Source of the DNA: Crossiella equi
GTDB lineage: Bacteria; Actinomycetota; Actinomycetes; Mycobacteriales; Pseudonocardiaceae
Length of the DNA: 64,000 nt
Assembly (NCBI RefSeq): GCF_017876755.1
Contig: NZ_JAGIOO010000001.1
Span: forward strand, 6,557,786 to 6,621,785
Direction of reading: 5' to 3'
A program made the translations under genes and the position numbers. Position 1 is the first letter of the stretch; every line of letters starts with the position of its first letter. Below the pieces are notes generated by a model. That model was given only the letters and a program-made list of their open reading frames with translations, made no database searches and was not told the origin of the DNA. Below are positions 1 through 64,000 of the stretch, piece after piece.

Positions 1-142
1 CGGACGGGCCAGCGCTGAAGCTCGGTCAGTGTCGCGAGCGGCCAGCGCCGCAACCGAGGTGGTGCAGCGCCCGAGCCGGTGCAGACCCGCTCCGACCAGT
101 CAGGAGCTCCGACGGGCTGACTGAATTTTCAGTCCGTTCGGG
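1..142. other. No gene seen at window edge
   Basis: I see no supported coding region here. The stretch lies downstream of the leftward VOC gene and may hold the end of a feature outside the window. It contains a short palindrome at 119-134, listed separately. Confidence 0.4.
119..134 (-). terminator. Short palindrome after the VOC gene
   Basis: GACTGAA and TTCAGTC form a 7-bp inverted repeat separated by 2 nt, starting 8 nt past the VOC stop codon. The short loop makes it a weak terminator; it could equally be a protein-binding site. Confidence 0.3.
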
Positions 143-505
143 TCAGCCGTGGTCGGCGACGCAGAACTCGTTGCCCTCCGGATCGGTCAGCACGGTCCAG
201 CCGAAACCGGGCACCTCGTGCGTGGACCGCACCTGCGCACCCAAGCCGACGAGGCGGTCGATCTCGGCCGGTGACCCGTCGACCAGATCCAGGTGCACGC
301 GGTTCTTGCCCGCGCGCTCCTCCGGCACCCGCTGCAGCCCGAGCGCGGGCGCTCCCGGGCTCGCTGCGAGGATCACGTACTCACCGCCGTGGTCGGCCTG
401 GATCGTGGTGCCGAGCGCGGCGGTCCAGAACCCGGCGAGCGCTCGCGGGTCGGCGCAGTCGATGGTGACCATGCCGATCCGGACCGTGCGCGTCTGCTCA
501 GTCAT
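143..505 (-). CDS. VOC family (glyoxalase-like) protein
   Basis: A 120-residue single-domain protein of the vicinal oxygen chelate superfamily. It starts [11 protein letters not shown], and the fold signature shows as KNRVHLDL near residue 70 and [11 protein letters not shown] near residue 110; the His and Glu there are the usual metal or ligand positions. The family includes glyoxalase I, dioxygenases and drug-binding proteins, and the substrate cannot be told from sequence. A longer in-frame start exists upstream, but the ATG at 505 is preferred because a TAGCGT box sits exactly 7 nt before it and the extra residues are low-complexity. It is divergent from proS with a very short intergenic space. 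Confidence 0.85.
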
Positions 506-513
506 GCCCGGCA

Positions 514-519
514 CGCTAG
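514..519 (-). promoter_or_regulatory. -10 box for the VOC gene (leaderless)
   Basis: TAGCGT on the minus strand, followed by 7 nt and then the ATG. The spacing fits a -10 element with transcription starting at or next to the A of the start codon. Confidence 0.5.
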
Positions 520-572
520 ACCCGACCCCCGACAATCCGCCGCGACCGCGACCGGACCCCAGGAGAACCACC

Positions 573-2321
573 GTGATCACCAGGATGTCATCCCTGTTCC
601 TGCGCACCCTGCGTGAGGACCCGGCGGACGCGGAGGTGCCCAGCCACCGGCTGCTCCTGCGCGCCGGGTACGTCCGCCGCGTGTCCCCGGGTGTGTTCTC
701 CTGGCTGCCGCTGGGCTACCTCGTGCTGCGCAACGTCGAGCGCGTGGTGCGCGAGGAGCTCAACGCCATCGGCGCCCAGGAGGTGCACTTCCCCGCGCTC
801 GTGCCCCGCGAGCTCTACGAGGCCACCGGGCGCGCGGCCGAGTACGGCGACGGCGTCTTCCAGCTCGCCGACCGCAAGGGCGCCGCGCACCTGCTCGCGC
901 CCACCCACGAGGAGCTGTTCACGCTGCTGGTCAAGGGCGAGTACAGCTCCTACAAGGACTACCCGGTCGCGCTGTACCAGATCCAGACCAAGTACCGCGA
1001 CGAGACGCGGCCCCGCGCGGGCCTGCTGCGCGGACGCGAGTTCGTGATGGCCGACTCCTACTCCTTCGACCTGGACGAGGACGGCCTGGCGCGCTCCTAC
1101 GAGCAGCACCGCGAGGCCTTCGCCCGCATCTTCGACCGGCTCGGGCTGCGCTACGTCGTCGTCGCGGCGACCTCCGGTGCCATGGGCGGGTCGGCCTCCG
1201 AGGAGTTCCTGGCCGAGAGCGAGGTCGGTGAGGACACCTACGTGCGCTCGACGGTCTCCGGGTACGCGGCCAACGTCGAGGCCGTCACCACTCCGGTACC
1301 GCCGAACCGCCCGATCGAGGGAATTCCCGCGGCGACCACGCACCACACGCCCGGCACCCCGACCATCCAGACCCTGGTGGACTTCCTCAACCAGGCCGGG
1401 CTGGGCCGCGAGTTCACCGCCGCGGACACGCTCAAGAACGTGATGGTCAAGGTGCGCGCGCCCGGAGCGGCCGAGTGGGAGCTGCTCGCCGTCGGCGTGC
1501 CCGGTGACCGCGAGGTCGACTTCAAGCGCCTGGAGGCCTCGCTCGCCCCGCGCCAGGTCGAGCTGCTCACCGAGGCCGACTTCGCCAACAACCCGTGGCT
1601 GGTCAAGGGTTACATCGGCCCGAAGGCCATCCAGGACAACGGCGTGCGCTACCTCGCCGACCCCCGCGTCGTGCCCGGCACCGCGTGGGTCACCGGCGCG
1701 GACCTGGCCGACCACCACGTCGTCGACCTGGTCGTCGGCCGCGACTTCACCCCCGACGGCACGGTCGAGGCCGCCGAGGTGCGCGAGGGCGACCCGTCGC
1801 CGGACGGCGAGGGCACGCTCGTGGCCGCGCGCGGCATCGAGATCGGCCACATCTTCCAGCTGGGGCGCAAGTACACCGACGCGTTCTCACTCGACGCGCT
1901 CGGCCCGGACGGCAAGCCCGCGCGCATCACCATGGGCTCCTACGGCGTCGGCGTCTCCCGCGTGCTGGCCGTGGTCGCCGAGCAGTACCACGACGACCGC
2001 GGCCTCATCTGGCCCCGCGAGATCTCGCCCGCCGACGTGCACGTGGTCGTCGCGGGCAAGACCGACGAGCTGCGCGCGGGCGGCGAGGAGCTGGCCGCCG
2101 AGCTGTCCGCCCGCGGGCTGCGGGTCCTCCTCGACGACCGGACGGCGTCACCGGGCGTGAAGTTCGCCGACGCTGAGCTCGTCGGGGTGCCCACGATCGT
2201 GGTGGTCGGCCGCGGCCTGGCCAACGGCGTGGTCGAGGTGAAGGACCGGCGCAGCGGGGAGCGCGAGGACGTGTCGCGCGCGGAGGTCGCGGACCTGTTG
2301 GCCGCGCTGCTGGACGGGTGA
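573..2321 (+). CDS. proS: Prolyl-tRNA synthetase (ProRS, bacterial type)
   Basis: Charges tRNA-Pro with proline in the cytoplasm. The 582-residue length matches the bacterial form carrying a YbaK-like editing insertion. Class II core: motif 2 lies around residues 108-165 ([10 protein letters not shown], then the [17 protein letters not shown] stretch). The insertion occupies roughly residues 225-400, motif 3 ([11 protein letters not shown]) is near 455, and an anticodon-binding domain fills the last 100 residues. The GTG at 573 is chosen because AGGAG lies 7 nt upstream at 561-565 and the protein then begins [16 protein letters not shown], the normal N-terminus; the longer upstream reading runs antisense to the VOC gene. 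Sits at the head of the conserved translation block. Confidence 0.97.
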
Positions 2322-2347
2322 CCGCTCGACTGCTCGGGGTGGCTGAA

Positions 2348-2357
2348 TGAACGTTCA
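2348..2357. promoter_or_regulatory. Operator-like palindrome before the GS-like operon
   Basis: TGAACGTTCA is a perfect 10-bp palindrome, 53 nt before the glutamine synthetase-like start. It overlaps a second inverted repeat, CTGAA (2343-2347) with TTCAG (2354-2358). This type of site is often bound by TetR-family repressors. No regulator gene lies adjacent. Confidence 0.4.
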
Positions 2358-2410
2358 GGACGCCGACGGAGCCTGGCGTGACACCGTGGGCAGGGGGTAG
2401 ACCTGCGTAG

Positions 2411-3802
2411 GTGAGCGGATTGCTGCCTGACGCCAACGGCCTGCCCGACGCGAACGGTGTGGACGACCTCGCCGCCCGCCTGCGGGCCGGGGGGATCGAC
2501 CTGGTCGCGGTGTCCTTTGTGGACAACGCGGGCATCGTCCGGGTGAAGACCGTGCCGACGCGGCGGCTGCCCGCCGTCGCGCGGCACGGGGTCGGTGCCT
2601 CGCCCTGCTTCGAGACCTTCACCTGCGATGACCGCCCGCTGGTCGGCCGCTACCTCGGCGGTCCGGACGGCGACCTGCGCCTGGTGCCCGACCTGCACCG
2701 GTTGGTCCCGCTGTCCGCGCAGACCGGCTGGGCACTGGCCCCCGCCACCAAGTACACCCAGGACGGCGAGGTGTTCGAGGCCTGCCAGCGCAGCTTCGCC
2801 GCGCGGCAGGTCGCGGCGGCGGCCGAGCTCGGGCTGCATCTGCGGATGGCGTTCGAGACTGAGTGGCAGGTGGGCCTGCCCGGTACCGGCGAGGAGTTCG
2901 TGCCCGCCTTCGAGGGGCCCGCCTACGGCATGCACCGGCTGGCCGCCGTCGCCGACTACGCGCGCGAGCTCGTGCAGGTGCTCGACCGGCAGGAGCTGGA
3001 GGTCGAGCAGTTCCACCCCGAGTACGCGCTCGGCCAGCTCGAGCTGTCCATCGCGCCGAACGACCCGGTCTGGGCCGCCGACGACGTGTTGCTGGTGCGG
3101 CACACGATCCGCCGGGTCAGCGCCGCGCACGGCTGGCGCGCCAGCTTCGCGCCGACCGCCGTCGCGGGCCGGTCCGGTTCCGGCGCGCACGTGCACCTGT
3201 CCGTGCACGACGAGCAAGGCAACACCTTCGCCGGTGGCCGGGGACGGTACGGACTGCGGCCGGTCGGCGAGGCGTTCCTGGCCGGGGTGCTGCGCGAGCT
3301 GCCCGCGCTGCTCGCCATCGGCGCGGGCAACCCGGCGAGCTTCCTGCGGTTGCAGCCCTCGTTCTGGGCTGGTGCCTGGCAGTGCTGGGGCCGGGAGACC
3401 CGCGAGGCCGCGCTGCGCCTGATCACCCCGTCCGCCGGACAGGGGTCGGAGGCGGCCAACGCCGAGGTGAAGTGCTTCGACGCCACCGGCAACCCGTACC
3501 TGGTGGTGGGCGGCATCCTGGCGGCCGGGCTGGCCGGTGTTCGCGAGGAGCTGACGCTGCCCAGGGAGATCACGGGCGACCCGGTCGCGCTCAGCGAGGA
3601 GCAGCGGGCCGCCTCCGACGTCCGGCGGTTGCCCGAGTCGGTGACCGCGGCCGCCGACGCTCTCGCCGGGTCACCGGTGCTGACCGAGGCGCTGGGCGCG
3701 CCGCTGCACGACGCCATCCTCACCGTGCGCCGGGGCGAGGCCGAGCGCTTCGCCGAGGCGAGCCCGGAGGAGATCGTCACCCGCACGCGCTGGCTGTTCT
3801 GA
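2411..3802 (+). CDS. Glutamine synthetase family protein (FluG C-terminal type)
   Basis: A 463-residue ATP-dependent ligase of the glutamine synthetase superfamily. GS beta-grasp N-domain, then a catalytic domain with SGSGAHVHLS near residue 258 and the long NPASFLRLQP...NAEVK signature around 305-360. It is not the housekeeping GlnA: the nucleotide and adenylylation loops diverge, and it is closest in style to gamma-glutamylation enzymes or FluG. The N-terminus carries a small direct duplication (LPDANG twice), so the exact GTG start is uncertain. AGGGGGT lies about 12 nt upstream. The stop overlaps the next gene as TGATG, so the two are translationally coupled, which implies a joint pathway. 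Substrate unknown; candidates are an amine or an aromatic acid. Confidence 0.85.
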   Translation: MSGLLPDANGLPDANGVDDLAARLRAGGIDLVAVSFVDNAGIVRVKTVPTRRLPAVARHGVGASPCFETFTCDDRPLVGRYLGGPDGDLRLVPDLHRLVPLSAQTGWALAPATKYTQDGEVFEACQRSFAARQVAAAAELGLHLRMAFETEWQVGLPGTGEEFVPAFEGPAYGMHRLAAVADYARELVQVLDRQELEVEQFHPEYALGQLELSIAPNDPVWAADDVLLVRHTIRRVSAAHGWRASFAPTAVAGRSGSGAHVHLSVHDEQGNTFAGGRGRYGLRPVGEAFLAGVLRELPALLAIGAGNPASFLRLQPSFWAGAWQCWGRETREAALRLITPSAGQGSEAANAEVKCFDATGNPYLVVGGILAAGLAGVREELTLPREITGDPVALSEEQRAASDVRRLPESVTAAADALAGSPVLTEALGAPLHDAILTVRRGEAERFAEASPEEIVTRTRWLF

Positions 3803-4935
3803 TGATCACCGACGGGGTGGTGCTGCTGGACCACCACTGCCACGGTGTCGTGCCCGCCGACCTGGACCGGCCCGCCTTTGAGGCCCTGCTCACCGAGGCC
3901 CCGGCCGCGCACCCCGGCCGCAGCGCGTTCGACTCCCTGCTCGGCGCGGCGGTGCTGCGCTGGTGCGCGCCGTTGCTCGACCTGGACCCGCACGCCGAGC
4001 CGGAGCGCTACCTGGAACGCCGCGCCGAGCTCGGCTGGCAGGAGGCCAGCGCCCGGCTGCTGCGTGCGGCCGGGGCCGGCACCTGGCTCGTGGACACTGG
4101 CTTCAGCTCCGTCCCGCTCACCCCACCAGGTGAACTCGCGCGGCTGGGCGGCGGGGTCGCGTACGAGATCCTGCGACTGGAACAGGTCTTCGAGGAGACC
4201 GCGTCCGGCGTGGAGCCGGACGCGCTCGCCGAGACCGTCGAGGCAGCGGTACGCGCCCGCGCGGCGGGGGCGGTCGGCCTGAAGAGCGTCGTCGCCTACC
4301 GGCACGGCCTCGAGCTGCCCCCGGAACCACCGACCCGGGCCAAGTTCGAGCGCGCGGCGGTGGCGTGGACACGTGCGGGCGGCGGGCGGCTGGCCGACCC
4401 GGTGCTGCTGGGCTGGCTGGTGCACCTCGGGCTGCGCGTGGGCGCGGAGCTCGGACTGCCGCTGCAGCTGCACACCGGGTTCGGCGACCCTGATCTGCGC
4501 CTGCACCGCGCCGACCCGCTGCTGCTCGCCGATTTCCTCGCCGCCACCCGGCACGGCGGCGGCACCGTGATGCTGCTGCACTGCTGGCCCTACCACCGCA
4601 ACGCGGGCTTCCTCGCGCACGTGTACCCGCAGGTCCGCGCTGATGTCGGCCTGGCCGTGCCGTACGTGGGGGAGCGCGCCCACGAGGTGCTGGCCGAGCT
4701 GTTGGAGCTCGCCCCGTTCGGGTCGGTCTGCTACTCCTCCGACGGCTACGGCCTGCCCGAGTTGCTCTTCCTCGGCGCCCGGCTGTGGCGGCGCGGGCTC
4801 GGCCGCCTGGTCGACACCTGGCTCGCCGACGACGTGCTGCCGGTGCGCACCGCCGAGCGTTTGGTCCAAGGAATCGCCGGGGACAATGCGGCGAAGGTCT
4901 ACATACATCTGCGCCCGAACGGAGCAACGCATTAG
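3802..4935 (+). CDS. Amidohydrolase family protein (FluG N-terminal type)
   Basis: A 377-residue TIM-barrel metal hydrolase of the amidohydrolase superfamily. Metal-binding signatures in order: DHHCHG near residue 12 (H-x-H), QLHTGFGD around 222, LLHCWPYHRNAG around 256 and SSDGYGLPELLFLGA around 313. The start ATG shares a nucleotide with the stop of the glutamine synthetase-like gene, giving tight coupling. In fungal FluG an amidohydrolase domain of this kind is fused in front of a GS domain; here the same pair is split and in the reverse order. Likely acts on the product or precursor of the coupled ligase. The true substrate is unknown. Confidence 0.82.
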   Translation: MITDGVVLLDHHCHGVVPADLDRPAFEALLTEAPAAHPGRSAFDSLLGAAVLRWCAPLLDLDPHAEPERYLERRAELGWQEASARLLRAAGAGTWLVDTGFSSVPLTPPGELARLGGGVAYEILRLEQVFEETASGVEPDALAETVEAAVRARAAGAVGLKSVVAYRHGLELPPEPPTRAKFERAAVAWTRAGGGRLADPVLLGWLVHLGLRVGAELGLPLQLHTGFGDPDLRLHRADPLLLADFLAATRHGGGTVMLLHCWPYHRNAGFLAHVYPQVRADVGLAVPYVGERAHEVLAELLELAPFGSVCYSSDGYGLPELLFLGARLWRRGLGRLVDTWLADDVLPVRTAERLVQGIAGDNAAKVYIHLRPNGATH

Positions 4936-4946
4936 GCAGATCCGCC
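4930..4946 (+). promoter_or_regulatory. Element shared with the second S15 gene (copy 1)
   Basis: CATTAGGCAGATCCGCC ends 80 nt before the first S15 peptidase start and spans the amidohydrolase stop codon. The same 17-mer with one change recurs at 7038-7054 before the paralogue. It may be a promoter element (TAGGCA resembles a -10) or an operator. Confidence 0.45.
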
Positions 4947-4970
4947 CACGACGTTTATGTATCTGTTGAA

Positions 4971-4990
4971 ACGGACCTCCTTTAGTCCGT
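4971..4990. other. Small hairpin in the S15 leader
   Basis: ACGGAC and GTCCGT pair as a 6-bp stem with an 8-nt loop, inside an AT-richer pocket between the amidohydrolase and the first S15 gene. It could be a weak terminator or a leader structure. Confidence 0.3.
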
Positions 4991-5026
4991 ACCTGCGCCT
5001 TCCGCGGTGCTTGTGTGCTGATCTGC

Positions 5027-6901
5027 ATGCGCCCTGCACGCACGTCATTGACCCTGCTCACCGCGGTGACCGCCGCGGTGGCGGGCAGCCTGGCCGTCCT
5101 GCCGGCCACCGCCCTCGCGGCCCCGACGCTGTCGGTGGTCGCCAACGAGACCCAGCCGATCTACTCCCACGCCGAAGCCATCCGCGAGACCGTCTACATC
5201 GAGTCGAAGATCGACAGCGACAAGGACGGCCAGCTCGACCGCATCGCGGCCGACGTCATGCGTCCCAAGGAGACCAACACCGGCCTGAAGTCGCCGGTGG
5301 TCATGGAGGCCAGCCCGTACTACCGGGGCACCACCGCGCGTGAGCGCGCCGTGGACTCCGGCAGGCAGATCCCAGGCCAGGCGCCGCGCGGCTTCGGCCG
5401 CTGGTACGACGAGTTCTTCGTGCCGCGCGGCTACGCCGTGGTCGAGGTCGAGATGCAGGGCACCTCCCGGTCGGCGGGCTGTCCCACCACCGGCGGCAAG
5501 GAGGACACCGCCTCGATCGTGGCCTCGATCGACTGGCTCAACGGCCGCGCGAAGGCCTTCTACGCCGACGGCAAGCCCGCCGAGGCGAGCTGGAGCACCG
5601 GCGCGGTCGGCATGCTCGGCGTCTCCTACAACGGCACCCTGCCCAACGCGGTGGCCGCCGAGGGCACCCCGGGGCTGAAGACGATCGTGCCGATCGCGGC
5701 GATCTCCAGCTGGTATGGCTACACGCGCGACCAGGGCATCGGCTACAGCACCGGCTGGGACCGGCGCTACCCCGAGTACCTGGCCAACTACGTCATCAGC
5801 GCCGACGCCCGCACCAAGTGCGCCGCGCACGTCAAGGCGCTCGGTGACAACGCGGGTGACGACACCTTCGACTACACGCCGTTCTGGCAGGAGCGCGACT
5901 ACCGCCCGAAGGCCGCCAACATCAAGGCCTCGGTGTTCGTCGTGCACGGCCAGGAGGACTGGAACGTCAAGCCCGGCCACTACTCCAAGCTCTGGTACGA
6001 GCTGGTCAAGAACAACACCCCGCGCAAGATCTGGCTGCACCGCGGCGCGCACCTGGACCCGGTCAGCGTGCGGCAGGCCGAGTGGCAGCGCGTGATGCAC
6101 AAGTGGATGGACCACTGGCTGGTCGGCGTGCAGAACGGGATCATGGACGAGCCGCAGGCCGACATCCAGCGCCCCAACGGCACCTGGGTGACCGCGTCCA
6201 CCTGGCCGCAGGCGGGCACCGCGAACGCCAAGCTGCACTTCGGCCCCGCCACCCCCGGCGCGGTCGGCTCGCTGAAGAGCACCGCGTCCACCGGCACGCA
6301 GTCCTTCACCAACAACAGCAGCCAGACCGAGACCACCGCGGTGTCCACTCCGGAGACCGCCAAGCCCAACCGCCTGGCGTTCCTGACCGACGCGCTGGCC
6401 AAGGACACGACGCTGTCCGGTACCACCAAGCTCGACGTCACCATCACCCCGGACAGCGCCAGCACCCCGCTGACCGCCGTGCTGGTCGACTACGGTCCGG
6501 CCACGACGACCACCCTGTCGGACAAGACTCCGGAGCAGCTCATCACCGAGTCGTGTGACGCGGCTGATCTCGCCGCCCGCACCGGCTGCGCCGCGCCGCT
6601 GGCGGAAACCCAGGCGGCGGTCACCTACACGGTGGTCACCAAGGGCTCGATCGACGTGAAGAACCACGCGTCGCTCCAGCAGGGCACCGCGCTCACCCCC
6701 GGCCAGTCCTACCGCGTGCGCTTCGAGCTGCACCCGAAGGACTACGTGTTCCCGGCCGGGCACCGCATCGGTGTGGCGCTGGTGACCAACCTCAGCAGCT
6801 ACGTCTCGGTGGACGCCGCCGCGCGCGGGGTCCGCGTGGACCTGGCGAACAGCAGCATCGACCTGCCGCTCGTCGGCGGCGGCAAGGCCCTCGAAGGGTA
6901 A
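5027..6901 (+). CDS. Secreted Xaa-Pro dipeptidyl-peptidase, S15 family (copy 1)
   Basis: An exported serine peptidase of 624 residues. It has a signal peptide (MRPARTSLTLL..., hydrophobic core to about residue 30, cleavage near ALAA), an alpha/beta-hydrolase catalytic domain and a C-terminal jelly-roll domain (about 400-624) of the PepX type. Visible triad: Ser200 in GVSYNG, Asp311 in HGQEDW and His342 in GAHLDP. It should remove X-Pro dipeptides from peptides outside the cell. A GTG 12 nt upstream is possible, but the ATG gives a normal signal peptide. Compared with its tandem paralogue it has an extra segment of about 30 residues around 490-530 containing two Cys residues. Confidence 0.9.
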   Translation: MRPARTSLTLLTAVTAAVAGSLAVLPATALAAPTLSVVANETQPIYSHAEAIRETVYIESKIDSDKDGQLDRIAADVMRPKETNTGLKSPVVMEASPYYRGTTARERAVDSGRQIPGQAPRGFGRWYDEFFVPRGYAVVEVEMQGTSRSAGCPTTGGKEDTASIVASIDWLNGRAKAFYADGKPAEASWSTGAVGMLGVSYNGTLPNAVAAEGTPGLKTIVPIAAISSWYGYTRDQGIGYSTGWDRRYPEYLANYVISADARTKCAAHVKALGDNAGDDTFDYTPFWQERDYRPKAANIKASVFVVHGQEDWNVKPGHYSKLWYELVKNNTPRKIWLHRGAHLDPVSVRQAEWQRVMHKWMDHWLVGVQNGIMDEPQADIQRPNGTWVTASTWPQAGTANAKLHFGPATPGAVGSLKSTASTGTQSFTNNSSQTETTAVSTPETAKPNRLAFLTDALAKDTTLSGTTKLDVTITPDSASTPLTAVLVDYGPATTTTLSDKTPEQLITESCDAADLAARTGCAAPLAETQAAVTYTVVTKGSIDVKNHASLQQGTALTPGQSYRVRFELHPKDYVFPAGHRIGVALVTNLSSYVSVDAAARGVRVDLANSSIDLPLVGGGKALEG

Positions 6902-6930
6902 GCACCGCGGTACTACAGCGCACCTGACGA

Positions 6931-6971
6931 CCGGGTGGTTCCCTCACGTGTCCGGCGAGGGAACCACCCGG
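6931..6971. terminator. Terminator between the S15 paralogues
   Basis: A perfect 15-bp stem (CCGGGTGGTTCCCTC at 6931-6945 with its complement at 6957-6971) and an 11-nt loop, 29 nt after the first S15 stop. No T-run follows, as is common in actinobacteria. Confidence 0.85.
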
Positions 6972-7037
6972 CGTCCTATTCGGGTTCAAACGAATTCGAT
7001 ACGGGTATTAGCCCAGGTAGAGGCGATGGGATTGGGC

Positions 7038-7054
7038 CATTAGGCTGATCCGCC
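7038..7054 (+). promoter_or_regulatory. Element shared with the first S15 gene (copy 2)
   Basis: CATTAGGCTGATCCGCC, differing at one base from the copy at 4930-4946 and lying 69 nt before the second S15 start. TAGGCT within it fits the TANNNT -10 consensus, so it may be the promoter that was duplicated with the gene. Confidence 0.45.
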
Positions 7055-7123
7055 GGGCTGTCTCGTCCTGTGTGCTGTCAACGGTCGCGACTCGGTGAGG
7101 CAGGCGCGGCCGGAGGAGGCTTC

Positions 7124-8893
7124 ATGGAACACGCGCGCAAACCAGTCGCGCTGCTCGCCGGGCTGGTGGCCGTCGTCACCGGGTCGGCGCTGGTCCTTCC
7201 GCTGTCCGCCGCGGCGGCGCCGCAAGGGCCCGTGGTGGGCAACGAGACCAAGCCCATCTACTCGCACGCCGAGGCCGTGCGGGAGACCGTCTACATCGAG
7301 TCCCAGATCGACAGTGACTCGGACGGCAAGCTCGACCGGATCGCCGCGGACGTGATGCGTCCCAAGGAGACCAACTCCGGGCTGAAGGTCCCGATCGTGA
7401 TGGAGGCCAGCCCCTACTACCAGCTGGCCCCGCTGGTCTCCCGGGACCGCACGCAGCGGCAGATCCCGATGCTGCCGAAGGACTTCCGCCGCTGGTACGA
7501 CGAGTTCTTCGTGCCGCGCGGCTACGCCGTGGTCGAGGTCGAGATGCAGGGCACCGCCCGCTCCGACGGCTGCCCCACCACCGGCGGCAAGGAGGACACC
7601 AAGTCCATCGCCGCCTCCATCGACTGGCTCAACGGCCGCGCGAAGGCCTTCTACGCCGACGGCAAGCCCGCCGTGGCGAGCTGGAGCACCGGTGCCGTGG
7701 GCATGCTCGGCGGCTCCTACAACGGCACGCTGCCGACCGCGGTGGCCTCGACCGGCATCAAGGGTCTGAAGACCATCGTGCCCATGTCGGCGATCTCCAG
7801 CTGGTACGACTACACGCGTGACCAGGGCATCGGCTACAGCGACGGCTGGGACGAGCGCTACGCGCAGTGGCTCGCCGAGTACGTGGCCAGCCCCGCCGCG
7901 CGCGAGCGCTGTGTCGCGCAGCTGAAGGCGCTGGGCGACAACTCCGGCGACGACACCTTCAACTACACGCCGTTCTGGCGCGAGCGCGACTACAAGCCGG
8001 ACGTGGACAAGATCCGCGCTTCGGTGTTCGTGGTGCACGGCCAGGAGGACTGGAACGTCAAGCCGGCCCACTACTCCAAGCTGTGGGACCTGCTCGCGGA
8101 GAACCACATCCCGCGCAAGCTGTGGCTGCTGCGCGGTGGGCACATCGACCCGAACGGCGTGCGCCAGGCCGAGTGGCAGGCAGTGATGCACCGGTGGATG
8201 GACCACTGGCTGTACGGGCTCAAGAACGGCGTGATGCAGGAGCCGATCGCCGACATCCAGCGCCCGGACGGCAACTGGGAGACCCAGACCAGCTGGCCGG
8301 ACCGCAAGGCCGAGGACACCCGCCTGTTCTTCGGCCCGGCCGCCAACGGCGTCGCGGGCACGCTGAAGTCCCTGCCGAGCTGGCCCGCCACCGAGCAGAC
8401 CTTCACCGACGCGCCGAACCAGACCGAGACCGAGGCGATCAGCGGCCCGGAGGCGGCGAAGGCCAACCGCCTCGCCTACCTGACCCCGGAGCTGAAGCAG
8501 CCGACCCGGATCTCCGGCACCGGCGAGGTCACCGTCCGCGTCACCCCGCAGACCACCAGCACCCCGCTGACCGGTCTTCTGATCGACTACGGCCCGGCCA
8601 GCGACCCGAACTTCAAGCCGGTCGTGGTCACCCGCGGCGCGATCGACGTGAAGAACAACCTGTCCCTGACCTTCGAGCGCGACCTGAAGCCCGGCCAGGG
8701 CTACTACGTCCGCTGGAAGCTGCACCCCAAGGACTACATCTTCGCGGCCGGGCACCGCATCGGCCTGGTCGTGGTCGCCAACGACGCGAGCTACGTCCGC
8801 ATCGACCCGAAGGCGGGCAAGAACACCCTGTCCCTGCTCACCAGCCACCTGCAGCTGCCCGTCGTGGGCGGCCGCAAGGTGCTCGGCTTCTGA
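7124..8893 (+). CDS. Secreted Xaa-Pro dipeptidyl-peptidase, S15 family (copy 2)
   Basis: A 589-residue exported peptidase, paralogous to the gene just upstream; long stretches match almost exactly (for example GCPTTGGKEDT and HGQEDWNVKP). Signal peptide MEHARKPVALLAGL to about residue 32, S15 catalytic domain with Ser198 in GGSYNG, Asp309 in QEDW and His340 in GGHIDP, then the PepX-C domain. The ATG at 7124 is chosen because GGAGGAGG precedes it at 7112-7119; an in-frame start at 7070 would disrupt the signal peptide. It lacks the 30-residue Cys-containing insert of copy 1. Has its own terminators on both sides, so it is probably transcribed alone. Confidence 0.9.
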   Translation: MEHARKPVALLAGLVAVVTGSALVLPLSAAAAPQGPVVGNETKPIYSHAEAVRETVYIESQIDSDSDGKLDRIAADVMRPKETNSGLKVPIVMEASPYYQLAPLVSRDRTQRQIPMLPKDFRRWYDEFFVPRGYAVVEVEMQGTARSDGCPTTGGKEDTKSIAASIDWLNGRAKAFYADGKPAVASWSTGAVGMLGGSYNGTLPTAVASTGIKGLKTIVPMSAISSWYDYTRDQGIGYSDGWDERYAQWLAEYVASPAARERCVAQLKALGDNSGDDTFNYTPFWRERDYKPDVDKIRASVFVVHGQEDWNVKPAHYSKLWDLLAENHIPRKLWLLRGGHIDPNGVRQAEWQAVMHRWMDHWLYGLKNGVMQEPIADIQRPDGNWETQTSWPDRKAEDTRLFFGPAANGVAGTLKSLPSWPATEQTFTDAPNQTETEAISGPEAAKANRLAYLTPELKQPTRISGTGEVTVRVTPQTTSTPLTGLLIDYGPASDPNFKPVVVTRGAIDVKNNLSLTFERDLKPGQGYYVRWKLHPKDYIFAAGHRIGLVVVANDASYVRIDPKAGKNTLSLLTSHLQLPVVGGRKVLGF

Positions 8894-8944
8894 TCGGTGC
8901 TTACCGGCTGAGCGGTGGGCAACCGCCCGGCCACTGAACACCAC

Positions 8945-8980
8945 GGCAACGCCCCGGCGGGACACCGTCGGGGCGTTGCC
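8945..8980. terminator. Terminator after S15 copy 2
   Basis: A 12-bp perfect stem (GGCAACGCCCCG at 8945-8956 with 8969-8980) and a 12-nt loop, 51 nt past the stop. Confidence 0.85.
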
Positions 8981-9045
8981 ATGTGTTGCGCGTGTCGCAC
9001 GTGGACGGTGTGGAGTGGACCGGCAGCCCGCAGCCGCGCGGCTAC

Positions 9046-9120
9046 CGCTGCCCGAGCTCCCCTTGCCCGAGGCGCCGCTGCCCGAGTTCCTGCTGCCCGG
9101 TCTGCTGCTGCCCGATCTGT
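9046..9120. repeat. Five tandem 15-bp repeats
   Basis: Units of exactly 15 bp starting at 9046, 9061, 9076, 9091 and 9106, each built around YGCCCGR (for example CGCTGCCCGAGCTCC). The array sits in the gap between two convergent genes. On the plus strand it would read LPELP-LPEAP-LPEFL-LPGLL-LPDLS, but no convincing start or ribosome binding site is present, so I treat it as a minisatellite. Confidence 0.75.
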
Positions 9121-9132
9121 CGCGCCACCACG

Positions 9133-9831
9133 TCACCGCACCAGCGCGGCCAGCACTCCCGCGGTGTCCGCGAGCCCGGGCAGCACGATGTGCGCCCCCG
9201 CCGCCCGGAGCTCCTCCTCGTCACACCGCCCGGTCGTGACGCCCACCGCAGTCGCCCCGTGGTGCAGCGCCGCCTCGATGTCGTGCGGAGTGTCCCCGAC
9301 GACCACTACCCGCTTGGCCGGGAACCGCACCCCGTACTTCCGCTCCGCCAGACCCACCGCCGTGCCGACCAGCGGATGTCGCTCCAGCGACTGGTGCCCG
9401 TACCCGCCGACCTCGAAGTCCACGTGCTCGTCCAGCCCGAACGCGTCCAGCTTGAACCGCGCGACCTCCGGCAGGTTCCCGGTGACCAGGCTCTGTACCA
9501 CGCCCGGCGTCGCCGCGAGCGCGCGTAGCACCTCCGCCGCACCGGGCAACGCGCTGCCGCGCTGGTGCAGCACCTCCCGGTCGGCCGCGACGACGTCCAC
9601 CAGCGCCGCGAACACCCGCCGCACGTCGTCCTCGGTCTCCGCCATGCCGTGCCGGTTCAGCAGTTCGGTGGTGATCGCGCGCTCGGTGCGCCCCTGGAAC
9701 GTGGGCACGTGCCGCATGTCCTGACCGGACACGCGCCGCAGCACAGTGCCGTACCAGTCCGCGCCGGTGCCCCGCAGGTCCACCAGCGTCAGGTCGATGT
9801 CCCACAGCACCAGCGTGTGCGGCCGCGTCAC
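9133..9831 (-). CDS. HAD family hydrolase (phosphoglycolate phosphatase-like)
   Basis: A 232-residue haloacid dehalogenase superfamily phosphatase. Motif I DIDLTLVD (Asp10 nucleophile, Asp12) at the N-terminus, a helical cap from about residue 18 to 90, motif II SLVTGN around 117 and motif IV GDTPHDIEAA near 180. The cap type matches phosphoglycolate phosphatase and beta-phosphoglucomutase relatives; the substrate is not deducible. The GTG start at 9831 overlaps the stop of the upstream membrane-protein gene as GTGA, so the two are coupled. Confidence 0.85.
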   Translation of the reverse strand: MTRPHTLVLWDIDLTLVDLRGTGADWYGTVLRRVSGQDMRHVPTFQGRTERAITTELLNRHGMAETEDDVRRVFAALVDVVAADREVLHQRGSALPGAAEVLRALAATPGVVQSLVTGNLPEVARFKLDAFGLDEHVDFEVGGYGHQSLERHPLVGTAVGLAERKYGVRFPAKRVVVVGDTPHDIEAALHHGATAVGVTTGRCDEEELRAAGAHIVLPGLADTAGVLAALVR

Positions 9832-10745
9832 GGGATCACCCGCAGGCTAGAGACGATCTTGGACAGCTCCGCCGCCGCGGCCGAATCCGGCGCGTCCTGG
9901 TCGGCCTGCACTACGAACACCGCGCCCTGCTCCGTGCCCTGCCCGGCCACCGCGACCACGTGCACCACACCCGCGGGCGGATCGCACTGGTGCCGCGTAC
10001 CGGGCACGGTCACCGTCGCGGTCACCCGCGCCGCCGCCCGCGAACCCACAGTCAGCGCCTGGACCTTGCCCACGTCGATCCGGGGCTGCTCGCCCTCGGT
10101 GTCGCCGTAGCGCCCGTCAGCCCACAGCTTCGCCGCCTCCGCGGCCGTCACCGCCGGGTCGGAGATCTTCGCGCCGCCGACACCCGCGATCGCGCGCTTG
10201 GCTGACTTCCGCTTCGGGTCGGCCGTGCAGAACCCCTCGCGGAACGTCGACGCCCCGCTCATGCCGACCTTCGGCCCGTTGGCGTCCTCGAACCCGATGA
10301 TCGTCGAGGCGCCCAGCACCTTCCACGCCGGCGGCACGTCGTAGGCCAGTCCGCGCTTGGTCCACACGCCCTGCCAGCCCGCCACCTGCGGCGCGACCGT
10401 GCCCGTGGACGGACCGGTGGACGCGGCGGGCGCCGTGGTCGGCCGCTGCGAGGTCGTGCTCGCCGTCGAGGTGGCCGTGGCCACGGCCGAGGTCCCTTGT
10501 GAACCGGCCTCATCGGAACCGTTGGCCAGGAACACGATCGCCACCAGGCCGACCACGATCACCGCGCTCAGCCCGACCACCAGCAGCTGCCGCCCACGCC
10601 GCGACGGCGGCGGGCCCGGAGGCGGGCCCGAGGCGCCATACACACCCAGCCCGCCGTAGTCGGGCGTGGCGCCGTGGAACTCGGTGTGCTGATACCGCTC
10701 CCAGTACGGCGGGTCCTGCCCTTGGCCCTGTCCTGACGACGTCAC
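9828..10745 (-). CDS. Membrane-anchored protein with extracytoplasmic domain (paralogue 1)
   Basis: A 305-residue protein of unknown function. Cytoplasmic Gly/Pro-rich N-terminus (about 1-60), one transmembrane helix (LLVVGLSAVIVVGLVAIVFL, about 65-84), a Ser/Thr/Ala linker to about 130, then an extracytoplasmic domain with two Cys residues (FCTAD and HQCDPP). It is clearly paralogous to the next upstream gene: same architecture, both N-termini begin MT-SG, and both Cys positions are kept. The GTG at 10745 is preferred over the longer reading from 10775 because it aligns with the paralogue and has TACGGT 6 nt upstream. Coupled to the HAD gene downstream. Confidence 0.75.
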   Translation of the reverse strand: MTSSGQGQGQDPPYWERYQHTEFHGATPDYGGLGVYGASGPPPGPPPSRRGRQLLVVGLSAVIVVGLVAIVFLANGSDEAGSQGTSAVATATSTASTTSQRPTTAPAASTGPSTGTVAPQVAGWQGVWTKRGLAYDVPPAWKVLGASTIIGFEDANGPKVGMSGASTFREGFCTADPKRKSAKRAIAGVGGAKISDPAVTAAEAAKLWADGRYGDTEGEQPRIDVGKVQALTVGSRAAARVTATVTVPGTRHQCDPPAGVVHVVAVAGQGTEQGAVFVVQADQDAPDSAAAAELSKIVSSLRVIP

Positions 10746-10751
10746 CCCGCG

Positions 10752-10757
10752 ACCGTA
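10752..10757 (-). promoter_or_regulatory. -10 box for membrane paralogue 1
   Basis: TACGGT on the minus strand, 6 nt before the GTG at 10745; leaderless-type spacing. Confidence 0.4.
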
Positions 10758-10788
10758 CCTGGCCGCACCGACCATTCCGTCCAGTCGG

Positions 10789-11586
10789 CTACTTGGCCAG
10801 CCGGACCGAGTCCAGGATGCGCTTCATCTCCGCCTCGGTCGGCGCGTACTGGGCGTTCTTGCCCTCGAACGACACGTCCAGCACGAACATCCCGGTGAAC
10901 CGGGGACCGCGCATCGCCAGCGCCACGACCTTGCCCTTCGGCGCGTTGCACTCGCTGGCCGCGGTGGTGGTCGCGTTCGCGACCACCATGACCCCGGCCA
11001 CCCCGCCGTTGGTGAAGTTCGAGGGCTCCTCCAGTGTCACCTTTGGCTCGGCCTTGTCCACCGAGTAGCCCTTGGTCGCCACGTACTTCGCCAGCTCACG
11101 GGCCGCCCGCGCCATATCGGTGTCGTCGGACTTGCCCGAGCCGACCTCCGCGCGGGTGTACTCGCCCTGCCCGCACTGGTACGGGTGCAGCGCGGCCAGG
11201 CCACTCAGGATCGGGCCCGAGGTCGAGCGCGTGCCGCTCTTGCTCCTCGTCCACGAGGCAGGCACCTCGTAGGTCATGCCCGCATCGGCGTTGGTGATCG
11301 GCACCCAGCTCGCGCCGGAGGCACCGCTGCTGCCCGTGGGCGAGCCCGACCGCGTCGCACCGGTCGTGCCGGAGGCCGTCGTCGTGGGGGAGGCCGCCGG
11401 CGGGGTGTCGTCGCCGCGCACGAGCAGCACGACCACCATCACCAAGCCCACCACGATCACCAGGCTCAGCCCCGCGATGATCATCGTCCGCGTGCGGTTC
11501 TTCGGCGGTTCCGGCGTCCCCTCGGAGAACACGCCGAGGCCGCCGTAGCCGCCGCCACTCCCACCCTGATCCCCAGACCACGTCAC
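10789..11586 (-). CDS. Membrane-anchored protein with extracytoplasmic domain (paralogue 2)
   Basis: A 265-residue protein. Short Gly-rich cytoplasmic tail, one transmembrane helix at about 35-57 (MIIAGLSLVIVVGLVMVVVL), a Thr/Ser/Gly linker to about 95, then a domain with conserved features such as MTYEVPASW, YQCGQG and ECNAPKGKVV. The domain resembles a family common in actinobacteria that is anchored the same way, but I cannot assign a function. Located 43 bp upstream of its paralogue in the same orientation; the two probably arose by local duplication. Confidence 0.75.
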   Translation of the reverse strand: MTWSGDQGGSGGGYGGLGVFSEGTPEPPKNRTRTMIIAGLSLVIVVGLVMVVVLLVRGDDTPPAASPTTTASGTTGATRSGSPTGSSGASGASWVPITNADAGMTYEVPASWTRSKSGTRSTSGPILSGLAALHPYQCGQGEYTRAEVGSGKSDDTDMARAARELAKYVATKGYSVDKAEPKVTLEEPSNFTNGGVAGVMVVANATTTAASECNAPKGKVVALAMRGPRFTGMFVLDVSFEGKNAQYAPTEAEMKRILDSVRLAK

Positions 11587-11594
11587 GGCTGGAC

Positions 11595-11600
11595 ACCGTA
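11595..11600 (-). promoter_or_regulatory. -10 box for membrane paralogue 2
   Basis: TACGGT on the minus strand, 8 nt before the GTG start at 11586; leaderless-type spacing. Confidence 0.4.
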
Positions 11601-11601
11601 C

Positions 11602-12906
11602 CTAACGCAGCGCGGACCGGCGGGTCTCCGGCACGATCAGCATGCCGACCACGGTCACAGCCAGGCACACCGCCAGCAGGACGGCCACCGGAGCGGGTGA
11701 CCCGGTGCTGCGCAGCAACTCAGTCCCGACCAGCGGCGCGGCGGCTCCGGCCAGCATCGTCGCGGCCTGGTACCCGACTGAGACCCCCGAGTACCGCACG
11801 GTCGTGTCGAACAGTTCGGCGTAGAACGCGGCCTGCGCCCCGGTCAGCAACCCGTGCAGCAACAGCCCGACCCCGACCGCGAGCAGCACCGACCCCTGCT
11901 CACGCGTCGCTACCAGGGGGAAGAACACGGCGGTCCACCCGGCGGCGAGCACGGCCGCGACAACCGCGACCGGCCGCCGCCCGAACCGGTCGGACAACGC
12001 GCCACCAGCCAGCATCGCCAGCACCTGCACCACGGACCCGGCGGTGACGGCGACGGTCGCGGCCCCGGTGCTGAGCCCGATGTGTTTGGCGTAGACCAGC
12101 AGGAAGATCGTGAACACGTAGAACGCCGCGTTCTCCCCGATCCGCGCCGCGAACACGCTGAACAGTTGCCGGGGATGCGTCCGCACCGCGGCGAGCACAG
12201 GCGCCCGCACGGGCTTCTCGGCCTTGGCGGCCTGCGTGAACAACGGCGACTCGGCCACCCGCAACCGCACCCACAACCCGACCAGCACGAGCACGACCGA
12301 GGCCAGGAACGGAATCCGCCACCCCCAGGCGGTGTAGTCGGCGCCGCTCATCGAGTACGCGGTGACCGCGAGGGCAGCCGTCGCGAGCAGGTTGCCGAGC
12401 GGCCCGCCGGTCTGCGGCGTCGCGGTCCAGAATCCGCGCCGCCGGGCAGGCCCGTGCTCGGCGACCAGGAGCACGGCGCCCCCGAACTCCCCACCGAGCG
12501 CGAACCCCTGGACAAGCCGCAACAGGGTCAGCAGCAGCGGCGCGGCCACCCCGATCTGCGCGTACCCCGGCAGCACGCCGATCAGGAACGACGACACCCC
12601 CATCAGCACCAGGCTGACGGCGAGCAGCTTCTTCCGCCCGACCCGGTCCCCGAAATGCCCGAACACGACCCCGCCCAACGGCCGGGCGACGAACCCGACG
12701 GCATAGGTCACCAGCGCGAGCAACACCCCGCTCAACCCGTCGGCCTCGGGGAAGAACACGGGCCCGAAGATCGTCGCGGCCGCGGCGCCGTACAGGAAGA
12801 AGTCGTAGAACTCGACCGTCGTACCGATGACCCCGGCACTGACCACCCGCGCCAGCGACCCTTGGCCCGAACCGCCACCGGCTCCGTCCCGCACCCCATC
12901 AGCCAT
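11602..12906 (-). CDS. MFS transporter, metabolite:H+ symporter family
   Basis: A 434-residue permease with about 12 transmembrane helices. The loop 2-3 signature FGHFGDRVGRKKLL and the N-terminal GTTVEFYDFFLYG place it in the metabolite:H+ symporter branch of the major facilitator superfamily (relatives of ShiA, ProP, KgtP). Proton-coupled uptake of a small organic acid or osmolyte is likely; the substrate is not deducible. The ATG at 12906 (MADGVRDG) is chosen over the upstream in-frame start because the added residues are not hydrophobic family sequence. It probably ends the group of leftward accessory genes. Confidence 0.88.
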   Translation of the reverse strand: MADGVRDGAGGGSGQGSLARVVSAGVIGTTVEFYDFFLYGAAAATIFGPVFFPEADGLSGVLLALVTYAVGFVARPLGGVVFGHFGDRVGRKKLLAVSLVLMGVSSFLIGVLPGYAQIGVAAPLLLTLLRLVQGFALGGEFGGAVLLVAEHGPARRRGFWTATPQTGGPLGNLLATAALAVTAYSMSGADYTAWGWRIPFLASVVLVLVGLWVRLRVAESPLFTQAAKAEKPVRAPVLAAVRTHPRQLFSVFAARIGENAAFYVFTIFLLVYAKHIGLSTGAATVAVTAGSVVQVLAMLAGGALSDRFGRRPVAVVAAVLAAGWTAVFFPLVATREQGSVLLAVGVGLLLHGLLTGAQAAFYAELFDTTVRYSGVSVGYQAATMLAGAAAPLVGTELLRSTGSPAPVAVLLAVCLAVTVVGMLIVPETRRSALR

Positions 12907-12995
12907 GGCCGCAGCTTCACGCGACCAGATCACGCAGTCAAGGAAAACGAACAACCACGTCCGCTATCCGGACAGCTGATGTCTTCGGGTGGTGC

Positions 12996-13406
12996 CTAAC
13001 CCACCAACAGGCTGAGCCGCACCTTTCGCACCGGATTGTCCACATTGGTGTCCACCAGGCACACCGACTGCCAGGTCCCGAGCGCCATGCGCCCACCGAG
13101 CACCGGCACCGTCGCGAAGGGCGGCAGCAACGCGGGCAGCACGTGATCCCGCCCGTGCCCGGGCGACCCGTGCCGATGCCGCCACCGGTTGTCCTTTGGT
13201 AGAAGGTCGCGCAACGCCGCCAGCAGGTCGTCGTCGCTGCCCGCGCCGGTCTCCAGCACCGCCAGCCCGGCCGTTGCGTGCGGCACCCACACGTGCAGCA
13301 GCCCGTCTCGCTCACCGGCATCGGCCAGGAACCGCTCGCACTCGGCCGTCAGGTCGTAGACCACCTCGACGGCCCCGGTCCGGACCTCGATCTCCTCGGT
13401 CAACAC
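12996..13406 (-). CDS. YjbQ family (UPF0047) protein
   Basis: A 136-residue compact protein of the YjbQ/UPF0047 family, described as secondary thiamine-phosphate synthase for some members. Conserved signatures are visible in order: HVWVPHATAGLAVLE near 41-55, HGSPGHGRDHVLPALL near 79-94 and GTWQSVCLVDTNVDNP near 108-123, which carry the His and Asp residues expected at the active site. Two starts are possible. The GTG at 13406 is preferred because TAGCGT lies 7 nt before it; the GTG at 13415 would add three residues. Divergent from the class V aminotransferase gene. Confidence 0.85.
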   Translation of the reverse strand: MLTEEIEVRTGAVEVVYDLTAECERFLADAGERDGLLHVWVPHATAGLAVLETGAGSDDDLLAALRDLLPKDNRWRHRHGSPGHGRDHVLPALLPPFATVPVLGGRMALGTWQSVCLVDTNVDNPVRKVRLSLLVG

Positions 13407-13413
13407 CTCTCGC

Positions 13414-13419
13414 ACGCTA
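13414..13419 (-). promoter_or_regulatory. -10 box for the yjbQ-like gene
   Basis: TAGCGT on the minus strand, 7 nt before the GTG at 13406. It supports the shorter start. Confidence 0.4.
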
Positions 13420-13445
13420 CTGCCCCCTGCCGCACCGCACCTGCC

Positions 13446-13451
13446 TAGCCT
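13446..13451 (+). promoter_or_regulatory. -10 box for the class V aminotransferase gene
   Basis: TAGCCT, 7 nt before the GTG at 13459; leaderless-type spacing. Confidence 0.5.
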
Positions 13452-13458
13452 GGCGCTC

Positions 13459-14490
13459 GTGCACCCAATACCCGCGAACCTCTTCGACCTCCAGCCGGGC
13501 TACCTCAACACGGCCAGCATTGGACTCCCGCCGGCCTTCGCCGCGGACGCCGTCACCGACGCGATCGCCCGCTGGCGCACCGGCGCCGACAGCGCCCCCG
13601 CCTTCGACGAGCACGTCGCCCGCGCCCGCGAGGCCTTCGCCACTCTCGTCGACGTCCCGGCCACCCAGGTCGCGAGCGGCGCCAGCATCTCCCAGCTCAT
13701 CGCCCTGGTGGCGGGGAGCGTGTCGGACGGCACCCGCGTCCTGGCGGTTCGCGACGACTTCACCAGCGTGACGTTCCCCTTTGCCGCACAGGCGTATCGC
13801 GGCGTCACGGTGACCGAGGTCGAACCGGGGAAGCTGCTGTCTACTGTGGACGACTTCGACCTGGTCGCGGTCAGCGCCGTGCAGTCCTCGACGGGCGCGG
13901 TGCTCGACCTCGACGGCCTGCGTACTGCGGCGGAAGCCGCCGGGGTGCCCGTCCTGCTCGACGTGAGCCAGGCCGCGGGCTGGATGCCGCTGTCCTTGGC
14001 TTGGGCCGACTGGGTTGTGGGCACCGCGTACAAGTGGCTGCTGTCGCCGCGCGGCGCCGCCTGGCTCGCGGTGCGGCCTGACGCGCTGGAGCGCACCCGG
14101 CCGTTGGCCGCCAACTGGTACGCCGGTAAGGACCCGTGGGCCACGATCTACGGCATGCCGTTGCGGCTGGCTGGGGATGCGCGGCGGCTCGACCTGTCAC
14201 CGGCCTGGTTCGCGCAGGTGGGGGCGGCGGCGTCGTTGCCTTGGCTGGTTCAGCTGGATATGGCGGCCGTGGGCGAGCACTGCGCTGGACTTGCCGACGC
14301 GGTGCGGCGAGGGCTCGGGTTGGCGCCTGCCGGATCAGCGATCACCTCGCTTGAGTTGTCGGCGGAGCGGCTCGACCGGTTGAAGGCGGCGGGGGTGCGG
14401 TTCAGCATGCGGGCGGGCAAGGCACGGTTGTCTTTCCACCTCTACAACACCTCGACTGACGTCGACCTGGTGCTGGGCGCGCTCACGTAG
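13459..14490 (+). CDS. PLP-dependent class V aminotransferase
   Basis: A 343-residue pyridoxal-phosphate enzyme of the class V group (NifS/isopenicillin epimerase-like fold). Visible cofactor residues: Asp168 in LLDVSQAAGW, which contacts the pyridine nitrogen, and Lys192 in TAYKWLLSPRG, which forms the Schiff base. The N-terminus LFDLQPGYLNTASIGLP matches the usual start of this group. There is no cysteine-desulfurase active-site loop, so it is more likely an aminotransferase, lyase or epimerase with an amino-acid substrate. Its last 8 nt overlap the end of the convergent DUF222 gene. Confidence 0.88.
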   Translation: MHPIPANLFDLQPGYLNTASIGLPPAFAADAVTDAIARWRTGADSAPAFDEHVARAREAFATLVDVPATQVASGASISQLIALVAGSVSDGTRVLAVRDDFTSVTFPFAAQAYRGVTVTEVEPGKLLSTVDDFDLVAVSAVQSSTGAVLDLDGLRTAAEAAGVPVLLDVSQAAGWMPLSLAWADWVVGTAYKWLLSPRGAAWLAVRPDALERTRPLAANWYAGKDPWATIYGMPLRLAGDARRLDLSPAWFAQVGAAASLPWLVQLDMAAVGEHCAGLADAVRRGLGLAPAGSAITSLELSAERLDRLKAAGVRFSMRAGKARLSFHLYNTSTDVDLVLGALT

Positions 14491-15412
14491 TCCATCGGTG
14501 CAGCCGCACCTCGATGGTCGGGGTGGTCAGCGTGAACTGTGGTGGGAGGTACTGGGTTGGGGCTTCGGGGGAGTCCTGACGAGGGGTGGGGATGGCGGTG
14601 TGCTCGGTCGCCGGTTCGTGGGCGGCCGGGGCGTGCTCGGGGCGCGGGGCGGGGGAGCTGGTCGGTTTGCCAGGGCTGTCGAGCGGGCGTGTGGACGTCG
14701 GGAGGTGGGCGTAGGACCAGAAGCGGTCGCCAGGCCGGGGACGGTCGTACCAGTGCTCGTGCAAGCCGTGGTTGCGGCGCTCGATCTCCTTGCTGCACAA
14801 GGCTGTCAGCGCGTCTGCCCGGCGTTCGTCCGTCGGCTCCGGAGTGGGGCCGGTCGGGGTCAGCATGGTCCGGTTCAGGGCCGCGCTGATGACCTTGCCG
14901 CTGTCGTTGTCCAAGCGGCCGTGCAGGGACCAGGTGCCGTCCTCGTGGTGGCGCAGCGCCACGCGGGCCTGGCCCGGCTGGTGCGGAGCCACACCCGGGC
15001 GGGGACTCCCGTGGCTCTGCCGGGTGCGGCGGACGTGCTCCCGGAAGCTGGTGCCGTCCGCGGTGGCGGCCGTCTTGAGCAGGGTTGGGAGCACGTCGCG
15101 GAAGGCGGTGTCGCCGAGGCCGACCCGGGTGCGGGACAGCAGGGCCACGTGGGGGTACGGGAGGTCGCCGCTGGCGAAGATGACTGCCAGCTCGGGGACT
15201 TCGCGGACCTGCCGGGCCACGCAGACGCGTTGGGCCGCTTCGGTGGTGGTCATGTGCAGCTCGCCGCGCAGCCACGCCCGCATTGACGTGTAGTGGTCCA
15301 GCTTGTAGTCGCCTCGGGAGTCGGCCTCGGCGATCGTGCGGCTCAGCTCGGCTTGCATCCGGGTCAGCGCGCGCCACTGCTCACGGAGGCGTTCGCGCAG
15401 GTCAGGTGTCAT
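14483..15412 (-). CDS. DUF222 domain protein without HNH motif
   Basis: A 309-residue protein of the actinobacterial DUF222 (13E12-like) family. The DUF222 core runs from about residue 10 to 230, with helical signatures such as TEAAQRVCVARQVRE, SGDLPYPHVALL and GKVISAALNRT. Family members usually end in an HNH nuclease motif; here the C-terminus is Pro-rich and low-complexity with no H-N-H residues, so it is either a degraded copy or a non-nuclease variant. The ATG at 15412 (TAGCGT 7 nt upstream) is preferred to the TTG at 15442. It overlaps the convergent aminotransferase gene by 8 nt. Such genes are often present in many copies per genome. Confidence 0.75.
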   Translation of the reverse strand: MTPDLRERLREQWRALTRMQAELSRTIAEADSRGDYKLDHYTSMRAWLRGELHMTTTEAAQRVCVARQVREVPELAVIFASGDLPYPHVALLSRTRVGLGDTAFRDVLPTLLKTAATADGTSFREHVRRTRQSHGSPRPGVAPHQPGQARVALRHHEDGTWSLHGRLDNDSGKVISAALNRTMLTPTGPTPEPTDERRADALTALCSKEIERRNHGLHEHWYDRPRPGDRFWSYAHLPTSTRPLDSPGKPTSSPAPRPEHAPAAHEPATEHTAIPTPRQDSPEAPTQYLPPQFTLTTPTIEVRLHRWTT

Positions 15413-15419
15413 GGGGTCG

Positions 15420-15425
15420 ACGCTA
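15420..15425 (-). promoter_or_regulatory. -10 box for the DUF222 gene
   Basis: TAGCGT on the minus strand, 7 nt before the ATG at 15412; leaderless-type spacing. Confidence 0.4.
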
Positions 15426-15544
15426 GGGAGGGGGTCTGACAATTCGGGGCGGGGAGGGAGGGGTGGGGCGGGGAATCACTCGGGTCGGTGAACGTCGGGC
15501 TGGTGGCTTCCGGTGGTTCGGCGGGGCCCGCGAAGGTGGGAGGC

Positions 15545-16603
15545 ATGCTCGTCCGCCGCGTTCTCGTCGCTGTCCTCCTCACCGCACTCCTCCCCGCTCC
15601 CGCCGCGCACGCACAGGAGAATCCTGTCGAGCTGGTGGCAGCTCGTACCGAGTACTCCTCGACATTCGCCAATCCGGATGGCTCCCGCACGCTCGTCATG
15701 CACACCGCTCCAGTGCACGTGCGTGACAGCGCGGGCGGTTGGCGGGAGGTCGACCTCACGCTGCGGCCTGGTGACGGCGGGCGGCTCGAGCCCGCGGCAC
15801 ATCCCCGTGCGCTGAGCCTGGGTGGGCAGGGGAGTACCGAGCTCGTGCGGATGGCCTACGGGCAGGCCGCGTTCAGCCGGAAGTGGCCGACGCCGCTGCC
15901 CGCGCCCGTGGTGCGGGGAAACCGCGTGACGTACCCGCAGGCGCAGGCTGGACAGGATCTGGTCATCACCGTGACGCGCACCGGATTCACCCAGCGGTTG
16001 GTGGCTGCCGGGGGTGGCGGCGCGGTAGACGAGGCCGCGGGTGTGGATGGTGGTCCGGGGAGCCTGGTCGAGCCCGCTACGGTGGGGCTCGGGCCGTTGC
16101 TGGACACCTACGTGCAGAGCAACGTGCTCAACGTGTCGCTCGGGCACCAGCCCGATGTCCGGGTGGGCACATTCGACGGGGCGGTTGTGGCGCGGTCGTT
16201 CCTGAACTGGCCGTTGGAGGCCTTGCGGGGCAAGCGGGTGCGGCTGGCGGAGCTGGAGCTGTGGAACTGGCACTCGTGGTCGTGTCAGCCGCGTGCGTGG
16301 CAGGTGTGGGAGACGACCGTCGCGGGCGCCGGTACCGCTTGGAACCGGCAGCCGGAGTGGCTGGCGCAGGTGGCGGAGAGCAGCCGGACCACCGGGTACT
16401 CGGCGATCTGCCCGGACGCCACCGCCGGGGTCGACCTGACCGGGCTCGTGCGGAAGTGGGCCGGTGGCAGTGGGGCCGGGATGGGCACTGTCGGGCTGCG
16501 GGCGGTGGACGAGGCGGATGTGTTCGCGTGGAAGAAGTGGGCCGCGGCCGCGACGGGGGAGGGGCATCCGCCGCGGTTGGAGGTGACCTACCTCGAAGGA
16601 TGA
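15545..16603 (+). CDS. Secreted DNRLRE domain-containing protein
   Basis: A 352-residue exported protein. Signal peptide MLVRRVLVAVLLTALLP to about residue 23 (AHA cleavage), an N-terminal beta-rich region (about 25-170) and a DNRLRE-type beta-sandwich from about 180 (LDTYVQSN, then SFLNWPL and LELWNWHSWSC) to the end. The DNRLRE domain is a carbohydrate-binding-like fold frequent in secreted actinobacterial proteins; members often carry nuclease or repeat domains that are missing here. The ATG at 15545 gives an intact signal peptide, with GAAGG 8 nt upstream. Role at the cell surface unknown. Confidence 0.78.
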   Translation: MLVRRVLVAVLLTALLPAPAAHAQENPVELVAARTEYSSTFANPDGSRTLVMHTAPVHVRDSAGGWREVDLTLRPGDGGRLEPAAHPRALSLGGQGSTELVRMAYGQAAFSRKWPTPLPAPVVRGNRVTYPQAQAGQDLVITVTRTGFTQRLVAAGGGGAVDEAAGVDGGPGSLVEPATVGLGPLLDTYVQSNVLNVSLGHQPDVRVGTFDGAVVARSFLNWPLEALRGKRVRLAELELWNWHSWSCQPRAWQVWETTVAGAGTAWNRQPEWLAQVAESSRTTGYSAICPDATAGVDLTGLVRKWAGGSGAGMGTVGLRAVDEADVFAWKKWAAAATGEGHPPRLEVTYLEG

Positions 16604-16645
16604 ACGGAATTGACCACTCGGTTCGTGCGCGTCGGCGGATGCAGT

Positions 16646-16651
16646 TACGGT
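16646..16651 (+). promoter_or_regulatory. -10 box for the 16660 gene
   Basis: TACGGT, 8 nt before the GTG at 16660; leaderless-type spacing that supports this start. Confidence 0.4.
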
Positions 16652-16659
16652 GAGAAACC

Positions 16660-17370
16660 GTGTCGGAGCATCAGTCATCCGGACCGGTGAGGGAGATGTC
16701 GAAACCTTGGCGCATGGGTGACACCTCGCCGTTGCCGGTGGTGTCTTCTGGCCCCAATGGGGGTCATCCGCGAGAGGGGGAAGCTGGTCTGTCCTCGCTC
16801 GCGGAGCGGCCTGCCGTGAACTACGCGGTCAAGGGCCTGGGACTGGTCGGGGTGGCCGTGCTGTCCGGGCTGCTATGGGTCGCGTTCCAGCCCTCGGTGG
16901 TCGCGGGGTCGCCCACCACACCGCCCGGAGTGCCCGCGTACTCCTTCCAGGCGCACGCCGAACACCGGGACGAGGACTGCCGGAAGCGGGCCTACGGGCG
17001 CGTCGCGGACTTCTTCCAGGAGAGGCCGTGCCAGCTGGTCGTGCGCACCCTGCACACCACCAGCGCGCAGGACGGGGCCAAGGTGGTGGTGTCGGTGTCC
17101 GTGGTGCGCATGCGCAGCGTCGCTGACGCCGCCGAGCTGAACAAGCTCACCACCAAGGATGGCACCGGGAACATCACCGACCTGCTCAAAGAGGGCTACA
17201 GCGTCCCGGATGGGCCACGGAAGCTGACCAGCGCGGGATACGCGTCCGCGGTCAGCGGTTCCGTGGTCACCATCGTCGAGTCGGACTTCTTCGCCGAGGA
17301 CCGGTCCGATCCGGCCGTGCTCAAGGCGATCAGCGCCGACGCGTTGCGGTTCGGCGCGATCATGAGCTGA
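16660..17370 (+). CDS. Membrane-anchored protein of unknown function
   Basis: A 236-residue protein: polar N-terminus (about 1-52), one transmembrane segment at about 55-78 (VKGLGLVGVAVLSGLLWVAF), then an extracytoplasmic domain with two Cys (DEDCRKRA and RPCQLVV) likely to pair. The distal part (VVVSVSVVRM, DLLKEGYSVPDGP) looks like a small alpha/beta fold. I do not recognise the family. Stands alone, ahead of a strong bidirectional terminator. Confidence 0.7.
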   Translation: MSEHQSSGPVREMSKPWRMGDTSPLPVVSSGPNGGHPREGEAGLSSLAERPAVNYAVKGLGLVGVAVLSGLLWVAFQPSVVAGSPTTPPGVPAYSFQAHAEHRDEDCRKRAYGRVADFFQERPCQLVVRTLHTTSAQDGAKVVVSVSVVRMRSVADAAELNKLTTKDGTGNITDLLKEGYSVPDGPRKLTSAGYASAVSGSVVTIVESDFFAEDRSDPAVLKAISADALRFGAIMS

Positions 17371-17405
17371 CCTGCGGCGGTGCCGGGTTGATCCCCTTCG
17401 GGGGT

Positions 17406-17438
17406 GCCTCCCGGCGCGGCGTGGCCGCGCCGGGAGGC
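17406..17438. terminator. Bidirectional terminator between convergent genes
   Basis: A perfect 15-bp GC-rich stem (17406-17420 with 17424-17438) and a GTG loop, between the 16660 gene and the DUF4439 gene. Confidence 0.85.
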
Positions 17439-17489
17439 GTGCCGTGGCCGGCGGGTGGTGCCCGTGGCAACCCGTTGGTGCCGGTCCGG

Positions 17490-17963
17490 TCAGGGCTGGC
17501 CGGGGAAGGGCACCGTCAACGGGTTCGCGCCGCCCGCCTTGCGCCAGCGCGTGGCGCGGATCGCCGCCGTGGTCAGGGCCTCCAGGCCGGAGCGGCGCAG
17601 CGACTGGTCCTCGGTGCGTTCCAGCACCGCGCGCCAGGCGGCCGCCGTGTCGGTCTCGGCGGTCACCAGCAGTGTGATGGCCGAGGCCTGGTCGGTCACC
17701 GGCTGCGGGGGTGCGTAGCCCGGTTCGGCCGAGACCGGGGTCGCGCCCGAGTCGCGGACCAGGCGTTCGGTGGCGTCGCGGCGGGCGCGGTGGGCTGTCG
17801 CGCCGTCGCGCACGGCGTTCTGCAGCGTGTCGCGGACGAAGGCCGTGGCCAGGCCGTAGGCCCAGTCGGCGGCGTGCTCGGCGGCGAGGGCGCGCTGCAC
17901 CGCGGTCAGCGTCTCCGGCGGAAGTGCGGCGCCGCCGCTTGTGGACTGCTGGGGGGAGGTCAT
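17490..17963 (-). CDS. DUF4439 ferritin-like domain protein
   Basis: A 157-residue, Ala-rich, all-helical protein. The helices (AVQRALAAEHAADWAYGL, AHRARRDATERLVRD, TLLVTAETDTAAAWRAVLE) match the DUF4439 ferritin-like four-helix bundle. Its start overlaps the stop of the lipoprotein gene (ATGA), so both are made together. The pair corresponds in position and order to Rv2844/Rv2843, next to rimP in mycobacteria. Function unknown; whether it binds metal is unclear, as few Glu/His ligands are obvious. Confidence 0.8.
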   Translation of the reverse strand: MTSPQQSTSGGAALPPETLTAVQRALAAEHAADWAYGLATAFVRDTLQNAVRDGATAHRARRDATERLVRDSGATPVSAEPGYAPPQPVTDQASAITLLVTAETDTAAAWRAVLERTEDQSLRRSGLEALTTAAIRATRWRKAGGANPLTVPFPGQP

Positions 17964-18451
17964 GCCAGCACCTCTCGCAGGCTCGCGCAGCAGGCCGCGA
18001 CCGAGGCGACCAGGCCCGCGCGGTACGGCGGCAGGCCCGTGACCAGGCCCGCCGCTTCCTTCTCGGCCGCGGTCGCCGCCTCGCGCAGCGCGGTCAGGGC
18101 CGCCGCCTGCTGGCCCGGGACGGCGGGCGGCTGCGTGCTCGGGGCCGCCGTGGCGGTCGACGAGGCGCGCGCGGGGCGGGCCCGCTCCAGTTCCTTCCTC
18201 AGCGCCTCGGCATGTTGCTGGCGGTCACCGGCGACCGTGCCCGCCTGGGCGGCCAGGGCCGGATGGGTGGTGGCGGTGGCCTTGGCCAGCGCGGCGTCCG
18301 CGCTGGCCCGGGTCAGCAGGGCCTCCAGGGGATCGGGCTGCTCCTGGGCCGGTTCAGGGGTGCACGCGCTGGCCAGCGGCACTGCCGCCACGGCGAGCGC
18401 TCCGGCCAGCAGTACCCGGCGGCGGCCGAGTCGCGGGGGGACGATGGTCAC
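17960..18451 (-). CDS. Exported Ala-rich lipoprotein
   Basis: A 163-residue protein. The N-terminus has twin arginines (LGRRRVLLAG), a hydrophobic core and a lipobox LASAC around residue 30, so it is probably Tat-exported and lipid-anchored. The rest is Ala-rich and helical with heptad-like spacing (ALRKELERARPA). It is coupled by a 4-nt overlap to the DUF4439 gene. Divergent from rimP, with a shared 216-bp upstream region. Function unknown. Confidence 0.78.
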   Translation of the reverse strand: MTIVPPRLGRRRVLLAGALAVAAVPLASACTPEPAQEQPDPLEALLTRASADAALAKATATTHPALAAQAGTVAGDRQQHAEALRKELERARPARASSTATAAPSTQPPAVPGQQAAALTALREAATAAEKEAAGLVTGLPPYRAGLVASVAACCASLREVLA

Positions 18452-18667
18452 ACCCAGTCATCCTGCCAGGCCGCCGAAACCGCCCCGAGCACCGCACGCG
18501 TGGCGACTCCACCGAACGAGCGGTGATCGTCGCGGCCCGGAGCACTCCTCGGACGAGATACGCTGAGCAACCTCGGCCGGTGGCGTGCAGCACCGGACGC
18601 GGGTCGGCCCTTGCCCCACGCAGGTGTGCCGTCGCAGCCCTCTGCACCGCAGACAAGGAGTGACCAC
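18452..18667. promoter_or_regulatory. Divergent promoter region, lipoprotein gene / rimP
   Basis: A 216-bp gap. GATACGCT at about 18557-18564 contains TACGCT, a possible -10 for the rimP-nusA-infB operon with a leader of about 100 nt. I see no RNA gene here. Confidence 0.35.
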
Positions 18668-19213
18668 GTGTCCAGCGCGCCGCGCGACGAGCTCGTCGCC
18701 CAGCTCGAACCCCTCGTGCGGGAAACCGTGCACGAGGTCGGCTTCGAGCTGGAGGAGCTCGACATCCGGCAGGCGGGACGACGTCGGCTGGTCCGGGTGG
18801 TCGTCGATTCCGACGACGGCATCGGCCTCGACGAGATCGCCAAGGTGTCCCGTTCGGTGTCGGCCACGCTCGACGCGCACGACGCGATCCTGGCCAGCGC
18901 CTACACCCTCGAGGTCACCTCGCCCGGCATCGACCGGCCGCTGACCCACCCGCGCCACTGGCGCCGCAACAAGCTGCGCCTGGTGAAGGTGCGGCCGGTG
19001 GAGGGCGCGGAGTACCTCGGCCGCGTCGGTACCGCCGACGACCACGAGACCGGTGGCGTGGTGCTGCTGGTCGACGGCGAGCTGCGCACGGTGCCCTACC
19101 GCGAGATGGCCAAGGCCGTCATCGAGGTGGAGTTCCGCCAGCCGCCGACCGAAGAACTGATCAAGCTGGACCGTTCCCTGGGCGCGGACGGATCGAAGGA
19201 GGAGTCGAAGTGA
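18668..19213 (+). CDS. rimP: Ribosome maturation factor RimP
   Basis: A 181-residue 30S assembly factor. N-terminal alpha/beta domain with [10 protein letters not shown] and [10 protein letters not shown] (about 25-50), [15 protein letters not shown], then the signature [14 protein letters not shown] near 90-105 and a C-terminal SH3-like domain. The GTG at 18668 is chosen because AAGGAG lies 7 nt upstream at 18655-18660; the longer frame from 18611 has no such site. First gene of the rimP-nusA-ylxR-infB operon; its TGA overlaps the nusA start as GTGA. Confidence 0.96.
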
Positions 19214-20244
19214 ACGTCGACATCGCCGCACTCAGGGCGATCGAACGGGACAAGGACATCCCTTTCGAGACCGTCATCGAGGCCATCGAGACCGCGCTGC
19301 TCACCGCGTACAAGCACACCGAGGGCCACGCCCCGCACGCCCGCGTCGACATCGACCGCAAGAGCGGCGTGGTGCGGGTGCTCGCCCAGGACCTCGGGCA
19401 CGACGGCACCATCGCCCAGGAGTGGGACGACACGCCGGAGGGCTTCGGCCGCATCGCGGCGACCACCGCGCGCCAGGTCATCCTGCAGCGCCTGCGTGAC
19501 GCCGAGCACGAGAAGACCTTCGGCGAGTTCGCGGCCAAGGAGAACGAGATCATCGCCGGTGTGGTGCAGCGCGACGCGCGCGCCAACTCGCGCGGCATGG
19601 TCGTGGTGCAGATCGGCGACACCGAGGGCGTGCTGCCCCCGGCCGAGCAGGTGCCGGGCGAGGACTACCAGCACGGCAACCGCATCAAGTGCTACGTGGT
19701 CGGCGTCTCGCGCGGCGTGCGCGGCCCGCAGATCACGCTCTCCCGCACGCACCCGCACCTGGTGCGCAGGCTGTTCGCGCTGGAGGTCCCGGAGATCGCC
19801 GACGGCACCGTGGAGATCGCCGCGGTGGCGCGCGAGGCCGGGCACCGGTCCAAGATCGCGGTCCGCTCCACCGTGTCCGGAGTGAACGCCAAGGGCGCGT
19901 GCATCGGGCCGATGGGTGCGCGCGTGCGCAACGTCATGAGCGAGCTCTTCGGTGAGAAGATCGACATCGTCGACTACTCCGAGGACCCGGCGACCTTCGT
20001 CGGGAATGCGCTCAGTCCGGCGAAGGTTGTCTCCGTCCGGGTGGTCGACGAACGGGCCAAGACCGCCCGGGTGGTCGTGCCGGACTTCCAGCTCTCCCTC
20101 GCCATCGGCAAGGAGGGGCAGAACGCCCGGCTGGCCGCTCGGCTGACCGGGTGGCGCATCGACATCCGCAGCGACGCCGACCCCGCCGGACCTGGGGCGG
20201 GAGCCGCGGCGGCCGGTGCGGCGGCCTCGGGTTCGGCTGACTGA
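19210..20244 (+). CDS. nusA: Transcription termination/antitermination factor NusA
   Basis: A 344-residue RNA polymerase-associated factor. N-terminal RNAP-binding domain (1-125), S1 domain (about 105-180, [18 protein letters not shown]), then two KH domains: KH1 around 190-270 ([22 protein letters not shown]) and KH2 around 280-325 ([20 protein letters not shown]). It lacks the C-terminal acidic repeats of E. coli NusA, as is normal for actinobacteria. The short Ala/Gly tail is low-complexity. Starts on a GTG overlapping the rimP stop. Confidence 0.97.
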
Positions 20245-20250
20245 GCCCGA

Positions 20251-20279
20251 AGCGTTAGACTCTACTTTGGCGCAACGCT
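20251..20279 (+). promoter_or_regulatory. nusA-ylxR spacer with -10-like box and small hairpin
   Basis: AGCGTT and AACGCT could pair as a 6-bp stem around a 17-nt loop. The loop contains TAGACT (20256-20261), a -10-like box. It may mark an internal promoter for ylxR-infB. Confidence 0.35.
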
Positions 20280-20294
20280 GGGGAGCGGTTACTC

Positions 20295-20552
20295 GTGCAC
20301 GAAGGTCCAGTACGGACGTGTGTCGGATGCCGGTCCCGGGCGTTGGCCCAAGAGCTGCTGCGAGTGGTGGCCGATAACGATTCGCTTGTTGTCGATCTCC
20401 GGCGTAGGTTGCCCGGTAGGGGGGCGTGGCTGCACCCCGATCCGGAATGCCTACGCCTGGCTGAGCGGCGTCGAGCGTTCCCGCGAGCGTTGCGCGTTCC
20501 GGGACCGGTCGACGTGGGCGAGGTCAGGAACCACCTCGAACAGCGTGCTTGA
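20295..20552 (+). CDS. ylxR: YlxR family RNA-binding protein (DUF448)
   Basis: An 85-residue basic protein. Family signature RTCVGCRSR near the N-terminus, then VDLRRRLPGRGAWLHPDPEC, which matches the YlxR fold. It lies between nusA and infB, as in most bacteria. In some species YlxR binds RNase P RNA or acts as a nucleoid protein; that role is inferred here. The GTG start gives the usual length. Confidence 0.92.
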   Translation: MHEGPVRTCVGCRSRALAQELLRVVADNDSLVVDLRRRLPGRGAWLHPDPECLRLAERRRAFPRALRVPGPVDVGEVRNHLEQRA

Positions 20553-20584
20553 GAATCTTCACCGGTGCGAGAACCTCTCGCGCC

Positions 20585-20662
20585 ATGTCCGGAACAAGGA
20601 AGCAGGTCGACCCGTCATGAGTCAGCCGTGAAGCTGAAGCCATGAGCGCGTTTCGACGGTAG
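20585..20662 (+). promoter_or_regulatory. Chain of four overlapping mini-ORFs in the infB leader
   Basis: Four consecutive tiny reading frames: 20585-20620 (MSGTRKQVDPS), 20617-20631 (MSQP), 20628-20645 (MKLKP) and 20642-20662 (MSAFRR). Each stop overlaps the next start by 4 nt (ATGA, GTGA, ATGA). None is in frame with infB, which starts 46 nt after the last stop. The arrangement looks built for serial termination and reinitiation, so it may control IF2 synthesis. From memory, Streptomyces infB leaders have similar ATGAGTAC-type chains. The translation of these ORFs is unproven. Confidence 0.5.
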
Positions 20663-20666
20663 GCGA

Positions 20667-20691
20667 GGTCGAGCGGGATTGCCGCTTGGCC
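20667..20691 (+). other. Hairpin between mini-ORF chain and infB
   Basis: GGTCGAGCGG and CCGCTTGGCC form a 10-bp stem (two G-U pairs) with a 5-nt loop. It starts 5 nt after the last mini-ORF stop and ends about 9 nt before the infB ribosome binding site. No T-run follows, so an effect on translation is more likely than termination. Confidence 0.5.
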
Positions 20692-20708
20692 TCCAGAATA
20701 GGAGACCA

Positions 20709-23700
20709 GTGCCAGGCAAGGCCCGCGTGCACGAGCTCGCGAAGGAGCTCGGTGTCACCAGCAAGGATGTTCTGAACAAGCTCAAGGAGCTCGGCGAGTT
20801 CGTCAAGTCAGCGTCGTCCACCGTGGAAGCCCCCGTCGCCCGTCGGCTGCGGGACTCCCTCGGAGCCGGTGACTCCGCGAAGCGCTCCGCTCCGCGGCCC
20901 ACGCCGCCCGCCGCGCGTCCGACGCCCGGCGACGTGAAGCCCAAGTCCGCCGAGCAGCCGCGCCCCGGTGCGCCGGTGCCCGGCCCGTCCGCGATGCCCG
21001 CCCGCCCGGGTCCCGCGCCCAAGCCCGGTCCGCGCCCCCCGGCGCCGAAGCCGGCTCCGGCCGCGCCCGCCGCCCAGGCTCCGGCTCCCGCCGCTGCCGC
21101 GGCCCCCTCGCCGTCCGCGCCCAAGCCGGCTCCGGCCGCGCCGAAGCCGCCGGTCGCGCCGAAGGCCGAGCAGCCCCGCGTGGAGCAGCCCAAGGCCGAC
21201 GCCCCGCGCGCCGAGCAGCCCCGTGGCGACCGTCCCGGTCCCTCGGTCAAGCCCGGCCCGCGCCCAGGCCCGAAGCCGGCCCAGGACGCCGGTGTGGTGC
21301 CGCCGAAGACCCAGTCCCCCAAGCCCGGTCCGCGCGCGCCGCGTCCCGGCAACAACCCGTTCGGTGTCGGCGCCGGTGCGCCGCCCGCACGTCCCTCCTC
21401 TCCGCGTCCGGGCACCCCGGGCGCGATGCCCTCTCGGCCGAGTGACTCCCGGCAGGGTGACGGACCGCGTCCGTCCGCGCCGCGGGGTGACCGTCCGGCG
21501 CCGGGCAGCGGTGGTCCGCGTCCCAATCCGGGCAACATGCCGCCTCGGCCCAACCCGGGCATGATGCCGCCCCGGCCCGCCCGTCCGGCTGGTCCGGGTG
21601 GCGGTGGCCGTGGTGGCCAGGGTGGCCCCGGCGGCCGTGGTGGCCCCGGTGGCGGCGGTCGTCCCGGCGGTGGCGGCGGTGGCGGTGGCTTCCGCGGCGG
21701 TCCCGGCGGTGGCGGCGGCGGTCGTCCCGGTGGCGGCGGCGGTGGCGGTGGCTTCCGCGGCGGTCCCGGCGGTGGCGGTGGCGGCGGCGGTTTCCGCGGC
21801 GGCCCCGGTGGCAGCCCCGGCGGCGCGCCCGCCGGTGGTGGCGGTGGTTTCCGCGGGCGTCCGGGTGGTCCCGGTGGCCGTGGCGGTGCCGCGGGTGCCT
21901 TCGGCCGTCCGGGTGGTCCGGCTCGCCGTGGTCGCAAGTCCAAGCGCCAGAAGCGCCAGGAGTTCGACAACATGCAGGCCCCGTCCATCGGCGGCGTGCG
22001 CCTGCCGAAGGGCAGCGGCGAGGTCATCCGGCTTCCCCGTGGCGCCTCGCTGACGGACTTCGCCGAGAAGATCGGCGCCAACCCGGCTTCGCTGGTACAG
22101 GTGCTGTTCCACCTCGGTGAGATGGTCACCGCGACGCAGTCCGTCTCCGACGAGGTGCTCGAGCTCCTCGGCTCGGAGATGAACTACCAGGTCCAGGTCG
22201 TGAGCCCGGAGGAGGAAGACCGCGAGCTGCTGTCTTCCTTCGACATCACCTACGGCGAGGACGCCGGGGACGAGGACGACCTCGTCATCCGCCCGCCGGT
22301 GGTGACCGTCATGGGTCACGTCGACCACGGTAAGACCCGACTGCTGGACACGATCCGCAAGAGCAACGTCCACGAGGGCGAGGCCGGCGGCATCACCCAG
22401 CACATCGGTGCCTACCAGGTCCAGACCCAGCTCGAGGGCAACGACCGCCTCATCACCTTCATCGACACCCCGGGTCACGAGGCGTTCACCGCCATGCGTG
22501 CCCGTGGTGCGAACTCCACCGACATCGCGGTGATCGTGGTCGCCGCCGACGACGGTGTGATGCCGCAGACGGTGGAAGCGATCAACCACGCCCAGGCGGC
22601 CAACGCGCCGATCGTGGTCGCGGTCAACAAGATCGACAAGGAGGGGGCCAACCCCGCCAAGATCCGCCAGCAGCTCACCGAGTACGGGCTGGTCGCCGAG
22701 GAGTACGGCGGCGAGACCATGTTCGTGGACATCTCGGCGCGCCAGAACATCAACATCGACGGCCTGCTCGAGGCGATCCTGTTGACCGCGGACGCTTCTC
22801 TGGACCTCCGGGCGAACCCGAACATGGAGGCCCAGGGTGTCGCGATCGAGGCGCACCTCGACCGCGGCCGTGGCCCGGTGGCCACCGTCCTGGTCCAGCG
22901 CGGCACGCTGCGCGTCGGCGACTCGATCGTCGCCGGCGACGCCTACGGTCGCGTGCGCCGCATGGTCGACGAGTACAACGACGACGTCACCGAGGCGACC
23001 CCGTCGCGTCCGGTGCAGGTCATCGGTCTGACCTCGGTGCCCGGTGCGGGTGATACCTTCCTCGTCGTCGACGAGGACCGCGTCGCGCGCCAGATCGCCG
23101 AGCGCCGCCAGGCCCGCATCCGCAACGCCCAGAACGCGGCCAAGCGGAAGCGGATCAGCCTGGAGGACCTGGACTCCGCGCTGAAGGAGACCAACCAGCT
23201 CAACCTGATCATCAAGGGCGACAACTCCGGTACCGTCGAGGCACTGGAAGCCGCGCTCATGAAGATCGAGGTCGGCGACGACGTCATGCTCAACGTGGTG
23301 CACCGCGGCGTCGGTGGCGTCACCGAGAGCGACATCAACCTCGCCACCGCGACCGAGAACACCATCGTCCTGGGCTTCAACGTCCGGGCCGAGGGTCGCG
23401 CCACCGAGCTGGCCAACCGCGAGGGCGTGGAGATCCGGTACTACACCGTGATCTACCAGGCGATCGACGAGATCGAGCAGGCCCTCAAGGGCATGCTCAA
23501 GCCGGAGTACGAAGAGGTCCAGCTGGGCCGCGCCGAGATCCGCGACGTGTTCAAGAGCTCCAAGGTCGGCACCATCGCGGGTTGCATGGTGCTCTCCGGC
23601 GAGATCAAGCGGAACACCAAGGCCCGGCTCCTCCGCGACAACAACGTCATCGCGGAGAACCTGCCGATCTCGACGCTGCGCCGGTTCAAGGACGACGTCA

Positions 23701-23810
23701 CCGAGGTCCGCGAGGGCTTCGAGTGTGGTCTGACGCTCGGCAACTACTCCGATCTCAAGGTCGAAGACGTGATCGAGACCTACGAGATGCGGGAGAAGCC
23801 GCGCAACTGA
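20709..23810 (+). CDS. infB: Translation initiation factor IF-2
   Basis: A 1033-residue GTPase that places initiator tRNA on the 30S subunit. N-terminal IF2_N helix domain (1-45), a very long Pro/Ala/Lys linker (about 60-295), a Gly/Arg-rich section (about 295-407, FRGGPG units), a second IF2_N-like segment (about 440-500), then the G domain from about 530: GHVDHGKT (G1), DTPGHEAF (G3) and NKID (G4). Domains II to IV follow to the C-terminus. The GTG at 20709 ([13 protein letters not shown]) follows AGGAGA; an upstream in-frame start at 20679 has none. The linker is typical of actinobacteria. Ends at a 17-bp terminator. Confidence 0.97.
21590..21935 (+). repeat. Gly-rich coding repeats in infB
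   Basis: Within the IF-2 linker, GGC/GGT-rich units carry FRGGPG at 21690, 21753 and 21792 (first TTC base), spaced 63 and then 39 bp. Slipped-strand length change is likely; the number of units may differ among strains. Confidence 0.75.
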
Positions 23811-23817
23811 GGTTGTG

Positions 23818-23855
23818 GCGGGCCCGGACCGACCGCGCGGTCGGTCCGGGCCCGC
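23818..23855. terminator. Strong terminator after infB
   Basis: A 17-bp perfect stem (23818-23834 with 23839-23855) around GCGC, starting 8 nt after the infB stop, with additional pairing of flanking GGTT/AACC. It separates infB from the DUF503-rbfA group. Confidence 0.9.
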
Positions 23856-23886
23856 AACCCTTCGAGCTACCCTCTGGTGATGCCCC

Positions 23887-24183
23887 TTGTACGTCGGGTC
23901 CCTGGAACTCGACATCCTGCTCGGTGACGTGCACTCGCTGAAGCAGAAGCGGTCGCTGGTCCGTCCGGTGATCGCGGAGATCCGCCGCAAGTTCGAGGTG
24001 GCCGCCGCCGAAGCCGGACATCTGGACCTGCATCGCCGTGCCCTGATCGGGGTGGCCGTGGTGGCCGCCGACGGAGGGCACATCCGGGACGTGCTCGAGG
24101 CCTGCGAGCGGCTGGTCGCCGCGCGGCCCGAGCTGGAGTTGCTGTCGGCACGGCAGCGCGTGCACGGACCGGATGACGAGTAA
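23887..24183 (+). CDS. DUF503 (YlxP-like) protein
   Basis: A 98-residue protein starting MYVGSLELDILLGDVHSLKQKRS, the diagnostic opening of DUF503/YlxP. The start is TTG because an in-frame stop lies just upstream at 23878-23880 and the family normally begins exactly here; GGTGA lies about 7 nt before it. Encoded between infB and rbfA in many Gram-positive bacteria, so a role in ribosome assembly or translation is suspected but not shown. Confidence 0.9.
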   Translation: MYVGSLELDILLGDVHSLKQKRSLVRPVIAEIRRKFEVAAAEAGHLDLHRRALIGVAVVAADGGHIRDVLEACERLVAARPELELLSARQRVHGPDDE

Positions 24184-24219
24184 GAAGACGAGCAAGACCC
24201 GAGAAAGGGAGTGAGCGCC

Positions 24220-24720
24220 GTGGCCGACCAGGCCCGCGCCCGCAGGCTGGCCAAGCGGATCGCCCAGATCGTGGCGTCCGCGATCGAACACCAGATCAAG
24301 GACCCGCGCCTGGCGAAGGTGACCATCACCGACGCTCGGGTCACCGGTGACCTGCGTGACGCCACCGTCTACTACACCGTCCTCGGCGACACCGTGGACT
24401 CCCCGCCGGACCTCGCAGGCGCGGCTGCCGCGCTGGCGAAGGCCACCGGCGTGCTGCGTTCGCTCGTCGGGCAGGGCACCGGGGTGCGGTTCACCCCGAC
24501 GCTGGCCTTTGTCGCCGACACGGTGCCGGACACCGCGCGTCAGATGGACGAGCTGCTGGCCAAGGCGCGCGAGGCCGACGCCGAGGTCGCCCGCCTGGCC
24601 TCGGGCGCGAGCCCGGCCGGGGACGCCGACCCGTACCGCGCGCCGCGTGAGGCCGAGGACGAGGACGACGACGAGGTGGCGGCCGAGGACCCGGCCGACG
24701 GTGAGCTTCGCCACCGCTGA
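24220..24720 (+). CDS. rbfA: 30S ribosome-binding factor RbfA
   Basis: A 166-residue 30S maturation factor. The KH-like core spans residues 1-115: [18 protein letters not shown], then [20 protein letters not shown] and [14 protein letters not shown] charged acidic tail ([14 protein letters not shown]) follows. The GTG at 24220 gives the normal MAD-ARARR N-terminus and AAGGGAG sits 8 nt upstream; the GTG at 24211 overlaps that site and is less likely. Confidence 0.95.
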
Positions 24721-24813
24721 ACAGCCCGGATATCTCAGCAAGGCATGGACGTGACCTGGGGTGGTGGGCGAGGCTGACCACCGGGGGTCAGCAGCAGCAT
24801 CACTGTCGCGGAG

Positions 24814-25839
24814 GTGAGCGCCCTGGTCGGCGAACGTGAAGCGGTGGCATCGCCCGGGTCGGAACTGGCGGCCGCCGCCACACTGCTGGCTGAGGCCTCC
24901 GACGTGACCCTGTTGGGCCACGTCAACCCGGACGCCGACGCGCTGGGCAGCGCACTCGCACTCGGTCTGGCCCTGCACCGCATGGGCAAGACCGTGCGGG
25001 TGTCCTTCTCCACGCCGGACCGGGCCCCGGAGGCCTTGGTCGCGCTGGACTCCGCGCAGCTGCTCGTCCCGCCGACCGCGGTGCCCGAGGTGCCGTCGCT
25101 GCTGGTCGCGATGGACACTGGCAGCCTGGCCCGGCTGGGCTGGCTGGGCGAGCGCGTGCCGAGGGTCATCGCCGAGGGCGGGGCGGTGCTGGTCATCGAC
25201 CACCACGCCTCCAACACGCGGTACGGCACGCATCACATCGTCGACGACCGCGCCGAGTCCACCACCGTCCTGGTCCTGCGGCTGCTGGACGAGATGGGTG
25301 TCGAGGTCGACGAGGAGATCGGGCGCTGCCTGTACGCGGGCCTGGTCACCGATACCAGCTCCTTCCGCCGGGCCCGCCCCCAGACGCACGAGCTGGCCGC
25401 GCGCCTGCTCGCCGCGGGTGTGGACGCGGAGGCCACCGCGCGGCCGTTGATGGACAACCACCCGTTCGCCTGGCTGGGCATGCTGTCCACAGTGCTCGGC
25501 GGCGCCCGGCTGGAGCCGGAGGCCGCGCAGGGCTTCGGGCTGGTGCACGCCGTGGTGCGGCTGCGGGACGTCACGGGGCTGCGCAGCGAGGACATCGACA
25601 GCGTGGTGGACGTGGTGCGCAGCACCGCCGAGGCCGAGGTCGCGGTCGTGGTGAAGGAGATCGGCGACCAGGAGTGGTCGCTGTCGATGCGCGCGGTCGC
25701 GCGGGTCAACGTCGGGGCCGCCGCACAGGCGCTCGGCGGCGGTGGGCACCGGCTGGCCGCCGGGTGCACCATGCGGGGCTCGCTGGAGCAGGTGCTTGCC
25801 GAGGTCCGGGCGGCACTGCAGGACGCACCGCTCCTCTGA
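24814..25839 (+). CDS. DHH/DHHA1 family phosphoesterase (NrnA-like)
   Basis: A 341-residue DHH phosphoesterase. Mn-binding motifs: GHVNPDADALGS near residues 35-46, MDTGS near 105, IDHHASN near 128-134 and the TDTSSFR region near 181. The DHHA1 domain is at the C-terminus (ALGGGGHRLAAGC). Mycobacterial relatives (Rv2837c) degrade nanoRNA, pAp and cyclic di-AMP intermediates; that role is inferred by position and family. The GTG at 24814 is the best start, but no clean ribosome binding site precedes it, so the true start could be a little downstream. Confidence 0.88.
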   Translation: MSALVGEREAVASPGSELAAAATLLAEASDVTLLGHVNPDADALGSALALGLALHRMGKTVRVSFSTPDRAPEALVALDSAQLLVPPTAVPEVPSLLVAMDTGSLARLGWLGERVPRVIAEGGAVLVIDHHASNTRYGTHHIVDDRAESTTVLVLRLLDEMGVEVDEEIGRCLYAGLVTDTSSFRRARPQTHELAARLLAAGVDAEATARPLMDNHPFAWLGMLSTVLGGARLEPEAAQGFGLVHAVVRLRDVTGLRSEDIDSVVDVVRSTAEAEVAVVVKEIGDQEWSLSMRAVARVNVGAAAQALGGGGHRLAAGCTMRGSLEQVLAEVRAALQDAPLL

Positions 25840-26228
25840 CCACGCCTCGCTGACCGCCTCGCCCACTTCCCTGGTGGGGTTGCTTGCTAGTCAGGCCACT
25901 TCCCTGGTGAGAGGCCGCTTCCCGGTGTGGGCGTGCCGCAGGGCAGGCTGCGTCGCGTGGCAAGGCGCGTCGCGTGGCAAGGCCTGTCGCAGGCAAGGCG
26001 CGCTGTGGGGCAAGGCGCGTTGTGGGCAGGCTGCTACCTCAGTCCGGCCGCGTTGAGGTCAGGCTTCGGCCTCGTCGTGCGTGATGGGCTGCTGCTTGGC
26101 ACGGCACACCGAGCCGCGTCGCGCCATGCGGAGGGGCCCCCGCGGCGCGAGGTGACCACGGGCCAAGGCCGTGTGGCCCTGGCCGGACGTCGGACCCGGC
26201 GGCCCGGCCCCACCGGCAGCGGGGCCGG
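25840..26228. other. Repeat-rich intergenic region, no gene seen
   Basis: About 390 bp between convergent genes with no supported coding sequence. It contains two copies of CCACTTCCCTGGTG (25863-25876 and 25896-25909), a degenerate third copy near 25914, and the tandem array described next. Confidence 0.6.
25942..26037. repeat. Tandem ~17-bp repeats
   Basis: About 5.5 imperfect copies of GGCAAGGCGCGTCGCGT, starting at 25942, 25959, 25976, 25992, 26009 and 26025, with unit lengths of 16-17 bp. The copies differ in GTCGCGT versus GTTGTG endings. It has no flanking cas genes and the units have no spacers, so it is a minisatellite. Confidence 0.75.
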
Positions 26229-26756
26229 TCAGGTGCGCTGGCGGGCCCGGAAGGCGGCCACGTGCACGCGGTTCGCGCAGCGGGCCGAGCAGAAGCGCTT
26301 CGCGCGGTTGGTCGAGGTGTCCAGGAAGTAGGTGGCGCAGTCCTCGGCCGCGCAATGGCCCCAGCGGTCCAGGCCGTGGCGGACGACTGCCTGAGCGAGG
26401 CCCCAGGCAGCCGCCGCGGCTACTTCCTGGGCTGGTGGGGCGTCTGGTTCGGCCACGTGGATGTGCCAGTTCGGGACGTCCTCGTCGCTGCCGTGGCCGG
26501 ACAGGCGCGGGCGTGGCGGGTGGGCCGCCAGCAGGAGGTTCACCGTGCTCAGGACCTTGCTCGGGCTGCCCTTGACGGCCGCGTCCAGGGCCGTGCGCAG
26601 GCCCAGCGCGACCTCGCGGAGGGTCTCCAGGTCCGACTCCGTGGTGCGTTCGGCCCACCAGGGCTCGTCGTGGAGTGCCGCGCGCAGTTCCTCGAGGTCG
26701 CCCAGGCTCGCGTTGGCCAGGCGCAGGGCCACGTCGAGGTAATCAGCGTTGTCCAA
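26229..26756 (-). CDS. CGNR zinc finger protein
   Basis: A 175-residue protein. An ABATE-type N-terminal domain (about 1-130) is followed by a CGNR zinc finger with CAAEDCATYFLD and FCSARCANRVHV, the four Cys coordinating zinc. Such proteins are presumed DNA-binding transcription regulators. The start is TTG at 26756 with AAGGA 6 nt upstream. Divergent from the MATE gene with a 72-bp gap, so it may regulate that transporter; this is inference. Confidence 0.82.
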   Translation of the reverse strand: MDNADYLDVALRLANASLGDLEELRAALHDEPWWAERTTESDLETLREVALGLRTALDAAVKGSPSKVLSTVNLLLAAHPPRPRLSGHGSDEDVPNWHIHVAEPDAPPAQEVAAAAAWGLAQAVVRHGLDRWGHCAAEDCATYFLDTSTNRAKRFCSARCANRVHVAAFRARQRT

Positions 26757-26828
26757 TGTCGGTCCTTACGTCTACGCTGCCATCTGTCAGGGGCCAATGA
26801 GCTAAGAGCACCTTACCGGGAGGTTGTG
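26757..26828. promoter_or_regulatory. Divergent promoter region, CGNR gene / MATE gene
   Basis: A 72-bp gap that must hold both promoters. Ribosome binding sites are AAGGA before the TTG of the zinc finger gene and GGGAGG before the GTG of the MATE gene. The short shared space suggests that one product may control the other. Confidence 0.35.
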
Positions 26829-28142
26829 GTGGAGCAGGTGCCGTTGCGGCGGATTCTGTCGCTGGCGTTGCCGGCGCTGCTGGTGCTGGCCGCCGAGCCG
26901 CTCTACCTCCTGGTGGACACCGCCGTGGTCGGGCGGCTCGGGGCGGTGCCGCTGGCCGCGCTGGCCGTAGGCGGGGTCGTGCTGGCCCAGATCTCGACCC
27001 AGCTGACGTTCCTGTCCTACGGCACGACCGCGCGTGCCGCCCGGCTGCACGGGGCGGGCCGACGGAGCGAGGCGGTGGCCGAGGGGGTGCAGGCGACCTG
27101 GCTGGCGCTGGGTCTCGGCGCGGTCCTGGTCCTGGTCGGGCAGGTGCTGGCCGGGCCGGTCGCGCGGGCGCTGGCGGGGGAGGGGCCGGTGGCCGACTCG
27201 GCGGTGTCCTGGCTGCGCATCGCGCTGTTCGGGGCCCCGCTGATCCTGGTGACGATGGCGGGCAACGGGTGGATGCGCGGAGTGCAGGACACCGCGCGGC
27301 CCATGCGGTACGTGCTGTTCGGCAACGCGCTCTCCGCGCTGCTCTGCCCGGTCTTCGTGCACGGGTTCGGGTCCTTCCCGGGCTGGGGCCTGGAGGGGTC
27401 CGCAGTGGCGAACGTGCTGGCCCAGGCGGTCTCGGCCGCGTTGTTCCTGTGGGCGCTGGGGGTGGAGCGCGTGCCGCTGCGGCCGCACTGGCACGGCATG
27501 CTCGCCCAGCTCGGCCTGGGCCGGGACCTGCTGCTGCGCAGCCTCGCCTTCCAGGCGTGCTTCGTCTCCGCCGCCGCCGTCGCGGCGCGCACCTCGGCGG
27601 CCACGGCCGGGGCGCACCAGGTGGTGCTGCAGCTGTGGACCTTCCTCGCCCTGGTGCTCGACTCGCTGGCCATCGCCGCGCAGTCCCTGGTCGGCGCTGA
27701 GCTCGGGGCGGGTCGATCCGACCGCGCCCGCGGGCTGGCCAAGCAGGTCACCGGGTACGGGCTGGTGTTCGGGATCGTGCTCGGGGTGCTCTTCGCCGCG
27801 CTCTCCGGGGTGCTGCCTGGCGTGTTCACCCCGGATGCCGGGGTGCTCGCCGAGATCCCGCACGCGTGGTGGTTCTTCGTCGCGCTGCAGCCGGTCGCCG
27901 GGGTGGTGTTCGCCCTGGACGGGGTGCTGCTCGGGGCTGGGGACGCGGCGTTCATGCGCAACGCCACGCTGCTGTCCGCCGCATTGGGATTCTTGCCGTT
28001 GGTCTGGTTGGCCATGGCTTTTGACTGGGGTCTGCTGGGAATCTGGACGGGGCTCAGCGCGTTCATGCTCCTGAGATTGGCTGCTGTCGTTTGGCGTGTC
28101 GCCGACGGCCGGTGGGCGGTCGAAGGCGCCGTCCGTGCGTGA
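26829..28142 (+). CDS. dinF: MATE family efflux transporter (DinF-like)
   Basis: A 437-residue membrane protein with about 12 transmembrane helices in two MATE halves (repeat from about residue 10 and again from about 235). LALPALLVLAAEPLYLLVDTAVVGRLG is the typical first helix pair of the DinF subgroup. It exports cationic drugs or metabolites by H+ or Na+ antiport. The GTG at 26829 is chosen because GGGAGG ends 5 nt upstream. Position matches Rv2836c, called DinF in mycobacteria. Confidence 0.85.
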   Translation: MEQVPLRRILSLALPALLVLAAEPLYLLVDTAVVGRLGAVPLAALAVGGVVLAQISTQLTFLSYGTTARAARLHGAGRRSEAVAEGVQATWLALGLGAVLVLVGQVLAGPVARALAGEGPVADSAVSWLRIALFGAPLILVTMAGNGWMRGVQDTARPMRYVLFGNALSALLCPVFVHGFGSFPGWGLEGSAVANVLAQAVSAALFLWALGVERVPLRPHWHGMLAQLGLGRDLLLRSLAFQACFVSAAAVAARTSAATAGAHQVVLQLWTFLALVLDSLAIAAQSLVGAELGAGRSDRARGLAKQVTGYGLVFGIVLGVLFAALSGVLPGVFTPDAGVLAEIPHAWWFFVALQPVAGVVFALDGVLLGAGDAAFMRNATLLSAALGFLPLVWLAMAFDWGLLGIWTGLSAFMLLRLAAVVWRVADGRWAVEGAVRA

Positions 28143-28267
28143 GCTCGCACCTGTGGGGCGGGACACGCCTCAGTTCGGTAACACGAACAGATGGTCATCC
28201 GACGTATGAGATGGGCCAGCGTCGGCCGCACTCGAACTTCCGACTTCGTTCTTCCTGGAGGGTTTCC

Positions 28268-29605
28268 TTGTCGGCCGAGCGTGCCCGCCGTCAGGCGTGG
28301 CTGGTCTGGTCCGTAGCGGTAATCGTTTACGTGGCCGCGGTGTTCCACCGCACGTCACTGGGGGTCGCCGGACCCCAGGCCGCCGAGCGCTTCGGCGTCG
28401 GTCCGGCCGCGCTCGGGGTGTTCACCGTGCTCCAGATCGGTGTCTACGCCGCCATGCAGATCCCGACCGGGCTGCTCGTCGACCGCTTCGGCCCACGCCG
28501 CGTGCTCGCCACGGCCGCGCTGCTGATCGGCACCGGCCAGGTGCTGTTCGCCCTCGCCGACTCCTATCCGCTCGCGCTGACTGCCCGCGCCGTGCTCGGC
28601 TGCGGCGACGCGATGACCTGGGTCAGCCTGCTGCGCCTGATCGCGGGGCACTTCCCGGCCCGTCGGTACGCGGTGGTCGTCTCGATCTCCGCGGCCCTGG
28701 GCGGCGCGGGCAACCTGGCCTCGACGGTGCCGCTGACCATGGCGCTGGACACCGTCGGCTGGACCACGACCTTCCTCGTCGGCGGCGGCCTGACCGCCGT
28801 CTACTCCGCGCTGGCCATCGCCCGCCTGCGCGATGTGCCCGAGGGCCAGCCCGCGCCGCTCGCCGAGCCGGTGCCGGTGCGCGCGGTCGGCCGCTCGGTC
28901 GCCTCGGCCTGGCGCATCCCGGGCACCCGCCTGGCGTTCTGGGTGCACTTCTCCACGATGTTCGCCCCCGCCGTGCTCGGCCTGCTGTGGGGCTACCCGT
29001 ACCTGACGCAGGCGCTGGGCTTCGGCGCGCACACCGCGAGTGCGCTGCTGGGCGTGCTGGTGCTGGGCGCGATCGTCGGCGGGCCCGTGTTCGGCACGCT
29101 CATCGGGCGCAAGCCGGAGCTGCGGATGCCGGTGGTACTGGGGTTCCTCGGTACGGCGGTCCTTACCTGGGCGGTGCTGCTCGGCTGGCCCGGCGGGCAC
29201 CCGCCGGTGGCGCTGGTGCTGCTCGCGCTGGCCGTGCTCTCCTTCGGCGGACCGGCCTCGACCGTGGCGTTCGCGCTGGCCAGGGACTACAACTCGCTGC
29301 GCACCGTGGGCACCGCGACCGGGCTGGTCAACGTCGGCGGGTTCACCGCGACCACGATCTCCGCGCTCAGCGTCGGGTTGCTGCTGGAGGTGGCCGCGCC
29401 GATGGGCACCGCCGCCTCCTTCCAGGTCGCGCTGTCAGCGGTCGCGCTGGTGCTGCTGTTCGGCACCTGGCGCACCGTGGTGTGGTGGCGGCGCGCGCGT
29501 GCGGTGGTGCTCGCGGCCGCCGCGCGGGGCGAGGACGTGCCGGTCCAGCTGCGCCTGCGCCGCTGGGACCACGCGGCCGCCGTGCCCGTGGCAGCCGCCG
29601 CGTAG
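28268..29605 (+). CDS. MFS transporter
   Basis: A 445-residue permease with about 12 transmembrane helices. Signature segments include HRTSLGVAGPQAAERFGVG in the first loop and GLLVDRFGPRRVLATAALL after helix 2 (the MFS G-x3-D-x-FGPRR motif). The TTG at 28268 is taken as the start because GGAGGG lies 5-6 nt upstream; the track-length upstream frame has no signal. Substrate unknown. Confidence 0.82.
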   Translation: MSAERARRQAWLVWSVAVIVYVAAVFHRTSLGVAGPQAAERFGVGPAALGVFTVLQIGVYAAMQIPTGLLVDRFGPRRVLATAALLIGTGQVLFALADSYPLALTARAVLGCGDAMTWVSLLRLIAGHFPARRYAVVVSISAALGGAGNLASTVPLTMALDTVGWTTTFLVGGGLTAVYSALAIARLRDVPEGQPAPLAEPVPVRAVGRSVASAWRIPGTRLAFWVHFSTMFAPAVLGLLWGYPYLTQALGFGAHTASALLGVLVLGAIVGGPVFGTLIGRKPELRMPVVLGFLGTAVLTWAVLLGWPGGHPPVALVLLALAVLSFGGPASTVAFALARDYNSLRTVGTATGLVNVGGFTATTISALSVGLLLEVAAPMGTAASFQVALSAVALVLLFGTWRTVVWWRRARAVVLAAAARGEDVPVQLRLRRWDHAAAVPVAAAA

Positions 29606-29613
29606 GCGCGTCC

Positions 29614-29619
29614 TAGGAT
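29614..29619 (+). promoter_or_regulatory. -10 box for truB
   Basis: TAGGAT, 8 nt before the GTG start; leaderless-type spacing. Confidence 0.5.
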
Positions 29620-29627
29620 CGCGCCTC

Positions 29628-30536
29628 GTGACCCGAGCTGAACGCGCCTCACGTCCCCCCGTGCCACCCGGCCTCGTCGTCGTCGACAAGCCGAGCGGGA
29701 TGACCTCCCACGACGTCGTCGCGCGGGTGCGCCGGATCCTGGGCACCCGCAAGGTCGGGCACGCCGGAACCCTGGACCCGATGGCCACCGGCGTGCTGGT
29801 GCTGGGCATCGAGCGCGCGACGAAGCTGCTGGGCCACCTGGCGCTGGACACCAAGGCCTACCTGGCGTGCATCCGCCTGGGCGCGGCGACCAGCACCGAC
29901 GACGCCGAGGGCGAGGTGACCTCCAGCGCGGACGCCTCGGGCGTGGCCGAGGAGGCGGTGCGCGCGGAGATCGCCAAGCTGACCGGCGACATCCTCCAGG
30001 TACCGAGCTCGGTGAGCGCGGTCAAGGTCGACGGGCAGCGCGCCTACGCACGGGTGCGCGCGGGCGAGGAGGTCGTGCTGGAGGCGCGGCCGGTGAACGT
30101 GGCCCGCTTCGACCTGCTCAACCTGCGCCGCGAGGGCGAGTTCACCGACCTGGACGTGCTGGTGGAGTGCTCCTCCGGCACCTACGTGCGCGCGCTGGCC
30201 CGTGACATCGGCCGCGAGCTGGGCGTCGGCGGGCACCTCAGCGCGCTGCGCCGCACCCGGGTCGGTCCGTTCGGGCTGGCTGTGGCGCGCACGCTGGAGA
30301 AGCTGGAGGAGGAGCCCCAGCTGAGCCTGGACCTGGACGCGGCGGTGGCCGCGGCGTTCCCACGCCGCGACGTCGACGCCAGCGCGGCGGCGGCGGTGGC
30401 GCACGGCGGCGCGCTGCCCGCGGCGGGCATCGAGGGCACCTACGGCGTGTTCTCCCCGAGCGGGAAGGTGATCGCACTGGCCAAGGACAACGCGGGCCGG
30501 GCCAAGCCGCTCGTGGTGCTCGCCCCGTCCGGCTGA
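29628..30536 (+). CDS. truB: tRNA pseudouridine(55) synthase TruB
   Basis: A 302-residue enzyme that makes pseudouridine-55 in the T-loop of tRNA. The catalytic signature KVGHAGTLDPMATGVL includes Asp50. Further family blocks: TKAYLACIRLG, SAVKVDGQRAYARVRAG, then SSGTYVRALARDIG and the C-terminal TruB domain (SALRRTRVGPF). The GTG is supported by TAGGAT 8 nt upstream, with no ribosome binding site, so the mRNA is probably leaderless. It is followed 28 bp later by ribF. Confidence 0.96.
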   Translation: MTRAERASRPPVPPGLVVVDKPSGMTSHDVVARVRRILGTRKVGHAGTLDPMATGVLVLGIERATKLLGHLALDTKAYLACIRLGAATSTDDAEGEVTSSADASGVAEEAVRAEIAKLTGDILQVPSSVSAVKVDGQRAYARVRAGEEVVLEARPVNVARFDLLNLRREGEFTDLDVLVECSSGTYVRALARDIGRELGVGGHLSALRRTRVGPFGLAVARTLEKLEEEPQLSLDLDAAVAAAFPRRDVDASAAAAVAHGGALPAAGIEGTYGVFSPSGKVIALAKDNAGRAKPLVVLAPSG

Positions 30537-30552
30537 CGATCTCGCCGACCCG

Positions 30553-30558
30553 TAGGCT
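30553..30558 (+). promoter_or_regulatory. -10 box for ribF
   Basis: TAGGCT, 6 nt before the GTG start; leaderless-type spacing. Confidence 0.5.
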
Positions 30559-30564
30559 CGCCTC

Positions 30565-31524
30565 GTGCAACGCTGGCGCGGACTGGACAACCTGCCTGGA
30601 GGCTGGGGCCGCTGTGTGCTGACCGTCGGGGTCTTCGACGGGGTGCACCGGGGCCACCAGCAGCTCATCGCCCGAGCCGTCGAGCTGGCGCGCGAACGCG
30701 GTTTGCCGAGCGTGGTGATGACCTTCGACCCGCATCCGGCGGAGGTCGTGCGCCCCGGCAGCCACCCGGCGCAGCTCACCACGCTCGCGCGGCGGGCGGA
30801 GCTGCTCGAGGAACTCGGCGTGGACGTGTTCTGCGTGCTGCCCTTCGGACCGGACGTCTCGCGCGTGCCCGCCGACGAGTTCGTGCACGAGCTGCTCGTC
30901 GACCGGCTGCACGTGGCGGCCGTGGTGGTGGGCGAGAACTTCCGCTTCGGCCACAAGGCCGCGGGCGACGTCGCGCTGCTGCGCTCCCTCGGCGCCCGCT
31001 TCGGGTTCACCGCCGAGGGCGTGCGGCTGCTGGCGGAGGACTCGGTCACCTTCTCCTCCACCTACATCCGCGCGTGCATCGACGCCGGGGACGTGGACGC
31101 CGCGGCGGCCGCGCTCGGTCGGCCGCACCGGCTGGAGGGCATCGTGGTGCGCGGGGACCAGCGTGGGCGGCTGCTCGGCTTCCCGACGGCGAACCTGTCC
31201 AGCCAGCGGCACGCGGCGGTGCCCGCCGACGGGGTGTACGCGGGGCGGCTGGTGCACACCGGGCACATCAGCCACGGCGTGCCCGGTCAGGTGCGCTCCC
31301 TGCCCGCGGCCATTTCGGTGGGCACCAACCCGACCTTCTCCGGCCGTGAGCGGCGGGTGGAGGCGTACGTCCTGGACATCAACGAGGACCTGTACGGGGA
31401 GCGGGTGGCGTTCGAGTTCGTGCACCGGCTGCGGTCGATGGAGCGTTACGACACCACCGACGCCCTCATCGCGCAGATGCACCTGGACGTGGCACAGACC
31501 AGGGAACTGCTCACCAACGAGTGA
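30565..31524 (+). CDS. ribF: Bifunctional riboflavin kinase / FAD synthetase
   Basis: A 319-residue enzyme converting riboflavin to FMN and then FAD. N-terminal adenylyltransferase: GVFDGVHRGHQQLI (around 19-32), FDPHPAEVV, and the FRFGHKAAGD segment. C-terminal riboflavin kinase from about residue 185: RGDQRGRLLGFPTANL and VGTNPTFSGRERRVEAYVLD. Starts on a GTG with a TAGGCT box 6 nt upstream. Placed after truB as in many actinobacteria. Confidence 0.96.
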   Translation: MQRWRGLDNLPGGWGRCVLTVGVFDGVHRGHQQLIARAVELARERGLPSVVMTFDPHPAEVVRPGSHPAQLTTLARRAELLEELGVDVFCVLPFGPDVSRVPADEFVHELLVDRLHVAAVVVGENFRFGHKAAGDVALLRSLGARFGFTAEGVRLLAEDSVTFSSTYIRACIDAGDVDAAAAALGRPHRLEGIVVRGDQRGRLLGFPTANLSSQRHAAVPADGVYAGRLVHTGHISHGVPGQVRSLPAAISVGTNPTFSGRERRVEAYVLDINEDLYGERVAFEFVHRLRSMERYDTTDALIAQMHLDVAQTRELLTNE

Positions 31525-31650
31525 ACCCGTGGCGGGTGCACTTGCGAACGCCTCGGCGGTTCGTGCCGGGCGCGGCCGCCTGGCCTGGCAGGATTCACGA
31601 CGCGGAACCGCAGGTCGCCGGGGACCGAGCCAACTGGGAGTGCAATAGCA

Positions 31651-32130
31651 GTGGAGGAACAGAAGATCGTCCAGCGCAACCTCGCGCTGCAGCGCGAGTG
31701 GTACGGCGAGCCACTGGGTGACCGGGTCCGGCGACTGGTCGTGGCCTACGACATCTCCCAGGCCCAGCTGGCCGACGTGCTCGGCATCAGCGCCCCAATG
31801 CTGAGCCAGGTGATGAGCGGGCGGCGGGCGAAGATCGGCAACCCGTCGGTGCTGGCCCGCATGGTCATGCTGGAGCGGCGCGTGCTCACCCCGGGCGTCG
31901 CGGCCGGGGAGAAGGCCGCCATCGAAGAGGCGCTGGCGCAGGTCCGCGACTCCAAGCCCAAGGTCAGCATGGACACCCTGCCGGTGGACGAGGGGCGTGC
32001 TGAGGCGACCGCGCTCAACCGGCTACGGGACCTGGCGGTGTCCGAGGAGCTCAGCGGGGCGGCGGACCTGCTGGCCGGGCGCTACCCGGCGCTCGCCGAC
32101 CTGCTGCGCCGGGCGGCGGACGAGGGCTGA
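31651..32130 (+). CDS. XRE-type helix-turn-helix protein
   Basis: A 159-residue DNA-binding protein. A helix-turn-helix of the Cro/C1 type lies near residues 30-60 (SQAQLADVLGISAPMLSQVMSGRR). The C-terminal region (EEALAQVRDSKP and following) is helical. The GTG start has GGGAG about 11 nt upstream. Sits between ribF and thpR with gaps of over 100 bp on both sides, so it is probably transcribed alone. Target genes unknown. Confidence 0.82.
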   Translation: MEEQKIVQRNLALQREWYGEPLGDRVRRLVVAYDISQAQLADVLGISAPMLSQVMSGRRAKIGNPSVLARMVMLERRVLTPGVAAGEKAAIEEALAQVRDSKPKVSMDTLPVDEGRAEATALNRLRDLAVSEELSGAADLLAGRYPALADLLRRAADEG

Positions 32131-32317
32131 CCCGCCGCGGCGAACGGGGGCTGGCCTTCGGTGCCGGGTGGCTGGCCACCGGAGCTGACCGCAGCTCGGG
32201 TAAGGGCCCGTTCCGTCTCCTGCTGCTTACCGGCCGACCAGCGCTCGCGCCGCCCGGGCGCCCGGCGTGCAAGTGGCGCTGAGACTGTCCGGCGCTGACC
32301 GAACCCACTGGGGACAC
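32131..32317. other. Gap between the HTH gene and thpR
   Basis: About 187 bp with no gene seen. GGTAAG (32199-32204) could pair with CTTACC (32226-32231) as a 6-bp stem around a 21-nt loop, a possible weak terminator for the helix-turn-helix gene. Confidence 0.3.
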
Positions 32318-32863
32318 ATGACCGACGACCTCGCGCGGTTGTTCACCGCGCTCTGGTTGCCCGCCGACGTCCGCGACCACCTCGCCGACCACCTCGCCGC
32401 CGCGGGCGGCCACGCCGTGCGTGGTACCAAGCCTGAACCGGTCGAACGCTGGCACCTCACGCTCTGCTTCCACGGCGAACTTCCGATCGAGCGACAGGTC
32501 GCCCGTCTCAGTGAAGTCCTGCGCGGCTTACCCGCTCCGACGCTGCGGCTGCGCGGGGCCGGCGAGTTCCACAACGGACCGAAGGGCGTGCTGTGGGCGG
32601 GCGTCGAGCCCGCCACGCCCGGTGACGGGCGGGCGCTGCACGCCCTCGCGCTGGCCGCCGGGGCCGACCGGGACCGGTTCGACCCGCACCTCACGCTGCT
32701 GCGCTGGACCGGCCCCCGCCCGGAAACCCGGTCGCTGGACACCGCGCTGGCCGACTACACTGGCCCTTGGTGGACGCCGACGGAGCTCGCCCTGGTCCGC
32801 AGTGACCGGACGCCGAGCGGCCCCCACTACACCTCTGTGGCGCGGCTCGCCCTGACCTGCTGA
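32318..32863 (+). CDS. thpR: RNA 2',3'-cyclic phosphodiesterase (2H family)
   Basis: A 181-residue 2H phosphoesterase. Two H-x-T motifs are visible, WHLTLCFHGE near 46-55 and FDPHLTLLRW near 125-134, which form the active site. It hydrolyses 2',3'-cyclic phosphate ends, possibly in RNA repair. The ATG at 32318 is chosen; an in-frame start at 32267 would add 17 residues with no family match. Confidence 0.85.
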   Translation: MTDDLARLFTALWLPADVRDHLADHLAAAGGHAVRGTKPEPVERWHLTLCFHGELPIERQVARLSEVLRGLPAPTLRLRGAGEFHNGPKGVLWAGVEPATPGDGRALHALALAAGADRDRFDPHLTLLRWTGPRPETRSLDTALADYTGPWWTPTELALVRSDRTPSGPHYTSVARLALTC

Positions 32864-32993
32864 GACGCCCGGGGTACCTGCTGCTACCCTCGACCTTTGG
32901 GTCCGGCTGCGTTCCGTGGCGGCCGGTACCGTCCAACCCCCGCCGGGTCGGTGAGGGGCCGCACGGAACCAGCGAAGTACAGGAGAAACACGC

Positions 32994-33263
32994 GTGGCAC
33001 TGTCCACTGACCAGAAGAAGACCATCCTCGGCGAGTACGCCACCCACGAGGGCGACACCGGTTCCCCGGAGGCCCAGGTGGCCCTGCTGAGCAAGCGCAT
33101 CAGCGGCCTCACCGAGCACCTGAAGACCCACAAGCACGACCACCACTCGCGCCGCGGGCTGCTGCTGATGGTCGGCCGCCGTCGCCGCCTGCTGGACTAC
33201 CTCAAGAAGAGCGACATCGAGCGCTACCGCTCGCTGATCGCCCGTCTCGGCCTGCGCCGGTGA
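32994..33263 (+). CDS. rpsO: 30S ribosomal protein S15
   Basis: An 89-residue ribosomal protein, the normal length. Hallmarks: [17 protein letters not shown] and [12 protein letters not shown] near the middle, with the C-terminal [10 protein letters not shown] block. It binds 16S rRNA near the central domain and can repress its own translation. The GTG start has AGGAG upstream. A strong terminator follows it, and a structured spacer leads into pnp. Confidence 0.98.
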
Positions 33264-33270
33264 CTTGAGA

Positions 33271-33303
33271 CCGAGGGGGAGCGGCCTGGCCGCTCCCCCT
33301 CGG
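33271..33303. terminator. Hairpin after rpsO
   Basis: CCGAGGGGGAGCGGCC and its complement form a stem of 14-16 bp over a tight loop, 7 nt past the rpsO stop. It could be a partial terminator, because pnp is normally read through from rpsO. Confidence 0.8.
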
Positions 33304-33555
33304 TACATCACGATCGCGTTCGCCCAAGGCGCGCGCGAAGGCTGGATGCAGTAAAACTCCAGCCAGTACAACGAGAAGGGCCCGCGCGCCTACCCAGGCC
33401 GCGGAAGTGGGACGCCGGTCCTCGGTAGTGGTTCCCGGGCACGAGCCCCGGGAGCTTCGATCGAAGACCGGCACACGTTCACACAGCGAACACTTCCGCC
33501 GGGACAGCCGCGTGGTGGCCCTCCTGAAGAGAAAACAACAAGAGGAGAAAACCAC
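33304..33555. promoter_or_regulatory. rpsO-pnp intergenic region
   Basis: About 250 bp with no gene. It includes the hairpin structure listed separately and an AGGAG site at 33543-33547 for pnp. Possible promoter elements are not clear. Confidence 0.4.
33414..33472 (+). other. Structured rpsO-pnp spacer (possible RNase III site)
   Basis: GCCGGTC at 33414-33420 pairs with GACCGGC at 33466-33472. Inside, TCCCGGG (33433-33439) pairs with CCCGGGA (33447-33453) over a 7-nt loop, and CTTCGATCGAAG at 33455-33466 is a palindrome. In Streptomyces and E. coli the rpsO-pnp spacer forms a hairpin cut by RNase III to control pnp; this may be the same device. Confidence 0.5.
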
Positions 33556-35787
33556 GTGACCGATGTCGAGATCTACGAAGCGACCGCCGTCCTGGACAAC
33601 GGCAAGTTCGGCTCCAGGACCGTTCGCTTCGAGACCGGCCGCCTGGCCCGTCAGGCCGCGGGCAGCGTCGTCGCCTACCTGGACGACGAGACCATGCTGC
33701 TCTCCGCCACCACGGCGTCCAAGCACCCGAAGGACCACCTCGACTTCTTCCCGCTGACGGTCGACGTCGAGGAGCGGATGTACGCCGCGGGTCGCATCCC
33801 CGGCTCGTTCTTCCGCCGCGAGGGCCGCCCCTCCACCGACGCGGTGCTCACCTGCCGCCTCATCGACCGCCCGCTGCGCCCGTCCTTCGTGGACGGTCTG
33901 CGCAACGAGATCCAGGTCGTCGTGACGGTCATGAGCCTCGCGCCGTCCGACCTCTACGACGTGCTGGCCATCAACGCCGCCTCGGCGTCCACCCAGCTCG
34001 CGGGCCTGCCCTTCTCCGGCCCGATCGGCGGCACCCGCGTCGCCCTGATCGAGGGCCAGTGGGTCGCGTTCCCGACCTACGAGCAGCTCGAGAACGCCGT
34101 CTTCGACATGGTCGTGGCCGGCCGCATCGTCGGTGACGACGTCGCGATCATGATGGTCGAGGCCGAGGCCACCGACAAGACGATCGAGCTCGTCGCGGGC
34201 GGCGCCACCGCGCCCACCGAGCAGGTCGTGGCCGACGGCCTCGAGGCCGCCAAGCCGTTCATCCGCGCGCTGTGCGTGGCCCAGCAGGAGCTGGCCGCCG
34301 ACGCCGCCAAGGAGACCGCCGAGTACCCCGTGTACCTGGCGTACGAGGCCGACGTCTTCGCCGCCGTCGAGGCCGCCGTGGCCGCCGAGCTCACCGAGGC
34401 GCTGACCATCGCGGACAAGCAGGAGCGCGAGGGCCGCCTCGACCAGATCAAGGTCAAGGTGCTCGAGACCCTGGTGCCGGACACCGAGGCCGAGTTCGCG
34501 GGCCGCGAGAAGGAGATCGGCGCGGCGTTCCGCTCGCTGACCAAGAAGTCGGTGCGCCAGCGCATCCTGCGCGACAAGGTCCGCATCGACGGCCGCGGCG
34601 TCTCCGACATCCGCAGCCTGGGCGCCGAGGTCGCGGTCATCCCGCGCACCCACGGCTCCGCCCTGTTCGAGCGCGGCGAGACCCAGATCCTGGGTGTGAC
34701 CACCCTGAACATGCTCCGCTTGGAGCAGCAGGTGGACTCGCTGTCCCCGGAGACGCACAAGCGCTACATGCACCACTACAACTTCCCGCCGTACTCCACC
34801 GGTGAGACCGGCCGCGTCGGCTCCCCGAAGCGGCGCGAGATCGGGCACGGCGCGCTGGCCGAGCGGGCGCTCATGCCCGTGCTGCCCACCCGCGAGGAGT
34901 TCCCCTACGCCATCCGGCAGGTCTCCGAGGCGCTGGGCTCCAACGGCTCCACCTCGATGGGCTCGGTCTGCGCCTCCACCATGTCGCTGCTCAACGCCGG
35001 TGTGCCGCTGAAGGCGCCGGTCGCGGGCATCGCCATGGGCCTGGTCTCCGACGAGGTCGACGGCAAGACCAGCTACGTCGCGCTCACCGACATCCTCGGT
35101 GCCGAGGACGCCTTCGGCGACATGGACTTCAAGGTCGCGGGCACCAAGGACTTCATCACCGCGCTGCAGCTGGACACCAAGCTCGACGGTATCCCCTCCG
35201 AGGTGCTCGCCGGTGCGCTCGGCCAGGCCCGCGACGCGCGCCTGACCCTGCTGGAGGTCATGGCCGAGGCCATCGACCGCCCGGACGAGATGAGCCCGTA
35301 CGCGCCTCGCGTGACCTCGGTGACCATCCCGGTCGACAAGATCGGCGAGGTGATCGGGCCGAAGGGCAAGATGATCAACTCGATCACCGACCAGACCGGT
35401 GCCGACATCTCCATCGAGGACAACGGCACCATCTACGTCGGTGCGGCGGACGGCCCGTCCGCGCAGGCCGCGATCGACCTCATCAACGCGATCGCCAACC
35501 CGCAGCTGCCGAAGGTCGGCGAGCGCTTCCTGGGCACCGTGGTCAAGACCGCGGCCTTCGGCGCGTTCGTCTCGCTGCTGCCGGGCAAGGACGGCCTGGT
35601 GCACATCTCCAAGCTGGGCAACGGCAAGCGCATCAACAAGGTCGAGGACGTCGTCAAGGTCGGTGACAAGCTCCGCGTGGAGATCGCCGACATCGACAGC
35701 CGCGGCAAGATCAGCCTCGTCGTGGTGAACGAGGAAGAGGCCGCCAAGACCGAGGGCGCGACCGCCCCGGAGCCGGCCGACGCGTGA
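33556..35787 (+). CDS. pnp: Polynucleotide phosphorylase (GpsI/PNPase)
   Basis: A 743-residue exoribonuclease and polymerase of the degradosome-type RNA turnover machinery. Two RNase PH domains (about 10-140 and 335-480; [15 protein letters not shown] at the start), a helical linker, then KH (about 595-650, [16 protein letters not shown]) and S1 (about 660-730, [19 protein letters not shown]) domains. In actinobacteria PNPase is linked to RNA decay and ppGpp metabolism. GTG start with AGGAG 8 nt upstream. Its stop overlaps a possible GTG of the M16 gene, but a terminator lies between, so the later GTG at 35853 is used for M16. Confidence 0.97.
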
Positions 35788-35807
35788 GTCCGTCGCAGGA
35801 CAACAGG

Positions 35808-35834
35808 GCAGGGGGCGCTTCCGGCGCCCCCTGC
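35808..35834. terminator. Terminator between pnp and the M16 gene
   Basis: An 11-bp perfect stem (35808-35818 with 35824-35834) and a TTCCG loop, 20 nt past the pnp stop. It ends 18 nt before the M16 start. Confidence 0.75.
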
Positions 35835-35852
35835 TCGTTATCAGGAGGCTTT

Positions 35853-37933
<2,081 letters not shown>

Positions 37934-37943
37934 TTCTGGACCC

Positions 37944-38384
37944 ATGACCGCACGCAGAGTCGCCTACGTCCTCACCGCCGTGCTCGCGGTGTATCTGGTG
38001 TTGCTGGCCGGCCGGGCCTGGACCCTGATCACCTCGGGCACGGCGGTCGGGTTCGTGTTCGGCTTGGCCATCCTGGTGCTGCCCGTGCTGGGCGCGTGGA
38101 TGGTGCTGGCCGAGCTGCGGTTCGGTGCCCGCACGGAGACGCTGGCGCGGCGGCTGGACGAGGCGGGCGAGCTGCCCGACACCAGCCACCTGCCGCGCAG
38201 GCCGTCCGGCCGGGTGGAGCGGGACGCGGCCGACGAGTGGTTCGCCCAGCGCCAGGCCGAGGTCGAGGCCGCCCCGCAGGACTGGCGGGGCTGGTTCAAG
38301 CTGGCCCAGGCCTACGACCTGGCGGGCGACCGCAAACGCGCCCGGGAGGCCATGCGCCGCGCGATCGACCTGGGCCAGGCCTGA
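37944..38384 (+). CDS. Small membrane protein with TPR-like tail
   Basis: A 146-residue protein: two hydrophobic segments (residues 5-25 and 35-58, ILVLPVLGAWMVLAEL) and a C-terminal region resembling one tetratricopeptide repeat (WRGWFKLAQAYDLAGDRKRAREAMRRAIDLG). Starts 11 bp after dapB, so it is likely co-transcribed with it. TAATTC lies 7 nt before the ATG, a poor match to the leaderless pattern. Function unknown. Confidence 0.8.
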   Translation: MTARRVAYVLTAVLAVYLVLLAGRAWTLITSGTAVGFVFGLAILVLPVLGAWMVLAELRFGARTETLARRLDEAGELPDTSHLPRRPSGRVERDAADEWFAQRQAEVEAAPQDWRGWFKLAQAYDLAGDRKRAREAMRRAIDLGQA

Positions 38385-38497
38385 ACCGGGCCTGAACTGG
38401 GGTAAGGAGCGCGCTACCTGAGCGCCCCTGACCGACTGACGGCCCGCCCGCGGTTGCCACCCGGTCGAGCGGACCACCAGCCGGGTCGAGGCGACCG

Positions 38498-39919
38498 TCA
38501 GCCCCGGGCCGGGGGCACCGGCGCCCCAGGGCAGGAGTCCTCGGCGGTCTTGCCGGTGTTGAAGAACTCGACGGCCTTGGCGGCGCACGGCAGGTCCATG
38601 AGGGAGCCGTGCCGGTCGTCGTCGACGGTCAGCAGCGCACCACCGATCCGCGCGTGCATCTCACGGGCCCAGGCGATCGGGGTGACCTCCTCGGTGGCGT
38701 GCCCGACCAGCTGCAGCGGGCTGGTCCCGCTGGTGAACCGCCACGGCGTCGCGGGCAGCGGCCAGCCCACGCAGCGGTCGTCGTACTTGGGGTACGGCCC
38801 GGCGACCGGCAGGTCCGCCACCAGCGCGAGCCGGTGCTGCCAGATCTCCTCGAAGTCGCGGGTGCTGCCCGAGTCGTTGCACATCACCGAGGTCTGCTGG
38901 AACGGGTTGAAGCCCGAGGCGTCGCCGTCCCAGCCCAGCATCGTCTTCTGCCGCGCGGGGGCGCGGAGCTCGCGGGTGGCGCCGTCGCGCAGCGCGGCCA
39001 GGCGCCGGGCCGACTCGGGCCAGTCGCGGCGGGCCGAGGTGACCAGGTCGTCGAAGACGTCGAGTTCGTGGGTCTGCTTGGCGCGCAGGTCCTTGAGCGC
39101 CTTGTCGACCCCAGGTGCCGTCACGCCGAAGCGGTAGACGTCGTTGTTGCGGGCGAGCCAGGCGGTGAACTCGTGGAAGGTGTTCTCCCGCGCGGTCAGC
39201 TGGCCGCGGTCCATGGCCAGCATGTCCAGGGCGGGCGGCATGACCGAGTCGAGCAGCATCTTGTCGACGTGCTGGTCGAACAGCGTGCGGTACTGCGCGC
39301 CGAGCGCGGTGCCCCAGGAGATGCCGTAGTAGCCGATCTTGTCCTCGCCCAGGGCCTGCCGGATGCGGTCCACGTCGCGCGCGATGGTGGCCGTGGTCAG
39401 GTTGCGGACGAACTCCGGATCGGTCGCCACGCACCGCTGGTGGTTGCGGCCATCCCGCTCGGCGGTGAACCGAGCCTTCTCCTTCGGTGACAGCGACGGG
39501 TCGGGCTGGGTCCAGTCGTCGGCGCAGGCCATCGCGCCGCTGTAGCTGACCCCGCGCGGCGCGAACCCGATGAGGTCGTGGTGCTCGCCGATCCCGGCGG
39601 CCTGGGAACGCAGCACCTCGCCCGGCATGCCCATTCCGGACCCGCCCGGACCGCCGGGGTTGAGCAGCACGACACCGTCCCGGCGGCCGCTCGCCTTGAC
39701 CCGGCTGATCGCGATGCCAAGGGTGCGCCCGTCGGGCTTGGCGTAGTCGACGGGCACGGTCACCATCGCGCACTCGGTGCGTTCGTCCTGTTGCGACCAG
39801 CGGTTGGCGATGTCCTTGCAGAGCCGCCACTCCAGGGGGCTGGCCGCGGCCGTCCCCGGCGCCAGCGGTAACAGCACCAGGCCGACGAGCAGCGGCCGGA
39901 GCAGCTTCGAGATCCTCAT
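38498..39919 (-). CDS. Secreted alpha/beta-hydrolase (TAP-like serine peptidase)
   Basis: A 473-residue exported hydrolase. Signal peptide MRISKLLRPLLVGLVLLP to about residue 26, then an alpha/beta-hydrolase core with LLNPGGPGGSG (oxyanion hole) near 85, the nucleophile motif YYGISWG near 200 and a TAP-like C-terminal domain with ending DDDRHGSLM, the catalytic His. Family members are tripeptidyl aminopeptidases that trim exported proteins. The ATG at 39919 is preferred to the GTG at 39925, with AGGGT upstream. Convergent with dapB's downstream gene. Confidence 0.88.
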   Translation of the reverse strand: MRISKLLRPLLVGLVLLPLAPGTAAASPLEWRLCKDIANRWSQQDERTECAMVTVPVDYAKPDGRTLGIAISRVKASGRRDGVVLLNPGGPGGSGMGMPGEVLRSQAAGIGEHHDLIGFAPRGVSYSGAMACADDWTQPDPSLSPKEKARFTAERDGRNHQRCVATDPEFVRNLTTATIARDVDRIRQALGEDKIGYYGISWGTALGAQYRTLFDQHVDKMLLDSVMPPALDMLAMDRGQLTARENTFHEFTAWLARNNDVYRFGVTAPGVDKALKDLRAKQTHELDVFDDLVTSARRDWPESARRLAALRDGATRELRAPARQKTMLGWDGDASGFNPFQQTSVMCNDSGSTRDFEEIWQHRLALVADLPVAGPYPKYDDRCVGWPLPATPWRFTSGTSPLQLVGHATEEVTPIAWAREMHARIGGALLTVDDDRHGSLMDLPCAAKAVEFFNTGKTAEDSCPGAPVPPARG

Positions 39920-40029
39920 GCGCACACCCTGGCGGCGTGCGGCCCCGTGCTGATCAGCCGATCGGCCAGGCGCCGGGCCCGAACGGCCGGTTCCGGTGGC
40001 GCGGCCCCGGGGTCAGCGCGGCCGGGACG

Positions 40030-40557
40030 TCAGAGCAGCCAGCCGCCCACCAGCGCGGGCGCCGCGGCCAGGGCGGCGAACCGGGCGAAGCGGCCGATCA
40101 GGCAGGCGGAGACGAAGTTCAGCAGCGACACCCGGGCCACGCCCGCGATGACCGCGATGGCGGCGTAGGGCGGCACGCTGGCCGAGGCGCTGAGCAGCAT
40201 CACCGCGTAGGACCAGCCGGGGCGCTGGGCGCACACCTCGCGGAAGCGGTCCACCTTCGGGCCCCAGCCGGTCAGCCACCGGCGCCAGCGGCCGGGTGGC
40301 GGGGACGGGAGGCCGGGGTCTGGGACGGGCTTGGGCTTGCGGCGGAGGAACCGGGGCAGCGTGATGTCGCCGCGCCCGGCGTAGAAGTACAGCAGCTTGC
40401 CGACGACCTGGCCGACCGCCACCACCAGCCCCATCGCCCACCAGGGCAGCTCGGGCTGGGCCAGGACCACGCCCAGTACGTACGCCTCGAGCACGATGAC
40501 CGGGATCAGCGCCGACGCGATGCCCATGCCCAGGCTCAGCGCCAACCACCACAGCAC
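40030..40557 (-). CDS. VTT-domain/YqaA-like membrane protein
   Basis: A 175-residue integral membrane protein with 4-5 helices: MLWWLALSLGMGIASALIPVIVL at the N-terminus, a middle polar loop (PKPVPDPGLPSPPPGR), and YAVMLLSASASVPPYAAIAVIAGVARV, the family's core motif with FVSACLIGRFARFAAL. Belongs to the DedA/VTT-type membrane families, which are proposed lipid scramblases or transporters. The GTG start has GGGGAG upstream. Confidence 0.78.
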   Translation of the reverse strand: MLWWLALSLGMGIASALIPVIVLEAYVLGVVLAQPELPWWAMGLVVAVGQVVGKLLYFYAGRGDITLPRFLRRKPKPVPDPGLPSPPPGRWRRWLTGWGPKVDRFREVCAQRPGWSYAVMLLSASASVPPYAAIAVIAGVARVSLLNFVSACLIGRFARFAALAAAPALVGGWLL

Positions 40558-40615
40558 TCCGCGCTCCCCGCCTTCTGTCGCGACCAGCCTACCGGTGAGC
40601 AGCGGCGATACCGGG

Positions 40616-41176
40616 TCAGTCCACCAGGGCCAAGTCCAGGGAGCCGGTCAGGCGCAGCTCGCGCAGCGGCCGCCCGCCCGCGTCCAGGGTGCGGATCGTG
40701 CCGTCGGTGTCCCAGCCCGCCGAGCGGAAGAACGCCAGCGACGCCTTGTCCGCCTCGGCCACCCAGGTGACCCCGCGCCGGGCGCCCTCGGCCCGCAGCG
40801 CGGCCGCGGCGGTGGCCAGCAACCGGCCACCGTGCCCGCGACGGCCCCAGCGCGGCTCCACCAGCAGCACGCTGACCAGCGCGGTCTCCTCGGCGTCCAC
40901 CGGCAGGGCACCGTCCGCGGCGGTGATCTCCTCGATCGGCGCGCGGCCCGCGGCGCAGAACCCGACCAGCCACTCGCCCTCGGTGGCCACGTAGACCGAG
41001 GCGGGGCCACCGGACACGGCCTCCAGCCAGAGGCGCTCGGCCTCCTCGGTGTCCAGACCGGCGAGCACCTCGGGCGGCAGGATCGCCGCGTAGGCGGTCT
41101 GCCAGGTGACCTGTTGGATGCGGGCGATCTCGGCGGCGTCGGTGGGGAGTGCGGGCCGGACGGCGGCGTCTGCCAT
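40616..41176 (-). CDS. GNAT family N-acetyltransferase
   Basis: A 186-residue acetyltransferase. The acetyl-CoA loop R-R-G-H-G-G (WGRRGHGGRLLATAAAAL) is around residue 115, preceded by the V-x-L-L-V-E-P strand and followed by FFRSAGWDTDG. The acceptor is unknown. The ATG at 41176 is chosen because TAGGTT lies 7 nt upstream and the longer frame from 41251 adds non-family sequence. Confidence 0.85.
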   Translation of the reverse strand: MADAAVRPALPTDAAEIARIQQVTWQTAYAAILPPEVLAGLDTEEAERLWLEAVSGGPASVYVATEGEWLVGFCAAGRAPIEEITAADGALPVDAEETALVSVLLVEPRWGRRGHGGRLLATAAAALRAEGARRGVTWVAEADKASLAFFRSAGWDTDGTIRTLDAGGRPLRELRLTGSLDLALVD

Positions 41177-41183
41177 GCCGCAC

Positions 41184-41189
41184 AACCTA
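41184..41189 (-). promoter_or_regulatory. -10 box for the GNAT gene
   Basis: TAGGTT on the minus strand, 7 nt before the ATG at 41176; leaderless-type spacing. Confidence 0.45.
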
Positions 41190-41240
41190 ACCCGTGCCCT
41201 CCACCGCCCCGCCCACCGGGCACAGGCGTGGCCGGACGCG

Positions 41241-41285
41241 CCGGTAGGCACGCGGTATACCGGCGGTACACCGCGTGCCTACCGG
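41241..41285. other. 45-nt near-perfect palindrome
   Basis: A 16-bp perfect outer stem (41241-41256 with 41270-41285), one A/C mismatch, 4 more pairs and a 3-nt loop. It lies 65 nt upstream of the GNAT start and 187 nt past the S1 peptidase stop. It could be an operator or a far terminator; it is stronger than a random palindrome. Confidence 0.6.
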
Positions 41286-41360
41286 TCAGGGCGGCTGCGG
41301 CGGCGGTACCCACCGGACGCCGATGATCGGGAGTGGCCTGGCTGCCCCGGCACCGTGTTC

Positions 41361-41394
41361 CGCCTGGACGTGCGGGCTCCGCCTGGACGTGCGG
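41361..41394. repeat. Direct repeat, two 15-bp copies
   Basis: CGCCTGGACGTGCGG occurs at 41361-41375 and 41380-41394, with a 19-bp period. It lies in the gap downstream of the S1 peptidase gene. Confidence 0.6.
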
Positions 41395-41454
41395 AGGGGC
41401 GCCGCCCGGCCGTGGCCCGGTGGCGCCCCTCACCCTTCAACTGCCCCCAGTTGA
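41394..41454 (-). terminator. Terminators after the S1 peptidase gene
   Basis: Two hairpins downstream of the minus-strand stop at 41472: TCAACTG/CAGTTGA at 41437-41454 (7-bp stem, 4-nt loop) and GAGGGGCGCC/GGCGCCCCTC at 41394-41431 (10-bp stem). Confidence 0.65.
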
Positions 41455-41471
41455 GTCAGGAGCCAGCTCGC

Positions 41472-42236
41472 TCAGACACCCGCGTAGGAGCGGATCCAGT
41501 CGCGGAACAGCGCGACATTGGTGTACCCGGCCCAGCCGCTGCCAGCGGGCTTGTGGCCGATGGCGCACACGCCGCCCTGGATCATCTGGCCGGTGCGCGG
41601 GCTGCGCACGTACACCGGGCCGCCGGAGTCGCCGCCCGCGATGCTGCCGTTGGTCTGCGTGCACAGCACGCGCGGCGTCGCGGAGGCGCAGTTGGCGTCC
41701 GAGACGCGGCCGTCGGCGTACTTCAGGCGCTCGGGCAGCGGGCCGGACCAGTCGGCCTTCTCCGAGCCCCAGCCGTAGGCGGTGGCGGCCTGGTTGGTGG
41801 CGATGTCGGCGCTGGTGGCCAGCACCGAATAGGTGGTGTTGATGCTGCGGTCCAGCTCGACCAGCGCGATGTCGGCGTTCGGCCAGGCGTAGCTGGGGTG
41901 CTTGATCACCCGGGTGGCGTTGGCGGTGGTGCCGCCGCTGCTGCGGGTCAGCGAGCCCACGCGCACCGAGTAGGTGCCCGCGGCCTCGACGCAGTGCGCC
42001 GCGGTCAGCACCCAGCGCGCCGCGATGATGCTGGAGGTGCAGGTGAAGCCGCCGTTGCGGTGCAGTGCGGAGATCCACGGCCGGGAGCCGCTGACGAACC
42101 CGCCACCGACGATGAGCGGGTCGGCCTCCTGGCTCGGTGCGGGAGCCGCCGCCGCGGCGGGCAGGGCGCCGAGCAGCAGGGAGGCACTCGCCGCGGCGAT
42201 GGCCAGGATGGAACGCAGGGTCTTCTTCCCTCGCAT
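41472..42236 (-). CDS. Secreted trypsin-like S1 serine peptidase
   Basis: A 254-residue exported protease. Signal peptide MRGKKTLRSILAIAAAS to about residue 32, a short propeptide (APAPSQEADPL), then the mature N-terminus IVGGG at 42. The triad is visible as LTAAHC, NADIALVEL and GGDSGGPV; the acid before the Ser loop suggests trypsin-like specificity, though the S1 pocket was not modelled. Six Cys residues fit the disulphide pattern. The ATG at 42236 has GAGGGG 7 nt upstream; the 48-residue longer frame lacks a signal peptide. Confidence 0.93.
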   Translation of the reverse strand: MRGKKTLRSILAIAAASASLLLGALPAAAAAPAPSQEADPLIVGGGFVSGSRPWISALHRNGGFTCTSSIIAARWVLTAAHCVEAAGTYSVRVGSLTRSSGGTTANATRVIKHPSYAWPNADIALVELDRSINTTYSVLATSADIATNQAATAYGWGSEKADWSGPLPERLKYADGRVSDANCASATPRVLCTQTNGSIAGGDSGGPVYVRSPRTGQMIQGGVCAIGHKPAGSGWAGYTNVALFRDWIRSYAGV

Positions 42237-42260
42237 GGTCAAACCCCTCGAATCGGCGAA

Positions 42261-42289
42261 CCGCCCGGCGGATGCAGGGAGCCGGGCGG
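42261..42289. other. Hairpin in the S1 peptidase leader
   Basis: CCGCCCGGC and GCCGGGCGG form a 9-bp stem with an 11-nt loop, 25 nt before the S1 peptidase start. Probably part of its 5' leader, or an operator. Confidence 0.4.
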
Positions 42290-42445
42290 TCCGGAACGGT
42301 GAAACCGCAGGAAGTGTGGTTGGACTCACACTTTCGGGGGCACCCGTCGAAGGGAGGGTCCACGACGAGGTTTTGAACAATCGATGGCGGGGTGCTGCCA
42401 GCCGTTCGATCGGGTGATGTCAGGGGTGCCTGCCATGATCCGCGC

Positions 42446-43669
42446 GTGCAGACCATGAGCCAGGCCGTGGCCCGGCGTACCGCCCTGGCCGCCCAGGGCT
42501 TCGCCGACCCGAGGCCGACCGCCATCCCGACCCGCAGGCACCTGCAGCGCGTGCTCGACCGCACCCAGCTGCTCCAGCTCGACTCGGTCAACGTCGCGGT
42601 CCGCGCACACTACGCGCCCCTGTTCAGCCGCCTCGGCGCCTACCCGGCGGAGCTGTTGGACGAGGCGGCCTGGTCGCACAGCGCGCGCAAGCCCCGGCTG
42701 CTGGTGGAGTACTGGGCGCACGAGGCGAGCGTGGTGCCGGTGGCCGACTGGCCGCTGTTCCGCTGGCGCATGCGCTACTACGAGCAGCGCAAGGGCAACC
42801 ACTGGAAGGCCGCGATGCACACCCCGCACATCGTGGAGGACGTGCTGGCCGCGGTGACGGAGCTGGGCGCGGTCGGCGCGGGCACGCTGGAGAAGGAGCT
42901 CGGCGGGCGCGCCCGGGGCAAGGGCGCCTGGTGGGAGCGCTCCGAGGTGAAGATGGTGTGCGAGTACCTCTTCGCCGTCGGCGGCCTGACCACCGGCGGC
43001 CGTCGCTCCTTCGAGCGCCTGTACGACCTGCCCGAACGCGTGCTGCCGCCGGAGGTGCTGGCCCGGCCGGAGCCGCCGGAGGACGAGGCGCACCGGGAGC
43101 TCATCCGGCGGTCGGCGGTGGCGCTGGGTGTGGCCACCGAGACCGATCTGCGCGACTACTACCGCCTGCCGGTGGCCGGGGCGCGGCGCGCGGTGGCCGA
43201 GCTGGTCGAGGAGGGCGTGCTGGAACCGGTCGAGGTGCTCGGCTGGGGCAAACAGGCCTACCGGCACGTGCAGGCGCGCACCCCGCGCAAGGTCGCCGCG
43301 CGGGCGCTGCTGTGCCCGTTCGACCCGCTGATCTGGGAGCGGGCGCGCACCGAGCGCCTCTTCGACTTCCACTACCGCATCGAGATCTACGTGCCCGAGC
43401 CCAAGCGCGTGTACGGCTACTACGTCTTCCCGTTCCTGCTGGACGAGCGCCTGGCCGCGCGTGTGGACCTCAAGGCCGACCGCGCCGCCGGGGTGCTGCG
43501 GGTGCCGGGGGCGTTCCTGGAGGACGGTCCGGACTCGCCGCCCGCGACGCGCGTGGCGGCCGAGCTGGCCGAGGAGCTCACGCTCATGGCGGGCTGGCTC
43601 GGGCTGGACGAGGTCGTGGTGGGTGGGCGCGGCGACCTGGTCAGGGACCTGGCCGCCGCGCTCCGCTGA
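42446..43669 (+). CDS. YcaQ-type DNA glycosylase (winged helix, HTH_42)
   Basis: A 407-residue protein of the HTH_42 superfamily. YcaQ/AlkX members excise alkylated bases and unhook interstrand crosslinks. The catalytic Q-x-D type motif shows as LLQLDSVNV near residues 43-51, followed by winged-helix domains and FDPLIWERARTERLFDFHY near 290. Length matches E. coli YcaQ. GTG at 42446 or ATG at 42455 are both possible. Predicted role is DNA repair; the protein may also protect against its own or foreign crosslinking agents. Confidence 0.83.
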   Translation: MQTMSQAVARRTALAAQGFADPRPTAIPTRRHLQRVLDRTQLLQLDSVNVAVRAHYAPLFSRLGAYPAELLDEAAWSHSARKPRLLVEYWAHEASVVPVADWPLFRWRMRYYEQRKGNHWKAAMHTPHIVEDVLAAVTELGAVGAGTLEKELGGRARGKGAWWERSEVKMVCEYLFAVGGLTTGGRRSFERLYDLPERVLPPEVLARPEPPEDEAHRELIRRSAVALGVATETDLRDYYRLPVAGARRAVAELVEEGVLEPVEVLGWGKQAYRHVQARTPRKVAARALLCPFDPLIWERARTERLFDFHYRIEIYVPEPKRVYGYYVFPFLLDERLAARVDLKADRAAGVLRVPGAFLEDGPDSPPATRVAAELAEELTLMAGWLGLDEVVVGGRGDLVRDLAAALR

Positions 43670-43708
43670 GTCCCTCGACCGCCACCACCCCCGGGGCGTC
43701 CCACGGGG

Positions 43709-43736
43709 CAGGGGGCGCCCCGAGCCGCGCCCCCTG
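43709..43736. terminator. Bidirectional terminator, convergent genes
   Basis: CAGGGGGCGC and GCGCCCCCTG form a 10-bp stem with an 8-nt loop between the YcaQ-type gene and the DUF4097 gene. A further stem at 43734-43753 overlaps the DUF4097 stop and has an A4 loop. Confidence 0.7.
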
Positions 43737-43749
43737 ACTGAAAAATCGG

Positions 43750-44694
43750 TCAGACCGTGGTCGAGCTGACCACGACGTTGCCGTAGCCGGTGCGGCCGGT
43801 CACGCGCAGCCGCAGGTCGTGCGGACGCTCGTCCCCGCGCACCTCCAGGTCGCTGCGCGCCTGCCCGTAGCTGGACTCCAGGTCGAGCTCGGCGGCCACG
43901 CCCTGGCGGATGCCCACGCGCAGCTCGCCCGAGCCGGTGCGCAGGTCCAGCCTGCCCTCGGCGGCATCGGCGACGGTGAGGTCACCGGTGCCGGTGCGCA
44001 CCCGCACGTCCGCCTGCACCGCACCCAGCCACACGCTGCCCCGGCTCGTGGTCAGCTCGCTGACCCCGCCGACCGAGGAGACCTCCAGGTCGCCGCTGCC
44101 GCTGCGGGCGCGCAGCCCGCCCAGCATGGGCCCCAGTCGCACGCTGCCTGACCCGGCGTTGACCGAGGCGGCGCCGTCGGCGCGGTCCACCGCGATCTGG
44201 CCGGTGCCGGTGTGCACGTCCAAGCGGTTGGCCGAGCCGGTGACCGTGATGTCGCCGGACCCGCTCTGCGCGGTGACGTGAGACAGGCTCGGTGCCCGCA
44301 CCTCGACCTTCACCGGCACCAGGCGCAGCGGCAGGTCCGAGGGCGTGCGCACGCGCAGCTGGCCGCCGCTGTACTCGACCGTGGTGCGGCGCAGCACCTC
44401 GGCACCCGCCTCAGCCGGGCCGCCCGCCTGCTCACCCGCCGGACCGGGGCCCGCCGCACCGCGTGCCAGGCCGCCGCCGAACTGGTCGGAGACCCAGCTG
44501 AACAGGCCGGTCAGGCTCTGGCCCAGGCCGGAGGCCGCGCCCGGCTCGTGGGTCAGGCGCACGTGCACGCCTGGTGCGTCGGACAGGCGCACCTCGATGC
44601 GGCCCGCCCCGATCTCGATCTTCAGCTCCACCGGGCCCTCGGACGCGAACTCCTCGTCGCGCGTGGCCGCGGGCTGCTGGCCGGTCTCGCTCAT
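43750..44694 (-). CDS. DUF4097 beta-strand repeat protein
   Basis: A 314-residue protein built of short beta strands. From about residue 110 onward the sequence repeats a pattern with GSGDITV, GTGQIAV, GSGSVRL, GSGDLEV and GTGDLTV about every 20 residues, typical of a right-handed beta solenoid (DUF4097). No signal peptide is seen, so it may be cytoplasmic or surface-associated in an unusual way. It lies 33 bp after the RHH gene, in the same direction, so the two are likely one operon. Function unknown. Confidence 0.83.
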   Translation of the reverse strand: MSETGQQPAATRDEEFASEGPVELKIEIGAGRIEVRLSDAPGVHVRLTHEPGAASGLGQSLTGLFSWVSDQFGGGLARGAAGPGPAGEQAGGPAEAGAEVLRRTTVEYSGGQLRVRTPSDLPLRLVPVKVEVRAPSLSHVTAQSGSGDITVTGSANRLDVHTGTGQIAVDRADGAASVNAGSGSVRLGPMLGGLRARSGSGDLEVSSVGGVSELTTSRGSVWLGAVQADVRVRTGTGDLTVADAAEGRLDLRTGSGELRVGIRQGVAAELDLESSYGQARSDLEVRGDERPHDLRLRVTGRTGYGNVVVSSTTV

Positions 44695-44727
44695 CTCGTC
44701 TCCACCCCTCCGGCTCGCGTGTCCTGG

Positions 44728-45315
44728 CTAGCCCTGCACCCAGCCGCGCAGGCGGCTGCGCTGGGCGCCGGTCTGGGCATCGGTGCTGCTCTCGCGCTGC
44801 TCCTCCCGGCGCTCCTGACGCCACTCGTGACGTCGCGACCGGTCCCCGCCCATCATCTGGCCCTGCAACGCGCCCTGCACCGCCTGGGAGACCCAGGAGT
44901 TCAGCGACATGCCCTGCTGGTTGGCCGCCTTCTCCGCCTTGCCCTTGAGCTCCTCGAACAGGCGCAGCGTGATGCGGCTGATATCCCCGCCCTCACCCAT
45001 CGGGGAGAACGGCGGCGGGGGCGGCGGGGGCGGGGGCGGCGCCGAATCCGCAGGTCGCGACTGCGCGCGGCTGCCGGACGGCGTGACCACGACCCGCACG
45101 TCCCGGCCGTCCAGCCGGACGTCGACCACCTGCCCGTCCAGGGTGGCGGTGACCTCGGCGGCCAGGTCGGAGAGCGCGTTCATGATGGCCAGGCGCGCGG
45201 CGGGCTCGAGCGCGGCGGCCAGCACGGTCGCGGCGCGGCGGGTCTGCTCGTCCCCGGCCGAGGCGGCCGTGGCGAGGTCCTCCCGCAGTCCGTTGACGTA
45301 CCCCGTGAGATCCAT
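44728..45315 (-). CDS. RHH (HicB-like) protein with Pro linker
   Basis: A 195-residue protein. An Ala-rich helical N-terminus (about 1-60), a short beta region, a run of ten prolines near residue 95, then a ribbon-helix-helix DNA-binding segment (ISRITLRLFEELKGKAEKAA, then SLNSWVSQAV) and a basic, Arg-rich tail. RHH domains of this type are found in HicB/Arc-like regulators. Its partner here is the DUF4097 protein rather than a HicA toxin. Possible roles are autoregulation of the pair. Confidence 0.75.
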   Translation of the reverse strand: MDLTGYVNGLREDLATAASAGDEQTRRAATVLAAALEPAARLAIMNALSDLAAEVTATLDGQVVDVRLDGRDVRVVVTPSGSRAQSRPADSAPPPPPPPPPPFSPMGEGGDISRITLRLFEELKGKAEKAANQQGMSLNSWVSQAVQGALQGQMMGGDRSRRHEWRQERREEQRESSTDAQTGAQRSRLRGWVQG

Positions 45316-45423
45316 GACGCCACAATGCCGTCACTGGTGATGTCAGTCAAGGAAGTCGTGGTGTCGCGAAAGGGCCGGGGTGATGTCACCGGACCCGATT
45401 CGCGGCCGTGACCGGTGCGTATT

Positions 45424-45429
45424 TAGGGT
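45424..45429 (+). promoter_or_regulatory. -10 box for thyX
   Basis: TAGGGT, 7 nt before the GTG at 45437; leaderless-type spacing that settles the start choice. Confidence 0.5.
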
Positions 45430-45436
45430 GTTGGCC

Positions 45437-46189
45437 GTGACTCAGACGGTGCAGCCGAAGGTTCAGCTCATCGGGAAGACGGAGTTCTTCCCACCGGCCG
45501 ACGTGCCGTGGTCCACCGACGCCGACGGCGGTCAGGCGCTCGCCGAGTTCGCCGGACGTGCCTGCTACCAGTCCTGGAGCAAGCCCAACCCGGCCACCGC
45601 CACCAACGCGGGCTACCTCGCCCACATCCTCGAGGTCGGCCACCTGTCCGTGCTCGAGCACGGGTCGGTCAGCTTCTACTTCACCGGCATGTCGCGCTCG
45701 CTCACCCACGAGCTGATCCGGCACCGCCACTTCTCCTACTCGCAGCTCTCGCAGCGCTACGTGCCCGAGCGCGACGCCGCGATGGTCGAGCCCGAGGTCA
45801 TCGCCGAGGACCCCGAGCTGCACAAGATGTTCCTGGCCGCGGCCGAGGCCAGCGTGACCGCCTACAACGAGCTGCTCGCGGGCCTGGAGCGCAAGTTCGC
45901 ACACGTCACCAACGGCACGCTGCGCCGCAAGCAGGCCCGGCAGGCCGCCCGCGCGATCCTGCCCAACGCCACCGAGACCCGCATCGTGGTCACCGGCAAC
46001 TACCGTGCCTGGCGCCACTTCATCGCCATGCGCGCCACCGAGCACGCCGACGTCGAGATCCGCGCGCTGGCCATCGAGTGCCTGCGCCAGCTGCAGAAGG
46101 TCGCCGAGAACGTCTTCCGCGACTTCGAGATCTCCAGCCTCGCCGACGGCACCGAGGTCGCCTCCAGTCCGCTCGTCACCGAGGGCTGA
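45437..46189 (+). CDS. thyX: FAD-dependent thymidylate synthase ThyX
   Basis: A 250-residue enzyme making dTMP from dUMP with FAD, methylene-THF and NADPH. The ThyX motif [13 protein letters not shown] begins at Arg95, followed by Y-V-P. Helical ends [17 protein letters not shown] and [18 protein letters not shown] also match. Upstream candidates at 45380 and 45428 exist, but the GTG at 45437 has TAGGGT 7 nt before it and gives the usual length. It overlaps the next gene's reading frame at the stop. Confidence 0.95.
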
Positions 46190-46767
46190 CCGTCAACGCG
46201 ACGAGGCTGGACCGCTTCGCCGGGGCTGAGCTGGCCGGATTGGGCCCGCGCATCGAGACGGCCTACGCCGGTGCGTTCGCGGGCCCGCCATACCACTACG
46301 ACCGCGCGCGGGTGAAGCGCGCGCTGACCGGGCTCGCCTTCGCCGCCACCCAGCCGGGGGCCGCCGCCGTGCTGGCGGTGGCTGAGGACGGTGGCGGCGA
46401 GGTGCTCGGCGGGGCCTGGGGCTGGGTCACGCCGAAAGGGCTGCGCGGGCCCGGCACCCCTTACAGCGAGCTGTACTCGATGGTCGTGCGCGCGGTCGGC
46501 GGCCCCGATGTCGCCTACTCGCGGCTGCCCGGCCGGTTCGAGCTGGTCGAGCTGTTCGTGCACCCGGACGCCCAGGGTGGTGGCCTCGGCCGCGCGCTCG
46601 TGACCGCGGTGCTCGGCGGCCGTCCCGGCTGGCTGCTGTCCTGGCCGAGCGCGCACGCGTACGACGTGTACGCGAGGTGGGGCTGGCAGGAGCTCGGGCG
46701 GTTCCGCAACGGGCGCAACACCGCGGTGGCGGTGCTCACCTACGACGAGGAAGCGGGCCACGGGTAA
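46186..46767 (+). CDS. GNAT family N-acetyltransferase (possible CTG start)
   Basis: A GNAT-fold protein of about 193 residues, with the acetyl-CoA loop [19 protein letters not shown] near residue 125 and ending [14 protein letters not shown]. No ATG, GTG or TTG lies near the expected N-terminus: in frame, CTG at 46186 overlaps the thyX stop as CTGA (like a GTGA junction), and the first TTG at 46240 would remove 18 residues that look like family sequence ([12 protein letters not shown]). I therefore use CTG, with low certainty. Acceptor unknown. Confidence 0.65.
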
Positions 46768-46788
46768 ACGGGGCCGACGGTCCGGTTG

Positions 46789-46794
46789 TAGGGT
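46789..46794 (+). promoter_or_regulatory. -10 box for the TIGR03085 gene
   Basis: TAGGGT, 6 nt before the ATG at 46801; leaderless-type spacing. Confidence 0.5.
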
Positions 46795-46800
46795 GGCGGC

Positions 46801-48405
<1,605 letters not shown>

Positions 48406-48406
<1 letters not shown>

Positions 48407-50100
48407 TGACAGCTATCGCGGCGGCGTTGCCCACCAACAAGCCAGGCCCGCTGCCCGAAGGCGGCCTCCGTGTTGTCGCCCTCGGCGGCATCGGTGAGGT
48501 CGGCCGCAACATGACCGTTTTCGAGCACAGCGGGCGCATGCTCGTCGTCGACTGCGGGGTGCTCTTCCCCGAGGACGACGCGCCCGGTGTCGACCTGATC
48601 CTGCCGGACTTCCGCGCGTTGGAGGACCGGCTCGACGACATCGACGCGCTCGTGCTCACGCACGGCCACGAGGACCACATCGGCGCGGTGCCGTTCCTGC
48701 TGCGCCTGCGCCCGGACCTGCCGGTGGTGGGCTCGCGGTTCACGCTCGCGCTGCTCGCCGCCAAGTGCAAGGAGCACCGGCAGAACCCGGTCCTGATCGA
48801 GGTGGTCGAGGGCGAGCACCGCTCGTTCGGGCCGTTCGAGCTGCAGTTCCTCGCCGTCAACCACTCGATCCCGGACGCGCTGGCGGTCGCCATCCGCACC
48901 GACGCCGGGCTCGTGCTGCACACCGGCGACATCAAGCTCGACCAGCTCCCCCTGGACGGGCGCCTCACCGACCTGGCCGGGTTCCACCGGCTGGGTGACG
49001 AGGGTGTGGACCTGTTCCTGGTCGACTCCACCAACGCCGAGGTGCCCGGGTTCGTCACGCCGGAGCGCCAGATCGGGCCGGTGCTGGACGGGGTGATCGG
49101 CAAGGCGCGGCAGCGGGTGATTGTGGCCTGCTTCGCCAGCCACGTGCACCGCGTGCAGCAGGTGCTGGACGTGGCCGCCGCACACGGCCGCCGCGTCACC
49201 TTCGTCGGGCGGTCCATGGTGCGCAACATGGGCATCGCCGCCGAGCTCGGCCTGCTCACCGTGCCCAGCGGCCTCCTGGTCGACCTGGACGAGGCCATGC
49301 AGATGCCCGAGGACCAGGTGGTGTTCGTCTCCACCGGGTCGCAGGGTGAGCCCCTGTCGGCGCTCTCGCGCATGGCGCGGGGCGAGCACCGGCAGATCAG
49401 CATCCGAGCCGGGGACATGGTCGTGCTGGCCAGCTCGCTCATCCCGGGCAACGAGACTGCGGTGTTCGGTGTGGTCAACGGGCTGGTCCGGCTGGGCGCG
49501 CAGGTCGTGCACCAGGGCACCGCGAAGGTGCACGTCTCCGGGCACGCCTCCGCCGGTGAGCTGCTCTACCTGTACAACGCGGTGCGGCCGAGCAACGTGA
49601 TGCCGGTGCACGGCGAGTGGCGGCACCTGCGCGCCAACGCCGAGCTGGCCACTCTCACCGGCGTGCCCGCCGAGCGGGTGGTCATCGCCGAGGACGGCGT
49701 GGTGGTCGACCTGGTCGACGGCGCGGCGAGCATCGTCGGGCGGGTCGAGGTCGGGCACGTGTACGTGGACGGCCTGTCCGTCGGCGACGTCGGCGAGTCC
49801 ACGCTCTCCGACCGGCTGGTGCTCGGCGAGGGCGGGTTCATCGCGATCACCGTCGCCGTGGACACCGCCACCGGTCGCGCGGTCGCGCCGCCGACGGTGT
49901 CCGGACGAGGCTTCTCCGACGACCCGAAGGCACTGGACCAGGTCGTGCCGCTGGTGGAGATGGAGCTGGCGCGCACCGAGACGGAGAACATCACCGACCC
50001 GCACCGCATCGCCCAGTCGGTGCGCCGGGTCGTGGGGCGCTGGGTCGCCGAGACCTACCGCCGCCGCCCGATGATCGTGCCCACCGTCATCCCCCTGTGA
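48406..50100 (+). CDS. rnj: Ribonuclease J
   Basis: A 564-residue metallo-beta-lactamase-fold ribonuclease with endo- and 5'-3' exonuclease activity. Zinc motif HGHEDHIG at residues 86-93, then the beta-CASP domain (from about 220 to 370: ACFASHVHRVQQVLD, GRSMVRNMGIAAELG, FVSTGSQGEPLSALSRMA) and the C-terminal domain. GTG start overlapping the dapA stop. In actinobacteria RNase J processes rRNA and mRNA alongside PNPase, also in this window. Confidence 0.97.
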
Positions 50101-50876
50101 CCGGCCCCGGTATCGACCAGGGCTGGGACAGCCACACCGCACTCGTCGAGGGCCGCTGGATCCACCGGCGGCCCCGCCGGGCGGACGTCGCCGTGCGCCT
50201 GCGCCGCGAAACCACTTTCCTCCCCTGGCTGGCCGACCGCCTGCCGCTGGCGGTACCGCGCCCGGAGCTCGTCCGGACCGACCCGCTGGAGGTCCGGCAC
50301 GCGCTCGTCCCGGGCGAGGGCACCGAAGACCCGGTGGCCGAGCACGGCGCCGCGCTGGGCGCCTTCCTGCGCGCGCTGCACACCACGCCGGTGGCGGCGG
50401 CGGTCGAGCGGGGGCTGACGGACGGGGCCACCGCGCGGGCGGACCTGGCCAGCGCGGTCGAGGGCTTCCGCAGTCAGGTGCTGCCCCGCCTGGACGCCTC
50501 TTACCGGGCCCGGGGTGCCGAGCTGCTCGAGGAGGTGCTGGCGGCGCCCGCCGACACCGTCGTGCACGGGGACCTGGGGCCGGAGCACGTGCTGTCCGAG
50601 GGCTCGCGGCTGACCGGGGTCATCGACTTCACCGACGCGCACGTGGGCGATGCCGCGGTCGACCTCGCGTGGGCGCTGTACGGCACGTCCGCCCCGTGTG
50701 CGGCCGCGCTGGCGCAGGCCTACGGCGGCGTGAGCGCTGACCTGCGGCGACGGGCGTTGGCGTGGCACCGGCTCGGGCCGTGGTTCGAGGTGGTGCACTG
50801 CTTGCGGCTCGGGCGGGCGGAGGAGGTCGGGTCCGGGCTGGCCGGGGTGCGGGCGAGGCTGGACGAGGTGGGCTGA
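50097..50876 (+). CDS. Phosphotransferase family protein (APH-like)
   Basis: A 259-residue kinase-fold protein. Catalytic HGDLGPEHVL near residue 156 (Brenner-type H-x-D, with H in place of the usual N) and IDFTDAHVGDAAVDLAW near 176 (the DFG-like Asp). It starts on a GTG overlapping the rnj stop. Could phosphorylate an aminoglycoside-like or small alcohol substrate; no resistance role can be claimed. The replacement of the metal-binding Asn is unusual. Confidence 0.8.
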   Translation: MTGPGIDQGWDSHTALVEGRWIHRRPRRADVAVRLRRETTFLPWLADRLPLAVPRPELVRTDPLEVRHALVPGEGTEDPVAEHGAALGAFLRALHTTPVAAAVERGLTDGATARADLASAVEGFRSQVLPRLDASYRARGAELLEEVLAAPADTVVHGDLGPEHVLSEGSRLTGVIDFTDAHVGDAAVDLAWALYGTSAPCAAALAQAYGGVSADLRRRALAWHRLGPWFEVVHCLRLGRAEEVGSGLAGVRARLDEVG

Positions 50877-50883
50877 GGGCCCG

Positions 50884-51828
50884 CTACCCGGTGGGCCCGG
50901 GCTGGGCCCGGCTCGGCAGCTGGGCCAGCACCACGCCGGTGAGCAGGACCGACGCGCCCGTCAGCTGCACCGCGGTCAGCGTCTCGCCGAGCAGCAGCCA
51001 GGCCACCGCGGCGGCGACCACGACCTCCGCCGTGGCCAGCACGCCCGCCACCGGGGCGGTCAGGAAGCGCAGCGAGAGGATGCCGGTCAGGTAGGCGCCC
51101 ACCGTGCCGACCAGGACCACCCAGGCCAGCAGCGCCCAGCCGGGTGGTCCGAGGGCGGTGGGTTCGGCCAGCAGCCGGAGCGGGAGCCGCCAGGGCGGGG
51201 AGACCACGGCCATCGCCAGTGCGCCCACCGCGGTGCCCAGCGCGGCCAGGGCGATCGGGTCGCGGCCGGTGGTCACGCCGTGTTCGCCCAGCAGGAAGTA
51301 GCCCGCCAGGCAGAGGGCCGCGCCGAAGCCCGCCAGGACGCCCAGGCCGTCCAGGTGGGAGTCGCGCCACACCTCGCCGATGAGGGCCAGACCCAGGAGG
51401 GCGCAGGCCGCCGCCACCCAGGTGAGCGGGCGCAGGCGGCGGCGCTGCACGAACCGGGCCCACAGGGCCACCAGAACCGGGCCCAGGTACTCCAGCAGCA
51501 GGGCGATGCCCACCGGCAGGCGGGACACGGCGGTGAAGTAGAAGGCCTGGATGCCGACGAAGGCCACCAGGCCGTAGGCCACGACCAGCGGGAGCTCGCG
51601 TGCGCGCAACCGCAGGGCGGCGGGGGAGCGCAGCAGCGCGAGGAGCAGGAACACCAGGGCCGCGCCGGTGATGCGCAGCTGCGTGAGCTGCCACGGCGAC
51701 ACGCCGAGCCCGATCACCAGCTTCGCCACCGGGCCCGCGCTGCCGAAGCACACCGCGGAGACGGTGACCAGCACGAGCCCCGCCACTGCCGCGCGTCGCG
51801 GGGCCGGGGTGGCGGGGCCGGCGGTCAT
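50884..51828 (-). CDS. EamA/DMT family transporter
   Basis: A 314-residue membrane protein with 10 helices in two EamA repeats (first about 10-145, second about 165-305). Motifs such as PVAKLVIGLGVSPWQLTQLRI, SRLPVGIALLLEYLGPVLVAL and AGVLATAEVVVAAAVAWLLLGE are typical of drug/metabolite exporters. The ATG at 51828 sits downstream of an operator-like palindrome. Substrate unknown. Confidence 0.88.
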   Translation of the reverse strand: MTAGPATPAPRRAAVAGLVLVTVSAVCFGSAGPVAKLVIGLGVSPWQLTQLRITGAALVFLLLALLRSPAALRLRARELPLVVAYGLVAFVGIQAFYFTAVSRLPVGIALLLEYLGPVLVALWARFVQRRRLRPLTWVAAACALLGLALIGEVWRDSHLDGLGVLAGFGAALCLAGYFLLGEHGVTTGRDPIALAALGTAVGALAMAVVSPPWRLPLRLLAEPTALGPPGWALLAWVVLVGTVGAYLTGILSLRFLTAPVAGVLATAEVVVAAAVAWLLLGETLTAVQLTGASVLLTGVVLAQLPSRAQPGPTG

Positions 51829-51854
51829 CGGGTCGCGGGCGGCCGAGCAAGCGC

Positions 51855-51878
51855 ATACGGCTTGTGCGCAAGCTGTAT
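51855..51878. promoter_or_regulatory. Operator-like palindrome before the EamA gene
   Basis: A 24-bp imperfect palindrome: ATACGGCTTG at 51855-51864, 4-nt spacer, CAAGCTGTAT at 51869-51878 (one mismatch). It lies 26 nt upstream of the EamA start, where a repressor would block transcription. Confidence 0.6.
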
Positions 51879-51978
51879 ACCGTGCTGGTGGCTGGCCGCG
51901 ACCGGTCCGGCCGCCGTGCCCGGTCCGGTCCCGGCAAGCGGGGCGGAGCCGGTCACGGGTGGGCCGGGGAAGCGGTCG

Positions 51979-52812
51979 TCACAGCTGGTCGGGGGTCCAC
52001 GGGCTCTTCGACTCGGTGGGCCGGGTCGGGTCGTGGAACTTCATCCGGTCCAGCTCACCGGGGCGGACTCGGACCAGGCCGGTGGCGATCGCGCGCATGA
52101 TGCGGTCGCGCGCCCGCGAGGCGTCGCCCGGCTTCTTCGAGGACAGGTCCGACAGGTCCACCGGGGCGCCGAAGTGCACGCGGAAGGTCGGCCGACGCCG
52201 CACCGCGCGGAACCAGGACATCATCAGCGGCTTGAAGTCGGCCCACCCGGACACCACGAGCGTGCCCCAGATGACCGCCTCGTGCGCGCCCCACTGGCTG
52301 ACCGGGATGACCGTGGCGTCCGCGCCCAGCGCGATGCGCGCCGCGCCGGTCTTGCCCTTCTCCGGCCACATCAGCGGGTCGCGGGAGACCCGGCCCTCGG
52401 GGTAGATGATCAGCGTGTGGCCCTCCTGGAGGGCCTCGATCGCGTTGTCCATGGCCTGGGTGACCGTGCGTTTGCCCCGGTCGACGCGGACGTGGCCGCA
52501 GCGCCGCCACACCCAGCCCACGATTGGGGCGTCGAAGAGGCCGCCGGTGGACATCAGCGACGGCGTGATGCCCGCCTTGTGGCAGGCCGCCACCATCACG
52601 AAGCCGTCGAAGACCCCGATGTGGTTGGTGGCCAGCAGCAGCGGGCGCCCCCGCAGCTCGGCGGGCAGCTCACCGGTGACCTCGAGCTTGCCGGTGAGGG
52701 CGACGAAAGCGCGGTCGGCGGCCATCAGCGCCCGCCACAGCCTGGGTGAGCGCTTGGAACGCGGAGACGAGCGGCGTGTCGGCTCGTCGGGGACCGAATG
52801 CAAGGCAACCAT
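51979..52812 (-). CDS. 1-acyl-sn-glycerol-3-phosphate acyltransferase family protein
   Basis: A 277-residue PlsC-type acyltransferase. Motif NHIGVFD near 64-70 (H-x4-D), the glycerophosphate-binding segment GHVRVDRGKR, and PEGRVSRDP near 137-145. Probably makes phosphatidic acid from lysophosphatidate at the inner membrane, or modifies another acceptor. The ATG at 52812 is chosen; the 14 residues before it in the longer frame are not family-like. Divergent from ftsK. Confidence 0.88.
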   Translation of the reverse strand: MVALHSVPDEPTRRSSPRSKRSPRLWRALMAADRAFVALTGKLEVTGELPAELRGRPLLLATNHIGVFDGFVMVAACHKAGITPSLMSTGGLFDAPIVGWVWRRCGHVRVDRGKRTVTQAMDNAIEALQEGHTLIIYPEGRVSRDPLMWPEKGKTGAARIALGADATVIPVSQWGAHEAVIWGTLVVSGWADFKPLMMSWFRAVRRRPTFRVHFGAPVDLSDLSSKKPGDASRARDRIMRAIATGLVRVRPGELDRMKFHDPTRPTESKSPWTPDQL

Positions 52813-52919
52813 GACGGATGCAGCATGGCACGCCCGCCGAGCGCCCGGCACCAAGACTTCGCAATTCGTCGTCGGTGGGGCTGGTGGGGCCAGGGTCTAC
52901 CACTGTGACTCGTGGGACG

Positions 52920-55439
<2,520 letters not shown>

Positions 55440-55468
55440 CCGCGTCGGCCGCACGAGGCCCGAACAGG

Positions 55469-55510
55469 CGAGGACCCCGGTCCGCACACCCGTGGCGGCC
55501 GGGGTCCTCG
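55469..55510. terminator. Terminator after ftsK
   Basis: CGAGGACCCCGG and its complement (55469-55480 with 55499-55510), a 12-bp stem whose 18-nt loop contains a further CCGC/GCGG pairing. Confidence 0.85.
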
Positions 55511-55585
55511 TGTGTCGTGGTGCAGGGTCGGTCTGTGGTGCAGGGGCCGTGCGTTGTGCAGGGATGTCCGCGCAGGGTGCGGGGG

Positions 55586-56017
55586 TCAGGTACCCCAGCG
55601 GCGCACGGCCGCGTAGTACACGTCGGCGATGCGGTTGCACGCCCAGTTGCCGTTGCAGATGCCGTACAGGTCGGATTTGAACTTGTTGTCGATGCGCAGC
55701 TTCATGTCGGCGTTCCACCGACCCTGCTTCTTCATGTTCCGGTAGCCGAAGTCGTGCCGCCAGCAGCCCGGCTTGAAGTCGAACCCGACCGGCTTGTCCG
55801 GTGACCACGAGCAGGCGTCCGAGGACCAGTCGAGCTGGCCGTTGTACGGGCGCTGCGCGCGGATCGAGGAGAACTGGCTGAGCGACTTGCTGAACAGGTA
55901 GTCGTCGGTGACCGCGCGGATGTCGACGGCCTGGGCCGAGCCCGAGCCGGCGAGCAACCCGACGGTCGCCGCGAGCGCGACGAAGGCGCTGGTGAGGAGT
56001 TTGCGGAAACGGTTCAC
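55586..56017 (-). CDS. Secreted phospholipase A2
   Basis: A 143-residue exported enzyme of the prokaryotic PLA2 family (as in Streptomyces violaceoruber). Signal peptide from the GTG at 56017 (VNRFRKLLTSAFVAL) to AQA at about residue 30. The catalytic pair is His88-Asp89 in CWRHDFGYRN, with Cys pairs (for example Cys69 and Cys85) to stabilise the fold and a Ca-binding loop upstream. Cleaves the sn-2 ester of phospholipids. A longer frame to 56134 adds no export signal. Confidence 0.9.
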   Translation of the reverse strand: MNRFRKLLTSAFVALAATVGLLAGSGSAQAVDIRAVTDDYLFSKSLSQFSSIRAQRPYNGQLDWSSDACSWSPDKPVGFDFKPGCWRHDFGYRNMKKQGRWNADMKLRIDNKFKSDLYGICNGNWACNRIADVYYAAVRRWGT

Positions 56018-56144
56018 GGTGTACCCCAGTTCTGTGTGAGGTCTACACCGAGGCTTCCTACCCGCCGGTAGTGGCAGTTGGCTGCACTCCGTCGGAAGAT
56101 TGAGTGAAGGCTTGACGGATGTGGCCGGGGCCACATCCCCCCGC

Positions 56145-56648
56145 TCAGAGTTCCAGCAGCATGCGCGAGTTGCCCAGGGTGTTGGGCTTGACGTAGGGCA
56201 GGTCGAGGAACTCCGCGACGCCCTTGTCCGGTGAGCGGCGGATCTCCTCGTAGATCTCCGGCGTCACCGGGGTGCCCTGGATCTCGACGAACCCGTGGCG
56301 GCGGAAGAAGTCCTGCTCGAAGGTCAGCACGAAGATCCGCAGCAGCCCCAGCTGGTTGGCCACGTCCACGAGCTGCCGCACGATCGCCCCGCCCACGCCC
56401 TTGCCACGGGTGCTCGGGTCCACCGCCACCGTGCGGATCTCGGCCAGGTCCTCCCACAGCACGTGCAGGGCACCGCAGCCGACCAGGGAACCGTCCAGCT
56501 CCGCGACCCAGAACTCCTGCACGGTCTCGTACAGGGTCACCAAGTCCTTCTCAAGCAGGATGTCCTTGGTCGCGTACAGGTCCACGAGGGCCTTCATGGA
56601 CCGCACGTCCCGCGTCCGCGCGCGGCGCACGGTGATCGCGTCACTCAC
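56145..56648 (-). CDS. argA: Amino-acid N-acetyltransferase (ArgA-type GNAT)
   Basis: A 167-residue GNAT corresponding to mycobacterial ArgA (Rv2747), the first step of arginine synthesis from glutamate. Signature blocks: YATKDILLEKDL, EFWVAELDGSLVGCGALHV, AEIRTVAVDPSTRGKGVGGAIV (acetyl-CoA loop near 80) and FFRRHGFVEI. The GTG at 56648 has TACGTT 8 nt upstream. It lies opposite to ftsK and rimO, as Rv2747 does beside Rv2748c. Confidence 0.86.
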   Translation of the reverse strand: MSDAITVRRARTRDVRSMKALVDLYATKDILLEKDLVTLYETVQEFWVAELDGSLVGCGALHVLWEDLAEIRTVAVDPSTRGKGVGGAIVRQLVDVANQLGLLRIFVLTFEQDFFRRHGFVEIQGTPVTPEIYEEIRRSPDKGVAEFLDLPYVKPNTLGNSRMLLEL

Positions 56649-56656
56649 AACCGATC

Positions 56657-56662
56657 AACGTA
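56657..56662 (-). promoter_or_regulatory. -10 box for argA
   Basis: TACGTT on the minus strand, 8 nt before the GTG at 56648; leaderless-type spacing. Confidence 0.4.
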
Positions 56663-56736
56663 ATCGCTCCGGAGGGGAATGGGTTCCCCCGGTTCCCTCA
56701 AGTCTTCTTTCTCTCAATACTTTTTCGCCTCCGGCG

Positions 56737-57474
56737 TCATTCCGCACGCGACCCGAACGAGTCTCGTATCCCGGCCGCCCGCTCCGGGGGCGCGTAGACC
56801 CGGGCACGGGTGTAGGCGCGGCCGCGCAGGGCCCGCTCCGCGCCGCCGCGCGCGTCCACGAGCACGACGCTGCCCGGGTCACCGTCGGAGAGCCAGTCGT
56901 CGGCCCGGCCGCGCACCTCCGGCAGCGGGCGCAGCCCCGGCAGCACCTCGTCGAGCACCCGGCGCACCCAGCCGGACTCCCCGTGCAGCAGCCCGGCCTC
57001 GGCCAGCTCGCCGCCGGCCACCGCGCGCCGGACCGACTCGGTCAGCGCGACCGCCTCCACCCAGCCCTCGACGCTGCCGTGGAAGGCCACCCAGCCGAGC
57101 TCGCTGAACTCCATGCCGAGCTCCCCGGCCTCGTCCAGCTCGTATCCGGCCACCGCGTCGAGCCCGCCCGCCGGTCCGGGCGCGGCGTGCCCGGCGTCGA
57201 ACACCCAGCCCCGGGACGGGCGGAACCACGGTCCGCTCACAGCGAACACGCGCAGCCCCTCGTCCTGCCGCCGCAGCGGGGGCAGCACCAGACCACCCCA
57301 CCGGGACTGGAACTCAGCCATCCGGTGCACCACCGCCTCGGGCGCCTGCCCGTCCAACCGCACCCGAAGTGCACCCGGAGGAGGGACCTCCACGCGGTTG
57401 GCCACCCGTTGGAGGTAACTCCGGGCGCGGCCGGACAACGCGTCCAGGTCGTCGAGGACGTGCGGCGGGATCAT
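56737..57474 (-). CDS. Conserved protein of unknown function
   Basis: A 245-residue soluble protein. I do not recognise its family. Visible features: an Arg-rich start (DALSGRARSYLQRVANRV), a strand-rich middle with FQSRWGGLVLPPLRRQ and the acidic FSELGWVAFHG around 130. No membrane segment or signal peptide. The ATG at 57474 is chosen over the GTG at 57483 because TACCGT sits 7 nt before it. Lies between argA and rimO, transcribed leftward. Confidence 0.7.
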   Translation of the reverse strand: MIPPHVLDDLDALSGRARSYLQRVANRVEVPPPGALRVRLDGQAPEAVVHRMAEFQSRWGGLVLPPLRRQDEGLRVFAVSGPWFRPSRGWVFDAGHAAPGPAGGLDAVAGYELDEAGELGMEFSELGWVAFHGSVEGWVEAVALTESVRRAVAGGELAEAGLLHGESGWVRRVLDEVLPGLRPLPEVRGRADDWLSDGDPGSVVLVDARGGAERALRGRAYTRARVYAPPERAAGIRDSFGSRAE

Positions 57475-57481
57475 GGTCACC

Positions 57482-57487
57482 ACGGTA
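57482..57487 (-). promoter_or_regulatory. -10 box for the 57474 gene
   Basis: TACCGT on the minus strand, 7 nt before the ATG at 57474; it supports that start. Confidence 0.4.
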
Positions 57488-57548
57488 TGCGCCGCCCGCC
57501 GGGCGGTCCCGGTACCCGGCCGTGGATTTGATCATGTTCCGAGCCGGT

Positions 57549-57554
57549 TACCCT
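57549..57554 (+). promoter_or_regulatory. -10 box for rimO
   Basis: TACCCT, 7 nt before the GTG at 57562; leaderless-type spacing. Confidence 0.5.
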
Positions 57555-57561
57555 GATCGAC

Positions 57562-59007
57562 GTGTCTGCCACGTCCACCTCCCGTCGGGTCGCGCTGCTC
57601 ACCCTCGGCTGCGCGCGCAACGAAGTCGATTCCGAGGAGCTGGCCGGCCGCCTGACCGCCGGCGGCTGGAACCTGGTCGACACCGGCGAGGAGTCCGAGG
57701 ACGCGGCCGAGAACGCCGATGTGATCGTGGTCAACACCTGCGGCTTCGTCGAGGGCGCCAAGAAGGACTCCATCGACATGCTGCTGGCCGCCTCGGACAC
57801 CGGGGCCAAGGTCGTCGCGGTCGGCTGCTTCGCCGAGCGCTACGGCAAGGAGCTGGCCGACCAGCTGCCCGAGGCCAGTGCGGTGCTCGGCTTCGACCAC
57901 TACCCGGACCTGGCCGCGCGCCTGGACGACGTGGTGGCGGGCAAGGCCATCGAGTCGCACGTGCCGGTCGACCGCCGCACGCTGCTGCCCATCACCCCGG
58001 TGCAGCGCCCCCAGGCCGCCGACCAGGTCTCCGTGCCCGGCCACGGCTGGCTGCCCACCAACGTGCAGCGCCGCCGCCTGGACAACGCGCCCGTGGCCGC
58101 GCTCAAGATCGCCTCCGGCTGCGACCGCCGCTGCACCTTCTGCGCCATCCCGTCCTTCCGCGGCGCCTTCGTCTCCCGCCCGGCCGAGGAGATCCTCGGC
58201 GAGGCCGCCTGGCTGGCCCAGCACGGCGCCCGCGAGGTCTTCCTGGTCAGCGAGAACTCCACCTCCTACGGCAAGGACCTCGGCGACGTGCGCGCGCTGG
58301 AGGCCCTGCTGCCCCGGCTGGCCGCGGTGCCCGGCATCGACCGCGTGCGCGTGTCCTACCTGCAGCCCGCCGAGACCCGTCCCGGCCTGGTCAAGGCCAT
58401 CGCCACCACTCCGGGTGTGGCCGACTACTTCGACCTGTCCTTCCAGCACTCCAGCGAGACCGTGCTGCGCCGCATGCGCCGCTTCGGCAACACCGACTCC
58501 TTCCTGGAGCTGGTCAAGCAGATCCGCGCGTACTCGCCCACCGCGGGCATCCGTACCAACGTCATCGTCGGTTTCCCCGGCGAGACCGAGGAGGAGCTCG
58601 CCGAGCTGGAGCGCTTCCTCACCGAGGCCCAGCTCGACGCGGTCGGCGTGTTCGGCTACTCCGACGAGGACGGCACCGAGGCCGAGGGCTTCGGCGACAA
58701 GGTCGACCCGGACGTGGTCGGCGAGCGCGTGCACCGGATCTCGCAGCTGGTCGACGAGCTGGTCGCCCAGCGCGCCGAGGACCGCGTGGGTGATGAGGTC
58801 GTGGTGCTCATCGAGCACGAGGAGACCGAGGAGATGCACTGCTCCGGCCGCGCGGCGCACCAGGCGCCCGAGGTCGACGGCGAGTGCGTCGTGCACGAAC
58901 CCGACGGGCTCAAGATCGGCGACCTGGTGCGCTGCCGGGTCATCGCCGCCGAGGGCGTCGACCTGGTGGTGGAGCAGCTCGAGGTGCTGCCGCGGAGTGG
59001 GACGTGA
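57562..59007 (+). CDS. rimO: Ribosomal protein S12 methylthiotransferase RimO
   Basis: A 481-residue radical-SAM enzyme that methylthiolates Asp-88 of ribosomal protein S12. N-terminal MTTase domain with three cluster cysteines ([23 protein letters not shown]). Radical SAM motif CDRRCTFC at Cys187, Cys191 and Cys194, followed by IPSFRG and the [10 protein letters not shown] block. TRAM domain at the C-terminus. Leaderless GTG start; the TGA overlaps the pgsA start (GTGA). Confidence 0.96.
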
Positions 59008-59612
59008 GCTCAGCCGGTCAGGGCGCTGACCGAGGGGACGCGGTGGCGGAGGGCGCACTGCCCGCCGTCCCGATCCTCAACATCGCCAACCTGCTGACGA
59101 TCTCGCGGCTGGTGCTCGTCCCGGTCTTCATCATCGCGCTGTTCGCCGGCGGCGGGCACGAGCCGGGCTGGCGCTGGGTGGCCTGGGGCATCTTCGCGCT
59201 GGCGGCCATCACCGACCGCATCGACGGCGCGCTGGCCCGCAAGCACGGCCTGGTCACCGACTTCGGCAAGATCGCCGACCCGATCGCGGACAAGGCGCTC
59301 ACCGGGTCCGCGCTCATCGGCCTGAGCGTGCTCGGCGACCTGCCCTGGTGGGTCACCGTGGTCATCCTGGCCCGTGAGCTCGGCATCACGCTCCTGCGGT
59401 TCTGGGTCATCCGCTTCGGCGTCATCCCGGCCAGCCGGGGCGGCAAGGCCAAGACGCTGGCCCAGGTCGTGGCCATCGGCCTGTACGTGCTGCCGCTGCC
59501 GTCGGTGTTCGACCCGCTGCTGTGGACCACCATGGGCATCGCGCTGCTGCTCACCGTCGGCACCGCCGTGGACTACGTGGTACAGGCGCTGCGGCTGCGC
59601 GCGGGCAGGTGA
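59004..59612 (+). CDS. pgsA: CDP-alcohol phosphatidyltransferase (PgsA)
   Basis: A 202-residue membrane enzyme with about 4-5 helices. The family motif DG-x2-AR...G-x3-D-x3-D is visible as [12 protein letters not shown] followed by [12 protein letters not shown] (around 70-92). It makes phosphatidylglycerophosphate from CDP-diacylglycerol, or another phospholipid headgroup. GTG overlapping the rimO stop; position equals Rv2746c (PgsA3). Confidence 0.93.
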
Positions 59613-59622
59613 GCTCACCCAC

Positions 59623-60159
59623 ATGACCGGGCCGGGCATCGCGGGTGGGCGGGGCGAGGCGCACGGGGCCGAGGACATCGACCCGGTCGCCGCCGTGCTG
59701 GTCGCCGCCCTGTGGGCGCGCGGGCAGACCGTGGCCACCGCCGAGTCGCTGACCGCGGGCCTGCTCGCGGCCACCCTGGCCGAGGTGCCCGGGGCCAGCG
59801 CGGTGCTGCGCGGCGGGCTCGTCGTCTACGCCGCCGAGCTCAAGCACACCCTCGCCGGGGTGGACGCCGGGCTGCTGGCCGAGCACGGAGCGGTGCACCC
59901 CGAGGTCGCCGCCCAGCTCGCCGCCGGCGCCCGCGAGCGCTGCGGGGCCGACTGGGGCATCGGGCTCACCGGCGTGGCCGGGCCGGACCCGCAGGACGGT
60001 GTCGCCCCCGGCACGGTGCACCTGGGCATCGCCGGGCCGACCGGTGTGACAGTGCGCACGCTGGAGCTGCCGGGGGAGCGCGCGGAGGTCCGCCGGGGGG
60101 CCGTTCGAGTGGCCCTGGAGTCACTCCAGGTGGACCTCGGCGCGGCATCCGGGGAATGA
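59623..60159 (+). CDS. CinA family protein (C-terminal amidase domain)
   Basis: A 178-residue protein equal to the C-terminal domain of CinA: TVATAESLTAGLLAATL near 36, then the SAVLRGGLVVYAAELK, GIGLTGVAGPDPQDG and GTVHLGIAGP blocks. This domain acts as nicotinamide mononucleotide deamidase in other bacteria. The ATG at 59623 has GGTGA about 9 nt upstream. It sits between pgsA and clgR, as in Streptomyces. Confidence 0.9.
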   Translation: MTGPGIAGGRGEAHGAEDIDPVAAVLVAALWARGQTVATAESLTAGLLAATLAEVPGASAVLRGGLVVYAAELKHTLAGVDAGLLAEHGAVHPEVAAQLAAGARERCGADWGIGLTGVAGPDPQDGVAPGTVHLGIAGPTGVTVRTLELPGERAEVRRGAVRVALESLQVDLGAASGE

Positions 60160-60176
60160 TCCGGGCGAGAACTCCG

Positions 60177-60191
60177 TTCGCTCTTGGCGAA
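60177..60191. promoter_or_regulatory. ClgR-type operator
   Basis: TTCGC-TCTTG-GCGAA, a perfect inverted repeat with the CGC-N5-GCG core known for ClgR in actinobacteria. It lies 80 nt upstream of the clgR start, which fits autoregulation. TACCGT at 60231-60236 may be the -10. Confidence 0.75.
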
Positions 60192-60270
60192 GTATCCCCG
60201 TGATCGCCACTGAGCGACCGTCGCGCTCGGTACCGTGGTCCCCACGGGCCTGGCCGAAAGGAGGCACGCG

Positions 60271-60723
60271 ATGACCGTGCTGTTGCGTGAGGCGATCGGC
60301 GAGCGGTTGCGCCGTACCCGCACCGCCCAAAGTCGTACCCTCCGCGAGGTGTCGCGGCTCGCGCGTGTGAGCCTCGGTTACCTCTCCGAAGTGGAGCGCG
60401 GACGCAAGGAGGCCTCGAGCGAGCTGCTCGCCGCCATCTGCGACGCGCTCGACCTACCCCTGTCCGACCTGCTCGGTGACGTCGCGGCGGATGTCCGCCT
60501 CGGCGAGTTCACCGTTCCCGACACGGTGCCCGACACCGTCGAGGCCGCCGAGCGCACGCCCAGCCGGGCGGGTGCCGGGGAGCCCGGCTTCAGCGGCGGA
60601 CGCCTGGTCTCCTCGCTCGGCGAGGAGCTCACCGAGCTGCGGCTCCAGCCGCTGCTGCGCCACCAGCTCAACGCTCCCATCAGCGGTCCGCACGTGTCGG
60701 CGGGCGTCGTTGTCGCGGCATGA
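60271..60723 (+). CDS. clgR: ClgR-type helix-turn-helix regulator
   Basis: A 150-residue XRE-family regulator, the Clp gene regulator of actinobacteria. The helix-turn-helix lies near residues 25-60 ([22 protein letters not shown]), followed by [21 protein letters not shown]. Its C-terminus is short. The ATG at 60271 is preceded by AAAGGAGG, and a perfect ClgR box lies upstream. ClgR controls clp proteases and, in mycobacteria, the psp genes; pspA follows here. Confidence 0.93.
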
Positions 60724-60767
60724 ACACACCGTGACCGCCGCCTGATACGACGGTAGCGCTTCTTCAC

Positions 60768-60799
60768 CCCGCAGGCTGAGACCCGTCTCAGCCTGCGGG
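60768..60799. terminator. Terminator after clgR
   Basis: A 14-bp perfect stem (60768-60781 with 60786-60799) and a CCCG loop, followed by TCTCATTTGT. It separates clgR from the pspA gene. Confidence 0.9.
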
Positions 60800-61034
60800 T
60801 CTCATTTGTCCCGTCTTCGTCCGGACCCCCTTCGATCAGGGGTATAAACGGGGTACGTCCCTGGTACGGGTCCAGCTCCGGTGGACCCTTGACTTGATCA
60901 GGGAGCACCCTGAGTTCCACGGGGGTCAGTGGAACGGCGCAGTCGTACCTGACACGATGGACGTCAGCACTGGGTTGAGCGCCGGTCACCTCTCGTGTGG
61001 GGGACGGGTCGCACGGAGAAGGCAGGCGGAGGAG
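60800..61034 (+). promoter_or_regulatory. pspA promoter region
   Basis: About 235 bp with no gene. GGAACG at 60931-60936 and CGATGG at 60955-60960 with an 18-bp gap resemble an ECF (SigE-like) -35/-10 pair, which would fit envelope-stress control; this is weak. No ClgR box is seen here. Confidence 0.3.
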
Positions 61035-61865
61035 ATGGCCAACGCGTTCGTGAAGTTCTGGAAGTACCTCATGGCGGCGTTCTCATCGAAGATCGATGAG
61101 CACGCCGACCCGAAGGTGCAGATTCAGCAGGCCATCGAGGAAGCGCAGCGTCAGCACCAGGCCCTGTCCCAGCAGGCCGCGGCGGTCATCGGCAACCAGC
61201 GTCAGCTGGAGATGAAGCTGAACCGCCAGTTGGGTGAGGTCGAGAAGCTGCAGGCTTCCGCGCGGCAGGCATTGGTCCTCGCCGACCAGGCCCGCGCCGC
61301 CGGTGACCTGAAGAAGGCGCAGGAGTACGAGGACACCGCTCAGGCGTTCGCCACCCAGCTGGTCACCGCCGAGCAGTCCGTGGAAGACCTCAAGACCATG
61401 CACGACCAGGCCATCGGTGCGGCCGCGCAGGCCAAGCAGGCGGTCGAGCGCAACGCCATGGTCCTGCAGCAGAAGATCGCCGAGCGCACCAAGCTGCTCA
61501 GCCAGCTGGAGCAGGCGAAGATGCAGGAGCAGGTGTCCAGCTCGCTGCGCCAGATGACCGAGCTGGCCGCGCCGAGCAACACGCCGTCGCTGGAAGAGGT
61601 GCGCGAGAAGATCGAGCGCCGCTACGCGACCGCGCTGGGCTCGGCCGAGCTGGCGCAGAACTCGATCCAGGGCCGCATGCTGGAGGTGCAGCAGTCCACT
61701 GTGGACATGGCTGGCGCCTCGCGGCTCGAACAGCTGAGGGCCTCCATGCGGGGCGGTTCGGTCGGCGAGGTCACCTCGGGACAGCAGCAGGCGGCCGCTC
61801 CGGCGCCCGCGCCTGCCCCGAACCAGGCCACCGCGCCGTACCAGAACCCGCAGGGTCAGGCGTGA
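61035..61865 (+). CDS. pspA: Phage shock protein A (PspA/IM30)
   Basis: A 276-residue membrane-maintenance protein. An amphipathic N-terminal helix ([20 protein letters not shown]), then a long coiled coil from about residue 25 to 215 typical of PspA/IM30 (ESCRT-III-like), and a disordered Pro/Ala/Gln tail. It binds stressed membranes. The ATG at 61035 follows GGAGGAG; the upstream in-frame extension to 60894 is not supported. Followed 8 bp later by the Rv2743c-like gene, as in mycobacteria. Confidence 0.94.
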
Positions 61866-61873
61866 GGTAGCCG

Positions 61874-62671
61874 GTGACGTCGCCAGGGGACGAGCTCCGC
61901 AAGCACTTGGGGCAGCTCGTCGGGCAGCAGCTCAGCGGACCGGTGGACTCGGTCCGGCGCAAGATCGCCGCGTGGCAGGACCCGCGCGCGAAGCTGCTGC
62001 GGCGGCGCAGGCGGGCCAACCGCTCGCTCGCGTTCCGCGGCACCCTGGCGGCGTTGTCCGGCGGCCTCGTGTTCTTCATCGGCGGTGATCCCGGCATCGA
62101 GGTGTCGGAGATCGTCACCGGTTCGGTGGCCGTGCTCTCGGCGGCCGGCACGGTCAGCGCCGGGGTGAAGTCGATCAGACTGCACCGCACGCCGCTGCCC
62201 GCTGCCGCGGCACCGCCGCCACCCCCGCTGCCGCCGCCCGGGTCCATGGCCCGGGAGCCGATGCAGCGGCTCGCCTCGGCCGAGATCAGCCTGGCCGAGG
62301 TGCTGCGCCAGCTGTCCGCACCGCACGACGGCCTCGCGCCGCTGTCGATCGAGACGGTCGAGTACTCCCGCTACACCGCCGCCGAGGCCGCCTCGGCCGT
62401 GCGCGCGGTGGCCCAGCAGCTGCGCGCGGTGGAGCTGGCGCGCGACTCGGCACCCCCAATGGAACGCGGTCACCTCTCCGACGAGGTCCGCAGGCTGCGC
62501 AACGAGCTGGACGAGGGCGTCGACGGGTACTGCGGCCTGGTGGCCACCGCGGGCAAGGCGGTCGCCGCGAGCAGCAGCTCAGCGCCCCGCAAGGCCATCG
62601 AGGACGCCACCGACCACCTCGCCGGTCTGGCCGCGGCCTTGCGCGAGCTCGCCGGTGGCGGGCGCCCCTGA
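61874..62671 (+). CDS. PspM-like (Rv2743c-type) membrane protein
   Basis: A 265-residue protein. Two hydrophobic segments at about 50-95 (FRGTLAALSGGLVFFIGG and SGSVAVLSAAGTVSAG), basic N-terminus, a Pro-rich linker (APPPPPLPPPG) and a helical C-terminal part. It corresponds in position and layout to Rv2743c (PspM), which binds PspA in mycobacteria. Co-transcribed with pspA. Assignment is by synteny and architecture. Confidence 0.75.
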   Translation: MTSPGDELRKHLGQLVGQQLSGPVDSVRRKIAAWQDPRAKLLRRRRRANRSLAFRGTLAALSGGLVFFIGGDPGIEVSEIVTGSVAVLSAAGTVSAGVKSIRLHRTPLPAAAAPPPPPLPPPGSMAREPMQRLASAEISLAEVLRQLSAPHDGLAPLSIETVEYSRYTAAEAASAVRAVAQQLRAVELARDSAPPMERGHLSDEVRRLRNELDEGVDGYCGLVATAGKAVAASSSSAPRKAIEDATDHLAGLAAALRELAGGGRP

Positions 62672-62684
62672 GGTATCCGGACAT

Positions 62685-62720
62685 CTCCCCAGACCTTCAC
62701 GGGGAGTAGTTTTCTTTTGG
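62685..62720 (+). terminator. Terminator after the PspM-like gene
   Basis: CTCCCC and GGGGAG form a 6-bp stem with a 10-nt loop, followed by TAGTTTTCTTTT, the only clear T-rich tail in the window. Probable rho-independent terminator. Confidence 0.65.
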
Positions 62721-62845
62721 GAAATGGCGGGACGGCAGGGAAATGTTTCGTACGAACGTGTGATTCAGGCGCGTCTGTTCGACCACTCCTTCTACGTCGC
62801 GTGGCAATATCCCCCGCACGAACGGGAGCGCTGGGAGGGCAAACT
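62721..62845. other. Leader of the uracil permease gene
   Basis: About 125 bp, less GC-rich than its surroundings. It has a 10-bp palindrome (TTCGTACGAA at 62747-62756) and GGGAGG at 62833-62838 for the next gene. No gene seen. Confidence 0.4.
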
Positions 62846-64000
62846 GTGGCGCTGTGGACCCTGCACGGCGATGGCCGTCGGGTACAGGACGGTGCCATGG
62901 TGGCGCCCAAGGAACGGCTCAACTGGTTCCTGACCGCCGGATTCGGTGCACAGCACTTCATGGTGATGTTCGGCGCGACGATGATCGTGCCGCTGCTCAC
63001 CGGATTCCCGGCCACCACCACCCTGTTCTTCACCGGTGTCGGCACGCTGGTCTTCCTGCTCGTCACCCGCAACCGGGTGCCGAGCTATCTCGGCGCCTCC
63101 TTCGCCTTCGTCGCCCCGTTGCAGGCCGCGCTCGGCCAGAGCATGCCGCTGTCGGTGCGCGTGGGCGCGGTGCTGGCGGTCGGGCTGCTGATGGTGGTCA
63201 TCGGCATCGCGGTCAAGGCGCTGGGCGCGCGGCTGCTGGAGTCGCTGATGCCGCCGGTGGTCACCGGCACGGTGGTCATCCTCATCGGCATCACGCTGGC
63301 GCCGAAGGCCGTGCAGAACGCGCTGAGCCAGTCGGGGCTGGCCGCGGTGACGCTGCTGGTGACGCTGTTCTGCGCCGTGGTGCTGCGCGGCATGCTGGCG
63401 CGCACGGCGGTGCTCATCGGCCTGGTCGTCGGCTGGGTGGTCGCGGGGTTCAACGGCGACATCAACCCGGTCCAGATGACCTTCGTCGACTCCCAGCCCT
63501 GGATCGGGCTGCCCGTGTTCAACGCCCCGGAGTTCCGGCCCTCACTGGTGCTCGCGGCGCTGCCCGCGCTGGTGGTCCTGGTGGCCGAGAACATCGGGCA
63601 CCTCAAGGTCATCGCGGCGGGCACCAACCGCGACCTGGACGGCAGCGCGGGCGACACGCTGATCGGCAACGGCCTGGCCACCACCCTGGCGGGCCTGGGC
63701 GGCGGCAACGGCACCACCACGTACGCGGAGAACATCGGCGTGATGACCGCGACCAAGGTGTACTCGACCGCGGCCTACGTGGTCGCGGCGGGCCTGGCCA
63801 TCGCGCTGTCCTTCTCCCCGAAGCTCGGCGCGCTGCTCAACACCGCCCCGCCGGGTGTCATCGCCGGTGCCAGCCTGGTGCTCTACGGCCTCATCGCCAT
63901 GGTCGGCTTCCGCATCTGGCTGGACGCCCGCATCGACCTCGCCAACCCGGTGACCTTCATGGTCGCGGGCACCGCCCTGATCGTGGGCATCGCCAACGTC
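62846..64000 (+). CDS. NCS2 family uracil/xanthine permease (partial)
   Basis: A proton-coupled nucleobase transporter, cut by the window end; at least 385 codons are visible. About 11 membrane segments seen. Family signatures: AENIGHLKVIAAGTNRDL and NGTTTYAENIGVMTATKV (the NCS2 helix 8-10 region). The GTG at 62846 (MALWTLHGDGRR) is chosen because GGGAGG lies 7 nt upstream; the ATG at 62897 would be short. Most likely transports uracil, but xanthine cannot be excluded. Confidence 0.9.
   Translation, partial: MALWTLHGDGRRVQDGAMVAPKERLNWFLTAGFGAQHFMVMFGATMIVPLLTGFPATTTLFFTGVGTLVFLLVTRNRVPSYLGASFAFVAPLQAALGQSMPLSVRVGAVLAVGLLMVVIGIAVKALGARLLESLMPPVVTGTVVILIGITLAPKAVQNALSQSGLAAVTLLVTLFCAVVLRGMLARTAVLIGLVVGWVVAGFNGDINPVQMTFVDSQPWIGLPVFNAPEFRPSLVLAALPALVVLVAENIGHLKVIAAGTNRDLDGSAGDTLIGNGLATTLAGLGGGNGTTTYAENIGVMTATKVYSTAAYVVAAGLAIALSFSPKLGALLNTAPPGVIAGASLVLYGLIAMVGFRIWLDARIDLANPVTFMVAGTALIVGIANV

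Follow-up and report, generated by a model that had tools for sequence, protein, structure and literature searches.

A conserved chain of three overlapping mini-ORFs ahead of infB in Actinomycetes, a candidate ribosome-operated attenuator of initiation factor IF2

It has long been asked how cells keep their initiation factors proportionate to their ribosomes. A feedback loop is known for IF3; for IF2 in actinobacteria, none was found in the literature that we searched. In Crossiella equi, a soil bacterium, the leader of infB, the gene for IF2, carries a run of very short open reading frames joined to one another by 4-nt start–stop overlaps, which raises the question of whether such a run could report on translation initiation and set IF2 synthesis by it. 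The analysis described here, which started from a 64,000-nucleotide stretch of DNA (the window), suggests that the leader probably lets the cell gauge the efficiency with which translation is initiated and tune IF2 to it.

The infB leader of Crossiella equi

The window sits in a 9.44-Mb single-contig genome, and all features described below lie on its forward strand (+). Upstream of infB are nusA (19210..20244; Pfam NusA_N and KH_5) and ylxR (20295..20552; DUF448, Pfam YlxR), the stop of which precedes an infB leader of 156 nt. The infB gene itself (20709..23810; translation initiation factor IF2, Pfam IF2_N, GTP_EFTU and IF-2) starts with GTG at 20709, behind the Shine–Dalgarno (SD) sequence AGGAG (20700..20704). 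A sequence-only reading of the window had described four mini-ORFs with 4-nt start–stop overlaps in this leader, and its coordinates proved exact throughout: an 11-codon ORF (MSGTRKQVDPS, 20585..20620) is followed by three that we term uORF1 (20617..20631), uORF2 (20628..20645) and uORF3 (20642..20662), the successive junctions being ATGA, GTGA and ATGA. The stop codon of uORF3 is TAG (20660–20662), and the main stem of a hairpin, H1, begins 2 nt further on. The same reading had placed a 10-bp hairpin at 20667–20691; the hairpin is present but longer, with 12 bp joining 20665–20676 to 20682–20693 and one additional pair past a bulge; its MFE is −23.4 kcal/mol (z −4.8), a stability that 0 of 200 shuffles reached. 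A second hairpin, of 9 bp with a 3-nt loop, lies between ylxR and the chain (20564..20584; z −4.3 for the fold, with none of 200 shuffles equally stable), and many leaders of the family have, by eye, comparably tight hairpins of different sequence at this position.

The improbability of such a chain, which had been asserted from the letters alone, holds under strict limits and gives way under looser ones. With ATG or GTG starts and ORFs of 3–12 codons, a chain of four arose in 0 of 5,000 dinucleotide shuffles of the leader and 0 times in a genome background of 928 kb (464 kb of the C. equi genome, both strands); a chain of three arose in 13 of 5,000 shuffles and six times in the 928 kb. When ORFs of 2–20 codons were allowed, chains of at least four appeared in 1 of 5,000 shuffles and once in 928 kb, and with TTG starts admitted as well these counts became 7 of 5,000 and six. 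Because these looser limits yield chains of four or more by chance, conservation is the real test, and the chain in one leader taken alone is suggestive only.

Conservation of the chain

Three ORFs with ATG or GTG starts and two 4-nt NTGA overlaps stand ahead of infB in 169 of the 174 distinct leaders sampled from the class (219 of 224 loci before removal of duplicates), and the chain is represented in all 37 sampled families. Short leader ORFs upstream of the putatively regulated gene, as in an attenuator, are accordingly present in 169 of 174, and stop–start overlaps of the kind that makes a termination–reinitiation relay join them in the same number, or in 172 of 174 if 1-nt overlaps are also allowed. 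Shuffled leaders passed the chain test in 55 of 6,960 cases. Outside the class, in the same phylum, the chain occurs in 0 of 51 leaders, namely 0 of 11 and 0 of a set of 40 in which four infB starts were placed by match and some of the others are possibly off by a few codons. Named Streptomyces have it in 42 of 42 distinct leaders, which bears out the statement in the sequence-only reading that Streptomyces infB leaders carry a ATGAGTAC chain. The exceptions retain their ORFs: L071, L132 and L153 have 1-nt overlaps (details by eye), and L022 and L031, from one genus of family f1, keep three mini-ORFs with the second overlap turned into a 3-nt gap (by eye), a natural variant that would be useful for testing the role of the overlap.

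Conserved overlaps with drifting codons had been proposed as a check, and this pattern is found in every sampled family of the class. The frame, the overlaps and the sizes (about 4, 5 and 6 codons) stay, and the peptides drift between families. The commonest sizes of uORF1/2/3 are 4/5/6 codons (59 leaders) and 4/4/6 codons (54 leaders), with dominant ranges of 4, 4–5 and 5–7 codons. The window encodes MSQP/VKLKP/MSAFRR, family f2 MSTP/VKSR/MTMRHS, Streptomyces MSTR/MSTR/MSTPMK, and a leader from a 1.3-Mb genome (L085, family f27) MKLK/MSSFTS/MRSNN; f1 is presumably Pseudonocardiaceae, and f2 presumably holds Mycobacterium. Counted within families, there are 41 distinct peptides for uORF1, 58 for uORF2 and 94 for uORF3. 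We considered a stall-peptide or amino-acid attenuator and rejected it because the uORF peptides are not conserved; neither a conserved stall peptide nor conserved regulatory codons were present among them.

The 11-codon ORF, which the sequence-only reading had counted as the first member of the chain, was left out of the device because its start varies or is missing in the family: it is present in five of five genomes of the genus and variable or absent across the rest. The chain is a conserved device, and its core is the last three mini-ORFs, at 20617–20662. Its third ORF does not overlap infB, the distance from the last stop to infB being 33–66 nt (median 43) in the 169 chain-bearing distinct leaders, so that direct coupling of a uORF to the main gene does not describe this leader.

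Some features of individual ORFs may be recorded here. A strong SD consensus at the usual spacing was not found ahead of uORF1, which weighs against the attenuator reading given below. In family f21 (for example L058 and L080), uORF1 starts in 7 of 9 leaders with GTG after a strong GAAGGAGA instead of the usual ATG, and by its sequence this uORF1 looks made for translation. In Streptomyces (for example L066 and L189) and some other families, a two-codon frame, TTG-CGA-TGA, overlaps the start of uORF1 by 4 nt and is possibly a fourth link of the relay. Of the family-level types, 30 of 50 for uORF1 and 28 of 54 for uORF2 have CGA as the sense codon directly ahead of TGA; CGA may be a slowly read codon.

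Hairpin H1 and an alternative pairing

H1 lies between the last stop and the SD sequence, and its onset falls 0–6 nt past the uORF3 stop (group means, 38 of 38 groups). In the window, folding and a scan of ribosome positions (see below) mark its 5′ arm (20665..20676) as a putative anti-sequestrator that a ribosome standing on the uORF3 stop could cover. Its 3′ arm (20682..20693), from the fold and the computed cost of opening the ribosome-binding site (RBS), is also a putative anti-RBS element, and it has a second possible partner downstream, which in most families is infB codons 3–6. The resulting structure in the window, H2 (20673..20726), is a putative sequestrator in which 20673–20694 is predicted to pair with 20701–20726 (MFE −30.2 kcal/mol, z −3.9), burying both the infB SD sequence and the start codon. 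Computation thus predicts two mutually exclusive structures, one of which hides the RBS, as in an attenuator.

The second partner is matched across families. In the Streptomyces family, 31 of 49 distinct leaders contain ACCCGGACCT, the perfect 10-nt complement of AGGTCCGGGT in infB; the 5′ arm of H1 typically complements only 7 nt (by eye). Over 38 groups, the duplex of the 3′ arm with the infB codons has a mean energy of −17.0 kcal/mol versus −14.7 for permuted partners, and in the 26 families whose IF2 starts with AKVR −19.0 versus −17.5; 0 of about 2,000 permutations were as low as the observed mean, in tests that ignore the tree and treat families, which are non-independent samples, as units. 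Beyond a 6-bp core, the 3′ arm pairs for a further 2.99 nt with infB versus 0.85 nt with its own 5′ arm. Among the 25 groups parsed in this arm-extension test, which took AKVR-type infB starts only (unparsed L060, L111, L136, L156 and L163 were left out), infB was the better partner in 20, equal in 4 and worse in 1, and permuted partners reached the observed extension in 0.003 of draws for infB versus 0.25 for the 5′ arm. At the third base of the Arg codon, the 29 family-level types show G–C in 19, G–T in 3, T–G in 2, C–G in 2 and T–A in 1, and a C–C mismatch in 2 (f43, f45). The 3′ arm of H1 tracks clade-specific infB codons.

The leaders of f38 and f44 lack complementarity to the infB codons; in them the SD sequence itself can pair with the arm (by eye; folds of L073 and L076). 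One f38 leader, L161, has ACTGGAG in place of ACAGGAG at its SD sequence, and the facing hairpin arm has changed to match (by eye). The window's own family varies too little for covariation to be demonstrable within it.

Computed cost of opening the infB RBS

We analysed the switch by computing how much free energy the opening of the infB RBS requires, either with H1 formed or with the first 10 nt past the last stop masked. The mask mimics a ribosome whose A site holds the stop codon, and its length corresponds to the reach of such a ribosome past the stop. The mean cost over 38 groups was 8.9 kcal/mol with H1 formed and 18.0 kcal/mol in the masked state, and in 37 of 38 groups the masked cost lay more than 1 kcal/mol above the cost with H1; at equilibrium, with nothing masked, it averaged 11.5 kcal/mol. 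The open state would need co-transcriptional folding, H1 first, because H2 often rivals or beats H1 at equilibrium. Opening free energy replaced another measure, the mean unpaired probability of the SD sequence and start codon, after the result of the latter had been seen: it moved in no consistent direction (lower when masked in 14 of 39 groups), and it was replaced because it scores the SD sequence as unpaired when this lies in the H2 loop.

Because the measure was changed post hoc, we added a random-hairpin control and a mask scan, each with up to four leaders per group. Random hairpins made by re-dealing the same pairs gave 9.0 kcal/mol with the hairpin and 12.3 kcal/mol masked. The real masked cost lay above the random mean in 38 of 38 groups, and in 15 of 38 more than 5% of random hairpins (25 per leader) matched the real hairpin in closing the RBS. 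As the mask was extended, the cost rose from 11.6 kcal/mol (no mask) to 17.8–18.0 at +8 to +12 and fell to 16.2 at +16. A ribosome mask at the uORF2 stop left the mean at 12.2 kcal/mol, the same as with the whole chain free, and masking at the uORF3 stop cost more than 1 kcal/mol above masking at the uORF2 stop in 35 of 38 groups. Effects were weak in f24 and f40 in both the masking and random-hairpin computations. In these models, the layout fits a ribosome standing at exactly the end of the relay.

A model for control of infB

On balance, and with a little more conviction than doubt, we read the leader as a ribosome-operated translational attenuator of infB that acts by serial IF2-dependent re-initiation and exerts negative feedback. 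This reading is based on the conservation of the chain, the geometry of stop and hairpin, the exclusivity of H1 and H2, and the way in which the 3′ arm follows infB codons; we infer translation of the uORFs, the identity of IF2 as the signal and the sign of control. A ribosome would start on uORF1, terminate and re-initiate at the two 4-nt overlaps, and so arrive at the uORF3 stop. The 5′ arm of H1 would be covered by a ribosome parked there and by no other; the freed middle segment would then pair with the infB RBS as H2, and infB translation would drop. If initiation capacity were low, above all that of IF2 with fMet-tRNA, the relay would break, H1 would form first during transcription, and the open RBS would yield more IF2, whereas high IF2 would close it. 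Because one initiation and two re-initiations would act in series, the response should be steep.

Published work bears on the central step. In E. coli, re-initiation with a mutant initiator tRNA that has a low affinity for IF2 increased about 2.5-fold when IF2 was overproduced, and the authors suggest that re-initiation may need IF2 more than de novo initiation does (PMC2268962). AUGA termination–reinitiation was shown with a mycobacterial leader (PMC11260477), and NTGA-type overlaps are over-represented in mycobacteria (PMC4633059). Since IF2 raises re-initiation in E. coli and AUGA coupling operates in mycobacteria, low IF2 should break the relay and raise infB expression. Drop-off of peptidyl-tRNA promoted by IF1 and IF2 on mini-ORFs was also considered, and nothing here is built on it.

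The sequence-only reading had already entertained an autoregulatory attenuator. That idea gains a predicted alternative pairing between the hairpin and the RBS, incompatible with H1 and new to that reading, and loses the 11-codon ORF as a part; its interpretation overall is partly supported.

Alternative explanations

The switch could operate as proposed and answer to something instead of, or besides, IF2: release factor 2, ribosome recycling, fMet-tRNA formylation or drug stress. Chains with 4-nt overlaps force TGA at the ends of uORF1 and uORF2, and every step of re-initiation feeds into the relay; against such signals, the regulated gene is that of IF2 itself, and IF2 limits re-initiation in E. 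coli (PMC2268962). We regard another signal as possible, if doubtful. It is compatible with the attenuator reading, and the confidences that we attach to the different explanations do not sum to one.

The main rival has the opposite sign. The chain may load ribosomes that re-initiate at the infB RBS after the last stop, so that uORF translation activates infB and the hairpin serves only to span the distance or is opened by the oncoming ribosome. AUGA coupling does activate the downstream gene in mycobacterial ppe2 (PMC11260477), and delivery of ribosomes by short ORFs has been proposed in a review (PMC12548453); the 33–66 nt from last stop to infB also suit this explanation. However, infB has its own SD sequence and no overlap with uORF3, masking of the 5′ arm favours closure of the RBS in 37 of 38 groups with an effect that peaks at that very position, and delivery leaves unexplained that the 3′ arm follows infB codons more closely than it follows the 5′ arm of its own hairpin. 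We therefore consider delivery rather unlikely, and prefer attenuation.

It is more improbable still, in our judgement, that the chain serves as translation coverage, its ribosomes keeping Rho off an otherwise untranslated leader so that low initiation ends the transcript prematurely: Rho-dependent termination shaped by uORFs has been reported in mycobacteria, but this explanation predicts neither H2 nor the fixed 4/5/6-codon sizes and overlaps, and one longer ORF would do. We give least credence of all, and very little, to overlaps that are a by-product of RNA structure or of a protein-binding site with ATGA repeats, the ORFs being untranslated, for although TCATG...CATGA and TCAGC...GCTGA form inverted repeats in the window's family with strongly conserved nucleotides (by eye), ORF sequences vary widely between families where overlaps and frame persist, the chain is found in 172 of 174 distinct in-class leaders, and even the exceptions keep their ORFs with 1-nt overlaps (L071, L132, L153) or a 3-nt gap (L022, L031).

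Relation to known systems

Attenuation by uORFs and NTGA coupling are known kinds of control. A conserved three-step relay with an RBS switch, placed upstream of the gene whose product drives re-initiation, is new as far as the literature searched goes. That search covered infB leaders, uORFs and re-initiation in actinobacteria in the main texts of mostly open-access journal articles, and none of the passages found there described such an infB leader. The window had no Rfam match at the gathering threshold or at E values up to 1, and seven other leaders had none up to E = 0.5.

The leaders of ermC and trp, and those of mycobacterial ilvB1 and whiB7, resemble the attenuator reading in that the position of a ribosome in a leader ORF picks between exclusive hairpins. 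They differ in reading drugs or charged tRNA by stalling on one ORF, whereas the infB leader has three ORFs without conserved codons and would work by serial re-initiation. Mycobacterial NTGA coupling uses the identical 4-nt stop–start overlap; there, one ORF is joined to a gene, whereas in the infB leader three ORFs are joined mutually and none to infB (PMC11260477, PMC4633059). IF3, encoded by infC, likewise is an initiation factor that limits its own translation, but it acts via a non-standard start codon, which Streptomyces infC also has, and not through a leader relay (PMC5472188).

The yeast GCN4 leader is alike in principle: several short uORFs, with re-initiation reporting on the factor that brings initiator tRNA. 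GCN4 control differs in its eukaryotic scanning, spaced uORFs and a transcription activator as its target, whereas the infB leader has tight overlaps, an RNA switch and the factor's own gene; there is no homology. For us it is an evenly balanced matter whether the leader is a bacterial counterpart of GCN4 control, a serial re-initiation counter of IF2 and initiator tRNA supply in which an RNA switch at the third stop sets IF2 translation. Its apparent age would be that of the class, and it would operate in the actinomycetes sampled, which range from Streptomyces to organisms with reduced genomes (about 1.2–1.5 Mb). If true, bacteria use serial re-initiation as a measuring principle. The device is compact, is present in every sampled family of the class, including the antibiotic-making Streptomyces, and can be tested with a few point mutations.

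Leader sampling

Leaders were gathered by searches with the IF2 N-terminus in family, class and phylum, and the corresponding regions were fetched. Loci were taken from 30 of 118 matching genomes in the family search; the class search (216 matching genomes) contributed the window's own genome, 29 other loci and 77 regions, the phylum search eight further in-class loci, and 80 named loci (79 Streptomyces and 1 Microtetraspora) were added. Rows dropped were L001 (the window), L069 and L110 (dummy 10-base stretches), L086 and L087 (genomes already included), L169–L188 (control stretches), L095, L102 and L108 (out of class, infB start missed by the script, inspected by eye) and L007–L011 (second IF2-N-like matches in other proteins), so that 224 loci from the class and 11 from outside it remained. 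Where leaders shared an identical 110 nt together with 30 nt of infB, a single copy was kept, which gave 174 in-class and 11 out-of-class leaders. The chain finder accepted ATG and GTG starts and took the most downstream chain.

The matches L007–L011 (L009 at G000:C1:3384314-3384463) come one from each genome of the genus, five in all, and belong to a second protein of about 930–980 amino acids that carries an IF2-N-like stretch (48% identity over 50 residues) and is, we presume, RNase E-like.
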